A stretch of DNA of 64,000 bases, from the NCBI GenBank assembly GCA_029531795.1, contig JAPEIS010000005.1, positions 2,602,001 to 2,666,000 on the forward strand, read 5' to 3'. The position numbers were made by a program, and so were the translations under genes. Source of the DNA: Sclerotinia nivalis. Its lineage: Eukaryota > Ascomycota > Leotiomycetes > Helotiales > Sclerotiniaceae. The notes under the pieces are model-generated. The model was not told the DNA's origin. It worked only from the letters and a program-made list of their open reading frames with translations, and ran no database searches. How positions within the stretch are numbered: the first letter of the stretch is position 1; the number at the start of each line of letters is the position of its first letter. Of the stretch, positions 1-64,000 are shown one piece after another.

Positions 1-247
1 GGGAATCCTAATAACCCCACACTCTTTTCCATATTACTTCATTTATATAATCTACACCACTCCCCCCAATTCAATACATCAAACCTTGCCCACGTACTAC
101 GTTCTTACATTTCCATCTCTTGCCATCTCAACTTTCTCGCCCTTTTCGGCTATTTTGTCTTTTGGAACTTTGCTTTCTTCTCGAATCTCTCCGTTTTCCA
201 TCTTCCCTTCTTCGATATAATCATCTGTCTTGAGCTTATCTGCAATA

Positions 248-1924
248 ATGACTACCGATGAGGAACATGGGTCAGAGGGAAAGGAAGGTAGTACCATGAA
301 AGATAATTCCCCTTCCTCCTACATTCCTAATAACTACATATTACCGGGATACAAGCTTCAAAGACTGCCAGTGATTTCAAGGGTAATTTCACCTTCCCGC
401 CCTCTAGCAGTCATTCCGGAACTCCAAGTCATTGCCTCGGAAATTCAAGTGCTTGACGGACAAATTCATTTCGGCCCTAAGACCTCAAAGGAACTCTTCG
501 AGCAAATACTCTTCGAGGAACAACATTCCCAAGAAATGAAGGAGATTTTTGATCATCGAAAAGAAGAGAACGTCAAGTTTTACAAACCAGCTCTAGCATC
601 ATTGGTTATAGAGCAAGATCTTAAAAAGGATCTAGAGCCCGTTTCGCAGGATTTGAGTTTTGTCCAATCCATCATACCTAAATATAATCATCAGTCAGAA
701 ATTCGAAAACGCAAAAAGACTATCTCGCAAACGCAATCCCAAGATGGTATAAAATTCGTATATGTCCATGCGAAGGATGATCTTTATCCCCGAAAGGTTA
801 ACGGGTCAGGTGGACGGATAATGTTAATACCCATGTTTCAGTTCTCAGAACGTGTTACCAATTTGGATGAGATCACTTGGAAGGAGACAAGGATGGTGCT
901 CTCTAAAGACCTGTCACAGGATATGTTGAATCATTGTGTCCTGCGAATTGATCATAACGATTATTTACTCAACGACTGGAGGAATTTTGCAGACCTGCCC
1001 ACGGAAGATCAAACTCTTGGAGTAACCGGTTTTGACTTGGTTAAGAATCATTTGCTTAATGGAAGATGGGTATGGATCACAAAACAAATTGATGTCTGTC
1101 GGAGGAGTATCATGATTGAGCGGACGGCTCATCTTTACGACGCTCGAATGATGTACATTTTCAGCAAGCATACGGAAGAAATGCCTTACCAACTCGAACC
1201 ACTCAAAATTTTTACTAGTTCCAGTAGTCGGACCTGGGATTGCTGGGAAAGAAGAAATTACGGAGGAGGTATGCCGCTATTGGGGGGAATACTTGTCTGC
1301 TGGGTTTATAGTGTAGGTTATAATGAGGGTGAAGGGGGACCACTGGCGTGGATAAATCATGAGGATAATAATGATTTGGCCAAGTTTCTCCGCCCGGAGA
1401 ATCATAGTCGTCATAACTACAGGGCAGTACTCGCATTTGGAAAGAGATTCGATCGTTCTCCACCTCTCCCACCTTTTCTCAGGAAAGATTCTGGCTACTG
1501 TACTATCGAACCACTCGATATCCCCGATGAATCACTTTCAGAGCCTGCGTTTCAGGCTCGGTCCAGCTCAACTGATAAATCTCGTTCAACAATACATGTT
1601 TCCCATCTGAAGCATTCGCCTGGGTGTAATGGGAAGGGAACCCCAGGATTTCACTGTGACTGTCCGGGCCCTTCTCGAGAGGCAGGTCAGGAGTTTCAGG
1701 AAGACGAGGACGAGGACGAGGATGCATTCTGCAGAAGACGCAGAAAGGAGCTGGATTTACCTGAACCAAATTCGAAACCCAATCTCAAAAAACGTTTTTC
1801 CAGATCTTCAATCTCAAATTCCGCCTTGAAATCGTGGAAGGGAAAAATTATCAGAGTTGGAAAGTTGAAGGATATGTCCGATCACAACTCAAAAGCAATA
1901 TCAGAGATTCAATGCACTGTGTAA
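248..1924 (+). CDS. Uncharacterised protein, 558 aa, with acidic patch and basic C-terminus
   Basis: I do not recognise this protein. It is an uninterrupted frame from the ATG at 248 (an upstream TTG in frame at 230 is not a credible start). The N-terminal 40 residues are polar. The middle (about residues 185-380) is Trp/Tyr-rich and looks globular, with a Gly-rich hydrophobic stretch near residue 345 that is too short to claim a membrane segment. Near residue 495 a run of alternating Glu and Asp is followed directly by an Arg-rich stretch, and the last 60 residues are basic and Ser-rich, as in a disordered tail. There is no signal peptide. It could be lineage-specific. The absence of introns over 1.7 kb is unremarkable. 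Coding status is well supported by length; function is unknown. Confidence 0.75.
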   Translation: MTTDEEHGSEGKEGSTMKDNSPSSYIPNNYILPGYKLQRLPVISRVISPSRPLAVIPELQVIASEIQVLDGQIHFGPKTSKELFEQILFEEQHSQEMKEIFDHRKEENVKFYKPALASLVIEQDLKKDLEPVSQDLSFVQSIIPKYNHQSEIRKRKKTISQTQSQDGIKFVYVHAKDDLYPRKVNGSGGRIMLIPMFQFSERVTNLDEITWKETRMVLSKDLSQDMLNHCVLRIDHNDYLLNDWRNFADLPTEDQTLGVTGFDLVKNHLLNGRWVWITKQIDVCRRSIMIERTAHLYDARMMYIFSKHTEEMPYQLEPLKIFTSSSSRTWDCWERRNYGGGMPLLGGILVCWVYSVGYNEGEGGPLAWINHEDNNDLAKFLRPENHSRHNYRAVLAFGKRFDRSPPLPPFLRKDSGYCTIEPLDIPDESLSEPAFQARSSSTDKSRSTIHVSHLKHSPGCNGKGTPGFHCDCPGPSREAGQEFQEDEDEDEDAFCRRRRKELDLPEPNSKPNLKKRFSRSSISNSALKSWKGKIIRVGKLKDMSDHNSKAISEIQCTV

Positions 1925-3406
1925 ATTGACATTAGGTACTAGAAAAGTAGTTGTTGGATTTGTGGAAGTTTACATTGAATTCTTAATCAAAGACGGGAAG
2001 CTGTGGATGTCCGGATGAGAATCTTCGAGTTGCTGATTTTAATTTCTAATTTTGAAAGCGGAGGAGAGGGAACGATCTTTTGGTTTATTCTTGGAGAATT
2101 GAGATTCATGCATCCAGGACGAGTTACAATTTTTATGGCTACATAATATACTACGTAATAATAATAGTCATAGAAGTTTTATCACCTGGGGCATTTAAGA
2201 TTCGCAACTCAACAGTGCATTTTGAGGGTACGGAGTGACATGTACAATTGAGAGATATGCCACTATTCGCACGGCACAGATGGACTAACATCAAATTAAG
2301 TTTCCTGGAATTTACACTCAAAACTTTATCTGCAGGGGCAAAGAGAAAGTACCTGCATTTTTAGCCATGGATAGGTTCGCTCTAATCTGATCTACATTAC
2401 GAGTAGATCAAACGGTCAACACTTAGATTCCATTCTCTTGTTGTCCATTTAACCTTGATATACTGATGTCGATCTTCCCTCCTCTAATGAATGGTACTGG
2501 TGACTAGTTAAAAAAGTGGGTTATGTGAATCATAATTATGAAGATCCTCTATCTTGATCTAAACATTTTCCTGCTTTTCTACATCATATTCTCCATTTAT
2601 CTTCAAATGGTATCCCAGAAAGAGTACAGTGTGGGGGCTAGGTTACTAACTAGTTGGAATTTGATGCTAGAATTTGATACTAGAAAATCGTGTTGGAACT
2701 AACTATTGGTTGTCATCTTGACACCTGCACGTCATAAAGTAAAGTTGTAACGGCTGGATATTAGTTTACTTTACTCGAGTAAGCTCTTTTGTTAATTTAA
2801 TACCCTGCATGCCTTTCTAGAATCTCATCTCTCATAGTCGGTCAATCTTTGTTATTTGGTGCTAAGGTATAATGGGTATCTGAACTAAATAGATCAACTA
2901 CTCAAGTACTATAACTACTTTTATAATCGCTCTATATACTAGTGGCGAGAGAGGAATCTAGACTCGAAGTTAAATAGATTAATAAAGAATTAAATGATTA
3001 GTCTTGGGAAGAATAGGTATTGTTGCGTGTCGGGTTCACATGCGATTGTTGAATTGTCCATCTTTTCTGCAAACTTTTCCATTCGGTGATATGGGATTTA
3101 GATATGATGTTGAGTTTGCGATGAGATGGTTAGTGGTATACTATACACTAAGGTTTGCTCTACCATTTAGTGTAGATATCAAGATGTTTTGTGAGGTTCG
3201 GGTTAGGCATTATAAGTTCTTTTTAGCTGTTGGTTCTGATGAGGAGCGATTCAGGAGCTGCTGAGGAGTTTACTGCAAAAGGGAGTTTTGGTGCGATACA
3301 TTCTCCTACCAGAACCTCCACAGTCTGTGTCTAGCTTCGATCTTCCCTCTTCTCTTGTACCATGGTTTATAACATTACAGCTCGGGTGGGTAGAGAGAAT
3401 CGTAAC
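1925..3406. other. Intergenic, no gene seen
   Basis: AT-rich sequence with short interrupted frames only. A frame at 3004-3264 starts at TTG and has no protein-like features. Nothing else recognised until the solo LTR. Confidence 0.6.
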
Positions 3407-3578
3407 TGTCGGTATATCATGTGACCAACCTCATAAGGAGCCGTACTACTAGCGAACCTAGTCCTCTTCCCTTCAAATATAAATAGCGCTCATATTTCAT
3501 AGAGTAACAATCAAGAATGAATAACACAATATACTATAATAGTACTATGCAATTAGTATCACCGAAGTGATACCAACA
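3407..3578 (-). mobile_element. Solo LTR, 172 bp, copia-like
   Basis: On the minus strand the unit runs TGTTGGTATCAC...ATACCGACA, i.e. TG...CA with short inverted ends. It is flanked by a perfect 5-bp target duplication, GTAAC (3402-3406 and 3579-3583). A second copy of the same length lies at 57296-57467, so both ends are defined independently. Bases 3556-3573 form a perfect 7-bp hairpin which on the minus strand closes a C(TTCG)G tetraloop. The TGTTGG start and 5-bp duplication suggest Ty1/copia, but no internal region is present to prove the superfamily. A solo LTR is the usual product of recombination between the two LTRs. Confidence 0.85.
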
Positions 3579-3583
3579 GTAAC

Positions 3584-3963
3584 CTTTAGTAGTTCAATCT
3601 CCAATACAGAAATTTGCGTCTTTATTCTTGTTTAGTATTCATTCTAGCTTCCAGTACTGTGATAACTTTCATTTCTGAAAAGATAGATTATTACGAGTAA
3701 TTTCTATGCAATTTTGGAAATTGATTTGTTCATAACTGTTTGGTGCTTTGGCAGTTGTGATGTTTAATACTTTAAGTGTGGCTGTGGCTGCGGCTGAATT
3801 TGTGCGGCGATGCTATGCCTGCTAAAGGGGCGGCCGCTAGGGGAAGATGATATTTACATGGATTTCTAAGCAATTGAAGTTGTCATTATTGAAGCATTGT
3901 GAATAGAAACCAGCTTTATACATTATTTCTTCAAACAAACTCTATATCATTGGTGCTTTCTCG
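3584..3963. other. Upstream region of the C6 regulator
   Basis: No gene seen. It includes a GC-richer island around 3780-3840. This is the probable promoter and leader of the regulator starting at 3964. Confidence 0.4.
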
Positions 3964-5824
3964 ATGAATGGTGTACTCCGAAGCAAAAATGGTTGTTGGA
4001 CCTGCCGTTTGCGCAAGAAGAAGTGTGACGAACGAAAACCATCACCATGTTCAATATGTGAATCTTTAGCGATTACATGCTATGGGTATGGAGCAAAGCC
4101 AGAGTGGATGGATAATGGGTTAAAAGAGAAAGAAATGGCGAATAGTATCAAACAAATCGTCAAGCACACATCACGTCGAAAGGGTCACCTAGCTGGTTTG
4201 GATAGGGGTCAGAATAATGGTGATAATAGAGAGTCTTCCACCTTCAATCTCGCACAGAAGCCCTTAACTCTATTCTCAAAAAAGAGTCACACTGTTATTG
4301 AAGATGGGAGTCATAAAAAGGCATCTTCAGAGTCTTCTCCTGCTCAGTCAGCGCATACTACATCAGTTGATACTTCCATGGTAAGATCAAAGAAAAAAGA
4401 GAATTTATGAATGATTAACAGAAAATAGGCCTTAATGCCAGGCAGTGGAAACATTCTTCTGGGTACACTGTCAGCTACGGGTGGTGAAGCCGCTTTACTA
4501 ATGCATTTCTTGGATAACGTCTTTCCACTGCAATACCCCATGTATAAGCCTGAAGTGGCCGAAGGAGGAAGAGGATGGTTACTTTCGCTTCTGTTGAAAA
4601 CTAAACCATTATATCATGCATCTATTGGTCTCAGTGCCTATCACCGCGGTGTTGTACTTCGTGAAAAAAGTTACGGTGGGTGTACAAAACCCAGTATCGC
4701 TGAACAAGAGAGCCACCTTGCCATTTGCTTGAATGAATTTCAGAATGCAATCAGATCCGCTCAGGATTCTGCGGATTGTAACTCGGTTCTCCCGGAAAGT
4801 AGTCTTGGAATCATGGCTTGTGTTGTTCAACTGGTCTTTTTCGAGGTAAGTTTCTTCTTTTGTGTAGTGCATGGTTTAGTCAAGCCTTACTGAATCTTAC
4901 AAACAGCTTTTTGGTGTACGTAAAAGCTCTTGGGAAATTCATCTACGTGCTGCTACGGATTTCCTTGGCCAGAGGTACCGAAAACATGCCACCGAGCTTG
5001 GCTTCATGATCAATGATGAGTCAACTTCCAACACGCTACGGACGGCATACGAATTGAGGGATGGCGAATCCTCCATAATCTTCTTGTTTCTTTCGGGAGT
5101 GGTTATGTGGTTAGACATAGTATCTTGTCTAACTACAGGAAAGTCACCACAACTACTTGACCTTCACCCCGTGGCATTTGGCGCGAAACCTCATATTAAG
5201 TTGGAGAAAATTATGGGTTGCAAGAACTGGGTTATGACAGAAATAGGTCGTATTGCTATGCTACATGAATCCAAACGGCACGGACTTCAGAATGGTACCT
5301 TTGATGCTCATTCATTCAAGACTCAGGCCGATGACATTAGACAAACCATCCGACGTGGACAAAATGAGCAGTTCTTGTCAGAACTTCGTATTACAAATCC
5401 AAACTCGCCCTCGCATGCCAAATCACCAATCAGGCCTCATGAAATCATCACCCGAGTCTTTACTCGTGCTGCTCACATATATTTAGAACTTGTCGTTAGG
5501 GGGTTTAAAAGTGTTGAAGAGAATCCGGACTTTTATAATATTAACACTGAACTGATGATGATGCTTTCGACCTTGCCACGTGGAGATTTGTTTCGCGCAA
5601 TAGTTTGCCCTTTATATCTCTTCGGATGTGTGGCTAAAGCAGAAGACCGAGACGTTTTCAGAAACATATTCTCTTCGCTACCGTTGAATGATCCCTTCAT
5701 GCATCATCGAAAAACCATTTTACCTCTGCTGGAGAAGGTCTGGTCTCTCAGGGATACCCGTTCAAATGATGTGAGCTGGGAAAGTGTCCTGCAACTTTCG
5801 GAGGATAAGATAATACTTCTTTGA
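3964..5824 (+). CDS. Zn2Cys6 transcription factor, 583 aa
   Basis: Predicted nuclear DNA-binding regulator. Three exons fit: 3964-4380, 4429-4845 and 4907-5824, joined by GT-AG introns of 48 and 61 bp, both phase 0. The joined frame is open throughout. The fungal binuclear zinc cluster is at residues 11-39 with spacing C-X2-C-X6-C-X7-C-X2-C-X6-C (C11, C14, C21, C29, C32, C39), followed by a basic, Ser-rich linker to about residue 135. The rest is helical and hydrophobic, as in the Fungal_trans_2 (DUF3468-like) regulatory domain that usually follows. C-terminal residues 300-580 contain repeated Leu/Trp-rich helices consistent with that family. The target genes cannot be read from the sequence. 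The nearest neighbours are not an obvious pathway, so no regulon is proposed. Confidence 0.88.
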
Positions 5825-6100
5825 GCTGGAAGTTTTTGGATTTCACTCCTTATTTCAGAACTATAAACTTGTAAATGATTAATCCAGCAACATTCATTAA
5901 TAGTCAATATCAAATTCTAAATTGCTATTTTTATCTTTTCAAATCTTTCAGCTCGATTCACTTCACTCGATTCATTAGTTAGCTTGGTATAGATTTGGTA
6001 AGGCTGAGCTAAAAGTACTCGGGTCGCAACTTTTCCTCCATACTTTATTCCTCACACAACAACACAATAATTTATTCGGATCCATTATCAATCATAAAAG

Positions 6101-7854
6101 ATGGCGAAAGTACCGTACCAAATACCAAAAGATATGAGAGAAGAATATCAAGACAAGATCGCACATCAGCGTTATCTACTGACAGTACTCCGTCCATTCT
6201 ATGGTCATAATGCGACCGGCCCAGACGTGAACAAACTTTCTCCGAGAGAGATACGAGAACTCTTGAAGATTAACAAGAACGGAGATGGTACATATGGGAT
6301 CGATGCATTTCTTACTGTCTTACGAATGGTTCTCCAACATGCCAGGACACTTGACCTACCTCCTAACGCAACTTCAAATGAAAAAATGTTTGAGAAAATG
6401 GCATGGAAGACCATGGGTTGGATCCGCATGGATGATTATCTTATGAAAGAAGAGATCATTAAAAAATTGTTGAACACCGATTCAGTCACTGAGGATACCA
6501 TGAAAGCAGTCGATCTAACATTTGAGGCACTCTATAATAGAGATGACCTGAAGAATCTCCTCAAAGAGAACAAACTACTTCAGGCAATAAGCCGAGTGTA
6601 TGTTACGAGGCCAAAGGATAAGGATGACTCAATTTGGGAAAATCGCATAATCAACCCGGAAGAGCTCCGACGAATGAATGATCTCAAAACTGATGAAGAG
6701 GTTGGAATTCCATCGTTACTCCACAATAAATTTCATCAGGATATGGAAGATAAAACATTAAGGTTCTTCTTCCACTTACCAACCTTCATATGCGTCAAAT
6801 TTGAACCAAAAAAAATGCACTGACTATCATAACCATCATCAATTCACTATTAACCACGAGGTTGTGCTAGAGAAAGAGGATGGCGGACTTCCGGTGCTTG
6901 TTGCTAAGCAAGATTATGTTTATCAACTGGCTGCTTCAATCAGGCTATCTGGAGAGCGATACGATAAAGAGGGCATGAAGGTTGTCGATGATGTCCGGAC
7001 ATACTGGATCGACGGCCAACCGATCGATACGCGAAATGTAGGTATTGAAGGGCATCAAAAAGAAATTCATATGGAAACAGAGTATAAGGAAGCTGGGAAT
7101 AAGAGATGGAGTATTGGGGAACCGGGTCGATACCTTCTTCTCTATGTTATCGTCATCCTTGCTGATGGCGCACCAAAGTCTGTCCTTGATAAGAAGTTTC
7201 CTGAATTCATCCCGATGTTTGAAGAGGAATTGGCACAAGATGATCAAACAACCCAGCCTGAGAGATCGGATAAAGTTTCATTTGATACAAATACTCGTGT
7301 TCATAGATATATTGTTCCGGATCCTGAATCCGATGAAGAACTGGAGTTTCCAATACGTGAAGGCGACAATCCATCCAAGCCAGTGATCAAGCCACAGGAA
7401 AAGTCTTCCGAAAGCAGAGAACCTGCTGAACGAGCACCTGTTGAACGAGCAGTTGTAGAAAATCCTCAACTGGAATCTCCAACCTCAGGTCGTGACTACA
7501 TTACCACTGGACCCAGACGCAGTTCAACACCCATTCCTCCACCTGGCGACAGAATTTCCAATATACGTGGTCAAGGACAACAGAGAAGAGGAACACATCG
7601 AGAGTTGGAACATAATCAACGTGATTTATCTCGTGGAAGTATGCAATCTTCATCATATGGAACTGGTCAAGAACCACGTGGCCCCATCATATGACATCAT
7701 GGATAGAGGAAGACATAACTTTGGAGACCAACCAGAACCATTTTACTCGGACCAAAACTCTCAAGCTCATCAAGGTTTTCGGGATTATAGACGTGGTGGA
7801 TTTGAAGGGTATCGTGGGCATGGTCGTCGTGGTGGGCGCGGTGGGTGGGAGTAG
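6101..7854 (+). CDS. Unknown RGG-tailed protein, frame disrupted twice
   Basis: I do not recognise the family. The ATG at 6101 opens a charged, helical frame of about 220 residues. Coding then continues in the +1 frame (acidic, then Pro/Ser/Glu-rich, to about 7690) and again in the next +1 frame, which ends at 7854 with an RGG/RG-rich tail such as RGGFEGYRGHGRRGGRGG. The first change lies between about 6760 and the A8 run at 6808-6815; the second lies at or near CCCC at 7682-7685. Dropping one base at each place would give one product of about 583 aa. No good intron explains either change: the GT sites nearby are poor donors. RGG tails are typical of RNA-binding proteins, so an RNA-related role is possible but only inferred. 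It may be a decaying gene or carry assembly indels. Confidence 0.6.
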
Positions 7855-9476
7855 CGATCCTTCCTGTTCTGATTTATCGTAGGATGGCTGATTCGTTGCG
7901 CATGCATACGTGCGAGTGGTCAGCAAATGCTGTTTAGAAAGAAAAGATTAGATTGACGGGTTGGTGCATGAAAGGGGTATGCTTTTAGGTGTCTGAATTT
8001 TCATAAATTTACACCCGTCCCCATAATTTATTCGTTTGTGACCTATTGAGTGACATGATGTGAAGTTCTTACTTTCTGACATTAGGTGTGTATATAACTA
8101 TATAACTGGCACACATATACCCCTACCTTGCCCTCCATAAATCGAATAGAATGGAACTTTTAAGCATATTTATGATTAATTATTTCTATAGATGAGGATT
8201 AACCATAGAATGATCATTTTGGATCTTGTCTCACCAGTTGATAATTGTTCGACGCACGGTCGGCCATATTTGCTATGGAAAGATTTCTATTGTGAATCAT
8301 TCATTATTCAATTTGAATGAGAAATGGAGAGGATCTTTATGATATGTGATGGAAAAGTTTTAATGGTTAGCGGGGAGTAAGTTATTGATCCTAATTATGG
8401 AAACAATGATGGTAATAACTCGTTGAATAGCCAGTATATTATTGCGATGAAAGGAGGGGGATTTGGCCTGATGATAGGAGGGGAAAATAGTGATCTGATG
8501 GTAAATAATGATGGAGATTAGGGAAAGAGGGGGGAGAGAGAAAGGGAAGAAAAGGGAGAGAGGAAAAAGAGAGAGGAAGAGATGATGATTGCTGGTAAAG
8601 AATAGAAGGAAGATGATCAGATGGTGAAGGGTGGTGAAGAGAGGGAAACGGGAGGATGATCGACGGCTATGTCTTATCCTCTTGTAAGATACAGAGGAAT
8701 GCTTGGGCAACTTCCATGAAGTTCAATGCGGTGCTCATGAACCAGTGCCCACCAAAACACGTGATTATCGAAACATCGTTCGTCCGAGCGGTAGTAATAG
8801 GGACAGGTGGTGGATGCAACATCCCGTCTTTGCTTCTTTGCTCGGAATCGTGTTTCAAATGGAATTTGACAACCTTTGAATTTCAACACAGCGGATGTCA
8901 TATACTTGTGATCTTTCGGGCTTTGTGGATGGGAAATTCCCGTTGAAATATACATCGTTAACAGGTAAATATCCCATTTTCATGGTTCAGCTTACTCTGA
9001 GTCTAGATGAAATTCAAAATTTGATAGTGGGGTTATCGAATTATTCATCATGACTAAGAAAAAGCCAAATTAATGATAAGTTGTTTACCAATTTATTGAT
9101 CAGCTAGGCAGATTTTAAGTTAGTGTTCCCTAACCTACCTAATCAAAGGGCTGAGCACGGCTCAATAAAATAACTAGCATATGTAGATCACCACTGCGGT
9201 ATGATCTCTCATTGGCTTCCACCTGTGGCACTTCCTCAATACATCAAACCTCAATTTTAACTTACAAAGCACTGACCTTCTACTATTGATGAATATAGGA
9301 AAAGGTATATAGGGTCCCATATCCTAGACGATTACTTCTACTCGTAATTACAGCACTTCTATAACCTCATATCTTCCACACTTTGTTGAGGAGTATCTTT
9401 ATTTTGATTCTCACCTCACATCGATATCTAATTTCCCAGTTGTTGAAACTAATTGAAACTATCACATCGCGAGATA
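7855..9476. other. Intergenic with GA-rich tract
   Basis: No convincing gene. Short frames on both strands at 8656-8955 overlap each other and look like chance. The notable content is the homopurine tract listed separately. The stretch 9290-9476 is the likely leader of the oxidoreductase. Confidence 0.5.
8520..8582 (+). repeat. Uninterrupted 63-nt homopurine tract
   Basis: Every base from 8520 to 8582 is A or G on the plus strand, and the flanks for another 100 bp are strongly purine-biased. Not part of any supported gene. Confidence 0.9.
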
Positions 9477-10796
9477 ATGGCGAACCTTCCCAAGAACATT
9501 TTCATCCTAGGTGGATCTTATGCCGGAGTTAGCACAGCACATAGAATCCTCAAGCAGTCAGCCAAAGCTGGACTCGCCATCAAGATCACATTGGTTTCAC
9601 CAAATACCCATGTATACTGGAACCTTGCATCCGTACGAGCAATTGTACCTGGAGAGATGCCAGATGAGAAAGTCTTTTCTTCCATAGCTACAGGATTCAA
9701 GCAATACGCAGCTGATAGATTCGAGTTTATTGTCGGTGCCGCTGAGGGGCTGGATGTGGAGAACAAAACAGTTGTTGTTTCGGGGGATAGGGGGAGATCG
9801 AGCTTGAATTACGATACCCTTATACTTGCCACTGGTTCAAGAACTAAAGAAGATTCTCCTTTCAAAGGTAAGGGAACATATCAAGAAACGCTTGACTCGT
9901 TACATGAATGGCAATCTAAGGTCAAGAATGCATCTTCTATCTATGTTGCCGGAGCTGGAGCCACAGGTATGTTCTTCCTGTATGATTAATCAATAACTTC
10001 AATACTTATATATGTGATTAGGTGTCGAAACATCTGGTGAGCTAGGTTTTGCATACGGGTCAACAAAGAAAATTACTCTGGTAAGTTGTCTACTGAAAGT
10101 TGTACCTCGGAATCCATTCAAATTGCTAACTCCCAATCCCAGATTGCAAGTGGCCCAACTATTCTTGGCGGAACTCCAGCAAGTGTCTCAAAAACTGCCA
10201 CCAAACAACTACAAAACCTTCATGTCGACATTATGGTCTCCACCAAAGTTTCTGGCTCAGCAAAGACACCTGACGGAAAATACGAAATCACATTATCTAA
10301 CGGCGAGAAAATCACCACCGATTTGTACATTCCGACTATGGGTCTCGTCCCAAATTCTTCGTTTATTCCAGAAAAATACCTCAACCCAGCAGGTTTTGCA
10401 ATCGTGGACGACTTTTTGAGGCTAAAAGGAACTGAAGATGTTTGGGTTGTGGGTGACGTGTCAGCTGTTGAGCGACCACAATATGTGAATACCGATAAGC
10501 AAAGTGTGCATGTTGCGAAGAACATTGGATTGGGATTCAAGAATTCCGAGCCATTAAGCTATAAGGTTGCTGAAAAAAGTTAGTCTGCTCCCATTTCCCC
10601 TTAATCTCGATTTCAGTTACGAGAATAATGTCATACTGACTCTACTGTAGATATGTTAGCGGTTACAGTTGGCAAAAAAGTCGGCACAGGTCATATGGGA
10701 GGAATGAAATTCCCTAGCTTTGTGGTCAACATGGTAAAGGGAAAGACTTTGTTTACTGAGAAGTTGGTGCCCATGGTCAATGGATCTGCATTCTAA
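9477..10796 (+). CDS. FAD/NAD(P)-dependent oxidoreductase, AIF/AMID type, 376 aa
   Basis: Predicted pyridine-nucleotide disulphide oxidoreductase-fold flavoprotein. Exons 9477-9966, 10022-10080, 10143-10578 and 10651-10796 join cleanly over GT-AG introns of 55, 62 and 72 bp and give 376 aa. The N-terminus has the FAD dinucleotide-binding fold (IFILGGSYAGVSTA, residues 8-21), then the ATGSR motif near residue 120 that closes the FAD domain. A second Gly-rich NAD(P)-binding motif, VAGAGATGVETSGEL (about residues 157-171), is completed by exon joining. The C-terminal FAD contact, VWVVGDVSA, is near residue 303. This layout matches the fungal AIF-like/AMID family, thought to oxidise NAD(P)H with quinone-like acceptors. 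No obvious targeting peptide is seen. The start at 9477 is chosen because the flavin motif follows immediately. Confidence 0.9.
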
Positions 10797-11029
10797 GATG
10801 ATTGTATTACTGTTAGTCGCGCTCTTCGTTTAGGGAAGATGGGGATTTAGGCGTTGTGGGGAGATGGGAAAGGAAGATACCATTTCTTTCTTTTTTCTGC
10901 TTATTAATATCTAATTATATCTATTCGATTCTTTAGACTATTGAACACCTCTGAATTGATGATACTTTGATCAACGTGAGAAAATCTATGATTTGCTGGA
11001 TTTCAAATGAATAATTCAAAACAATTAAG
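10797..11029. other. 3' flank of the oxidoreductase gene
   Basis: AT-rich, no gene seen; leads into the transposon-rich block. Confidence 0.4.
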
Positions 11030-11419
11030 TGTTACGGTCCACACAGAGATATTGGTTGTATAATTGGAAATCTCTTCAATACGGGATCCTAGCGGACAGA
11101 CGGTGGAAACCGTTGTATCGATGAATTTCTGTATTGATTTTAAAAAGAAGAGGTTTTTTAGGTTACGGTTACACAAGGATATTGATCGTAAAGCTAGGAA
11201 ATCTACAAGGGGGAGGCCTCAATGCTAAACGCAAACGTATGAACAAAGGAGCGCCGTCAATTAGCTTGGAAAATATCACGGCATGGGGAAGCTCTTGGTA
11301 ATACGATGATATTCTATGAAGGAGGAAAGAAGGTGCTAGGAGGAGCACCGACTATATAGAGGATGGATGCCTGAGGCATCCAGAGAGACTAGCTAGGAAC
11401 GGGTTGTGACCCCGTGACA
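11030..11419 (-). mobile_element. Probable LTR remnant, about 390 bp
   Basis: The unit begins TGTTACGG and ends CCGTGACA, an imperfect inverted pair. Read on the minus strand it starts TGTCACGGGGT, the same first bases as the Ty3/gypsy LTR at 59250. A TATA-like TCTATATAGTC lies inside in the minus orientation. Two related 40-bp segments occur at about 11030 and 11165. The flanks show no clear target duplication, so the borders are less certain than for the other LTRs here. Confidence 0.5.
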
Positions 11420-11446
11420 GAAACTCTAGAAAAATCTTTTTGTATA

Positions 11447-11499
11447 ACCTGGTTTATCATCATGTGGGCCATATCATCATATGGGCCACTTTTACCTCA
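11447..11499 (+). repeat. Left terminal inverted repeat of the pogo element
   Basis: Starts ACCTGGTTTATCATCATG after a TA dinucleotide at 11445-11446 and pairs with 14329-14381 with only a few mismatches. Confidence 0.85.
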
Positions 11500-12389
11500 A
11501 TTCGTACATTCAAATTCATATTATTCAACAACCACTAAATCAATTGATTGAAACTATTAAGAATCTAATAATCTAGGATCTATTACATTGATTTGACAAG
11601 TTCTTGAATTATGACCTGGCTTTCCACATTTACTATAGCATCTACTAGAAGATACTTCCCCATTAGAATTCCCCTTATTTTGATGCTCGTCGTATTGAAT
11701 CTGAATATCAACCTTTTGTTGAAATAATATATCTTCAACTTCCTATCCAGTAAATACTCCTCCATTACATAATTGAATCTTTTTAGCGCATCGACGTTTG
11801 CTTAATATTTCATTTGCCTTTCGAAGCATACGATTCTCTATATTTAAAAGTGTATTCTCATGAGCTAATCTTTTTGTACCCTTAGCTAGAGCTAATACAG
11901 TCTCAAATATAGATATAGGGAAGCTTGATTGATGACGAGCCATTCGAGATTTTACTAAAGTTGATTGTAAAAGAGCTTCAGTTGAGTTGTGAGGTGTTTG
12001 AGAGACCCAATAGTTTAAATCGATAGATGGGGGGGTAGGCGTACGAATTCGAATATCTAGTTTTGAGAATATAGCTTGAGGATCGAATAGTATTAGACCT
12101 GCTCCTCGAAAACCAGCTTTCATATTCTGAACTGTAATTGATTATTGATATACAGCTTTGAAAACTATAAAGAATTCAACCTTCGAGATATAGTTGATAT
12201 GAGCCTTGATAAATCCTTCAATTTGATAACTATATACCCATTTCAATATATCAAAACATCCAACATCAAGTAATTGAGTTAAATGATTTGAATACGATAG
12301 TAACTTTACCGTTATTATGTTATTTGACTTGCAATATAACTGAAAAGGTATCGATTCGTGATTTTCATGCCCATCTAGTACTAGCATTC

Positions 12390-12474
12390 GGAGGGCGAAG
12401 ACTCAACACCTGTACGTGGTGCCCTCTACGAACCTCCAGCTCTCTATTGAGAGTCTGCAAAGCTAAGATTGAGT
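12390..12474 (+). ncRNA. HDV-like self-cleaving ribozyme, copy A
   Basis: Starts at the first base of the retroposon. Pairings seen: P1 12390-12396 with 12421-12427 (GGAGGGC/GCCCTCT, 7 bp); P2 ACTCAA 12401-12406 with TTGAGT 12469-12474; P3 ACC 12408-12410 with GGT 12418-12420, enclosing a 7-nt L3. P1.1 is CGT in L3 (12415-12417) with ACG 12428-12430. P4 is 12437-12444 with 12449-12457 around a TATT loop and one bulged T. J4/2 contains CTAAG, with C12463 as the candidate catalytic cytosine. Helix order and lengths match the nested double pseudoknot of HDV-like ribozymes. Such ribozymes process the 5' ends of R2 and other non-LTR elements. Activity is inferred, not shown. Confidence 0.8.
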
Positions 12475-13474
12475 TATTTGATGGAATCGGATACATTGGA
12501 AGAGAGAGAGAGGGTTTCCCGATTACGATATTCACGATAAAGGGGTTATTACGATTTTATAGTATCAATATCTTCGAAAGAATAAACGAACATCAATCCA
12601 AAATACAGACGATAGCTATAGAAGCCCTGGTTAGATTCAACATCTATTATCGATTATTACCTCAATACGAAATATGATACACTTAATAAATTCCTTCTAT
12701 TCCAGAAGAATCTTTTCGATACGGAATTTGCTACTGTTTTATTTGCATTTTATACCTTTTTTCGACAATCGATTATCGAAAACACATTTATTTTAACACT
12801 ACGATTATCACGAAACAAAGAATACCATTATCTATCAATTAATACTATACTCTAGGCATCGATACGATATTACACCTTTTCCTCGATTTTACAAAAATAT
12901 TTTTTGTGCATGTATAGATAGGGTTAGAGCCACACCCCACTATCATTACATTCAAACGACCGATATTCCATTCAGCGGTTTCGATTATTTACATTCAAAC
13001 AAAGCTAGAAATCATCACACCTAGGAAAACATACAAAGAAACTAATAAATAAATTCGAACTAAAAAGAATAGTGCTTTCCAATTGCTTTTCACTAATATG
13101 AAGACCCTTTTGCTATACTGAAAGTAATCTTGACAAAGATGACTCTTGACCTTTATAGAAAGTAAATATCGAAATAGCAAATTGAATCGAAGAAAAAGAT
13201 TATATCAATAGAATACTTTAATTAACAAAAAGTAAAAAAAGAGCGAAAAAGGAAAGATCTTAAAGGATAAAGATATTAGACTTTATTCCTCAGTATTAGT
13301 TTTCACTTGCCCTCAATCAACATTTCAAAAGTTGAAAAGAAACCCAAACTATACAAACTGTATACTAGCTAGCATACAACTCCCTATAGCATCAACTAGG
13401 AGCTCATAGAGCCCTTAGCCGTCCTAGATAGTCTTAGACTCAGTGTGGACGTTAAATCAATCAATCAATCAATC
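12390..13474 (+). mobile_element. Ribozyme-headed non-LTR-like retroposon, copy A (1085 bp)
   Basis: Inserted into the transposase with a 13-bp target duplication AGTACTAGCATTC (12377-12389 and 13475-13487). It starts GGAGGGCGAAG and ends in four to five AATC units. It shares its whole length with the inverted copy at 14439-15530. There is no reverse transcriptase; the only longer frame (to about 12677) reads through the ribozyme and resembles no protein I know. Variable-length duplications and a short-repeat tail fit target-primed reverse transcription, so this is probably a non-autonomous passenger of a LINE not present in the window. The last 60 bp before the tail are the most widely shared segment (copies A-D). 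Confidence 0.85.
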
Positions 13475-14328
13475 AGTACTAGCATTCGATATTTGCCCTT
13501 TGTTCGATGAATTGTATGCTTATCGAAGTACTTTAACTATTCTAACCCTGTTTCATTATTCGTCCATCCATTAGAAGTAGGTTTAATAGCCCAATCTATA
13601 GGAAAACCGCTTTCCGTATACCAATTAGAAAGGTGATATTGTCCTTGCACTACTAAAAATGATAGTATAGTTTCCCCTTCCCCATTACTATATATAATCG
13701 CTGTAACCCACTCTCTATTGCCTGATTGTATTGCTTTGCTTTTACTATTTCGTTCAGCACTAGTTACAACTATTCCGAAGCATATTATACTCATCATAAA
13801 GCCGGTTTCGTCGAAGTTGTAGAAATCGCAATCCAGAATACTATATTTCGCTCGCATATTCGATACCAATCGAAACCACTCTTCAATAAACTTGGGATCT
13901 TTGTAGAGAGCTCTTTGAAAATCATAAATACAACTAAAACACATCTTTAATATTATATAATGCTTTATGAATCGATAAGCTTAGAGCTTTTCAACTTTCT
14001 TCGTATCTCTTGATTCGAGAATGTAATTCGCTATATCTTTTATACCCTTAAGTTTAGATGGAAACCTTCTGTTATCCATATCAAGTATATATTGAATAAT
14101 CAGTTCCTTTTCCAATTCTGTAATCTTATGGGTTTTGTGTCGATATTCTGCACGAGGGGTAAGACTGTCTATTCTGTGCTGAATCGTTGTACGCGGGATA
14201 TTATACAGTTTAGCAGCCTTCCGAATGCTTAGTTTTTTGTCTTTTTGAATAGTTTCGATAGCTAGAAAGATTCGTGCTTCTTTATTATTCGTTTCCATCA
14301 TAGATTGTTGATAAATCGTGTGTTGAAG

Positions 14329-14381
14329 TGAGGTAAAAGTAGCCCACATGATGATATGGCCCACATGATGATAAACCACGT
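14329..14381 (-). repeat. Right terminal inverted repeat of the pogo element
   Basis: Reverse complement starts ACGTGGTTTATCATCATG next to TA at 14382-14383, matching the left end. Confidence 0.85.
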
Positions 14382-14438
14382 TAGTGTATAAAGGACGGAT
14401 TACTATCGTTCCGATATCGCTCTGTATTGAACTTAAAA

Positions 14439-15530
14439 TTGATTGATTGATTGATTGATTTGATTTAACGTCCACACTGAGTCTAAGACTATCTAGGACG
14501 GCTAAGGGCTCTATGAGCTTCTAATTGATGCTATGGGGAGTTGTATACTAGCTAGCATACAATTTGTATAGTTTGGGTTTCTTTTCAACTTTTGAAATGT
14601 TGATTGAGGGCAAGTGAAAACTAATATTGGAGAACAAAGTCTGATATTTTTATTCTCTAAGACCTTTCCTTTCTTGTTCTTTTTTTACCTTTTGTTAATT
14701 AAAGTATCCTACTAATATAATCTTCTTCTTCGATCCAATCTGCTATTCCAATATTCACTTCCCATAAAGATCAAGAATCATCTTCGTCAAGATTACCTTC
14801 AATACAGCAAAAGGGTCTTCATACTAATGAAAAGCAACTGGGAGGTATTACTTTTCTTAGCTCGAATTCATTCATTAGTTTCTTTGTATACCTTTCTAGG
14901 TATGATAATCTTTAACTTTATTTGAATATAAATAATCGAAATTGTTGAATAGAATATCGATCGTTTGAATGTAATGATAATGAAGTATAATCCTAACTTT
15001 ACCTATACACATACAAAAAATATTTTCGTAAAATCGAGGAAAAGATGTAATATCGTATCGATGTCCAGAGTATAGCATTAATTGATAGATAATAGTATTC
15101 TCTGTTTCGTGATAATCGTAGTATTAAAATGAATATGTTTTCGATAATCGATTATCGAAAAAAGATATAAAATACGAATAAAACAATAGCAAATTCCGTA
15201 TCGAAAAGATCCTTTTGGAATAGAAGAGATTTACTAAGCATATTATACCTTGTATTGAAGTAATAATCGATAGCAGATGTTGAATCTAATCAGGGCTTCT
15301 GTAGTCATCGTCTGTATTTTGGATTGATGTTCGTTCATCCTTTTGAAGATATTGATGCTGTAAAATTGTAATAACCCTTCCATTGTGAATATCGTAATCG
15401 GGAAACCCTCTCTCTCTCTTCCAATATATCCGATTCCATCAAATGATTCAATCTTAGCTCTGCAGACTCTCAATAGAGAGCTGGAGGTTCGTAGAGGGCA
15501 CCACGTACAGGTGTTGAGTCTTCGCCCTCC
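14439..15530 (-). mobile_element. Ribozyme-headed retroposon, copy B (1092 bp, inverted)
   Basis: Same family as copy A, in the opposite orientation, with a perfect 14-bp target duplication TATTGAACTTAAAA (14425-14438 and 15531-15544). The 5' end is at 15530 and the ATTG-repeat tail at 14439. It lies just outside the pogo element's right end. Many of the differences from copy A are transitions. Together the two copies form a 1.1-kb inverted repeat with a spacer of about 960 bp. Confidence 0.85.
15446..15530 (-). ncRNA. HDV-like self-cleaving ribozyme, copy B
   Basis: Identical to copy A through P1, P3, L3, P1.1 and P4. It differs in J4/2 (one A-to-G) and in P2 (TTGAAT in place of TTGAGT), which breaks one P2 pair. 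CTAAG is kept. This copy may fold less well. Confidence 0.75.
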
Positions 15531-15544
15531 TATTGAACTTAAAA

Positions 15545-17648
15545 GAAATGGCTTTTCCATTGATTAAAGAATAATGAAAAGTTTTACTACTGTTTTACAA
15601 CTAATTGATTCTTTGTCATTTGTGACTCTTACAATATATATATATATATATTACCAGAACCCCCAAAGTTGAAGAGTTTCCATCCATTATATATAATGTC
15701 ACGGTTCGAAGGATTAGGTAAGCCGATCACCCCGATCGGCCCCCGAGCGACTAGCGCTCGAGGTTGATTGATTGATTGATTGAATTAACGTCTACACTGA
15801 GTCTAAGACTATCTAAGACGGCTAGAGGCTCTCTCGAGGTTGATCATATGCCTGTAATTAATATATATAATTCCCTCGGGGTTATCCACCTTTCGCTCTC
15901 TAGTTATAGATTTTAAGGATAATTGAACCCTGATTTCTCAGCTCTTTACGGCAATTGTGTCACATATAATAGTTCTTTGATAGATTCAGAAAAAGACAAT
16001 GAAAAGTTTATAAACTCGAATTATCCTCTATTATTGAAGTGCTAGTTGATTCCTTACTGTGATTCTTACAAAATATACTTCGAGTTCTATTATATCTAGA
16101 TCTAAACCCGGTACAGGCCTTCTACCACGTTTATTCACAATATAGAACCTTCTTCTAGGTTTAAAATACAATGAAAGAAGATAAAATTGGTACATTTCCA
16201 ACGTTGAGTTACTGTTATTGGCCAACCTTCTAATACGTCTCACAATACCCATTCCCACTAATACGAACAGTAGGCTAATATAACAATAAGTTCATCGATT
16301 ACAATACACCAAGATTCCATGTTGAAACTCATCAATTTCACTGGAAAACACTCAAACTGAGTTCAGAGAACTCAAATGTTGAAGAAATAATAATACCTCG
16401 TTCTCAGTCAAGAGATGGACCGAATAGCTAATCACTTGCGCCGATTTAATCTCGCAGCCCTTTCAGGAAAAAGGGCTTAATGCAGTTGCTCAAACATGGA
16501 CTAGGAATATCAATGATAAGAATGAATTGATAACTTTAAACTGTGCACCATAAAAGCCTATGTTGCTCACCACATGGACATATACTACCCCACCTCTTCT
16601 TTTGTGTAACAGGGGAACTGACAAACAGAAGGTCCATCTAACAAAAGCCTTTACAGGGATAGCTGCCAGTGCTGTGCAGGTCAACGCTGCATAGCTATGC
16701 CGGAAACTGGTGTTCCATATTGTAACACCCTATGATGAAGAGGAGGAACAGCTTTCTCTACATACATTGAAAGGGATATTCTAGGGGTTTCTTGAGAAGA
16801 TGAGGGGAATTATTATCTACCAAAAGGACGTAACCCTAAGGGAGCTAGAAATACTTCCCATGCATAAATTTCGTTAATTTTGATCTTCCTGGAAGGATAA
16901 GTGGGTCCAAAAGTGACTCTGAATTTCACTCATAAGTGAAATTCATATACCGATATCTGTGAGATGTGAATGCTGATGTAAAACCAGAGGTATGTATGAT
17001 GTATCATGATAAATGCTGTGATGGATTGATGTGGCATCCCGGACAATATATGGCCGCCGATAATGAGAATTTGAACCTTTAAGGAGAGCGGAGAATGACG
17101 TGAAATGTAGTCAATGTGACGTAAGTTCTTTTGCTTGAATAGGAAATCTTGGTTTGGACAGTGAATGGGGAATAGGGCAATGAAAAGTAATTATATGATG
17201 TTATAAGTAAAAATTGCGACCAAGTAAATTTGAATAATTGTCCAAATACACTCAAAGAGATGGGTGCCAAACATCTCACTAAAAAAGGTATTTGGCACCC
17301 TCTTTTCATCAAAGTTGACAACCCCAGAGCCTGAACATTCTTTCCCCGGCCTTTAGCGAAACTTATTCGATCCCTGACTTGCATATCTGAGGTAATTCTT
17401 CCAGGAATGCACTTATAAATAGCTATCCCCACTGTCCTAATCTTAACCTTTAATGAGAAGAGAATTTCCAATGGGTCATAATCTCTTCTCATCCAACCCC
17501 ATTGATAGAAGAATATAGTATTAATCCCTTCCGCAAGTTCGTAATAAACATTGAAAAGTTATGACATAAATTGCAGCGATATCTCAGATGAATCAATGCT
17601 TCCTGGCAAAGAGATAAGCCCTCGCAACCACTCTTACACCAAAAATAA
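15545..17648. other. Intergenic, transposon-derived in its first part
   Basis: Contains a (TA)n microsatellite near 15636-15650 and a TGTCACGG motif at about 15699 followed by GC-rich short inverted repeats, which looks like the start of another LTR whose end I cannot find. A 64-bp truncated retroposon lies inside it. From 16.0 to 17.6 kb I see no gene. Confidence 0.5.
15769..15832 (-). mobile_element. 5'-truncated retroposon, copy C (64 bp)
   Basis: Only the 3' end of the family remains: the segment with GTCTTAGACTCAGTGTAGACG and the repeat tail. It is flanked by a perfect 12-bp duplication CTCGAGGTTGAT (15757-15768 and 15833-15844). Severe 5' truncation inside an intact target duplication is characteristic of aborted target-primed reverse transcription. 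Confidence 0.8.
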
Positions 17649-18992
17649 TCAAGGAACCCATCCAATTTCTTCAATAGCCCCCCTAATCCATATCCGGTGT
17701 TCCTCGTCTAATAATCCATAAATCTGAGCAATCAGATATTCAGACCAACCTTTTATCCACCAATGTGTATCCAGATATTTCATTAACACTGCAAAATATG
17801 CATAGATAATGAGCGCAGGGGCAGTCCGCTGTCGAAGAAGTGATAAATAATGATCAGATACTCGATATGGCCAAATAAACAGATCAGCCGATTCATAATT
17901 ATCACGACTCACTTTTGAGAGAACCGTGAAGGACTTTTGAAGCTCATTTATGCTTTGAATGTATGTTTCCAAATCATGTGGATCAGCAATAGATGCCGTC
18001 AAAAAGTCGGACAAATCGACGAGGTCTTGTTTTGGGGGATGGGTACTCGGATCATTTCTCAATTGATCACGTCTTGCTCCAGCACTGAACATTGGCCTTA
18101 GACTTCCATTGTAAATTGTTTCGGGTGCGTGATCTGTTATGGCTCTCACTCCCCTCAGCAGTGTTACCCAATCCGATACGTCGTTCTCGCCGACAAGTAA
18201 GAAATCCAAAGATTTCCGAGGACTTCCTAGCGAGTAAATTAACGTGATCGAGGTAAATACATGTAGTGCAGTACAATTGTCATCATTAACATCAGCCATC
18301 ATGGTGATTGCACTAGCTACTGCTTTTTGATGATGAGATACAGCTGTCGAGATATAAAAGTCTCTTTTTTCAGGCTTATAATAAGCAATATGAAGAGCCG
18401 CGACCGCCAAAAGACCCCGCATCACAATTTCTTGAGAGTAGGCAAGCTGTGGGATATTGATTCGCCATAAAGTTGCAAGAGAAGGACTAGCGACCAAAGT
18501 CATACTTGTGGATGTAGTGTAATGGTGAAGTAGTTCCATGTCAAGTAGAGTAAAATTCGGTGCATGGCCATCGAGTGAAATTGAAGGTAGCGGTAATTGG
18601 TGAGGAGAATGTGATGTGCCAGTAACACTCATAGGGCTGAATGCGTTCGTTGGTGTTCCATTTAGGCTAGGATTAGGAGAGGGGGCTAATGCAGTGCTAG
18701 TTGTCATGATATCACATGACACGGAATGTTTGATGCAATTATTACCTATATTATGATTAGCATATAAAAAGAACATTCAATATGTTCAATAGTCCAGACC
18801 ACTGGACATCAGGGACATTATCCGGAATGCCTTACATGATGGCTTATTTTCATCACACTAAAGCAAATATCAGTTACATTTTCTTAGATGGAAGGAAGTA
18901 AATAATGAGTACTGTACCTTAATTTTTCTGGATTTGCAGACGCGACAACCCGTTCGAACTTTCCTATGTGGCTTACGTGATGTTGTTTGCAT
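17649..18992 (-). CDS. Zn2Cys6 transcription factor, sterol-uptake-regulator type, 397 aa
   Basis: Predicted nuclear regulator. Three exons on the minus strand: 18992-18918, 18857-18836 (only 22 bp) and 18745-17649, with introns of 60 and 90 bp. Splicing assembles an exact zinc cluster from all three exons: C16-X2-C19-X6-C26-X6-C33-X2-C36-X6-C43. The first Cys pair is in exon 1, C26 is in the micro-exon, the C33 codon spans the second junction, and the rest is in exon 3. A Ser/Pro-rich linker follows, then a region beginning FTLLDMELLHHYTTSTS that is typical of fungal regulators related to yeast Upc2/Ecm22 and of many C6 regulators next to secondary-metabolism genes. The neighbouring RTA1 gene is a possible but unproven target. 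If the large exon is read alone, the DNA-binding domain is lost. Confidence 0.85.
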
Positions 18993-19982
18993 GATAGGAT
19001 TATACGAGATCTAAAAGATTGATCTTATCTTATCTTATCCTATATTGCTTTGGAGCCCGAGTACAAGAATGAAGAAAAGGCAGCAAGGCAGGCAGCGAGC
19101 GGTATGAGGTCCGAGAACGCGAAGCCTTATGAGGTTTTCTGTTAGCTGTCGATTATTTTTAGATGTATAATAAGGAGGTCCGGGCTGGAACCTCAAGATT
19201 GTCGGTAGTTAATTGATTGGAAGAAAGTCGACATGTAACTTATTAGCTGGGCGGGAAATGAGTCTGCGTGTTGCTGGGCTGTGGTTTGATGGAATGAAGT
19301 TGTCAAGCTGAAAGCGAAGTTATACGAGAATGCGAAATCTATGCGATGTTGTCAAAACTAGCAAGGGATCCATTAAACGATCCAATTAGACAAAACTTCC
19401 ACCCAGTGACCCAGCCGCCCTTAAATTATTCATTCTAGACTAAGTACTGAAAATTTATATCAGGTCTGCAAAATTGTACAGTAAATCGACAATTCAGGAA
19501 ATACCAGAGAATGCGTTTGACAAGCAAATATACTTTAAAGTTCCTCCAAAAAAAGATTTCATCTCAAATGCATTTCCAATCTTGAGATATCCAGGTCTGT
19601 CTGTTTGCCAAGGAGTACGTACCCACTTCTCCAAAGCTCCGCCTTCCTCGCATGTATATGCGAATTTCCGAGAGCGAGGAAACGAGCAAACGATATACGA
19701 ATGCGTGAATGCGGGAATGCGACTCCAATCAAGAGCAACGGGATACGAGAATGTAGATTTTCAATTGAGCTGCATTTTTCAAGAACCACATATATCATAG
19801 CTCACTTCCTTTTGTACAAAATGGATTTCTCTTCTTCATTGCATTCTCTTCTACATATTCTCTTCTTTTTCCCTTGAAAAGCACAAGCAACTCAAAGTGT
19901 CTAAATTCGATATCCCTTTATTAGTCACCTCAAACTTCGAATTCATCCACAACCACCTGACAAACGCAATACATCAATCATC
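18993..19982. other. Divergent intergenic region
   Basis: Lies between the C6 regulator (minus) and the RTA1 gene (plus), so it probably holds both promoters. Open frames at 19474-19877 overlap on both strands and lack protein-like character. Otherwise nothing recognised. Confidence 0.5.
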
Positions 19983-20945
19983 ATGTCAAGCGATGGTGTA
20001 TATCTACTCTACCACTATAATCCTTCAACAGCCGCAGCCCTCATTTTCATCATCTTATTCGGTATCACCGCTATCGTTCACATTTTTCAATTAATCACCA
20101 AGCGAACATGGTATTTCATTCCATTCATCATCGGAGGTTTATGTAAGTTCCCATTCCCTAAATATTCATCTTTACATACTAATCTAATCCCAAAAGTTGA
20201 ATTCGTAGGCTACATAGGCCGTCTTATGTCTTCTCGGCAAGCCTATGGTCATTGGACTGTCGGACCATATATTATACAATCACTTCTCATCCTGCTTGCA
20301 CCTGCATTCTTCGCCGCATCCATCTACATGGTACTTGGTCGCATTATCGTCCTCACAGACGGCGAGCAATATTCCGTTATTCGAGCTCGATGGTTAACCA
20401 AGATATTCGTCACCGGAGATGTCCTTTCTTTCCTGATGCAATCATCTGGTGGTGGAATGCTCGCCAGTACCAAGACAGCTTCTGGTGTCAAGATGGGCGA
20501 AAATATCATCACTGGTGGTCTCGTTGTCCAGGTTCTCTTCTTCGCCTTCTTCCTAGTCACGGCTGGTGTTTTCCATTTTCGAATTACGAAAGGAAATGGT
20601 GGATCATCGGCTTCTGCGGTCCCTTGGCAACAGTACTTGATGATTCTATATCTCGCTAGTACTTTCATCATGATTCGATCGCTGTTTCGTATCGTTGAGT
20701 ATGTTCAGGGAAATGATGGATATCTTTTGTCAACGGAGACATACATCTATATCTTTGATGCTACCCTCATGTTCATCGTTATGGTTATCTTTAATGTTCG
20801 TCATCCAAGTGCTATCATTCAAGGAAAGGGTCAGCAATACCATGCAGCAGCTCCCACTGGAAGCAGGGATGGTTACCTTATGGAGGATAGAACTCCTTCC
20901 TCAAGCAAGTATCACAATCGTCAATATGCTCAAGAAGAGGTTTAG
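19983..20945 (+). CDS. RTA1-like seven-helix membrane protein, 302 aa
   Basis: Fungal RTA1/RTM1/RSB1 family member. These multi-pass proteins of plasma or internal membranes are linked to lipid translocation and resistance to toxic compounds. Exons 19983-20142 and 20197-20945 are joined by a 54-bp GT-AG intron whose length is a multiple of three, so the unspliced frame stays open and would add 18 non-family residues. After splicing the sequence reads IIGGLFEFVGYIGR, the conserved family motif. Seven hydrophobic segments are visible, followed by a polar C-terminal tail of about 45 residues. Family motifs include LLAPAFFAASIYM, GDVLSFLMQSSGGG and FRIVEY. No signal peptide is needed for this topology. 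The transported substrate cannot be deduced. Confidence 0.93.
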   Translation: MSSDGVYLLYHYNPSTAAALIFIILFGITAIVHIFQLITKRTWYFIPFIIGGLCKFPFPKYSSLHTNLIPKVEFVGYIGRLMSSRQAYGHWTVGPYIIQSLLILLAPAFFAASIYMVLGRIIVLTDGEQYSVIRARWLTKIFVTGDVLSFLMQSSGGGMLASTKTASGVKMGENIITGGLVVQVLFFAFFLVTAGVFHFRITKGNGGSSASAVPWQQYLMILYLASTFIMIRSLFRIVEYVQGNDGYLLSTETYIYIFDATLMFIVMVIFNVRHPSAIIQGKGQQYHAAAPTGSRDGYLMEDRTPSSSKYHNRQYAQEEV

Positions 20946-22150
20946 GTTGGAGGTATAAAGGGAGAGAGGAAGGGAAAAAAAGCTTAATAGGATTGTCTTG
21001 GACTGGGGTTCGTAGGAGTTGGAGGATGATTTTCACCATCCATACAATACGGTGGTAGCCACCAAGTCCGGTTGAACATAGGAGGTTTTTTTCTTTTGTG
21101 GTTTTTTTCTTTTGTATGTTTATTTCTTTTGTCACAAACTATTTGCAACAAGGCGTTTTAGCATGGGATCCATATAGGATGTAAAAGTACATCAAGACTT
21201 AAATAGTATGAATTAAATGAACAATGATATAAAAACATAAAGAATTGTTAGGAGAATCACCATGGTTTTATTTGTTCTAGTGAATCTAGTACACCTTGAG
21301 TTTTGCCCAACGCTGTCTGCCTCGTTAAGTATTTTAACTCCTTGACTGAGTCAGATTTTCAAGATCTATATTAACAAAAGGAATTTGGACAATTATCTGT
21401 ACGTTATACCTTTATACGAATAAGACGAGGCAACGGGAATAGTTCCCTCTTCTGCTGAAAGATAATTTTTGGCATATACTGGTACTTTTACCCAAAGATA
21501 TTTTGATCCGTTCGAGGAACAGAGGGACATGAAGTCAGGAGCATTGTGAAAATTGGATGCGTACTCTGATATGTGTTTCTTTGCCGAGGACTACAGTACA
21601 CCTTGAAGACTAATACGATCTGGCTTTACAGAATATTAGCTATCAATCGACCCACAAAAGTTAATGCTTAATTAAGCTTAAAAACGTTTGTTGAAACTCT
21701 ATAATTTCATTCGATTAAAATTCTTCACACGCTAATTCTTCTAGGCTTGCTTAACACTAATTAGGTGGTCCAAGTGTAAGATTACAGCCCTCTTATAGTG
21801 CCAATATTCTATAAAGCCCTGTACTCGCATTCATACTCATAATCCAGATAAAGCATAATGCCTGTAATTCTCCAACCGGGGAACAATTCAATTTTAAATC
21901 TAATATATGCTAACCACTATAGGCTTTTTAGGCCTTAATCGAAACACAGATACAAAACTCCCAGAGGCCTAATAGCGTGAACTACCCTGTAAGCCTTACA
22001 GTCGCATTTCTTTCCAGGGGGTCTTCCGTAAATTGGGTGGTAAATGCATTCATTTATTGGTTTTGCTCGAACGCAGCCTTCAAATTTTTGACATTTATCT
22101 TTCTAAAAAGACTCATCTGACTACCTCAAGTTACAACCACTCCTCACTCC
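20946..22150. other. Intergenic, convergent genes
   Basis: AT-rich 3' flank shared by the RTA1 gene and the hydrolase. No gene recognised. Confidence 0.6.
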
Positions 22151-23104
22151 TCACTCCTCCCAAAATTCCTCAATAAAATCCGCTACTTCCTCCGGGTGCG
22201 TTCTAACAATACTATGTCCCGCGCCATCAACCTGCTTAACACCTTTCTTCCAACCCAGAGCACCTACCTCCCTCTTCACAAATTCCGGCGGAAACGAACT
22301 ATCATTCTCTCCCACAATCACCAGAATCTTAAGATGGCTATTCACCAATTTCCGATAAGATTCATGTTGATCGAAAACATTTCCATATCTGAAAATACTA
22401 ACCACACTTGCTTTATGTCCAGCATGATTTTCCCTCTCCCATCTTTCTATTGGTTCGGATTCTACTTTTCCATTTTTTAATCTTTCTTTCCAACCTTCCT
22501 TGGATGGATCGTTGCCTTCGAGCTCATCAATTATAGTGTGTTCACTAGAATCATCTAATATCCATTCTCCATCGCTCCGCAACTTATTCCACCAACCACT
22601 TCCATTTTTTCTCCAAAGCCCTGCTCCAGCTATAATTGTTGCACTCTCCGCGATATGCGGATGTAGCGCCGTGAACGTGGCAAGAATGCTTCCTCCCAAG
22701 CTGAACCCTATAATATGCGCCGAGCTCCATCTCAGATGTGAGAGAAGCTCAAAGAGTTGCTCGTGCATCAACGCCGCTGTATGTATTTCCAGTGGAGTAG
22801 AAGAATTACCATGTCCCCAGAGATCATAGATAACGACATGAGATCCAGATACCGTGAGGCGATGAGCGAGTGGTGCCATACCAATAGCGCATGTTCCGAT
22901 ACCATGAATCAAGAGGACTCTTTTTGCAGTTGGTGAGGCTTCAGGATTGAAATCATAATAATGGATTATTCCCCTAGATGACTGGATATCTTTTCCTGGA
23001 GGAAGTGTCCCGGCGAATTCTTCTTCGAATGCTTTGGCTGATGGTGATGGGATATAAGAGAGTCCATCAATGAGAACGGGAGACGGTAGTGAAAAGCTCG
23101 CCAT
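22151..23104 (-). CDS. Alpha/beta hydrolase, 317 aa
   Basis: Intronless alpha/beta-hydrolase-fold enzyme. Visible family features in order: the HGIG oxyanion-hole loop near residue 80, DLWGHGNSS, the nucleophile elbow GFSLGG with catalytic Ser near residue 147, the acidic residue in VGENDSSFPPEF, and the catalytic His in GAGHSIVRTHPEE near the C-terminus. So the Ser-Asp-His triad looks complete. The frame extends upstream of 23104, but the ATG there gives a normal N-terminus and 317 aa, a typical length, so it is preferred. No signal peptide is seen and a cytoplasmic enzyme is likely. The substrate is unknown; this subfamily includes esterases, epoxide hydrolases and C-C bond hydrolases. Confidence 0.9.
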   Translation of the reverse strand: MASFSLPSPVLIDGLSYIPSPSAKAFEEEFAGTLPPGKDIQSSRGIIHYYDFNPEASPTAKRVLLIHGIGTCAIGMAPLAHRLTVSGSHVVIYDLWGHGNSSTPLEIHTAALMHEQLFELLSHLRWSSAHIIGFSLGGSILATFTALHPHIAESATIIAGAGLWRKNGSGWWNKLRSDGEWILDDSSEHTIIDELEGNDPSKEGWKERLKNGKVESEPIERWERENHAGHKASVVSIFRYGNVFDQHESYRKLVNSHLKILVIVGENDSSFPPEFVKREVGALGWKKGVKQVDGAGHSIVRTHPEEVADFIEEFWEE

Positions 23105-23796
23105 CTTGGATAACTCTTTTTTGAAATGGGATGAAGAAGAAGAGTGAAAGTAAACGTGTAAGGTCGAGAACAAAAATGGGGGCCATGCCACTAGTGTGTA
23201 TTCCACGTACTGGAATTTCGTAAGCGCTAATCCAAGCCCTCCAGAACTTCCCGAAAAGTAAGTAATCCTCATAAAATCACAAGACTTTATTGTAAAATTC
23301 ATAACACAGAGTTAGGAGTACTTTAAATGTCGATAAAGTATCAAACTCTTTTTTCAAACCAATGTAGCGCAAACCGCCCTAATTCTGTTCTAGAGAATTC
23401 TCTTTGTTCAAAACTCCAGGAGTCTTTCAAATCGTCGAACGATTGAATATGACAAATGACGATGAGGATGATCTCGAGGAGCTTCTTCAAATGAATTATG
23501 CTGGTCGAGTTGTCGAGAACAATTATGAGTCGGGACACGCGATGCGGGTATCTTTAATTTCTTCATTTGATGTTTCCATTGAAACATGAACAGTTGATAC
23601 TGATACTTAGCTTGAAAACCCGAATCAAACTCAAACTTATCCCTGCCCTCGAACTTGGAAGATATTTCTGGTAGCTGAGGGTGGCTCTGGATCCGAGTTC
23701 CTGCGCCACTTTATGCACAAGTTGTTTCGTGAGCGGCCAAATATGTAAGCCCATGAGTCCTCTAATCATGTTTTTTAACAGATTCGGACGACTGCA
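23105..23796. other. Intergenic, no clear gene
   Basis: Short overlapping frames on both strands; part may be the decayed 3' end of the gene upstream on the minus strand. Confidence 0.4.
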
Positions 23797-24640
23797 TCAT
23801 TGTGTTGTATGGTTCATCTCCCAAACCTTCCATACTGTAATGAAAAAGGCATATCCACGGCCATCGAAATGTTTGAACCAAGACAAAATTTCGTACGGCA
23901 TTCGGAACATCTCCCTTTTTGAACAAAGCCCCAGGGGCAATTTTTTCACCAGTTTAATATGTTGACAAATTTGAAGGTTGGAGGGTCCTACTGCGGATGT
24001 TGCAAACCAATTGGTGCTTCGGCCTTCGAATACTGAAGCAGACAAGTTCTCAAGTGACATCCATACCCATTGGCGACGATGTATCAAAGATTCACCAATA
24101 TCTCGAAATACATCATGAGGCAGTTGTACAAGTCCTTGCTGGCTGATACCAATCACCGGTTTGAGAGTAGACGTGAAGTAACATCTGATGTCTCCTGGTT
24201 TGTTGATTGCTGCATGTGCTCCTGTGTCGTGGCTCCATACTCCTGTGATTTGCCTGGTCCTCCTCCTGGTCAAGATGGTGTCTGGGCTGTGCAAAGTGTA
24301 GCTCCACGAGCTTCGTAAGGGCTTCAGAGGCACAGCTTCGCTGCTTCATCCCGCTCGGCAGTTGGCTTTTATCGGCGTTTTTCATGTTGGCGACAGTAGA
24401 TTTACCCAATGCAAGAGCGACGAGGAAGACGAGGCCACTGTCGCCAACTCGTTGGACCTCGCGAAGGTAGCTTTCGTACGAACTCTCATCCTTGCGGAGC
24501 ACTAGCTCAGCTGCCTCAACCAAACGCTTCTTATCTCTTACTGGTATGACTCGCCCGTCCCGCACCTTCCTCCTCATCACTTCACACCTTGTCAAGGCTT
24601 GGGCGAGGCTCACGGCTCTCCGGCGGGTCGGTGTTGGCAT
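23797..24640 (-). pseudogene. Unknown gene, frame-disrupted
   Basis: I do not recognise the product. The ATG at 24640 opens a basic N-terminal region (PTPTRRRAVSLAQALTRCEV) and a frame that stays protein-like to about 24255, then becomes low-quality. The adjacent +1 frame is protein-like from about 24255 (TGVWSHDTGAHAAINKPGD) to 23797. The change falls near an AAA triplet (TTT at 24249-24251 on the plus strand); losing one base there gives about 280 aa. No consensus intron fits. The region is GC-richer and differs in codon choice from most of the window, as does the kinase-like gene next to it. It could be a decaying gene, an assembly error, or two exons with unusual splice sites. Confidence 0.4.
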
Positions 24641-25024
24641 GATAGTGATTATGACTTATGATGGCGGGGACTGTGGGTAGCGGTAGGATGATGGGACAAG
24701 GCAGACAGGAGATGGAGAAAGTTAGAAGTGGGTTGGAGCCGTCCGCTGCCTGCTCCCATGTCGGATCCTTGCCGCATGAATCTTATGAAACTTCATCTTC
24801 CTAAAGAAGAAGGAGGTGGGATTCCTGTCGTGCTACCGACGTTCTAACTTTACATGTCATGCGGGGAAGACTGAGGATTCAATCACGTGATACATGTTGT
24901 GGGAGCATTTGTCCGTGAACTCTCATCTCTCCCTTCCCCTCATCATCACCTACGGCCCAGTTCATCACAACCGGATATTATGCGTCTTTTACCTTCTCTC
25001 AGTCCCACAATCTTCATCAGAACC

Positions 25025-26230
25025 ATGGCTTCTTCTGCATCTACACCTACGCTTCATGTCGGGCAGGTTCTTACCGGCAAACAATGGCAGTACAAGCTAA
25101 CAGAGCATCTTCCCGGCGGATGGGCTATCAACAATATCTTCAAAGCGGAAATTCTTGGGGATACGTCTGGGCTTGCTCCAAATTGGTACGTCGTCTAACA
25201 ACACAACACATCTAAACTGTAAATTCAATTCTCCAGCCAGGGCAGCCATCAAAACAGTACCTTCATCGATGCAAACCACTCTCATAACCGAACGAGATGA
25301 GTACTCAAAGCCCAATATCTCATCGTGCCAATTTATACGGCCTCTTTTTTGATGTCATTACTACGGTTGGCGATGAAGCAATGTCAGAGGCCCGCCACAA
25401 GGGTATTAGCAACCCCCCACCTTACCTCGCATTGGGATGGATGGAGGCAAACCTATATGAAATCAATTTGAAGAAATACAAAAAAGACATCATACTGTTC
25501 GAAGCAATCGTGACCGGAATTTTACAATCTCTCGTCCCATTCGAGTCAAACCATCGTGTGCACACAGGTAAATCGAAAGAACCTTGGCAATCTGATCATC
25601 ACTAAGTAACTACAGACATCAAGGCCGACAACATTCTGATCGACTTCCCAGGCCCGGGCGTGTTTAAAGTCAAGCTAGGAGATTTGGGGTGTGGTAAGTA
25701 CACGCTAGTGGTCCGCCTACTACCATACTAACTACGGCCTAGCGACATATGACGGCTTTTCTGACGGACTCCGTGGGGCTTGTGGCTCAGCCGCTCCCGA
25801 AGTCCTCGAAGGAAAAGGCTACTTCCATTGCTCTGATATCTGGGCACTTGGGATAACGCTGTTGAAGCCATTCAAGGAAGACGTTTTTATGTACGAGCTC
25901 CCACTAGGAACATACTACCCCGACGCAGAGGTAATTGCCCGATTGATGTGTCTCTATCCAAACTGGATCCCGGAGCTGGTCGAAGGGAAAACCTTGATGG
26001 ACATTCCTCTGCAAGAGATGTTCGCTAAGGCAAGGGATATGAAACCTCTTCTTCAAATTGCCCCATTGGAGCAGCAGTTGAAGGATATGGATGCTCCCAA
26101 AGAGTTGAAAGACTTGCTGGTGCTGCTTCTAGATCTAGATCGGCGGAAAATGTCCTCTGCTACCACAATCTTAAAATCCTCAGAGTATTTGGCTCAGTGC
26201 AAGGCGGTTCGTTCAATGAAACGCGTCTAG
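25025..26230 (+). CDS. Protein-kinase-like protein, frame disrupted once (about 350 aa)
   Basis: Divergent protein-kinase fold. Exons: 25025-25185, 25241-25567, 25616-25693 and 25743-26230, with GT-AG introns of 55, 48 and 49 bp. The ATP-binding Lys is in AAIKTVP just after the first intron. The catalytic loop reads VHTDIKADNILI (HTD in place of HRD, catalytic Asp kept) across intron 2. The metal-binding motif is GDLGC in place of DFG, and the APE motif is AAPEVLEG followed by SDIWALGITLL. Exon 2 changes frame at a T6 run (25345-25350): with one T fewer the protein is continuous through FIRPLFDVITTVGDE and the total coding length becomes an exact multiple of three. An alternative in-frame ATG lies at 24980. 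The divergent motifs suggest an atypical kinase or pseudokinase. Confidence 0.7.
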
Positions 26231-26581
26231 ACACTTAGACAGCTACATTTGGAATCAGAGAGGCTGACGCCATTTCGTTTCGAGATTTTATTGGCTCCGT
26301 TATCATGTAATTCCACTCCCAGAAAACACGTTGATAATGAACTTAAATTTTTGAAAGAGTGGGATGCGCATTGTTTGTTAAACTACCTTTTGTAGATGCC
26401 TAAGGCATACACACTAGCACCCACTTACCTCCCATCCATTTACCCTCCCTAAAATCCCCTAAAATCCCCTCCCTTATTCCCTCATTCCTCCCTCGAAAAA
26501 CTCCCCTAAATCTCCCCCCAAAACATCTCTTAAAACCCCCCACAAAATCCAAAAATCCACAAACAAAAAGTTCAAAACAAA
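26231..26581. other. C/A-rich strand-biased intergenic stretch
   Basis: From about 26420 to 26575 the plus strand has almost no G. It contains the G-quadruplex motif listed separately and lies on the 3' side of the minus-strand tRNA. A run of five A on the plus strand (five T in the transcript) about 15 bases past the tRNA could end Pol III transcription. Confidence 0.6.
26443..26473 (-). other. Predicted G-quadruplex motif
   Basis: The minus strand has runs of three or four G separated by loops of 1, 6 and 6 bases (GGGAGGGG, ATTTTA, GGGG, ATTTTA, GGG), followed by another A-spaced GGG. It sits about 110 bp beyond the 3' end of the tRNA. Confidence 0.6.
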
Positions 26582-26655
26582 TGACCAGACTGGGGCACGA
26601 TCCCAGGACCTTGTCCGTGTTAAGGACACGTGATAACCAACTACACCATCCGGCC
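26582..26655 (-). tRNA. tRNA-Val (anticodon AAC)
   Basis: 74-nt intronless cloverleaf. Acceptor stem GGCCGGA pairs with TCTGGTC (two wobble pairs), with discriminator A at 26582. The D stem is GTG/CAC. The anticodon stem is TGTCC/GGACA with loop TTAACAC, giving anticodon AAC (valine). The T stem is CTGGG/CCCAG with a 7-nt loop. CCA is not encoded, as expected in eukaryotes. Confidence 0.92.
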
Positions 26656-27301
26656 TTTTTTATTTTCTAAGCAGCGGGTTATTTGGATATATATTATATT
26701 TTGTGATTTGTGATTTTGATGGTGGTGGGTGGTGTGGAGAATGGATTATAGAGTATGGATTGGTGGAGGTACCGACTGATCCATGATTAAGCGAGGCCGA
26801 GGTGGACTGGACGGGATGCTGGGGATGGTGGAGTAGATACCTAGTAGGTACTGTAGTCTGGATTTAATTAATTGATTAATTGATATTTTGATACATGGAG
26901 TAATTTGAGGTGGAGATAGATTGCGGACTGTAGATCCCGAGTGCTCACCCTTATCAACTAGGATGGCGTATGCTAAGTACATAGGGAGGTATTTCACATC
27001 ACTGAACCAAAGAGAGAAGTCCAATAACTTTAGATGAAAACGCTCCTTATGATAATTGTTTCATATTTCATAGAAGTAATTAGAAGAAGGGTAAAGGGTA
27101 ATGTATAAGCCCCTGGTATCTATTATATAAAAAACCCATTTTTTCATCCAGACATGCGCCCATGATCATACAATTGCCCTCTTTCATATCCCAAATCTCA
27201 CCCCAAATATCCAGCCAGAATTCAAACAATAAAACCCTCATATCTTTCCCATCATGCTTCGTAGGTATTTCGAACTACTAGCTTCAGTCGTAGTTGTAGT
27301 T
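26656..27301. other. Intergenic, no gene seen
   Basis: AT-rich 5' flank of the tRNA and 3' flank of the membrane-protein gene. A 92-residue frame on the minus strand (26746-27024) has no supporting features. Confidence 0.5.
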
Positions 27302-29418
27302 TCACTGTCTGTTTCCATCCTCATTCTCAATTCCTGACTCCTTAGCGTCAATGGATTTTCTATTCTCCCTTAAAAAGTTCACCTCCGAATTATTCTCCGC
27401 CTCCAATTCTTCATTTCTTTCTTTCTCCTTTTCTTTTTTCTTCTCCATCTTATGTATAGCTTCCTTGGTCAAATCCTGCTTAAACATCTTCTCCAAAACA
27501 TCCTTCTTCCTAGTTCTATGATCTCCAACACTGATAAGTACACCAGCTGTAATGTTCACTGTAATACTACAGCATAGAATGACCGTTGTTAATGCAAATG
27601 GTCGAGTCTTATAACTGATTGCCCAAGTACACGTACCAAGAGCTATTTGAAGAAGGGAATGACAATCCAGAAGAACGACGACAGCGACTAGTAATCGAAG
27701 AGGGAATGCGTGATGTGTTGTAGTCTCGTGAGGTTTATAAAATGTATGAGATCGATTGAATTTCTTTTGATGATGTTGAAGTTTTTTTTGTTGAGCTGGG
27801 TTGAGGACTGATACTTCATCTTCGACAATTTGATCTTCCAGATCTTCGGGTAATATGGCTGGTAGGTCATTATGATCCTCTAATTTTGGTAGGGCCTTTT
27901 CTTTTCGGAGTCGCCACGTTAAATGATGATAATGAGCTATATATATCATGTGGTAAGTGTCAATAGCTCGAAATGGAGCAAGCCCATCACCCATAATAGC
28001 AAAAAGGGCGACAAGAACATTGTCAATAACGTTTATCACGTAGAGACGTTTACTTCCAAGGTTAACCCAACCAATTAAGAAAAGAACCCATGCTAATCCA
28101 AATAAAGTAATAAGAGTTGCATATAGGGTAACGAAAAATCCAAGAGCTGTAAATGTTAGTCTAATGTATACCAGAGATAGTTGGAAGATGAAAGAGACCT
28201 ACGCTGTCTAACATATTGTCCAAATCCCTTCATTGCTCGCTTAAATCCCTCCCTCCTTGAATGTAACAAATGTCGTACATGATCATTGAGTTCTTTTTTA
28301 TCCTCTGGTGACCATCCATCCAAATTGATGCCTTCCGGAACTACTGCATAGTGTGGGGTTTCCTCATCTGGATGCGATATGGATTCAGTGAGGGTGAAAG
28401 CTCCAGTATCTCTACTCTGAAGTCCAGGCCTTTCTGGTCGAGGGAGTGTCTGTCTTGATTCATTATTTAGCTCAGGCTCTTCAACTATTGAATGTTCCGC
28501 CAAGTTTGTTGGACGACGAGAAAGATCATTCGTTGGGCGACGGGCAAGTTCATTTCGGGAAAGATTATATGTTGGATTACGATTAAATAGGTTCCCAAGT
28601 GATGGAATGAATAAAGAGTTCTGAATATTCGTAAGACTGGTCAAGGTAGAAATTTCGGGATCTGGAAAAGGTCAGAGATATTCATAGATGAAGCTTGAGA
28701 GATACGAACCAACAAGATCAAGGAAGTCAACAAGATCAGTGTCGTATTCGCTTTGAGTAGCTGGTACTGCTTCACTAACGGTATGAGAATGTAGTAAAGG
28801 AGCAGGAGCCTCATTGACCGTTCTATTTTCACCTGGACGGATTGGGTCGAAAATCGGACCCTCCTGTCTTGTGGAAGGTGCCTCTTCAATGATATTCGGG
28901 ATGTATGAGCCCGCCCTCACTCGCGGTGGACCAGCCGTCGTGGCTGATTGGGAACTTAACCATGCTGGACGTTGTGGTTCAGAACTACTCCGACGCCTGT
29001 TTGATGTATCAATGGTATTACCGGCGGAAGGTAGATGGCTGTCAATATGTGGAGTTGAATTATTATTGATCTGCCAATCTCTTCGAGATGTATAATCATA
29101 AGGCTGATTGATCTGCGAATTTCCACCATGAAGATTGTTTGTTGATGATAATCGTCTGATTCGAATACTTGGTCGCCATATTGTCGGTGGAGGTCGTTGC
29201 GGTTGTCGACTATCGTTCGTTACCTGAGTATTCAGAGTGTTCTCTTGTGCGAGTGAATTCGCCGATGTACGTGCTGTAGATGGGCCAATACTTCCTCTCC
29301 TGCTATTCCTTCTTGTGTTGTTTTCAGGTATTCCCGGTATTGATATTGTTGGCAATTCTGTTCCGGTTGTTGTTAAGAAGTTTGGATCCTCGTTCGCGGA
29401 TTGCCGGCGCGATTGCAT
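27302..29418 (-). CDS. DUF2985-like integral membrane protein, 670 aa
   Basis: Fungal membrane protein of unknown function. Exons 29418-28710, 28661-28203 and 28146-27302 join over GT-AG introns of 48 and 56 bp into one frame. The first 380 residues are Ser/Arg/Pro-rich and probably disordered and cytosolic. From the second junction the conserved membrane domain begins (QPLGFFVTLYATLITLFG, LAWVLFLIGWVNLGSKRLY, then GDGLAPFRAIDTYHMIYIAHYH), which I recognise as DUF2985-like. Two more hydrophobic segments follow near residues 540-600. The C-terminal 80 residues are a Lys/Glu-rich probable coiled coil. Biochemical role unknown. Exon 2 starts with the donor GTTCGT being removed upstream, a less common but credible donor also seen in the rpn11 gene here. 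Confidence 0.88.
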
Positions 29419-32400
29419 TTTTGCTTATCTTTTGTAAACAAAGGAACTCGAGATTGAAAATACTCCAAAAAGTTTTCCTTCTCTTTGGCCCCTTTGATTC
29501 ACACTAAACAGACGGCAATCTTGATATTAGAAGATGGAGAATTAATTCAGGGGACCACGGCGCAATGAAGTGCTAAAGAAGGGTAGATTACGAACTTCTT
29601 GAACTTCGTCTTCTTCTTCTGCCGTTCTCGTCCTTTTGGCACAGGGAAGGGAAGAACCAAGTTCTGGTGATGGAGCTAGCTAACCCACCCTCGAGCCACC
29701 AATTGATCAAATTCAAGTAATTATTAAAGTTAAGTGGTCTGCGATGAATATAAAAATGGGTCTAAGAATGGAAGATCGCATACAAAAATACACACACGGT
29801 CGGTACGTCATTTAGAGGGCGAGGGCTCTAATCAAAATAGAAGAATTTAGGAATCACTCCAAAACATCCTTCAGAATCATAAGGATGCAATGCTTATGCT
29901 ATGATTCGAGTAGAGAGAAAGTTAAGTTAAATTTCATGACTCCCTTTTGTTTGCTCTGTACTCCGGTCCCCCAAAACTACAAAATCGAGCTGAATAATCC
30001 ATAAGCATACAACAAATACCAATCATGTTTTCATATTCAACACAATCTCCGAATCCCCGGACTGGAATGATCAAAGATCATTGGGAACTCGAACCAATCA
30101 GAATCCGAACTTTCCATGGAGATCGTCGAGAAGGCAGAATATTGGAAACATTGGGAGAATCATGCAGAATCAGACAATTGGTTATGGCTTCAAGGGTCAC
30201 TGCTGGACCCTTATGCAAGGCTAAATGACTTCAACAAGGCTGACGAATGCCTTCTTTCTCGTGAAAGGTACCGTGAACCTAGTAGGTAGTATATATGTAG
30301 TATATATTGCTTATTGGACCCTAATTGTCTTGCAAATCTGGGGTAACTAATTCCCTTATTCATAGGCCTAATATCCATGATCTAGGATCACCTGTATTTC
30401 AAAACACTATCTGGGAATCTAGAATAACCAATCGACCCCTTCGGAGTTGATCGAGTCGAATCTCATGTCTATGTGAGACGAGCCTTTTGGTATCTAGAAG
30501 CTTGTGTCATGAAATACTTCAGCAAATACCCGTAGGAATATGTCTTAGAAACATCCTTCTCGGTGATGGCCATGTCGACAGATGAATTAGTCTCACAGCG
30601 AACGGGTGGATCGAATTGGTGGCACAGTGCAGACAGTAGTCTTAGGGCGTGAGGATGAGAGGACAAACATGATATCATTTTTACCCGATCACCATGATCT
30701 TTCGATCTTGTACACCTCAGCCACGATAAGAGCAGGACATCAAGATGCGTTAATGAGGCGCGATGGGATTACCTTTTCATTGCCGGGTGAGTTGAAGGAT
30801 TTGGAAGTTCTTTTGCAATACCAGCAAACTTTTCATTGATCTACCTCGTGATTTGAAGCACCTCATAGAGACGAGGATCATTAAAGCGCCCTAAAGTAGG
30901 TAGATGCTCCGTCATTCTCATGATACATGATCCTGCAGACCCAAACCAAGTCCATAAAGAAGCCTTTTGGCTGAAATACGTGGCAAAGGCCTTTTCGTCG
31001 TGTGCCTTCTGATAACTGTCCAAGGGAAGATTCGTACCTGCATAGTGAGATATCAGATGAAGAATAACGGTGGAAGTTGATGAATAGAGGGGAAGTGGTT
31101 CGATTGACTAAAGCCGTACCGAGTAGGTAGGGGAATGGAGGGAAATAAGTGAAATGGCTGAAATTCTAGAATCATTTCTGCATTTTTCTCCACAGTGGAT
31201 ACAATAACAGTTCTACCCTTAAGCTCGATTGCAGCACTAGCAGATATCATCACTTAAAACGGTTGAATGTGCATTGAGGCGGCATTCAAAGAGTATCCTC
31301 TTTTACTCCATATAAAATAGGAAGGGATGATCAATATTTTGACAATGATGTCAATAATAAATTCACAGCAAGTCGTCTCGTCATGAGAATTCTCAAAATT
31401 TCTTCCTCTTGAGATGGCCTATTGGAACGTATTGCCTCCACCACTCTCAATCTTCTCGAATCAAAGACAAGGTCGAGGCCGCCTCGAGGCTGTAAATTTG
31501 AAAGTATTGGAAGAACGTGTGCTTCGAAAAATTCTCGAGGTCTACGTGTACGGCCGCTGGCAATAAGTATCCACTGTTTAGTATACCTGACCGAGCAGGA
31601 TTCGGAGATTTATATCCAATCGATAAGATGATTGTCGAATGTAAGAATTGGAGAAACACAACCCAAGTAAGATCTTGAAGGGCTGTGAGACGTTTTAGCA
31701 ATCGTAAATGGGATGTCGGAAACAATAATATGTCGTGTTGGTTGATATTCCTGTAGCTGAATGAATGTTTGAACTTGGAGCAATTGTGCCTAATACTGAG
31801 TAAACCCAAACCCATGATTACCCACTGTTGATTCTCATATCATGTCATGTCATCTACAATAATGGTTCATTCCACTTTGAAAGGTATAAGGTTAAATTTT
31901 TGGTTGATTCGAAGGCAAATAATAAGAGGATATAATTCATAGGTGGGTAGACGAGGTAGCTGAGTACCTACCCAGTACATTTTATGTAGGTAGTGGGTGC
32001 AATCGATCCTTTTCTGGTCTTTACACGGGTCACACATATGAGTAATACAGCAAAATCTAAAACCTCACGATTCAAGGAACGAATGAAGCTTTTCAAACCA
32101 AACACACACTCTCACAGATGAATGTGGCGGTGGTAAAGGTTACATAGAATAATATACTCTGTACGGAGTACTGAGTATGGACATGCATCTCCATAGTAGA
32201 TAGTACTATCGCAGACTCACAAGGATAATAAAATGTAAATGACCCTTGAAACCCGAAACTTCCCCCCCTCACTCTCCCAAAAAGAAGATGGCGGATAACT
32301 AACTGCATCTCGGGCTCGGCTATCATCGAGTTTAGACTGAAATAGCATCATTATTAGTCTACAATACGGACGGGAGTGTATGGTGATGTACTTACTAGTA

Positions 32401-32561
32401 CTAGTACCGTACACACTCATACCACATAACTTCTATCGCTGCAATATATTGATCTCATCTCTCCATCTCTCTTCAACCTTTAAAACTTTCTACAAAAAGC
32501 AAATAAATAAATTTTCACATAGATTGATATTTGATATCTATTCATTCTTAAATTCTCACAT
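29419..32561. other. Long region without a convincing gene
   Basis: Three kilobases with only short frames. A 67-residue plus-strand frame at 30025-30228 and minus-strand frames around 30841-31023 (with a protein-like GSAGSCIMRMTEHLPTLGRF) and 31447-31815 could be relics of decayed genes, but none shows a family match or workable splicing. The last few hundred bases are the likely promoter of the F-box-like gene. Confidence 0.4.
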
Positions 32562-35170
32562 ATGCAACACATCATCATGGAGAAATTGAAACGTCATTCT
32601 ACTACTGGTAAAGCTACCTGCGAAACAATTCCTTTTTCCAAAACTAAAAGAGATGGAAATTGGCAATCGGCGGCTCTTACGACCTGCTTACCCTCCGATG
32701 GTTCTATCATTTATGATGAACATCAAAATATCTTAACGGGTAACAACATGATACCCTGGCCAAGTATGCACTTTTGCTCTTCTCTTTCTGTACTCTGCAC
32801 TCTGCACTCTGCCATCCGTTTAATCTAAAGATATCTATTAACATCGTCTCCCAGGTATCGCTAACCATGTCACACCACGATCCGCGAAACCGATAACAAT
32901 CCCATATCTACCCACCGAAATTATCAACAACATTATATCTCAAGCCGACGACTTACAATCATTAAAGAACTGGGCGCTAATTAGTTGGGCATGCAATGAT
33001 ATTGCTGAACGAATACTTTGGTCAAATATCACTATCAATACCTCCCAATTTTATGATCCAGCCTACCCCTCAGACGGACAAGACCCTCTTCAAATCCTTC
33101 GTCATGAAAGTTACGAAAGACGAAATAACACACATTTACGGCCGAGATGGATGGGAATGAAAAGAGGAGATAAAAGAGTGCCATCAATTGTTTCGAGGCT
33201 TTCAATGGTCAAAAACTTCGCTCTTAGGACAGTTTGGGATGTCGACTCGCGAGATCTACCCCAAGGAGGTTCGAGAGAAGATTGGAGGATTCAAGAAGTT
33301 TATGGAGATTTATTTCCCATGATGGATAACCTTTATACGTTACGAATTGACGGTGAGGTCAATAGAAGAACCTGGAATTTACTACTCGCATTACCGTCTC
33401 TTCGAGAACTAAGGATATGGCGAACTACGACAGTTGACTCTCAAGCTCTTCTAGACAGGTATCATCCACCAGATGCCATTAATCAACTCTCTCAGAAGGA
33501 AAAACAGGAGCTAGTAGAAAACATGGTACTAAATTTCCAAGGTTTATCAAGACTAACAACTTTCGAGATTGGTTTGCTATCACCTTTGGAATCGGCAGCC
33601 TTAGGTGCTGCGGTTAAAGAAAGCAATCTTGAAGTCCTTCACATTGCTGTCACTCGTGATAATAGATCCTTTAATGATCAAGGAGCACAAACTTTGGCAA
33701 GATTTTGGGAGAATCTTGTACCCAAAGAAATCGATGACACCTCACCAATTATTCAGAATACAAATATTGGTTTCCCAGCATCTATGCGTGAACTGGTTCT
33801 CGAAGATGATGCACACCTGTCGGTCCAAACTCCATTCTACCCTTTCAAGTATACTAATTTTGTATGATAGTCCTATTGCTCCTCCAAAGATTGTCCAACA
33901 ATCATTCCGCAGATGCAGACAAAATTTGACAAGATTTTACTTCGACTTTTTAGACGAATCTTTACTTACCCACGTTCTCAGTTGTTCTACCGAGAAAAAT
34001 CCCCTCTTCCCTCGCCTAACCCATCTTCATTTACCTTGGCCCGAGTCTGAGAGGCATGAATACCGCCACCCTCGTGCCATGAGCAGAGTCATGATCCCCT
34101 TTATTGAATCACACAAGCCTACTCTTCAATCCTTTCAACTTCTTAATGCAGCCGAAGATAACCGACTACTAAAATATGAAAATCCATTAAATAAAGTGCT
34201 TAAGGAATGGATGTCCATCAAGGAGATTCGGCTGGACTCAGAACATACTGCCGATCATTATTCCAATGTTCCTAGAGGACAAGAATGGACTCGACCTGCA
34301 GATTTTCTATCCGTCGATGGTGGAGGCTATTGGGGTGACGATCTTCGCCGGGCTAGGCTTGATCGGTTTGATCTGACTAACATCGATGTTGGTTTTAAAT
34401 CCTACCGAGCATGGCATAATATCAAAGTTCTGGTCCTGAATCCTGGGTTGTTGTGGAATTATGGCCTCCTTCCCGATCCACATGATAAATCTAGCCCCCG
34501 ACTCAGATCAATAGACCAAGATCATCTTTTAGGTATGAAACATCTAGCAGAGTCCGAATGTGAGAATTTAGAACTTGCGGAGAGAATTTCTCGAAAAATG
34601 GGGCCAAATCTTCGTGTACTCTCGATTCGTGACTGCAGATTCTGGATTGAGAGATATGGTGGACCAATCTGGCATCTCGGAGATGCTCTTGCGGATCCTG
34701 AACAACGTCGACAGATTAGACGTGCTTTGGATCAAAGGGATTGGGACTTTTTATCGGAAAGATCTACCACCGATACTCAGGAAGCAGCCAATACTGCTAC
34801 GTTCCTCAGGAACGACATTTATTCTCCGCTTCAACCACCTGCAGGATTAATTCCACGTCCAGCCTCCCCTGCCTCCATCATCAGTGACGCTATGACTGAA
34901 TCGGAACACGGTTCAGAAGATGAAGATGAAGTGATGAATTTCGGAACTGAGAATGGAGATGAAGACGATAGATCCGAAGATGGGTCTATAGCAGCGGAAT
35001 CGGACGATGAGACAGATTTTCATGCGGATATGCCTTTGTTGACTATTACAACGGGGCCGGTTGACGAAACAGGACTTGATGCAGACATGGCTTTGTTCAC
35101 ACACACAGAATTACCATTTTACGTTCATAATGGAGTCGTTAGGCAGTCTTTATCTGGACAATTTATATGA
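32562..35170 (+). CDS. F-box-like/LRR-type protein, frame disrupted once (about 838 aa)
   Basis: Exon 1 is 32562-32763 (second in-frame ATG at 32577); a 91-bp GT-AG intron leads to exon 2 from 32855. Directly after the junction, IPYLPTEIINNIISQADDLQSLKNWALIS resembles an F-box (LP-E-I--I ... L-L---), the SKP1-binding module of SCF ubiquitin ligases. The following 500 residues have irregular Leu-rich segments, as in fungal F-box/LRR proteins that select substrates. The C-terminal 120 residues are acidic. The frame changes by +1 at TTTT (33858-33861); with one T fewer the protein continues KYTNLYDSPIAPPKIVQQ to the stop at 35170 and the coding length is a multiple of three. Either a recently broken gene or an assembly indel. 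SCF role is inferred from the family. Confidence 0.7.
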
Positions 35171-36843
35171 ATAAACGGTCACGAGGATATGAATACAGGG
35201 CGGTAACTCTTGACATTTTTTGCATGGGAATGGGAGCGCATAATAATTTCTATACATGGCTAGCTTGGGGGTGTTTGGGATAAGGAATAGGAGTTTCGGT
35301 ATTTTACTTGAGTCTATTCTTCAGACTCATCAGATACCCAAATCAGTTTCACGTATTGCATGGAGGGATTCTAGCTTGACTTTGTCTACAGTGTGTAGCT
35401 TCGGGCTATTAGCGAATATATTCATTTCTTGTACATAGACTTATACACCTTATGGTGCAAATTTCACAATCCAACAATGGCATTTATTAAAAATGCAAAT
35501 TAGAAGTTCCTTGTTTCTTGTTTTTCAGAATATCTTTTTCCCCCTTTTAACCTCTTCAATTCTTACGGTTGGCTTTTTCGAGAGCAAGGGATAGAAAAGA
35601 TCATAATTCTACGTTCTTACATTCTTATATTCTTTCGAGTCACCTGGAGTGCGGCGTGCGGTGTGCAGAGTGTTAAGTAGGTATTGCATGTTTCTGATAT
35701 GTTTCTGTGTCTATTTTGTGATGAATTAATGATGTTATAAAAACTAGACTACACTATACTAAACCAACAAATTGACCGGGAGTCCTGATTAAGGTTGATA
35801 TATTCAAACATCTGATATAAGTAAGATTTACCTAGGAGATAGATAGAAAGAAATCCCACCGACATTTTCTCATCCTCACTAATTATGCTATACTATATCT
35901 ACCTACCAATTGTAAGATTACAATATGAATGTATACAAGTATCCATCAAGTTTTCAAGCCATCGAAGTGCCAGATATAGATTGAACACCCTATGAACGAA
36001 CCACTTCGAGTCAAATTGACGTATTACATATTGATTAAACCCTCAATTTTATTTCACACTTGACTGATTGTGTCGATTTGTATTTTGAGGTATGTTAAAC
36101 TTATATCGGAGGGAGGGTTGTAATTTGCAGCAAGGGAATAGAATGATATAAATATTGAGATGAAGAATCAAGAGTCAAGAAAATGTACATTCTGGCCTTA
36201 ACGACCGAGTGGAAATAGATACTTAGAATTGAAATAAAGTACAAGGTCTAGTACTTCTAACGTGAGAGCGATATACCCCGCAACTGAACTATCCCATCAT
36301 CACACTCTCCCATTCCAGCTCCTTAAAACCTCTCAAGATCTCAAGAATGTCAACGTGTTACCCACGCGAAGAAGAATTTGCGGATAATGATTAGATTATC
36401 TGTATCTGTTAAAAAAGTTATATTTTGGAATTAGGATGCTAAGCATAGTTCGTTCCCATGACAAAACGAGCTTGAATTCGCGTCATATGTAAATCTAGCT
36501 CTTCGCAGGGAATTATTGAAAGTAATAGTCTGTCTGAGCAGATCCCAAAAATCTCTGAAGAAACAGACAATAAATTAACTGCTACAACCACTTGGGTCTA
36601 CCTAATTCACTTCATCACCCGATACTTAACAATGTAATTTGACTTGACAAAGTTATGTCTAATTCCCCCTAATATTTTGATGTACGCTGCAACTCTCACA
36701 TCATATTTATAGCAGAAACAAATATAGGTCCAGAACCAAGCTGCATTAACTCCATGTCCAGACCAACTATGTCATGTAGAGTTTTTTATGCTAAGCTCTA
36801 ACTAGCAGCCAAACGCCTATTATACAGTATCATGTGAAAATCG
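35171..36843. other. Intergenic, convergent genes
   Basis: AT-rich; no gene or repeat recognised. Confidence 0.6.
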
Positions 36844-37991
36844 TTACAATTCTTCATCAACATCCATGTCCTGTGGTGCGTGCCCATTTGCTCCATTCTT
36901 CTCCTTTGGTGCAGATGCCTCCTTGTCAATCATCTGTCTTGAAACCGAAACAATATTGTCTTCGATAAGTTTTTGTCCAACATCCTCCAAGTGTTTCTTC
37001 GGATCAACCTTTCCAACGTATCTAGTCTTCAATTGATCTTTAGTCATTTCAGTCTCTTCCTTGACACGCTTCTCATAACCTTCAGCAAGTCCTACTAGCT
37101 TCTGTAGTCGCTCGGTGTTTCGAGTTCCCTCAACTCTGAAGTCATCCATCTGCAGACCCTCAGTCCATACATGCTTATGCAAATTCATCAACATATTCTC
37201 TTCTAAGGCAGTTTTGCGGTAGTTGATACCTATGCTGTAGTAATGTCTGTTGAGGCCGTGAATAAGCGCTTGGATGGAAGGTTTGTTGAGATGCCCTAAG
37301 TTAGATGTGCTTTGGCGAGGTTCTTGCCCGAGCATGAGAGATTGTGGGTTGATCAGACGGAAAGCATCAATAACGACTTTGCCCTTAACAGATTGAATAG
37401 GATCAACAACAACGGCAACAGCTCGAGGTGTCAATTGCTCGAATGATTGTTGTGTGTTGATATCTACAGATGATAGCCAGCAGCCAAAACCTGGATGTGA
37501 ATGGTACCAGCCAACAACAGTTTCCGGTCTGCAGAAGATAATATTAGAACCTTGGTTCGCAGGGAAGAGAAGAGTATACGAACCGTCCTGTCTGTCTCAA
37601 CATATCCATCATTTTCGTTTGGAAAACTGGATCTACCGCCTCGACACTAACACCTGTACCACTTTGCGGCATTGCAAATACATCCACAACTCGAACTGTG
37701 AAATCATCCACGAACTCTCCCAGCATCAGACCCATAACTTCCATAGGTACACCAGCTCTGCCATGTCGCAACATCTTCAGCAGCGCCAACGAAGAGATAT
37801 ATACGGTTTCGGAGTTATCGATCAGATTTGAGTTATCCTAAGAATTATGTGAGGTTAGTATCAGTAATTTCACTAATATTCGAGCTCAGTCTGCTGGATT
37901 TGGAAATAGAACAGCTTACAGATCCAGGTACAGCAGAATTCATACTTCCCATACCTCCAGCATTGGCCAACATGCGATTTAATCTGTCCAT
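36844..37991 (-). CDS. rpn11: 26S proteasome regulatory subunit Rpn11, 336 aa
   Basis: Zinc-dependent deubiquitinase of the 19S lid, which removes ubiquitin chains as substrates enter the 20S core. Exons 37991-37920, 37837-37584 and 37528-36844 with GT-AG introns of 82 and 55 bp. The MPN+/JAMM active site is visible after the second junction: [16 protein letters not shown], with the HxH zinc ligands, catalytic Ser and Asp. The catalytic Glu is in [13 protein letters not shown]. The N-terminal [13 protein letters not shown] and the C-terminal helical domain are typical; length is close to yeast Rpn11, with a slightly longer acidic tail ending DMDVDEEL. The donor of intron 2 is GTTCGT. Housekeeping gene, intact. 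It is head to head with the histone deacetylase gene. Confidence 0.97.
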
Positions 37992-38653
37992 ATTGAATTT
38001 GTTGATCTGTTATTAAATGTGAGAGGGGTATCTTGAGGAGAACAGAGGATGAGGACAAAGGCGAAAAGTGTCAAAGTTTCAATGGTGTTGTGAAGCTCCA
38101 ACTCAAGGCAGCTTAGAACGCGCATAAAGTCCAGTGAATGGTAAGGTTATTATGTAATCAAAATTTTAACACATGACTGTTCAGCCTTGTCATAATCTTC
38201 AGCCTTGTCAAATTCTTTGGAGACACTCGAGAAGATGTAGAATTGTAGCTTTAATTCTTTCTTGATAAGCTTAAGATTTGAAGATCTGGATGTATAGTTT
38301 GGGAATATCATGAACATTGATCATCCAATTCTAATGATATATATCTTCTTCTCAAGTTGTGTTGTCTATAACAAAGTCAAGTTTTGTATTGTACCTTATC
38401 CTTCATCCAATTAGCGATAGGATGTGTTTGGAACATTCGGTCATCATTGGTTGATCTCTTGCTCTCTTGACTTTCCTCGCTTTTATCCTCGTCCACCTCC
38501 GCCGCCTTTCCCAATTATTCTTTCTTCCTCAGCCTTCACCCACAATTATCTAGTTTGACCAACATTTACTACAAATACACAAACCCATCATCCGTTCTTT
38601 CTACGAAACTTCAGAATTACTTGTTACTGGCTACGATCACAAGTTTATCCGAT
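37992..38653. promoter_or_regulatory. Shared divergent promoter region, rpn11 / histone deacetylase
   Basis: The 662-bp gap between two divergent start codons must hold both 5' leaders and promoters. Pyrimidine-rich stretches precede the deacetylase ATG from about 38450. I looked for a yeast-type proteasome element (GGTGGCAAA) and did not find a match. Confidence 0.5.
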
Positions 38654-40766
38654 ATGTCGAATTCCTTCGCGCCTTTAGATCCGGTGTCGAATGGGCCAAG
38701 CACCAAAAAGAGGGTTGCATACTTCTACGACTCAGATGTCGGAAACTATGCCTATGTTGCAGGTCATCCTATGAAGCCTCATAGAATACGTTTGGCACAT
38801 AGTTTGATCATGAATTATGGAGTTTACCAGAAAATGGAGATTTATGTGAGTTGCGATTGAGCAAGCCCCTCTTTTGAGATTGTTATCTTGTCTACTCTGC
38901 GAGTGCAAGTAGAAGAACGAGCATCGAAGCATTTCAAAGGATTCGTCTATGATCACATACTGACTATAATTGGCAGCGAGCGAAACCAGCAACCCGGCAC
39001 GAAATGACACAATTCCATACCGATGAATACATTGACTTTCTTCAGAGAGTTACTCCCGACAACATGGATTCTTTTGCAAAGGAACAGGGAAAGTACAACG
39101 TCGGAGATGATTGCCCGGTCTTCGATGGACTGTTCGAATTCTGCGGAATTAGCGCTGGCGGTAGTATGGAGGGTGCAGCCCGACTGAATCGTTCAAAATG
39201 CGACATCGCAATCAATTGGGCTGGAGGATTACATCATGCAAAGAAAAGTGAGGCAAGTGGCTTTTGTTATGTCAATGGTAAGGGAATATCTCCTTCGTAA
39301 TTATATACTCGTACTGATTTGGTTTCAGATATTGTTCTCGGCATAATCGAGCTGTTGCGCTTTAAGAAGCGAGTTCTCTACATTGATATCGATGTTCATC
39401 ACGGTGATGGTGTCGAGGAAGCCTTTTATACCACGGATAGAGTGATGACAGTTTCATTCCACAAATATGGCGAATATTTCCCAGGAACTGGTGAACTACG
39501 AGATATTGGTGTTGGACAAGGCAAAAATTACGCAGTCAATTTTCCACTTCGCGACGGTATCGATGATGTTACTTATAAATCCATCTTTGAACCTGTCATT
39601 CAAAGTGTAATGGATTACTATCAGCCAGAAGCTATCGTTCTTCAATGTGGTGGAGACAGTCTTTCTGGTGATCGCTTGGGATGTTTCAATTTGAGCATGA
39701 GGGGCCATGCGAATTGTGTTCAATTTGTCAAAAGCTTCAACAAGCCCACTTTAGTGCTTGGAGGAGGCGGGTACACTATGCGTAATGTTGCGCGAACTTG
39801 GGCATTTGAGACTGGTGTGTTAGTTGGCAAGGAAATGGATCCCGTACTCCCTTACAACGAGTATTACGAGGTATGTTTCCTGGCAGAGCATTGTGAAGAT
39901 ATTCTAACATTGACATGTAGTATTACGGCCCCGATTATGAGCTTGATGTTCGAGCCTCTAATATGGAGAATGCTAATTCGAAAGATTATCTCGAGAAGAT
40001 AAAAATTCAAGTCATCGAGAACTTGAAGAGGACTGCTCACGCCCCATCTGTACAAATGCAAGATGTACCCCGTACTACTTTAGCCGGAACAACCGACGAA
40101 GACGATGATATTTTAGCTGATGCTGATGAAGACGAAAACATGGATGTTCGCCATACTCAGCACCGCAACGATAAACATATAGCTCGGGACGATGAGTTCG
40201 ATGAAGGTGATGAAGAGGAAGCGAACCTTGCAAACGGAGCATTTGCTCAGAATGGCCAAGCAAAACAGCGCAATCACACTTACTCAGATGTTGATATGGA
40301 TAGTGGTGTTCCTACTCCAGAAATCGAAATCCATGACGAGATTGAAGATGCTCCAATAGCTGTCACCGAAGCCAATGCACAAGTAAATGCGGAGCTCATG
40401 GAGCAGAAGACTCAGGACGCAACCCCTACCGATACTCTTGAAGTGGGCCCATCGAATGCCCCATCTCGCTCAAACTCGCCTAAACCGATTGTTGACAATG
40501 AAAGCGATATTGATATGACTGAGCCGCTCGATGCCCCGGCAGTCCCAGAGAAATCCGAAAAATCACCAGCATCTCCAACAGCCTCGGTCAAAGCCAACAT
40601 TGCTACGAACATTGAGGCAGTCGCTAGTAACGCTGAAACTGTGCCTGAGACAGTCGCCCTAAAAATAGAGCCTGTAATATTGAAGCAAGAAAGCGACAGT
40701 GAAAGACAAGATACCTATATGACAGCAGAAGCAAGTGAGAAGATTATCGAGCAAGCTCAATCATGA
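38654..40766 (+). CDS. rpd3: Class I histone deacetylase, Rpd3/HDAC1 type, 626 aa
   Basis: Zinc-dependent lysine deacetylase, the catalytic subunit of nuclear Sin3-type co-repressor complexes. Exons 38654-38845, 38977-39277, 39329-39870 and 39921-40766; GT-AG introns of 131, 51 and 50 bp. Catalytic features include the His pair in [21 protein letters not shown] (joined across intron 2), zinc ligands in [15 protein letters not shown] and [14 protein letters not shown], and the Tyr in [14 protein letters not shown]. The first exon has the typical [22 protein letters not shown]. The domain ends near residue 400. A 220-residue acidic, Ser/Pro/Ala-rich tail follows, as in filamentous-fungal orthologues and longer than the yeast Rpd3 tail. 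The start is the ATG at 38654, not upstream in-frame residues from 38555. Intact. Confidence 0.96.
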
Positions 40767-41705
40767 ATAATTCAAGGATATTGACGTCGTCCAAATCACG
40801 ATTTTCTTTATTCGATCATGGAGTTACATTGGATTTCAAGGAGGTTTCAAAATGCCATATTTGCTTCTAAGCCTTTGGCTGTATGCTCTTTCGCTAGACG
40901 GTTTCTACATTGGAACATACACATGCCTAAAGACGATCGCCGGTCTAATGATTTATCGTATACAAAACGGGCCTGTCGGGCAATTCATCTTATGAGAACT
41001 CGTTCTATGCGATGTCCTTGAGGATTGTACTAATCTCGACGCGTTTTGATCTTGGACGATTGATCCTGAACCTACAGAATAATTTACTTTTCTAATTCTT
41101 TACACATTTCTTCGAGGGATGGCAAATTGAGCATGGCGTACATGGCGAACGAGACAAGGAACTTTCGAGGGGCGTGGAACTTCAGGAGACTATGATGTTT
41201 TATGCAGACGGGATCTTTCAACTCAAGCTTTGTAGGTTTTCTGGATTCTGTTGCCTCTACTCCGGGGATATACCAATACTTTTGTGTAAATAGGATTAAA
41301 ATGATTTCAAAATATTTGACTGTAATCCGGCAGGCGTGCATATGCATGAAGTGACAAAGAAATCGTAAAATCGTGAAGCAAAAGGAGGAATTCTGCTGTA
41401 AAACAATTCATATTTAGTGAATCATTCGAAGAAATTAATTATTGCAGACCAGAGAAATAAAACTTAGCTCTCCAGCAATAACATTTCAAAAGTTACACCT
41501 TTTCACTTCACTTCACGGGATGGGATTCCTGAGATTCCTTAGAAAAAAGTGGGCCCACCATTTTTTCTTCGCTTATTCAGATTAGGGTTTGCACCTGCCA
41601 ATTTTTCGCAATTCAACCTGGAAATAATATCAACCCGACGACAACCTCTAATTCGACAAATTACATTTTCGACCCTTTCAGCATACCGAAAGAAACACCG
41701 TCGAG
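40767..41705. other. Intergenic, possible small minus-strand frame
   Basis: An 87-residue minus-strand frame at 41084-41347 has a fairly protein-like second half (LELKDPVCIKHHSLLKFH...) and could be the last exon of a small gene, but I find no matching upstream exon. The last 250 bp are the promoter and leader of the ribosomal protein gene. Confidence 0.35.
41582..41590 (+). promoter_or_regulatory. Telobox-like TTAGGGTTT upstream of rpl23
   Basis: TTAGGGTTT (AACCCTAA on the other strand) lies 116 bp before the rpl23 start codon. AACCCTAA-type motifs bound by Tbf1/Rap1-like factors are known in ribosomal protein promoters of several fungi. Here the role is inferred from position only. Confidence 0.45.
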
Positions 41706-42699
41706 ATGGCAAAGATTTCGTGAGTCTGCTTTTCACACAGTCATTACGGGTGGTGGGGTCGATTGGGCGAAGAAATGCGCCGGAACTTCAACGAGAGGGG
41801 AAATGAGTGGAAGGAATTAAAATTGGGGGGGAGCATGATTTGAGAATAGGGATTGAATTGTTGAGGCTATATGACAGGATTTGGAAAGTCGATGGAACTA
41901 AAAGCTAATTTGATCTTGTTCATAGACGTGGAGCCCCTGGTGGCAAGCTTAAGATGACTCTCGGTCTCCCAGTGTGAGTTTTCACTCCAGTTCTCACACC
42001 CAACAATCTGCGATACCGAACACACGACAACGATATTATTTCTGATTCTGCGAACCTATCCTTATTCAAGTTCGCAATACGATGAAGCTCAAAATACTAA
42101 CTAGAAAATAGCGGAGCCGTCATGAACTGCTGCGACAACTCCGGTGCCCGTAACTTGTACATCATTTCCGTCAAGGGTATCGGTGCCCGTCTTAACCGTC
42201 TTCCAGCCGGTGGTGTCGGTGATATGGTTATGGCAACCGTCAAGAAGGGAAAGCCAGAATTAAGAAAAAAGGTTATGCCAGCTGTTATCGTTAGACAGTC
42301 AAAGCCATGGAAGAGAACCGATGGTGTTTTCTTGTACTTCGAGGACAACGCCGGTGTTGTAAGTGCAGGATTTTATTTTTATATATTCGGGCGGGGTATA
42401 GGTGTACGAGTTAGGGGAATGGGTGTTTATGAGGATCTTGCAAAAGATGGAGCATGGAGGCTGGAGGATATAATTATACGATTTCAGACATGGAGGGTGG
42501 AATAATGGCTGACAAATTCTCTACAGATTGTCAACCCCAAGGGAGAGATGAAGGGATCCGCTATCACTGGACCAGTCGGAAAGGAAGCTGCTGAATTATG
42601 GCCAGTAAGTTCCAACGTTCCAACTCCTTTCCCCTTAATTCTCGGAAACTAACTATATCTACTCAGCGTATTGCCAGCAACTCTGGTGTCGTTATGTAA
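41706..42699 (+). CDS. rpl23: 60S ribosomal protein L23 (uL14), 139 aa
   Basis: Large-subunit ribosomal protein of the uL14 family, located at the subunit interface. Five exons: 41706-41719 (14 bp), 41926-41973, 42112-42358, 42527-42604 and 42667-42699. The GT-AG introns are 206, 138, 168 and 62 bp, long for this genome, as is common for fungal ribosomal protein genes. The product has the family core: [67 protein letters not shown], and the end [26 protein letters not shown]. Length equals the usual 137-140 aa. The first exon encodes only MAKI and part of Ser. Intact and certainly expressed. Confidence 0.97.
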
Positions 42700-43408
42700 A
42701 GAGGCTGTTCTTTTTTCGGGGTTCTTAACGTCAAATGGAAGGAAGTCATGGATGAATGGGAGGGCGTTGCATCATTGCTTCTTAAGCCTACTTCACTTAC
42801 ATACATAAAGACCTGGCGGTCGATTATGAAAAATTGATTCAGCTTCCTACCAATCCTACGAGACTGGACGAATTTGTGATGATGTGCTTATGATTGTGTT
42901 GGAATTGGAAGATTGCAGGTGATACCAGGTCCAGATGCGAATAGAGTTGAGTGAATTCACAGGACGATGCTCGAGTGTCAATATTGGTTCAAAAGGTTTC
43001 CAGGGAATATGGCAACAATTCAGCTCCCGGAATTTAGAATCACTTCTAGACGGCTATCTTGAAAGGCTTCAGCAGTTCCTTCTATCTAAGAAACGGCTCG
43101 ATTGGATGGTGATCGAATTGACCGACTGCAACTTGCCATATTGGAATGCTCTAATTCATAGAGCACCAAATCACGAAACGAATACCGAAGGCGACAGTGA
43201 GGTACAGTATATATTTTAAGACACTGTATCATATGTCCAAATCTGCCACCAGTTTATCTCTATCCCAAAACCTCTACCCATGCCGTGCCCGGCGGCCAAG
43301 TTCTTCCTACCCAAATCTGAAACAAGAAACGCTAGAAATGCAAATGATAAGAGTAATACTGGTACAATTCAAAGAACCTTCATTCTTCATGAGACGCTCA
43401 TCCATTTC
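42700..43408. other. Intergenic, convergent genes
   Basis: 3' flanks of rpl23 and the transporter gene. A 94-residue frame at 42935-43219 is not supported by any feature. Confidence 0.5.
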
Positions 43409-44862
43409 CTATGCCCAAGCCCCCACCAACGCCATTAAACAACTCCCACCCAAGACAGCCACAAAAGCCTCCCATCTTCTTCTTCCCTTGAGAATCCCAT
43501 AACTCTTATCACTTAAAAAGTCCTCGGCCAACAATTGTACCAAGCCCGCAAATAGCAGCAACCCACTGCTAATAGCATTCATAAACCCCACCATCAAAAG
43601 TCCAGCCGCGGAATGCGGATCGTACAAATTATGCACAATTAGACCAATAGCTTGGCCAATAGGCGTCGTAGTTCCATATGCGAGAACCATGAGCCAAGGA
43701 CGGGGGGAAGAGGAGGGAAAATTGATCGCGGCGATGCGGGATCCGAGGGCGAGTCCTTCGAAGGATTGGTGGAAGGCAATGGCAATTAGGAAGACAACGA
43801 AGGGAGGACCCGTGGCGACGGAGATGGCCATGCCAATGAAGATGGAGTGGAAGAGGATTCCGGCTTCAAGGAGGAGACATTGCAATATTTGACGTTTTTG
43901 TGAGTCTTCGGCTGAGACTGGGGAGGAGGTAGTAGCTTCAGGATCGTGCGGAGAATGGGTAGGAGTTTTCGTGAGGGGATCATTTAGTTCATCAAGTTCG
44001 AGGTCGAGATCGGAATCGTCGTCTGAGATATTGGCGTCTTGATAATTCTTACGCTCGGAGCTCCCGGTAAGACCAGCTTGAGGTGTTGACACTGGGAGGG
44101 GTGAGACTCCTGCGACGAGACCTTCGGATTCTCCCATATCTTCTAATGCGATATCTTGTGGCCGACGATTTAGACCTATCTTGCCTAATCTGCCATTCGT
44201 CTGCTTCCCCTTCTTCTTTGCGCTCCCATTTCCTTGCATCGCTTCATTTTCCCCTCCAGGTACAACATCCCAATTCCCTCCATGTGAATGAGAATGGCCT
44301 GCCCCTCTAGTCGTTAAAAACATCTCCAGCCCTACAACTACCAATGCGCTGAACATGGCAATAAGTCCTGCTAAAGGATGATATCCATCGCTGAAAAAAT
44401 ACGGAAGACATGGATCCGTCAAGGACATGAAAGCCGTTGGTAGTAAATGCACGAATGCTGTAGCTATAAGAACCCCCGTGCCAAAATGTTGAGAAAGAAA
44501 TATAAAGCGATTCGGGCCATCGGATTTCGAGGACCGCCGAGAAATTAAGGGAAATCCGCATGCTGTCAAGGGAGATCTTGTTAGACGGGACAAACGGAAG
44601 AGGGTGTGATGACATACCAATTGTACTCAGAACGAGTATTAGCACAAGCGCATATACATGCGCAGACGTATTATAACTGCCCTTAACCCCAGATCCGCAA
44701 ACAGGTTTCTGGGCGATCGTTCCAGATTCATCTTGTTGTTGTCGTCGTCTTAATTCGGCCAGGAGATGAGATGTAGACCAGGACGAAACTAGGGCCATTT
44801 GTTAGTTGGTCGCATAGTAGGGAAAGGGAAGAGGGTAATCTACCATCGCGATTGACGACCAT
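43409..44862 (-). CDS. ZIP-family metal (zinc/iron) transporter, 447 aa
   Basis: Membrane importer of divalent metal, probably Zn2+. Exons 44862-44844 (19 bp), 44788-44618 and 44562-43409, each joined by a 55-bp GT-AG intron. The first membrane helix (VYALVLILVLSTIACGFPLI) is completed by exon joining. Further helices carry HFGTGVLIATAFVHLLPTAF and GLIAMFSALVVVGLEMF. A cytosolic loop of about 130 residues follows, with a short HSHSHGG metal-binding patch and an acidic stretch. The C-terminal half has the ZIP signature helices FHSIFIGMAI and IAFHQSFEGLALGSRI, with the conserved His and Glu ligands, and ends in two more helices. This matches fungal Zrt1/Zrt2-like proteins. Plasma-membrane location is likely. 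No zinc-responsive site was identified upstream. Confidence 0.93.
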
Positions 44863-46400
44863 CTTGAGGGTTTCAATGTTATAATATCAATATAGACCGC
44901 AAAATCATGGTGTGCGGAATGCATAGAGTCTAAAGGTTGGTGTTGGTTAGAGTACGAGTACTTTTTGGTTTGGTCGGAGTGAATGATGTTCCGAACGCTA
45001 AGGTTAGAGGGCGTTTTGTCTGGGCAGGGGAACAACAGATCTTTGCAATTGGCTTTCATCGAGATGTTTTTGCTTTCGATGATAATCATCGATTCGAGTG
45101 GCTTGAATGATTAATCGCAATAAACAATTTTGCTGCGGTTTTATCTTGATATTCATGGCAATCTTGAGCTGGATGGTTGCGATTGCAATGTCGTTCTGGA
45201 AATATGAGTCTGTGTTGACAAGGACAGCTGCGTTGGTTCCGTTCTAATAGTTGAAAGCCTGCTCCAATTGAAGTTTATCAGCTCATTTTCATGCCCTTGA
45301 TTTGGGGAAGTTTCGTACTCTCAGCACAAGTACCAAGTTTCCTCTGTAAGTTAAGGCCAAGATTCAGAAAAGCCACTTGGGGGGCGGCGGGGGAGAGGGG
45401 CATTCAGCCTCGAATACTTTGCAACTTCATTTTGTGAAGAACCTCATACGCTCCTCAAACAGTACTTTTCTTTAACACGGTCCCCAGCTTATGTGTGAGT
45501 ACATTGATACTATGATCATGGCGCCTTTTCTGTCGGCAGTGTCGAACCTGCTGAAGACAGGGTACAACAACCAACGGAACTGTAGTCCGATACCTCACAA
45601 TATAGGTAATTTCTTACCCCGCTTCTCACCTTTAGATAGAGACCAGAGAGGTATATAGTATCTCTCCAAATAAAGAGCTAGAGTCGGATTTAAAATCCCG
45701 TGTGTATTCACTCAAGTCTAAAGACTCGCCTTACCTACTCCCTCGCTGTCGCCCTTCTTTCCATTGTCAACTTCTTATTTCCTACAACCTTCTTTCCGTT
45801 GAGAATCTCTATTCTGACTGACAACGATAATAACCCAGTCAAATGCCTATCCTTTCTCCTAAAGCTTCCATGGCAACTTGAAGTAATAGTTGGCTTTTTG
45901 AAGTTCAGTCCTTCGACTTCAGAATCCGAACTTGAAGGTCAACAAGTTCTTCAGTCCGATCTATTCTTAAACAACCTCACCATCCTCGTGTGACCGGTGA
46001 AAGCATCACTGTCGATTAATCCCTTCTTATTTATCTTTACTCTTACCCAGTATCTACATTCTTAGCCGTTCGAAGGCGAGGCTCATAGCACGCAGACGTA
46101 TCTCCATTATTGCAACACTCACATTGACCAACTTGAATTTCTTCGGCCAGTCACTTGGCTACTTAAGACCGGCGGCTCTATTATTATCTCTCGAAATCAA
46201 GAACCTCAAGATTCAAATTCATCCCCCATCACAACATCCCACGATACCATTGCCCATCTTGAGAGCATAGTCTCAAAGCTGAGCATCATCGCCTGGCTGA
46301 GGAAGAAGTCGATACACGATCATACCAAGTTGACCTACAGCGTTGAATTTTTTGCCTGAGGCTTCCTTATATCGCGGAACTAAATACATAGTCGTCCAAT
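44863..46400. other. Long divergent intergenic region
   Basis: Separates the transporter (minus) from the unknown gene at 46401 (plus). Pyrimidine-rich stretches from about 45690 to 46390 suggest a long 5' leader for the latter. A 97-residue frame at 45700-45993 may be an upstream frame but has no family features. Confidence 0.45.
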
Positions 46401-47940
46401 ATGGCTGACGAGCATGAAGATGTCATCGAGGATGCAGACGCAGTGGAGCTCAATGAAGGCATTGATGTTCCTCGGTTTGCATCCGCCATAAGTGATCCGG
46501 ATATTGAAGGTAGGAGTACGGTCATTTCTGCTTCGCTAGATTGGAGCTGATTATGTAGATCCGATAGTAAATGGTGGCTTCTTCAATGGACTGGCATCAG
46601 ACATGGATATGAATGCGTCGGGTGATGATGCGGATGCTTCAGGCGACCATGAGGATAACGAGGATGCTCTCGAAGACACAGATATGTCTGAAAAGGGTCA
46701 AGAAGACGATATTTTGGATGAAAATGGCCAGCAGACTGATAACCTTCCTGATGTCCAATCTCAATCTGCTGGGCTTAAGCAGAAAAAGCCTTCATTCGCA
46801 AGCAAGTACTTATCCTGCAGCATTGAATCACTTATCGACTTTTTGCGAAAGCCCGTTAATCTACCTCCGCAAGAACTTGATTTCATTGCGGAGCTACTGA
46901 AAAAGAATAGGAGTCCGGCAAGTTATGGGGGTATTCAAAAGAAAACTCGCCAAAATTACGGTTCTGGGAAAAAGGCATATCATCCAAAAAATCCGGCTGA
47001 GCTAGACAAACTCTTACGTCTTACGACATCACAAGCAGATCCTATGAAAATCCAACCAGAAGATGAGCATGGATGGGCCGTGCTAAACTCCCAAACATTG
47101 CCTCGGATGGACACGAAAAATGAAGAGTTCGTCTGTCCAGGACTTTTTCTGCGACTATGGGACAAGGCCAGCAAGTCCAGGATAGATGACGATGATCACG
47201 ATTTTCTTTCGGCGTCTTCAGACTTGCCTCTCCGCACTGTAACGGAACGCTGTAATTTTCTTCGTGATCATACATACTGGAGACACCGTGGTCTTACTCA
47301 GGGTATTTCGATTACAAGTCACCTAAGTATGCTTACTTCTGATCACATTCTCCCGCGATTCTATGACACTCGAAAGAAGACTGAAATGATTTGTGCAAAC
47401 CTGACTCTCATCAATGGCCATGCACAAATTGCGGCTGGATTTCCAATCTTGCGAGTGGTCGATGAAATGCGTCATTACGATGTGGTATCTCTCTACGGCG
47501 ACCAGGAACTGTACGGCATTAGCTTTTTTGAGAATGAATACCTCGTTCCATATTGTGTCGTTCCTGACGCCATTATCGAAACATACAAATGGCGTGATGT
47601 AGAGAGTTGGACGAAGAAGAGAAAACGCAGCTATGCTGATTGGTACAAGACATATGCAGTTCCGGCATATCTAGCACATGAGAAGATGCGCTTGGGGATG
47701 TTTGAGGCGAACCCAGACATGTACGTGGGTGTTGAGTCAATCTTCGTGGACAATAAAACGGTCGAAGAACTGGAAGCCTTGTTCACTGCTCCTGTCCAAA
47801 ATCCGCGTGCCCCGAGAGCAGTTCAACGGAAACCTGAAGCGAAGGACATTAACACATCTGCTTCTGACAATAACCTTGGATCCAATAATAAGGAGCGACG
47901 TTGGGTCCTTTTTGGACAGTCCTTCGACGCAGCGACTTAA
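46401..47940 (+). CDS. Uncharacterised acidic protein, 496 aa
   Basis: I do not recognise the family. Exon 1 (46401-46509) and exon 2 (46559-47940) join over a 49-bp GT-AG intron into a 496-aa frame starting at MADEHEDVIED. The first 100 residues are strongly acidic and low-complexity. The remaining 390 residues look globular, with a basic Lys/Gly/Tyr-rich segment near residue 150, a Cys/Trp-containing middle and a helical Trp-rich part (YADWYKTYAVPAYLAHEKMR). The C-terminal 60 residues are polar. No membrane helix, signal peptide or known catalytic motif is seen. A long pyrimidine-rich leader precedes it. Coding status is well supported by splicing and length. It may be a regulatory or chromatin-associated protein, but that is only composition-based guesswork. 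Confidence 0.8.
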
Positions 47941-50610
47941 GAAGGCATTTTTCTACACCAAAAGTTATTTTATTTCTGCAAATCGGCGATCGGTAATATC
48001 AACACTATTTTTTATTTCTGCACTGGCGCAGTGGTCAGTTCACATCCGAGGCTGGACATATCATTGAGCGGTTTTGATCTGGAACGTCATATCTTTGACC
48101 ATTTCGTTGGCATCTTTATCTATGATTTTTATTAACTTAACTGGAAGTTGGACATCAATATCACAATGGCAGTCATTTTTTACATGAAGACTTCATGCTT
48201 GTGCAAAGCACTTTCTCCAAGCAGCTCCCATATCTACATATGCTCTAGGAGCAAGGCATCAGAATTGTAGAATAATTTCAATGATCAAGTGATCTACATT
48301 CTAGGTCGTCCAGAAATACAATTCATTTGCTTCAAAACGTGGTTATCTAACTATTTGGCCGCGAGCTTACCATTAGAAACATGACGGCAGTTTAGGCATT
48401 GATATTGTATAATGTGATTGTGTAGACATGATGTATTGCACGATGGATAGATATATCTTGCGATCAGTCCGGGCGTTTCTCCCTTTTATTTTCATTTTTT
48501 CTGACATCAATAATCCCGGCCTCGCAGATATACTTATATGATTTGTGATACTCCTGGTCTCGTCCATACCGACTTCGTGTCTATTTGAGGAGGAGCTTGA
48601 CAACAGGATTTGGTCGTTCTTCCTTCCAGTTTCCCAGCGTATCGTACAAGATTGATTTCATTCATCAAATTATCACGAGAAAGTCAGATTTTGTATTGAA
48701 ATCGCCCGATGTCATGAATTCCATTTTTCCTAATTATACTATTCTCAGTTCCACATTTAATCCCCTTCTTCATTGTTTGTTAGGTTTCTTCAATCCCAAG
48801 ATCTGATAATTTTACTTGGCCTCGCTTGATCATGGGTGACACATACCTCCCCTTCTTCGCTTAGTAAAGCCTGGTAGCAAGGCGAATCACTTGTATTTCA
48901 ACCCCCAGCATCTAATGCTATATTCATGTGCGCTATATACTGGGTATATTGAGCACCACTAGCCTCTACTTCGAGGATTGCGGCGGCCAATTTCAGCTTA
49001 GAGGATCAGGAGCAAAAAACACGTGAAGACACCTGACCGTTGAAATTACGCAAGTCATTTACATACAAGGGAAACCAGGTGGGCTGTGTAATACTCGGCA
49101 TTGATACTAGCATCGGAAGATTCATTGATAGAATTTCGTTGATTGTTGGCACCCCTTTGTCTTGAGATTCTCGGATAATATCCATTCTTCCAGCTACATC
49201 TTTCAACCTTTAATTACGAGTTTCCGAGTCTTCGAGAAATATTCGAGAACAAATCAACTGATGACAAATGGCATCCTTTAAATAGAACAATGAAAAATTT
49301 TTCTTTATGTCCATTGAGCATCGGGTAGCTTCGATATCTTGATCAAAGCATCATTGTTCCGGGGTTCGGCTCCAGATGCTGTTTTGGATCGTTCCTTCTC
49401 ATATTTTTAGTATCCCATAACGCACCTTTGCTGGGTGATGCTACCTGTCATAGGCCGCCACCAACATGGAACAAATCTCAATATTGTCATGAAGGATGTT
49501 TCTACATTCATCTCCTTCCAAAATGAGAAGTCTCGATCTCAATGGACTTCCTTCAAATCTCCCTAAGGAGTATATAGAGTCCACAACCTTCCACCAATTC
49601 AACATCATTCTATTCTCATCAATATTTGTTCCGGCCATTGCGCAAATCATTCCCCGAAATCAACGTAGTATATTTCGAAATGAGCTAGCTTATTGGTGAA
49701 TATCCTAGTTTATTCGCCAATAGAGGTATTTAGAGAGGAAATAAACTAGCTATTTCCTTCCCTGCTTGAAAAGATCTGTCTTTAAAGAAATGATCAAGAT
49801 GCTTAACATACTTTACCCTTTTTAGAAATAACTAGTTCCAAATTCTAAGAAGAATTGCTAACGAAGCAATTCGATTTCTTACATCCACTTGTAAGCAATT
49901 TTTAGCGTGGGTGTGAATAGAATAAAGTAAAACCCGTTTCCACTTCGAATAAATCAATAGGTTCCACTAGTTTAAGTGAAGCTATTCTGACAATTCAAAG
50001 GCCGTTACCCTAAAACTGTATTAGGAAAGAGATAACTAGTTTATTGCCTCTCTAAACACCTCTAATAAACCTAATATTTGAATGAGCTAGTTGATTGCGC
50101 AATGCACTTGTTTATAGGAATAATAAGGCTATTCGCAAATGAGCTAGTTCACTCGCAAATATTTTTCACAACCCCAATGATAAAGTTGAAAATGAAGACA
50201 ACGATGAGTTTTAGCCTCCCCCCTCCCTATATAGAAAGCAAATGATAACGAACTAATACATTAGAAGATTCATATTAGTGTATATACTAGCTTATTGTAT
50301 TATTAATAAACTTAAAATGGTATGAACTTAGTTCATTTGTGAATGCCTCCATCTTTACCATTTTCGGTATCAACTAGCTCATTTGACAAACAAGTACATT
50401 TCGGAATGAGCTAAGTTGATTTCGGTGTGTCAAATTTGCGCAATAGCCCAGAACACATGCAATGTATTTCTTTAGTCTCTTTGACATTCCTTTGTGACCA
50501 ATTTAGCACTTTCGCTCCTCTTATTTAAAGGTTCTCTTCCTCCAGAAATCTCTCCACACCTTTGCAAAGTCCTTCTACAACATTTCTGGTTTTATATACT
50601 CATCACCAAT
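47941..50610. other. Long AT-rich region with inverted repeats
   Basis: No convincing gene over 2.6 kb. From about 49660 to 50430 the sequence is unusually rich in GAGCTAGTT-like words and holds the inverted repeat listed separately. The last 100 bp are the leader of the lysozyme-like gene. Confidence 0.5.
49690..50110. repeat. MITE-like foldback with about 60-bp inverted arms
   Basis: The left arm (about 49705-49765, with TTTAGAGAGGAAATAAACTA) matches the reverse complement of the right arm (about 50025-50085, with GTTTAGAGAGGCAATAAACT). Scattered mismatches occur. The borders and any target duplication could not be fixed, so the extent is approximate. Confidence 0.55.
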
Positions 50611-51414
50611 ATGTTCTCCAAAGCTTTAATTATCGCCGTTGTTATGAGGTCGGCCGCCTTCGCGGCTCCAACTCCGGTCACAGAGCCTACTGCTGAGAAT
50701 CTCGTCGGACGAGATGTCGCTTATAAAATGTACACCGGTGATGGATCTTACTGGCCTGCTATGAGTGCCTGGACCACTTTCGATACCATGTATGTCTTTC
50801 TTTTATCAATTAAAACAAACTATCCAATACTAACACAGATTTCCAGGTGGGCCAACTCGCAAGCTGTCATGACTACCTCTTGCACACAATTTGGTGGCGC
50901 AGCTAACAACTCCCCTACCGAAATTGCTGATATCAAATCTGCCATCACCTCTATCGCTGCTTCTTCTGGCATTGACTCACGCTTCATCCTTGCAATCGTC
51001 ATGCAAGAATCCGGCGGCTGCGTTCGTGCTCCCACTACGTTCGGAGAAAACTCCAACCCCGGAATCATGCAAGGCCACAACGGCTACCACAGCTGCAACC
51101 AAGGCGGCGCAACGATAAACCCATGCCCAGCCCATACCATCACCGGCATGATCAAAGATGGAGCAACCGGAACCTTGGGACAGCCCGGCGGTGGCGATGG
51201 ACTGCAACAATGTTTGGCGCAGAGCGGTTCTCCACATACTGCTCAAGGTGCCTATGTCGCGGCTAGAATCTACAATTCCGGTTCTTATGCTTGGGGAACG
51301 GATCTTGGAACACCATTATGGGGTACTAGCTGTTATGCTAGCGATGTTGCCAATAGGCTTTTGGGATGGGCTGCTCCAGCCACTCCTTGTGCTCTGCCAA
51401 ACCCTGTTCACTAA
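50611..51414 (+). CDS. Secreted lysozyme/transglycosylase-like protein, 248 aa
   Basis: Predicted secreted protein. Exons 50611-50789 and 50847-51414 with a 57-bp GT-AG intron. The N-terminus (FSKALIIAVVMRSAAFAAPTP) is a clear signal peptide with an Ala-x-Ala-type cleavage site. The mature part resembles the lysozyme-like fold of SLT/GH23-type enzymes: a helix with the putative catalytic Glu in FILAIVMQESGGC, then NPGIMQGHNGYHSC, the G-[IL]-M-Q segment that follows the Glu in that superfamily, and ARIYNSGSY near the end. Several Cys could form disulphides. The likely target is peptidoglycan or a related glycan, suggesting bacterial antagonism or nutrition; this is inference. Intact. An upstream extension of the frame to 50494 is not needed. 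Confidence 0.82.
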   Translation: MFSKALIIAVVMRSAAFAAPTPVTEPTAENLVGRDVAYKMYTGDGSYWPAMSAWTTFDTMYVFLLSIKTNYPILTQISRWANSQAVMTTSCTQFGGAANNSPTEIADIKSAITSIAASSGIDSRFILAIVMQESGGCVRAPTTFGENSNPGIMQGHNGYHSCNQGGATINPCPAHTITGMIKDGATGTLGQPGGGDGLQQCLAQSGSPHTAQGAYVAARIYNSGSYAWGTDLGTPLWGTSCYASDVANRLLGWAAPATPCALPNPVH

Positions 51415-52333
51415 GAGCTTGATACTATGTACTAGGTGGTTGATGGCATTTCGACATGATTAGATTTGCTCATGATGCCTGGCACTCTAGTTCAGTATCC
51501 GGATTTCTTCCTCTCTTGGCGGAGCTCTTTTTTCTTATATTTTTCCTTTGTTTTTACTTGCTTTAATATCTATATCGAGAATAGATTCTGTTGGATGTTC
51601 TTGATTTTTGTTTTTCCATTCTCAGAATGAGAATGTAGTGGAAGAGAAAAGTTGGTTTGGAGGCATATATACTTGTATCATAGACATCTTCTGCGAGAAT
51701 CATTTTATGTTTGATTCGATTTTTATTTGTTGCTACATATATTATATAGGGCAGCATATAACAAAGAATAGACTGTATATAGGAAATTAAAATAGAGATT
51801 TTATAGAATGAAGCTGTCTTGACTTTGCTTTTGTGGAGCCAATCTACCTTTATTGGAATGTGGTATGTAGTGGTGCTGGTGCTGCGGCCCCGATGTCTCT
51901 TTAACATTCTAACAACTTTTTGGTGCAATGTTCGCAATGCAGATTAAAATTATGTGATATAAAACGGTGGGAAGACTTAGAAATGCATGTTATTGTACAG
52001 AAGAGTGAATAGATAGTTTGGTATTGTCCAGCTGGAATGCATGACATGACTGGCGCAAACCAATCTGAGCATACATCTGATACTTTTCTAGTCTCACATA
52101 CATCTTATATTTCTAATCTACATTTTCAGGCACCTTAGACTATTGTTTTTTCTATATCTGGTGCTCTTCTAGCATGGGATGAGTCAATTTATTTAAGCTC
52201 CGCCTCCAGTCTCGCTCGCTCCTGCACTTCAGAAACGATAAATTGTGGGATTATGTAAGCTGGAAATATCTTTAGACCGGGACTTCTTGAAGAAAACGTC
52301 CATCGCGACTATCAAGCATCGCTATCGAAACAC
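51415..52333. other. Intergenic, convergent genes
   Basis: AT-rich, no gene seen. Confidence 0.6.
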
Positions 52334-53800
52334 TCAAGCAAAACCCTCTCCCATTGCCAGATCCCCCGGCCCTGGTTTTCTTCCGTAAAAGACAACTCTA
52401 GGAACACGTTAGCCCCTTCATTTTCGCCTCCAGTACCCCGACTAACATCCAAGCCAAGATATGAAAGAGAGAACTTACACATCAATATAAGAATGAATCC
52501 TCCTATTTTTCACATCCCTTCTAACATCCACCAGCAACATCTCTACCTGTTCGGGACTCCAGCCCAAACCCGCCGTCAAATTTCGCATCGTCATTCCCTG
52601 AATACCATCAATCAAATTCTGCTGCGTCCACGTCGCCAACAGTTTTTCCTTTTCTCCCTTAACCCACGTATTACAGGGCCAATAAAAATGTTTCTCGACA
52701 ATATCCACGAATCCCGCTTCGGCCATCCAATGGCCGTAGTGTTTGGAATTAGTTAATTTACGACCGCGACGCTCGGCTGCGAGACATGATACTCGGCCCC
52801 ATTCTTCAAGGGCGGTACCCGTTATGGAGGAATCAATCCCGAGAATGGGCATTTGCGGGTCTTGCATTTCGAGATAGCCGCCTGGACGAAGGGATTCGTA
52901 GGCGGAGGTTATCAAGCCGGCGGGATCGCTAAAGCAGCTTAACATGGCTCGACCGTGGATGTAGTCGAATTTGTGGGAGTATGTCCAGGGTTCTTCCGCG
53001 TCATTTACTTCGAAGCTACAGTTTGGAGGTACGCTGGGGAAGTCTGTTAATATTGGATGTACAGGGGTGGATTGAGGTGGCTCATTACTATACTGGCTGA
53101 ATGGGACTGAGGTCTGTGCCGATAATTTGAGCTGAAGGATATTGTTCCGCTAGAAATGAGACATTTAGTCAGGGACTTCCGTCTTCAACAAAATAGCAGA
53201 TGGTGATAATGACAGAATAGACTTACCAAACTCTGTTGCCCACAAACCGGTTCCAGTCCCGATATCTAAAACGTTGTGGAGTTTAGAAGGAAGAGGGGCA
53301 AGATGTAAAGCCCCATCAAACGACAAAGAAAACAGGTGATGTTGTAAATCTGAAATCATTAATTAATGCATGTACATCAACCATACGGTGTCCCATGTCA
53401 TGAGTGACTTACCCAATCTTTCTTGCTCGGCATCATCGTTAGGGAGAATATATTCTAAACACATGTCAGCCACCGAACAGTTGAATCATTGCAGAGATTG
53501 TTTCGACTCACTTCCCGAATTATAAGCATGATACGTCCGACCATTTTCCTCGACATACTTATATATACTTTCTCGAAGAGAGGCAGTAGAACTTCTGTAT
53601 CAAGTATCAACTTTTGATGTAGGTCATTTCATTGTGAATAGACACTCCTACTCACATAAATGATTCGCCCATACTAGAATCTGTATCACTATTGTTTGCA
53701 GACTAATCATGTATCAGTGCTATCTCGTGCAAATTAAAATCTTGCTGCTCACCTGTGGACTGGTCTGAGAATCCACCTCTAGCTCTGGTGTATCGGCCAT
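52334..53800 (-). CDS. LaeA-like SAM-dependent methyltransferase, 340 aa
   Basis: Class I methyltransferase of the TAM/LaeA-like group, common in fungi. Eight exons: 53800-53753, 53702-53656, 53594-53512, 53454-53413, 53349-53227, 53149-53089, 53033-52479 and 52397-52334. All introns are GT-AG, 49-81 bp, and phases agree throughout. Motif I (VLDIGTGTGLWATEF) binds SAM; DLSPIQPVYVPPNCSFEVND and FDYIHGRAM follow, with LRPGGYLEMQD as the motif III region. The last exon supplies the typical ending VVFYGRKPGPGD. The start at 53800 (MADTPELEVDSQ) gives a normal length and N-terminus, but the frame stays open upstream to about 53970 without an ATG, so the 5' end is uncertain. The substrate is unknown; LaeA itself is a nuclear regulator, but most paralogues are not. 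Confidence 0.87.
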
Positions 53801-55252
53801 TTCTGTTTCTGTTGCAGCGCTACCATCATCGTGATGCAATGATGTATATATACCATTCGTAATATTTTGATTGGAATGCATGTTACTAGACGGAATGTGC
53901 CCTCTTGAGTTCACACTGGTTGACGGTATCGCACTTATGTAATCTTCACCCGGCCCTGGAACCACTGGTTTCTCGTGTTGTAGAGTTCGGTCTCAATTGT
54001 TCACCTTCGGTATTATTAATCGATTGTGATTGCTGATCATGACCCAAGCCTGCATTTGGCTCCTCTATATTTCTCAATAAGATATTAGGACGTTATACTT
54101 ATTATCAAATATCTGCTTATGTCATTCCGTAATCTAACGATTTGTTCCCAGGATATCAAGATGGTACCGAGAACATATCCAAATCAGATGAGCCCACCAA
54201 ATTCAATCAACTACCTTTTACATTAAACTCTCTTGCCTATCTTTGCTTCAAACTTTTGACAGCTTGTCAGAGCCGCTCGAAGTGAGCGAAACCGTAGGAT
54301 TTAGTCTATTTCGGAAAGGTTGCTATTTGCGGGTGGGTGAACCGGTAATCCTTGCTTGCTTATGCAGCCAGCAACAGCCATGGCTCCTTGCCCGCCCACG
54401 TGCTCTTCTGGCATGAGGCCCTGCAGTGACTGAATTAAATCTTTGTGTATGTTTGTGTTCTCATATGAGTATGTTGTGTAATACCGGGTCAGCTTTTGCT
54501 TGCACAACGTTTAAGGGGCTCAGCTCAGAATCGAAAATCAGACACAATGTCCCCAAGAACCCGGATAAGTGGGATTTTCAGGGAAGACAGGTGCATTTGT
54601 CCAGGTCTCTAAAGTGTCACATGACGTCCCCGTCTATTTTCACTAATCAAACTCTTTACCGAGCTCCTTTCACACCGTCTCAACTTTCACTCCAAGTTCA
54701 CTTCATTCCTCGGTTTTATCCCACGGTATTTTTTTCAACCTTACAGGTGAAACCAAACAGTGAAAGGTGTTCCTTGCTTGAATTGATCAAGAGACTGAAA
54801 TGTAAAGTTTTCAACCAAATATTACACATGAACAACCTTGTAATGTGTATTCGACATACAAGCAAATGGAACAGGAAAAGTCCACCAGTAGGATAAAAGC
54901 ACGAAAAGTTTATACGGCTCAGGGAATATCTTATGCGATTATTGGACATCAAGTTAATTCAAAAGGTAACAAAGCATGGTATTGAATATTTACAAAATTA
55001 AACTATGTGCAGGGGAGGCTTGAGCTTTTAAAGTCATCCATCATTACTCGTACACAGGTTCTTTTCGAGAATTGGGATGAACAGGGTGTGATATTACAAC
55101 CTCCATGCCACTTTACTCTTCTGATCGTAGTTATTTTTACGCAATCTTGTAGACTGGCTTTGGGAATAAGTCAAATCCATAGATCCACGAATCAATAGAA
55201 GCTTGATCGTATTCGCATGCCATGGTAGTTCCATTGCGAGACCACATGGATC
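53801..55252. other. Intergenic, no clear gene
   Basis: Up to about 54070 the minus strand remains protein-like in one or other frame and may be an extra 5' exon of the methyltransferase. The rest (54.1-55.2 kb) shows only short frames. Confidence 0.4.
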
Positions 55253-56575
55253 TCAATGGCCAAGGGCAAATTCTTGTTTTCGTTCCTGAAAGTCTCCTCC
55301 AAGCACGGTAGCATTGAGAGTAGTTGGTGTGTTGCCATTCTCGACCCAGTCGATCAAGACAGCGAGGCTTTTCTGGAGGGAAAGGTGCATTTGGTTGGTA
55401 GGGATTGATATCGCAGTGAGCTCCTCCAGGGACGAGGTAAAGACGTTACTAGTCAGCAAGTGCTCCAAGTAATCTCATTAAAAATCATGCTGGGATACAT
55501 GATGGAGTGGACAGACTCGTGATAATGGACAGACGAGACAGGAGAGATCCTGTTGTCTGCCTCACCATGAAAATGGAGGACTCTGCCGCCTGCTGCACGG
55601 AATGGTGTAATGTCGGGCCACGTGGTTTGCAATGTATCCTCATACAATTGCCATACAGTGTAGATCCAATCCCTGAGAGTATCCAATGTAACGTTGTCGA
55701 AGGCACCATTGTCCAGAATTTCAATGAAGCGTACTGGGAAAATAGATCCAAAGTCACTGACGGATAACTCCCAGCTATCAGTGTCGTCATTGTGTGCGGT
55801 AGCCGCCAGGGCTGGGCATCTGTACCCTACCCGGGGTATTTGACTTCTATGGGGTGGTTATCTTACCCCGTAGGGATTTTACAGAGTGATTACCCGGAAA
55901 TATCGATGGGTACCATGGTACCCATGGGTAAAAATCATGTTATCGTCCAATATTATCATCCAAAGTTGAAATTGTTCCTAATTATTTTGAACAATTAAAA
56001 ATATTAGATATCATATGATACAGATATCATATAATATATCGATCATATGGTCAGGATTTTCGAATGATATTTAACCTTTATTCAAATATATAATCTCACG
56101 TGATATACACGTGATATATACCCGCGGGTACCATAGCACCTGGAGCATTTTGTAGGGTGGTTACCCTACCCGATAGAGTTTCAACAAAATGGCTTTTCGG
56201 CCGGGTTTACCCCGGGTTACCCCGGGTATACCCCATCTTTTGCCCAGCCCTGGTAACCGCATCATAATAACTTGTAGATGGCTGATAAGATACGTATGCA
56301 TGACGACCCTGAGATTCGTGGAGACCATCAAGAATCTTGGCTGCAACTGCAACTGCAACAGCTTGAGCTGAGACAGTACCATTTTGTACTGGAGTTGCAG
56401 GCGAAGAAGGTTCGCCGGTAGAAGCAGCGACTGCAGCACAGTAGTAGCCGATTGTGGAGTTCAGATTGAAGTTCAACTTACAAAGATCTGTACGTGCAAC
56501 GACACCATCCGTCTTGCCATCCATAGAATCACAAGCAGCAATTATGAGGTTCATGATCTTTTCTAACTCACACGG
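55253..56575 (-). pseudogene. Tannase/feruloyl-esterase family pseudogene, 5'-incomplete
   Basis: Remains of a secreted esterase of the tannase family, which hydrolyses gallate or ferulate esters. From the 5' side: ACDSMDGKTDGVVARTDLC (56554 downward), the expected mid-domain motif with calcium-binding Asp residues. A 446-bp MITE follows at 55807-56252. Then come DDTDSWELSVSDFGSIFP, the catalytic-Asp region GGRVLHFHGEADNRIS, the catalytic-His region LYLVPGGAHCD in a second frame, and VLIDWVENGNTPTTLNATV in a third. Two adjacent stops precede LYLVPGG. The N-terminal half, including the nucleophile Ser, is absent. At least two +1 frame changes, nonsense codons and an insertion make it non-functional. 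Confidence 0.85.
55807..56252. mobile_element. hAT-like MITE, 446 bp
   Basis: Non-autonomous DNA element with 12-bp perfect inverted ends (CAGGGCTGGGCA / TGCCCAGCCCTG). It is flanked by an 8-bp target duplication with one mismatch (GTAGCCGC 55799-55806, GTAACCGC 56253-56260), as in hAT transposons. It sits inside the tannase sequence, which resumes on either side. The interior holds CCCGGGTA-rich inverted segments near both ends and an AT-rich core, with no coding capacity. Confidence 0.85.
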
Positions 56576-56616
56576 TGGAGGCTAGTAGCCGAGGGTTTTC
56601 TCAACCACATTGGATT

Positions 56617-56828
56617 GATTGATTGATTGATTGAATTAACGTCTACACCGAGTCTAAGACTATCTAAGACGGCTAGAGGCTCTTGCGAACTCCTAGCAGG
56701 TAATAATAATGAAAGTAAGCTGGCTAATTGATCTGGCTCAGTGCATGGTTTGAATGATTGAGATGGGCTCAATCTTTTGAGTTAAATAGGGGAAGTGAAA
56801 ACTAATCCTGGGGGATGGATCCCGCCCT
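56617..56828 (-). mobile_element. Retroposon, copy D (212 bp, variant subfamily)
   Basis: Ends in the same ATTG-repeat tail and shares the conserved 3' segment (GTCTTAGACTC, GTAGACGTTAA) with copies A-C, inside a perfect 16-bp target duplication TCAACCACATTGGATT (56601-56616 and 56829-56844). Its upstream 140 bp share only patches with copy A (for example ATTAGTTTTCACTT) and it lacks the ribozyme head, starting GGGCGGGATCC. It is either a 5'-truncated variant or a short SINE-like subfamily. Confidence 0.75.
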
Positions 56829-56844
56829 TCAACCACATTGGATT

Positions 56845-57290
56845 AAGTTCTTCAAAGTCCACTCAACCTACTGCTTGATGATGATCTAACAAGCTAACAC
56901 GCAAAGGGTCTTCCTGCCATATGATTCTCGGACGAGGCGACAAGATGAAAAGGGAGCATCTGAAATGGCGTAGAATGTTAAGCACATTATAATTCGACTT
57001 TATTCCATTAATAGTAAATAATGCTTATTTAATTGGGAAATATAATTGAGCCCATTAACAAAGTAGCCGAAATCGCCTTGGCCATTATTGGCAGCCATTG
57101 GCAGCCATTGGCACCAATGACTTCATATCCATCATTTTGGCACCCCACCAAAGTATTTTGAAAGATGATCAAAATACTAGGGATGCCAATTGGCAGCCAT
57201 TATCGCCTCATAGCACCCCATAGTATAGCAGAGAAGCACTATATAGCACACGCTATTGGTGGGCCTTGGAATACTTTATCTTTTTCAAAA
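56845..57290. other. Intergenic with short tandem words
   Basis: No gene. Contains TTGGCAGCCA repeated closely at about 57075-57117 and again near 57187. Confidence 0.5.
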
Positions 57291-57295
57291 GAAAT

Positions 57296-57467
57296 TGCCG
57301 GTATATCATGTGACCAACCTCATAAGGAGCCGTACTACTAGCGAACCTGTTCCTCTTCCCTTTAATATAAATAGCCCCTTTATTTCATAGAGTAGCAATA
57401 TAATAATGAATAACACAATATACTATAATAGTACTATGCGAATAGTATCACCGAAGTGATACCAACA
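57296..57467 (-). mobile_element. Solo LTR, 172 bp, copia-like (second copy)
   Basis: Same length and sequence family as the LTR at 3407-3578. Flanked by a perfect 5-bp target duplication GAAAT (57291-57295, 57468-57472). The C(TTCG)G hairpin is kept at 57445-57462. The terminal base pattern is TGTTGG...CCGGCA on the minus strand, with one change from the other copy. Confidence 0.85.
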
Positions 57468-57472
57468 GAAAT

Positions 57473-58868
57473 TAAAGAATATAAGAAATTCGGTAGTGGG
57501 TACATGTTGAAACTCGAACTAAACATCCGGGATCTGAAATCGGAATTCAGGAACATCATAGCAGGGCAAGCATGAACATCAGTAGTGTGACTAGTGTCTC
57601 TACTCCATCGTGTGTCGCAGATTCCAAAGAGTCATCAAGGTGCGCCACGCGGGCTCATGCCATCTATGCATAACCTATAGCAGTCGCCGGTCAATCGTCA
57701 ATGACCTTAGACTATACAATATATTATGGATATACCAAGACTCCGGACCAAGGGAAAGACGCATGTGCAACTCAAACATTAGGAAGTCTGTTTAATCTTG
57801 GGAACAAAGTTCAGCAAATGTGATTTTAGTGCACAACCTTCCTTTGGTGACAGAAGTTCATAGAACGACCCGAATGCGATTTCGAGTATACGGTGAGGTT
57901 GAGGACGAAGGCTGGTATCAATGTATCATGCACAATGGCTTTTAAACTGGGTGCATTATGAGCTCTGTAGAATATAAACCTATGTGAAGGTTAACTATCC
58001 GTAAGTGTTAGAAATCCTCGGTCTCGTAGTCATCACAGATGCCCATGGATGGTTCTAGGGCAAGATTGGCATGAATGATGCCTATGCATAAGGACCTTGA
58101 TCAAACTTATTCTTCCCTTTTCGAATGCCGCCGCCGTATGGTACGGGGCACAAACTTCAATGAGAGGAGGTGAATGTGATGTGCAATTCGACCGTGAAGG
58201 CTTTGCAGGTTTTGCAGGCTGGAACCAATCAGGGTATCAAATAATCCGGACGATATACTAAATGTTTTAAGTTGAACAGTCAAGCTTAAGTCTAGTGGGA
58301 AGTTAAACAGTCCATTCAGGATAATACAAATCTCTAACAAGCTAAACTGCAGTCCAAACGAACCGGACTTTTGGATTGAATGATGATATCATATGATAAT
58401 CATATAATAAATTTCTATCCAGTCCAAAAGTCCGGATGGGAATCTAGATTTTTCAATATTAGATTATCTAATCTGAATAGTCTGGACTTTTTATATTGAA
58501 TATCCTTTAATAATCCATCTAGTCAAATAAAATCACGGAATAGCTGTCTAGATGTCTAGATTGCTGTCCGGATTTTAGGCGGCAGGATTATTGGATACAT
58601 TGGAACCAACCCACAGACGAAACAAATCGTGACTTATTTTATGACGCAAAACAAGAGGAAGAGTGCAAAGGATTTAGCAACTACTTTTACCTACCAGGTA
58701 CAGATACCTTGTCATATCCTACATTTAATGGCTATGCCATTGAACTACCAAAAACTTGAACGTATATGTGGTTAGAGCAAACAACGACGGCCATGACATC
58801 AACTCGTCAGGTATATGGATACCAAGTCTCTCTTTCCTTCTCATGTAGGCCATTGTCTATTTAGATAT
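57473..58868. other. Intergenic, no gene; imperfect palindrome near 58.4 kb
   Basis: Only short frames. An AT-centred inverted repeat at about 58360-58437 is discussed under findings. Confidence 0.5.
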
Positions 58869-58960
58869 GGAGGACAAGACTCAACACCTGTACGCGGTGT
58901 TCTCTACGAATCTCCAGCTCTTTTATTTAATTATTAGAGTCTGTAAAGCTAAGTTTGAAT
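58869..58960 (+). ncRNA. HDV-like ribozyme, diverged copy E
   Basis: P1 GGAGGAC pairs with GTTCTCT (58899-58905). Relative to copy A, one G-C pair has become A-T and another G-T, so all seven pairs are kept. P3 ACC/GGT and the two G-C pairs of P1.1 are conserved. P4 keeps CAG/CTG and CTCT/AGAG with a longer AT-rich loop. J4/2 keeps CTAAG. P2 has one mismatch (ACTCAA/TTGAAT). Confidence 0.72.
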
Positions 58961-59249
58961 CATTTAATAAAGTTGTAATGATTGAAAGAGAAAGAAATAT
59001 CCGATCGCGATGTTTTTTTGTCTTCGAGTTAGCTAATAGCAAAGGCCAGATCTCGGTTTTTTTGATAATCGTATTATCGGATTGTGCTTTTTACAATATT
59101 ATTTTTATTACAAAATAAAGAACAATACTATCATTTATGATAATATACTACAAAATCATTTTCAAGATTTCTCTAAGGTATTGAATACGATTTATCAAAT
59201 TCGGTTTTAAAGTTTAAGCTTTACCTTCTTCAATTCGAATCAAAACAAC
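58869..59249 (+). mobile_element. Ribozyme-headed retroposon, diverged copy E (partial)
   Basis: Begins GGAGGACAAGACTC, matching the 5' head of copies A and B, and stays alignable with many transitions (for example ACAAAATAAAGAACAATAC near 59115 against copy A near 12815). It is interrupted at 59250 by the Ty3/gypsy LTR, so it is older than that insertion. No 3' tail is visible. Confidence 0.7.
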
Positions 59250-59462
59250 TGTCACGGGGTCCCCGTATATGGTATACGGAGACTGCTCGGGTTCCGACTC
59301 ATAGGAGTCGGACCTCGGATAAGTATAGGCTAGCCCTGGTCGGGGCTAGTGCTACACATAAATGTATTTAAGGAATCATTCCTTTTATAGAAATGTAGTT
59401 CTTCGAGCTATGTTTTATTAATAAAAGTGATTCCTATTGTTCTATCTGTTGTCTTTATGATA
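59250..59462 (+). repeat. 5' LTR of the Ty3/gypsy element, 213 bp
   Basis: Starts TGTCACGGGGTCC and ends ...TTTATGATA. Borders are confirmed by the nested solo LTR of identical length. The flanks show no target duplication, as expected for one LTR of a longer element. Most of it consists of inverted repeats. Confidence 0.85.
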
Positions 59463-59728
59463 CTATGTAGCTCTTATCTATCTGTATCGACACTTCTACG
59501 ATGTCGTCCCGTCCGCACCCGTTTAGCTAGTCCGGCTCCCCTGAAGAATTCGTTATTGTTGTAGTCAGCGATATTGCGATCTGGTATCATTATTTTATCT
59601 TCCTTTACGATTATAGTATAAGAGTGGAGGCAAAGGTAACCGATCTACAATTTGTAATTCAAAAGCTTATTCTCGATCTACAAGTCGAGAAAACCGTATT
59701 CATACAATAAAAGGAGGAAAACGATAGA

Positions 59729-60694
59729 TTGATTGCCCATCTGATTCAACTTCATTCCATCCCTATCGCCCTGCCTATTTCAACCGACTCTTTGTCCTTA
59801 ACACCCATTACAACCCCGGCCGCCGCTCCTGTTCTATCGAAGCCTCAATTGAGTGAAAATGTACCTGACCCTGCACCGTTTGATGGAACGAAAATCGATC
59901 TTGATCGATTTGTCGATCAAATACAGAATAAAATGTATACCAATTCCGACCGCTTTACTTCCCTATATTCCCGTCTGATTTATATAACTAAAAGATTAAT
60001 TGGACCTGTTATTGTACAAATTCGATCATATAATATCAAAGAGCAATTTGTTAAACTTGTTGATTATAAGGATTTATTGTAAATACTGGAAAAAGTTTAT
60101 GGAAACCAGAACAAGCAAGTCGAGGTCTGAAAACTCTTAATCAATTTGAAACAAAAGAATCAATTGTTTTATATCTTTTATATTGAATTCCAGAGACTAA
60201 TATTGGAAACCAGGATGGTCGACAACAATAGTACCCTGATTATTCTGTTAGAACAAGTTTTATCAAGTAAATTGAAGAACCAGATTGTTATTGCTGAACT
60301 ATTTACAAATAGCGCCGATATATTCGCTGCTTTTGTATAGATATTGGAGAATTGCTATCTGTATTTGATGGGATCGACCGGTTCTGGTCGCAATCCAATC
60401 GTCCTGTCGCCCTGTATTACAATTCAAAACCTGAATCCTGTTAACTGTACTTCTGCTTCGTCCTCGAATATTATTATCCGATTTGTTGCTCCTGTTACGA
60501 TTATACTTGCTGGAGATCTAATGGATCTCAGTTCCCAAAGATGTACTAATAGATGCAAACGAGGGGAATGTTTTTGTTGTAGGTCGATCGATTACTGTAT
60601 GAAAGATTGCCCATTCCCAGATAATCGTTCCGTACAAATTAAAGCTAGCCTTACCAATCCTACCCCGCTATCCCCTGTTCCGTTTTCCGCCTAG
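59729..60694 (+). pseudogene. gag remnant with degenerate zinc knuckle
   Basis: One frame with internal stops at about 60080 and 60338. The N-terminal part has the capsid-like segment PAPFDGTKIDLDRFVDQIQNK. Near the end CFCCRSIDYCMKDC corresponds to the nucleocapsid knuckle CX2CX4HX4C, with the His now Tyr, a C-to-T change. Structural protein of the virus-like particle; not functional. Confidence 0.8.
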
Positions 60695-60894
60695 ATTCAA
60701 TTGTATACTATGTCATTGTATAGTCTATCCCTTTCTGGCTCCCCGAGTTCAGAAAACGGAGTCCGTCTGGTATAAATCGTTATCAAACGAAAACTCTGTG
60801 TGTATTATATCTATCCGCCGCTATAATTCAAGGTTTATCTTTCGCTAAAGAAACAAGCAATCGAGTAAATCTGATAATATTGTTTGTTACTGTT

Positions 60895-63800
60895 CTATCG
60901 ATGCCTAATCGATCCTGTCCCACTTATACTATAATGGATAGCGGATGCGAAGGATATACTTTCGCGGACCGAAGTTGAATAAAAGCTACTAAGCTCCCAA
61001 CATACAAATTACCTGTCCCGTTCGAAATCATTGGATTCGATAGAAAAATACTGCCCGAAAACCGAATAGATTGTTATATTCTAGCCAATCTGCAAATCAA
61101 CGATCACTATAAGAAAAGATCGAAAATCTACATTACTGAATTAACTTATTATCCAATTATCCTGGGATTGGTTTAGTTAAAGAAACACAATCCCTATATC
61201 GGATTCGCATCCAATACCTTTCGCTTCAATAACGAATTCTACCAGAAGTTCTGTAATACACCTGTACAACTATCGAATGTCCGAGCTTTATTCGATATCC
61301 CTATCAAAGCCCGTCCTGTTTATCTACTGTTTCGTCCTGAAACATTAAAGAAAAAAGATATAACAAGCGTTTCAATCCGAGCTTACTCGATATACATCCG
61401 ACAAAGCTACAAAATGTTCCAAGCTAGTATCGATTTGATAGACCGAATCCTGAAGGAAAAAGAAGACCCTGCTCCCGAAGACCTGCCTACTGAATTCCGT
61501 TCGTAGATCGATATATTTTCTCCACATAACACTAACAAACTACCTCCGCATTACCCATACGATTATAATATCCGACTGCAAGATGGAGCTAAGCTACCGT
61601 TTGGAACCCTATATTCAATATCTCAAGACGAATTGAAAACTTTGCAAAAATGGTTAAGGGAAAACCTAGCAAAAGGATTCATCCAATCGAATTCCTTTGC
61701 TTTCACTTTGTCTATCTTATTTGTTAAGAAACTCAGTGATGATCTTCGATTCTATATAAACTATCATACATTGAATAATTTATCTGTGAAAGATCAATAT
61801 CTGTTGTCTTTAACCAAAAAATCCTTGAATAACCTGAAAAGGATAAAGTATTTTACAAAAATAGATATCATCTCGACCTTCAATAATATCTGAATCAAAA
61901 AAGGACAAAAATACCTAACTGCATTCCGTACCCGATTCGGTTTATTCGAAACCTTGGTTATACTGTTTGGGCTGATCGGAGCCTCAGCAACGTTCTAACG
62001 ATTTATCAATGATACTCTAAGAGAATACCTGGATATATTCTGCACTACTTATCTGAATGATATTCTGATTTATAACAAGACCCGTTCTGAATATATAAAG
62101 CATATACAAAAGGTACTAGACGCTTTACAGAAAGCTGGATTGTATACCAATCTATCGAAATGCGAATTCCTGAAACCTGAAACGAAATTCCTGGGCCTAA
62201 TTGTAGGCCGAGAGGGGATCCGAATGGACCCAATCAAGATTAAGATGATAATTGATTAGAAAACGCCAAAGAACCTAACAGATATACAAATATTTATAAG
62301 GTTTAGCAATTTCTATCGACGCTTTATTCGCAACTTCTCCTCGATCATTCACCCGATGGTAAACCTGATCAAAAAGGATATAGCCTTCCAATGGGATCCT
62401 AGTTATGAGAAATCGTTCTCGAGTCTGAAAGCCGTATTTATGGCAGCACTTGTGTTAACCTCATTCGATTAGAAGAAGAATATAATCCTAGAAACGAACA
62501 TATCGGATTATATATCTGTTGGAATCCTTTTCCAATACAATAACAATAGGATTCTAAAACCTATTACATATTTCTCAAAAAAGCATTCGATTACAGAATA
62601 TAACTACAAGATTTATAATAAAGAATTACTAGCAATTATCCACTATTTCGAAGAATGGCGATCCGAATTAGAAAACGCCTCTTCCCCGATCAAGATCATC
62701 ACAGATTATAAGAATCTGAAGTACTTTACAACAACAAAGCTATTAAACCATCGTCAAACCCGCTAATCTGAATTTCTATCCCGTTTCAATTTCAAGATTA
62801 CATACCGTCCCGGAAAGCAAAGAACGAAACCCGATGCTCTGATCAGGAGATCAAAGGATTTGCTTAAAGAGAGAGATAAACGCCTCCTTCATCAAAATCA
62901 AACTATTCTGAAAACCGAAAATCTAAATACAAATCTGTTTTCTATTGTTAAACCAAAAAAGAAAATCCGTTTCGCAATTACAACCCATAACCAAATCCAT
63001 ACCGATACCCCATCGTCTATTTACAATCCCGAACCATCTATCCGCGAACCTGGATTACCTACCTATAAACCTGAACCACCTACAATACCCGATAACCCAA
63101 TCCCTATTCAATTACCTAAATCTATACAATTGAAACCCCCTAAAGAACTAAAACCCCTACTTACTGAAACTTACCTGTCCAACCCGCTTCCGCTATCAAT
63201 CTTAAAAACTTTAAAAAAAAAATACTACTAAATATCTATATATTATATTATCTAAATATACTATAAACAATAACCTATTATATTATTATAAAAAGCTTTA
63301 TATTCCTAACTACAATCCTCTGAAAACAAAACTCCTTCAAATAATCCACGATTCCTTTATTACCGGACATCCACACCATACCCATACCTTCGAACTGCTT
63401 TCCCGAAACTACTATTAGCCTAAATATTACAACTATATCTTTTGTTGAATACACAATTATTATAATTACCACCGAACCATCCCGAATCGTAAAAAACAAA
63501 AAGAAATCTTACACCCTCTCCCGATCTTACAACAAACCTGAAAAGATATCTCAATCGATTTCATCATTTATCTTCCGAAAAGCTCTAAATACGATACGAT
63601 ATTTGTTGTAATCGATCGATTGTATCACAGAGGCAACAGATAGGACAACAGGAATCACTTTTATTAATAAGACGTAGCTCGAAGAGCTACGTTTCTATAG
63701 AAGGAACGGTTCCTTAAATACATTTATGTGTAGCGCTAGCCCCGACCGGGGCTAGCCTACACTTATCCGAGGTCCGACTCCTATGGGTCGGAACCCGAGC

Positions 63801-64000
63801 GGTCTCCGTATACCATATACGGGGACCCCGTGACAGATTGACCAAAATGAAGCATTTCCTACCCTACCGAGAAACCTATAATTCCGAAGAAGTCTCCCAT
63901 CTGTTCCTAAAGCATATATAGAAGCTCCACAACCTACCACAAACCATTATATCCAATCATAGAATTCAATTTATCTCTGACTTCTAAAAGCATATCTATA
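60895..64000 (+). pseudogene. pol remnant: protease, RT, RNase H, integrase
   Basis: The polyprotein is in a frame -1 relative to gag. Protease: DSG catalytic motif at 60937-60945. Reverse transcriptase: FVKKLSDDLRFYINYHTLN, FTKIDIISTFNNI with a following stop, and the active-site box reading YLND at 62050-62061 where YxDD is expected. RNase [27 protein letters not shown], then ITDYKNL. A Pro-rich linker ends at 63231, then integrase has the HHCC-type zinc region and DISIDFIIYLPKSSKYDTIFVVID, cut by a solo LTR and resuming TKMKHFLPYRETYNSEE. Up to 63.2 kb the lesions are in-frame stops without frame changes; in integrase the frame also shifts. The element is dead. Confidence 0.87.
63623..63835 (-). 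mobile_element. Solo LTR, 213 bp, nested in integrase
   Basis: Same family as the 5' LTR at 59250 but reversed, with a perfect 5-bp target duplication GATTG (63618-63622 and 63836-63840) inside the codons before TKMKHF. It begins TATCAC and ends GTGACA on the plus strand. It is less mutated than the 5' LTR: its hairpins are more perfect, so it may be younger. Confidence 0.9.

What the first reader, a model, noticed from the sequence alone, without database searches (positions are those of the whole stretch)
12390..12474. HDV-like self-cleaving ribozyme at the exact 5' end of a fungal retroposon
The first 85 nt of the retroposon fold as the nested double pseudoknot of HDV-like ribozymes: P1 7 bp, P2 6 bp, P3 3 bp with a 7-nt L3, a P1.1 mini-helix between L3 and J1/4, a P4 hairpin, and J4/2 with CTAAG. 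The predicted cleavage site, 5' of the first P1 base, coincides with the element border fixed independently by target duplications. HDV-like ribozymes are established at the 5' ends of R2, L1Tc and other non-LTR elements. Finding one heading a short, apparently non-autonomous fungal element is the most novel signal here. Cleavage would define the 5' end of the RNA and of each new copy.
Basis: partly seen in the sequence, partly recalled or inferred. Interest (0 to 1): 0.93.

Follow-up and report, generated by a model that had tools for sequence, protein, structure and literature searches.

The report
Ribozyme-headed hybrid retroposon in a fungus
A short repeat that has copied itself around the genome of a Sclerotinia fungus starts exactly with a predicted self-cutting RNA of the hepatitis-delta kind and has the tail of a different jumping gene, which suggests what some fungal self-cutting RNAs are for.

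Summary
Confirmed and extended. Window 12390-12474 has the complete HDV-like double pseudoknot. A descriptor finds it once in the 64-kb window, against 11 hits in 284 Mb of simulated sequence. Its first base is the element border: 31 of 33 insertions tested have exact 11-16-nt target duplications; 25 abut the ribozyme's first G, 6 leave one extra nucleotide. The strongest evidence is covariation. A LINE with a 1270-aa frame and two further ribozyme-headed families in the same genome start with the same core but with different, compensated P1, P2 and P4 helices. The genome holds 168 core sites at up to 3 mismatches; the reversed control holds 0. The element looks hybrid: its 3' end, a stem-loop with one compensated pair plus an (AATC)n tail, matches a different LINE with no HDV-like segment in the copies read. 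Host: almost certainly Sclerotinia nivalis. Precedents temper novelty: fungal HDV variants with the same extra C between P2 and P3 (PMC5640933), trypanosome NARTc/SIDER (PMC4035085), Drosophila R2/R1 hybrid SIDEs (PMC3414825). Apparently new: such ribozymes as exact 5' ends of fungal LINEs and of an abundant hybrid retroposon. Cleavage was not tested.

The parts
12377..12389 (+). left target-site duplication AGTACTAGCATTC
12390..12474 (+). HDV-like ribozyme; predicted cleavage 5' of G12390
12390..12396 (+). P1 5' strand GGAGGGC, pairs 12421-12427
12401..12406 (+). P2 5' strand ACTCAA, pairs 12469-12474; followed by unpaired C12407
12408..12420 (+). P3 (ACC/GGT) with 7-nt L3 TGTACGT; P1.1 is 12412-12413 with 12428-12429
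12421..12427 (+). P1 3' strand GCCCTCT
12434..12460 (+). P4 hairpin with one C-C mismatch and one bulge; outermost pair lost in this copy by G71A (12460)
12463..12463 (+). candidate catalytic C in J4/2 (GCTAAG)
   Evidence: invariant in the 11 rows; T in copy L019
12475..13419 (+). body of the element, no long frame
13420..13451 (+). 3' stem-loop shared with LINE-A; one compensated pair between element and LINE-A
13452..13474 (+). TTA + (AATC)n tail
13475..13487 (+). right target-site duplication
14439..15530 (-). second full-length copy, opposite strand, ribozyme starting at 15530 (one P2 pair broken); TSDs 15531-15544 and 14425-14438
15764..15832 (-). 3' end of a 5'-truncated LINE-A copy; TSD of up to 12 nt (ATCAACCTCGAG, part may be tail), read by eye
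56613..56832 (-). 3' end of a second 5'-truncated LINE-A copy; TSD of up to 16 nt (AATCCAATGTGGTTGA, part may be tail), read by eye
58869..59249 (+). 5' part of a class-3 ribozyme-headed element (GGAGGAC start), mutated; homology stops at 59249

Best explanation
It is a high-copy non-autonomous retroposon whose two ends are RNA signals from different LINE lineages. At the 5' end, an HDV-like ribozyme cuts itself out of a longer read-through transcript (inferred), leaving a 5'-OH RNA that begins exactly at G12390. At the 3' end, a stem-loop plus (AATC)n tail like that of LINE-A recruits the LINE-A endonuclease/reverse transcriptase in trans (inferred from shared sequence, one compensated pair and similar duplications). 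Target-primed reverse transcription runs to the ribozyme-made end, so full-length copies have a precise 5' junction, sometimes with one extra nucleotide. Because each copy carries its own 5' processing, it may need no promoter of its own. Shown here: structure, covariation, border, shared ends, copy number. Inferred: cleavage, trans-mobilisation, promoter independence.
For: Descriptor rarity; over all 96 loci held at the end (286 kb) it hits 42, all of them loci fetched for a ribozyme-headed element or LINE-B: 24 of 30 class-1 loci, 12 of 15 LINE-B, 5 of 5 class 3, and class 4. Covariation between class 1, LINE-B, class 3 and class 4: P1 pairs 3, 4, 5 and 6, P2 pair 2 and P4 pairs are compensated while, between families, P3, L3 (but its last base), P1.1 and the J4/2 C are the same. 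On alignment A1, 7 pairs changed on both sides versus 1.9 in shuffles (0 of 500) and 0-1 in slid controls. 168 genomic sites versus 0 for the reversed pattern. Flanks differ just upstream of the ribozyme in the 20 further sites read. TSDs abut the ribozyme (LINE-B: L063 13 nt, L069 15 nt). 35 of the 40 best 3' ends have a full-length 5' partner in the lists at hand. The last 68-84 nt are 87-93% identical to LINE-A, with a covarying stem. Two truncated LINE-A copies in the window have similar TSDs.
Against: No cleavage assay. No Rfam HDV match. MFE prefers a competing GGAGG/CCUCC pairing in class 1. In one search the number of further pair types is not above shuffles (8 versus 7.8; 324 of 500), P4 pair 47-69 is a C-C mismatch in class 1, and P3 and P1.1 never vary there, so they are not tested by covariation. 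A1 has five rows, four from class 1. Six of seven LINE-B 3' regions fetched at guessed positions showed no TSD. Ten of 30 copies carry changes in the ribozyme, and LINE-B copy L074 begins ACGATGC instead of GGGATGC. No expression data.
Confidence: 0.85

Rival explanations
1. The 5' segment is an internal promoter or protein-binding structure of the retroposon that only resembles an HDV ribozyme and does not cut.
For: No activity shown; single-sequence fold favours another hairpin; no Rfam match.
Against: Compensated changes in P1, P2 and P4 with an unchanged core match what cleavage needs; the predicted cut site is the insertion border in three families. A promoter need not be border-exact or covary as a pseudoknot.
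Confidence: 0.08
2. The element is an internally deleted derivative of a single LINE that has both this ribozyme and the LINE-A 3' end (like R2 SIDE or NARTc), not a hybrid of two LINEs.
For: Outside P1, class 1, 3 and 4 ribozymes resemble each other more than LINE-B's; such a parent could be extinct or unsampled.
Against: Three LINE-A copies (L061, L062, L087) share a 5' start that is not an HDV-like segment and give no descriptor hit; two further LINE-A 5' regions (L085, L086) were uninformative. The ribozyme-bearing LINE read in full (L063, LINE-B) has no match to the element's 3' end. Only a few LINEs were read.
Confidence: 0.35
3. The ribozyme is a dead relic: copies spread by promoter-driven transcription and the ribozyme only hitch-hikes.
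For: 10 of 30 copies are changed in it; some have lost a P2 pair or the catalytic C.
Against: 20 of 30 copies have an unchanged ribozyme; pairs are compensated between families; the two ends are the least diverged blocks, though base composition may contribute.
Confidence: 0.1

Closest known systems
R2/R1 hybrid SIDEs of Drosophila (PMC3414825; abstract and section 7 read)
   Same: HDV-like ribozyme of one LINE joined to the 3' end of another; 14-bp target duplications of the 3' donor; compensatory P1 changes in D. immigrans; ribozymes shown to cleave.
   Different: Those sit in one rDNA site; copy estimates there run from fewer than 5 to about as many as R2. Here the element is dispersed and fungal, with at least 76 class-1 core sites among the first 100 listed of 168. 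Whether LINE-A or LINE-B belong to the R1 or R2 clades was not tested.
Fungal HDV ribozyme variants (Li and Breaker 2017, PMC5640933; abstract, section 7 and passages read)
   Same: 230 fungal HDV-type ribozymes in 26 species with an extra nucleotide, mostly C, between P2 and P3, as C12407; two examples shown to cleave. The paper also speaks of 11 earlier fungal examples.
   Different: That consensus has a C-G pair at the cleavage site and a loop E in P4; here G.U and no loop E recognised by eye. The main text does not contain 'transpos', 'retrotransposon' or 'Sclerotinia' and speaks of widely variable gene associations.
L1Tc/NARTc/SIDER Pr77 ribozymes of trypanosomatids (PMC4035085; abstract and passages read)
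   Same: HDV-like ribozyme at the 5' end of autonomous and short non-autonomous retroposons.
R2 5' ribozyme (PMC3774820; abstract start and passages read)
   Same: Cleavage defines the element's 5' end; P1.1, P3 and L3 conserved with compensatory changes in P1 in fruit flies.
   Different: Drosophila R2: less than 40% canonical 5' junctions reported; here 25 of 31 junctions abut the TSD and 6 have one extra nt.

Membership tests
HDV-like self-cleaving ribozymes | nested double pseudoknot P1-P4 with P1.1 | tested here: met
HDV-like self-cleaving ribozymes | active-site C in J4/2 and L3 with U at position 1, G at position 6 (positions recalled) | tested here: met
   invariant in the 11 rows; C lost in L019, L3 G lost in L019 and L029
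HDV-like self-cleaving ribozymes | self-cleavage 5' of G1 giving 5'-OH and 2',3'-cyclic phosphate | not testable with these tools
   needs in vitro transcription
HDV-like self-cleaving ribozymes | match to the Rfam HDV model | tested here: not met
   no hit; one search's controls also rang in no genome, so the model's reach is untested. I do not take this as a defining feature, since the class is defined by structure and cleavage
Fungal HDV variant (Li and Breaker) | extra nucleotide, mostly C, between P2 and P3 | tested here: met
   6 of 6 sequences tabulated
Fungal HDV variant (Li and Breaker) | C-G pair at the cleavage site (typical, not universal) | tested here: not met
   G.U in 6 of 6 sequences
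Fungal HDV variant (Li and Breaker) | loop E in P4 | tested here: inconclusive
   none seen by eye; no motif model run
Hybrid SIDE (ribozyme of one LINE, 3' end of another) | 5' ribozyme homologous to LINE-B, 3' end homologous to LINE-A | tested here: met
Hybrid SIDE (ribozyme of one LINE, 3' end of another) | mobilised by the 3' donor's machinery | tested here: inconclusive
   similar TSDs in two truncated LINE-A copies and the same tail repeat; no functional test
Non-autonomous retroposon | no coding capacity, TSD, repeat tail, many copies | tested here: met

The most novel reading that the evidence does not exclude
Fungal HDV-type ribozymes as a class (reported in 26 species with widely variable gene associations) are largely the 5' ends of LINEs and of hybrid retroposons built from one LINE's ribozyme and another LINE's 3' stem-loop; the ribozyme lets a promoterless non-coding element spread as full-length copies with near-exact 5' junctions.
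Probability: 0.5. Interest if true: 0.75.

Novelty: new member of a known kind. Interest (0 to 1): 0.62.

Why it matters
It suggests a concrete biological role for fungal HDV-type ribozymes, which the paper that described the variant class did not tie to mobile elements. It also shows, in a fungus and at high copy, a two-signal recipe for a parasite of parasites: a LINE-type self-cutting 5' end plus another LINE's 3' recognition hairpin. Four covarying families in one genome make both cleavage and trans-mobilisation directly testable, and the near-exact 5' junctions offer a natural data set on how ribozyme-made RNA ends shape second-strand joining.

Tried and rejected
Rfam scans of the region, of the genome (RF00094) and of four related loci: no HDV match. 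The first descriptor missed the window copy because its P4 rule was too strict; the rule was loosened once. It was written knowing this motif, so its specificity is optimistic. A first core pattern had one letter too many and found nothing; the corrected one is. A covariance model could not be used on this genome. Core pattern in viral and prokaryote contigs: 0; LINE-B protein in viral contigs: 8 pattern matches, none confirmed. No other fungal genome could be searched, so relatives in S. sclerotiorum or Blumeria are untested at DNA level, although LINE-B protein relatives exist there. Considered and rejected: chance fold; satellite or circular-RNA element (tails and TSDs argue for target-primed insertion). 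Literature: searches listed titles and abstract starts; none I saw ties HDV ribozymes to fungal LINEs. Searches showed 15 of 187 and 15 of 379 papers, and most listed papers (PMC3636483 and PMC8865084 among them) were not opened. Webb 2009 and Ruminski 2011 are not held.

Full report
The observation. The element runs from 12390 to 13474 and is flanked by the 13-nt duplication AGTACTAGCATTC. A descriptor (P1 7 bp starting with G, P3 3 bp, 7-nt L3 with U1 and G6, P1.1, P2 of 5 bp, a C-N-R-A in J4/2, a P4 of at least 5 bp) finds this site and no other in the window, and 11 hits in 284.2 Mb of sequence simulated from the window's dinucleotides. By energy alone the segment is ordinary (z -1.35), and the pseudoknot-free minimum contains a competing GGAGG/CCUCC helix.

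Copies. A DNA search scored the best 40 of 464 first-look candidates and gave 45 matches, 41 of them near full-length. Thirty loci were cut out. 30 of 30 begin at the same G; 20 have no change in the first 85 nt and 10 have only G>A or C>T changes. Four of the 10 lose one P2 pair, L019 and L029 lose the L3 G, and L019 the catalytic C. Copies differ from the majority by 9 to 121 positions; in the more diverged ones nearly all differences are C>T and G>A. In that call (window copy left out) the blocks holding the ribozyme (columns 1-50 and 51-100: 0.55% and 0.97%) and the block 1001-1050 with most of the 3' stem-loop (0.14%) are the least diverged of 22; this is suggestive only, since mutable bases are unevenly spread.

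Border. Of 33 insertions tested (30 class-1 copies including the window's plus copy, the window's minus copy, two class-3 copies) 31 have an exact direct repeat of 11-16 nt; 25 abut the first G and 6 leave one nucleotide between. The two failures are L002, whose duplication has one mismatch as seen, and L030. Of the 40 best 3' ends listed, 35 have a full-length 5' partner in the capped lists at hand.

Covariation. A pattern for the core found 168 places in the genome at up to 3 mismatches and none for the reversed control. Of the 100 places listed, by my reading of the core letters, 76 are class 1, 17 LINE-B, 6 class 3 and 1 class 4. LINE-B looks autonomous: the copy in L063 has a 1270-aa frame with endonuclease, reverse transcriptase and RNase H matches (RNase H 25.3 bits, just under its cut-off of 25.8). 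Of 15 LINE-B 5' ends read (L063 and 14), 14 begin GGGATGC; L074 begins ACGATGC. LINE-B TSDs meeting the ribozyme's first G are found in L063 (13 nt) and L069 (15 nt); in the other six of seven 3' regions fetched at guessed positions no TSD was found. Class 3 is a second short family of about 870 nt, with TSDs in both copies tested. Class 4 is a single place (L077). P1 reads GGAGGGC/GCCCUCU (class 1), GGAGGAC/GUCCUCU (class 3) and GGGAUGC/GCAUCCU (LINE-B, class 4): pairs 3, 4, 5 and 6 change on both sides, and the first pair stays G.U. P2 pair 2 is C-G or U-A, also within class 1 (L011, second copy). P4 changes throughout. Between families P3, L3 (UGUACG then U or C), P1.1 and the J4/2 C are the same; within LINE-B, L078 has C20U in P3, which leaves a U.G pair. 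On alignment A1, 7 pairs have changes on both sides versus 1.9 in shuffles (0 of 500 reach it) and 0-1 in slid controls; the count of further pair types is not above shuffles (324 of 500), and P4 pair 47-69 is a mismatch in class 1. A1 has only five rows, four from class 1. In alignment A2 class 3 is out of register by one in P1, so the comparison of all families was made by script. Over all 96 loci held at the end the descriptor hits 24 of 30 class-1 loci, 12 of 15 LINE-B, 5 of 5 class 3, the class-4 locus, and no other.

Two different parents. The last 68-84 nt of the element are 87-93% identical to the 3' end of LINE-A (copies L061 and L062; 1319-aa frame in L062), and a block near 888-942 is 82-88% identical. 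The shared 3' hairpin has a C-G pair in the element and class 3 where LINE-A has U-A. Three LINE-A copies share a 5' start that is not HDV-like (L061, L062, L087) and give no descriptor hit; two more fetched regions (L085, L086) did not reach a recognisable 5' start. L087 has a TSD that places its border about 13 nt further upstream. LINE-B in L063 has no match to the element's 3' end. Hence the best reading is a hybrid: a LINE-B-type ribozyme with a LINE-A 3' end. Because class 1, 3 and 4 ribozymes are, outside P1, closer to each other than to LINE-B's, an unsampled LINE with both ends remains possible. Two LINE-A pieces in the window (15764-15832 and 56613-56832, minus) are strongly 5'-truncated and carry TSDs of up to 12 and 16 nt, read by eye, the length seen for the element.

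Host. A LINE-B fragment is 99% identical to a Sclerotinia nivalis protein on a contig of 2,968,593 bases, the length of contig C4 of this genome.

Mechanism. Shown: structure, compensation, border, shared ends, copy number. Inferred: the ribozyme trims read-through transcripts to start at G1; LINE-A's enzyme primes on the 3' hairpin and AATC tail; reverse transcription to the trimmed end gives precise full-length insertions, with an occasional extra nucleotide at the junction.

Comparison. The architecture matches the R2/R1 hybrid SIDEs of Drosophila (PMC3414825, abstract and section 7), where such ribozymes were shown to cut. Short HDV-headed retroposons are known in trypanosomatids (PMC4035085, abstract and passages). 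Li and Breaker (PMC5640933, abstract, section 7 and passages) described 230 fungal HDV variants in 26 species with an extra nucleotide, mostly C, between P2 and P3; 6 of 6 sequences tabulated here have that C. Their C-G at the cut site is absent here and loop E was not recognised. That paper's main text does not contain 'transpos'. I saw no paper that ties HDV ribozymes to fungal LINEs in the listings, which are partly capped, and key papers outside the library could not be read. So this is a new member of a known kind, in a new host group as far as I could see, at high copy, with unusually strong internal comparative evidence.

Noticed in passing
window 12390-13474; copies L001-L030: Mutations in the diverged copies are almost all C>T and G>A but strand-asymmetric (window copy 86 G>A against 19 C>T) with little CpA preference (C>T rate 0.066 at CA, 0.069 at CT; G>A 0.123 at TG, 0.104 at GG), so simple Neurospora-type RIP fits poorly.
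   Followed up: partly
window 12390-13474 and 14439-15530: The two full copies lie in opposite orientation about 1 kb apart, so a transcript through both could form a long hairpin.
   Followed up: no
G000:C4:623460-625636 and G000:C5:1120738-1122921: Two copies head to tail with 12 bp between them, and a match pattern that looks like one copy inserted into another.
   Followed up: no
L064 (G000:C9:2633800-2643600): A third LINE (1265-aa frame, AATTC repeats near its 3' end) recurs with identical match scores on C9, C16, C19-C22 and C26 and lies beside masked stretches here; no HDV descriptor hit.
   Followed up: no
L087 (G000:C9:2559211): This LINE-A copy has about 13 nt between its TSD and the 5' sequence shared with other copies, perhaps a longer true 5' end or filler at the junction.
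   Followed up: partly
L077/L088 (G000:C1:3864300-3865900): Single class-4 ribozyme with LINE-B-like P1 but class-3-like remainder; the main match to class 3 ends after about 325 nt, perhaps a recombinant or another family.
   Followed up: partly
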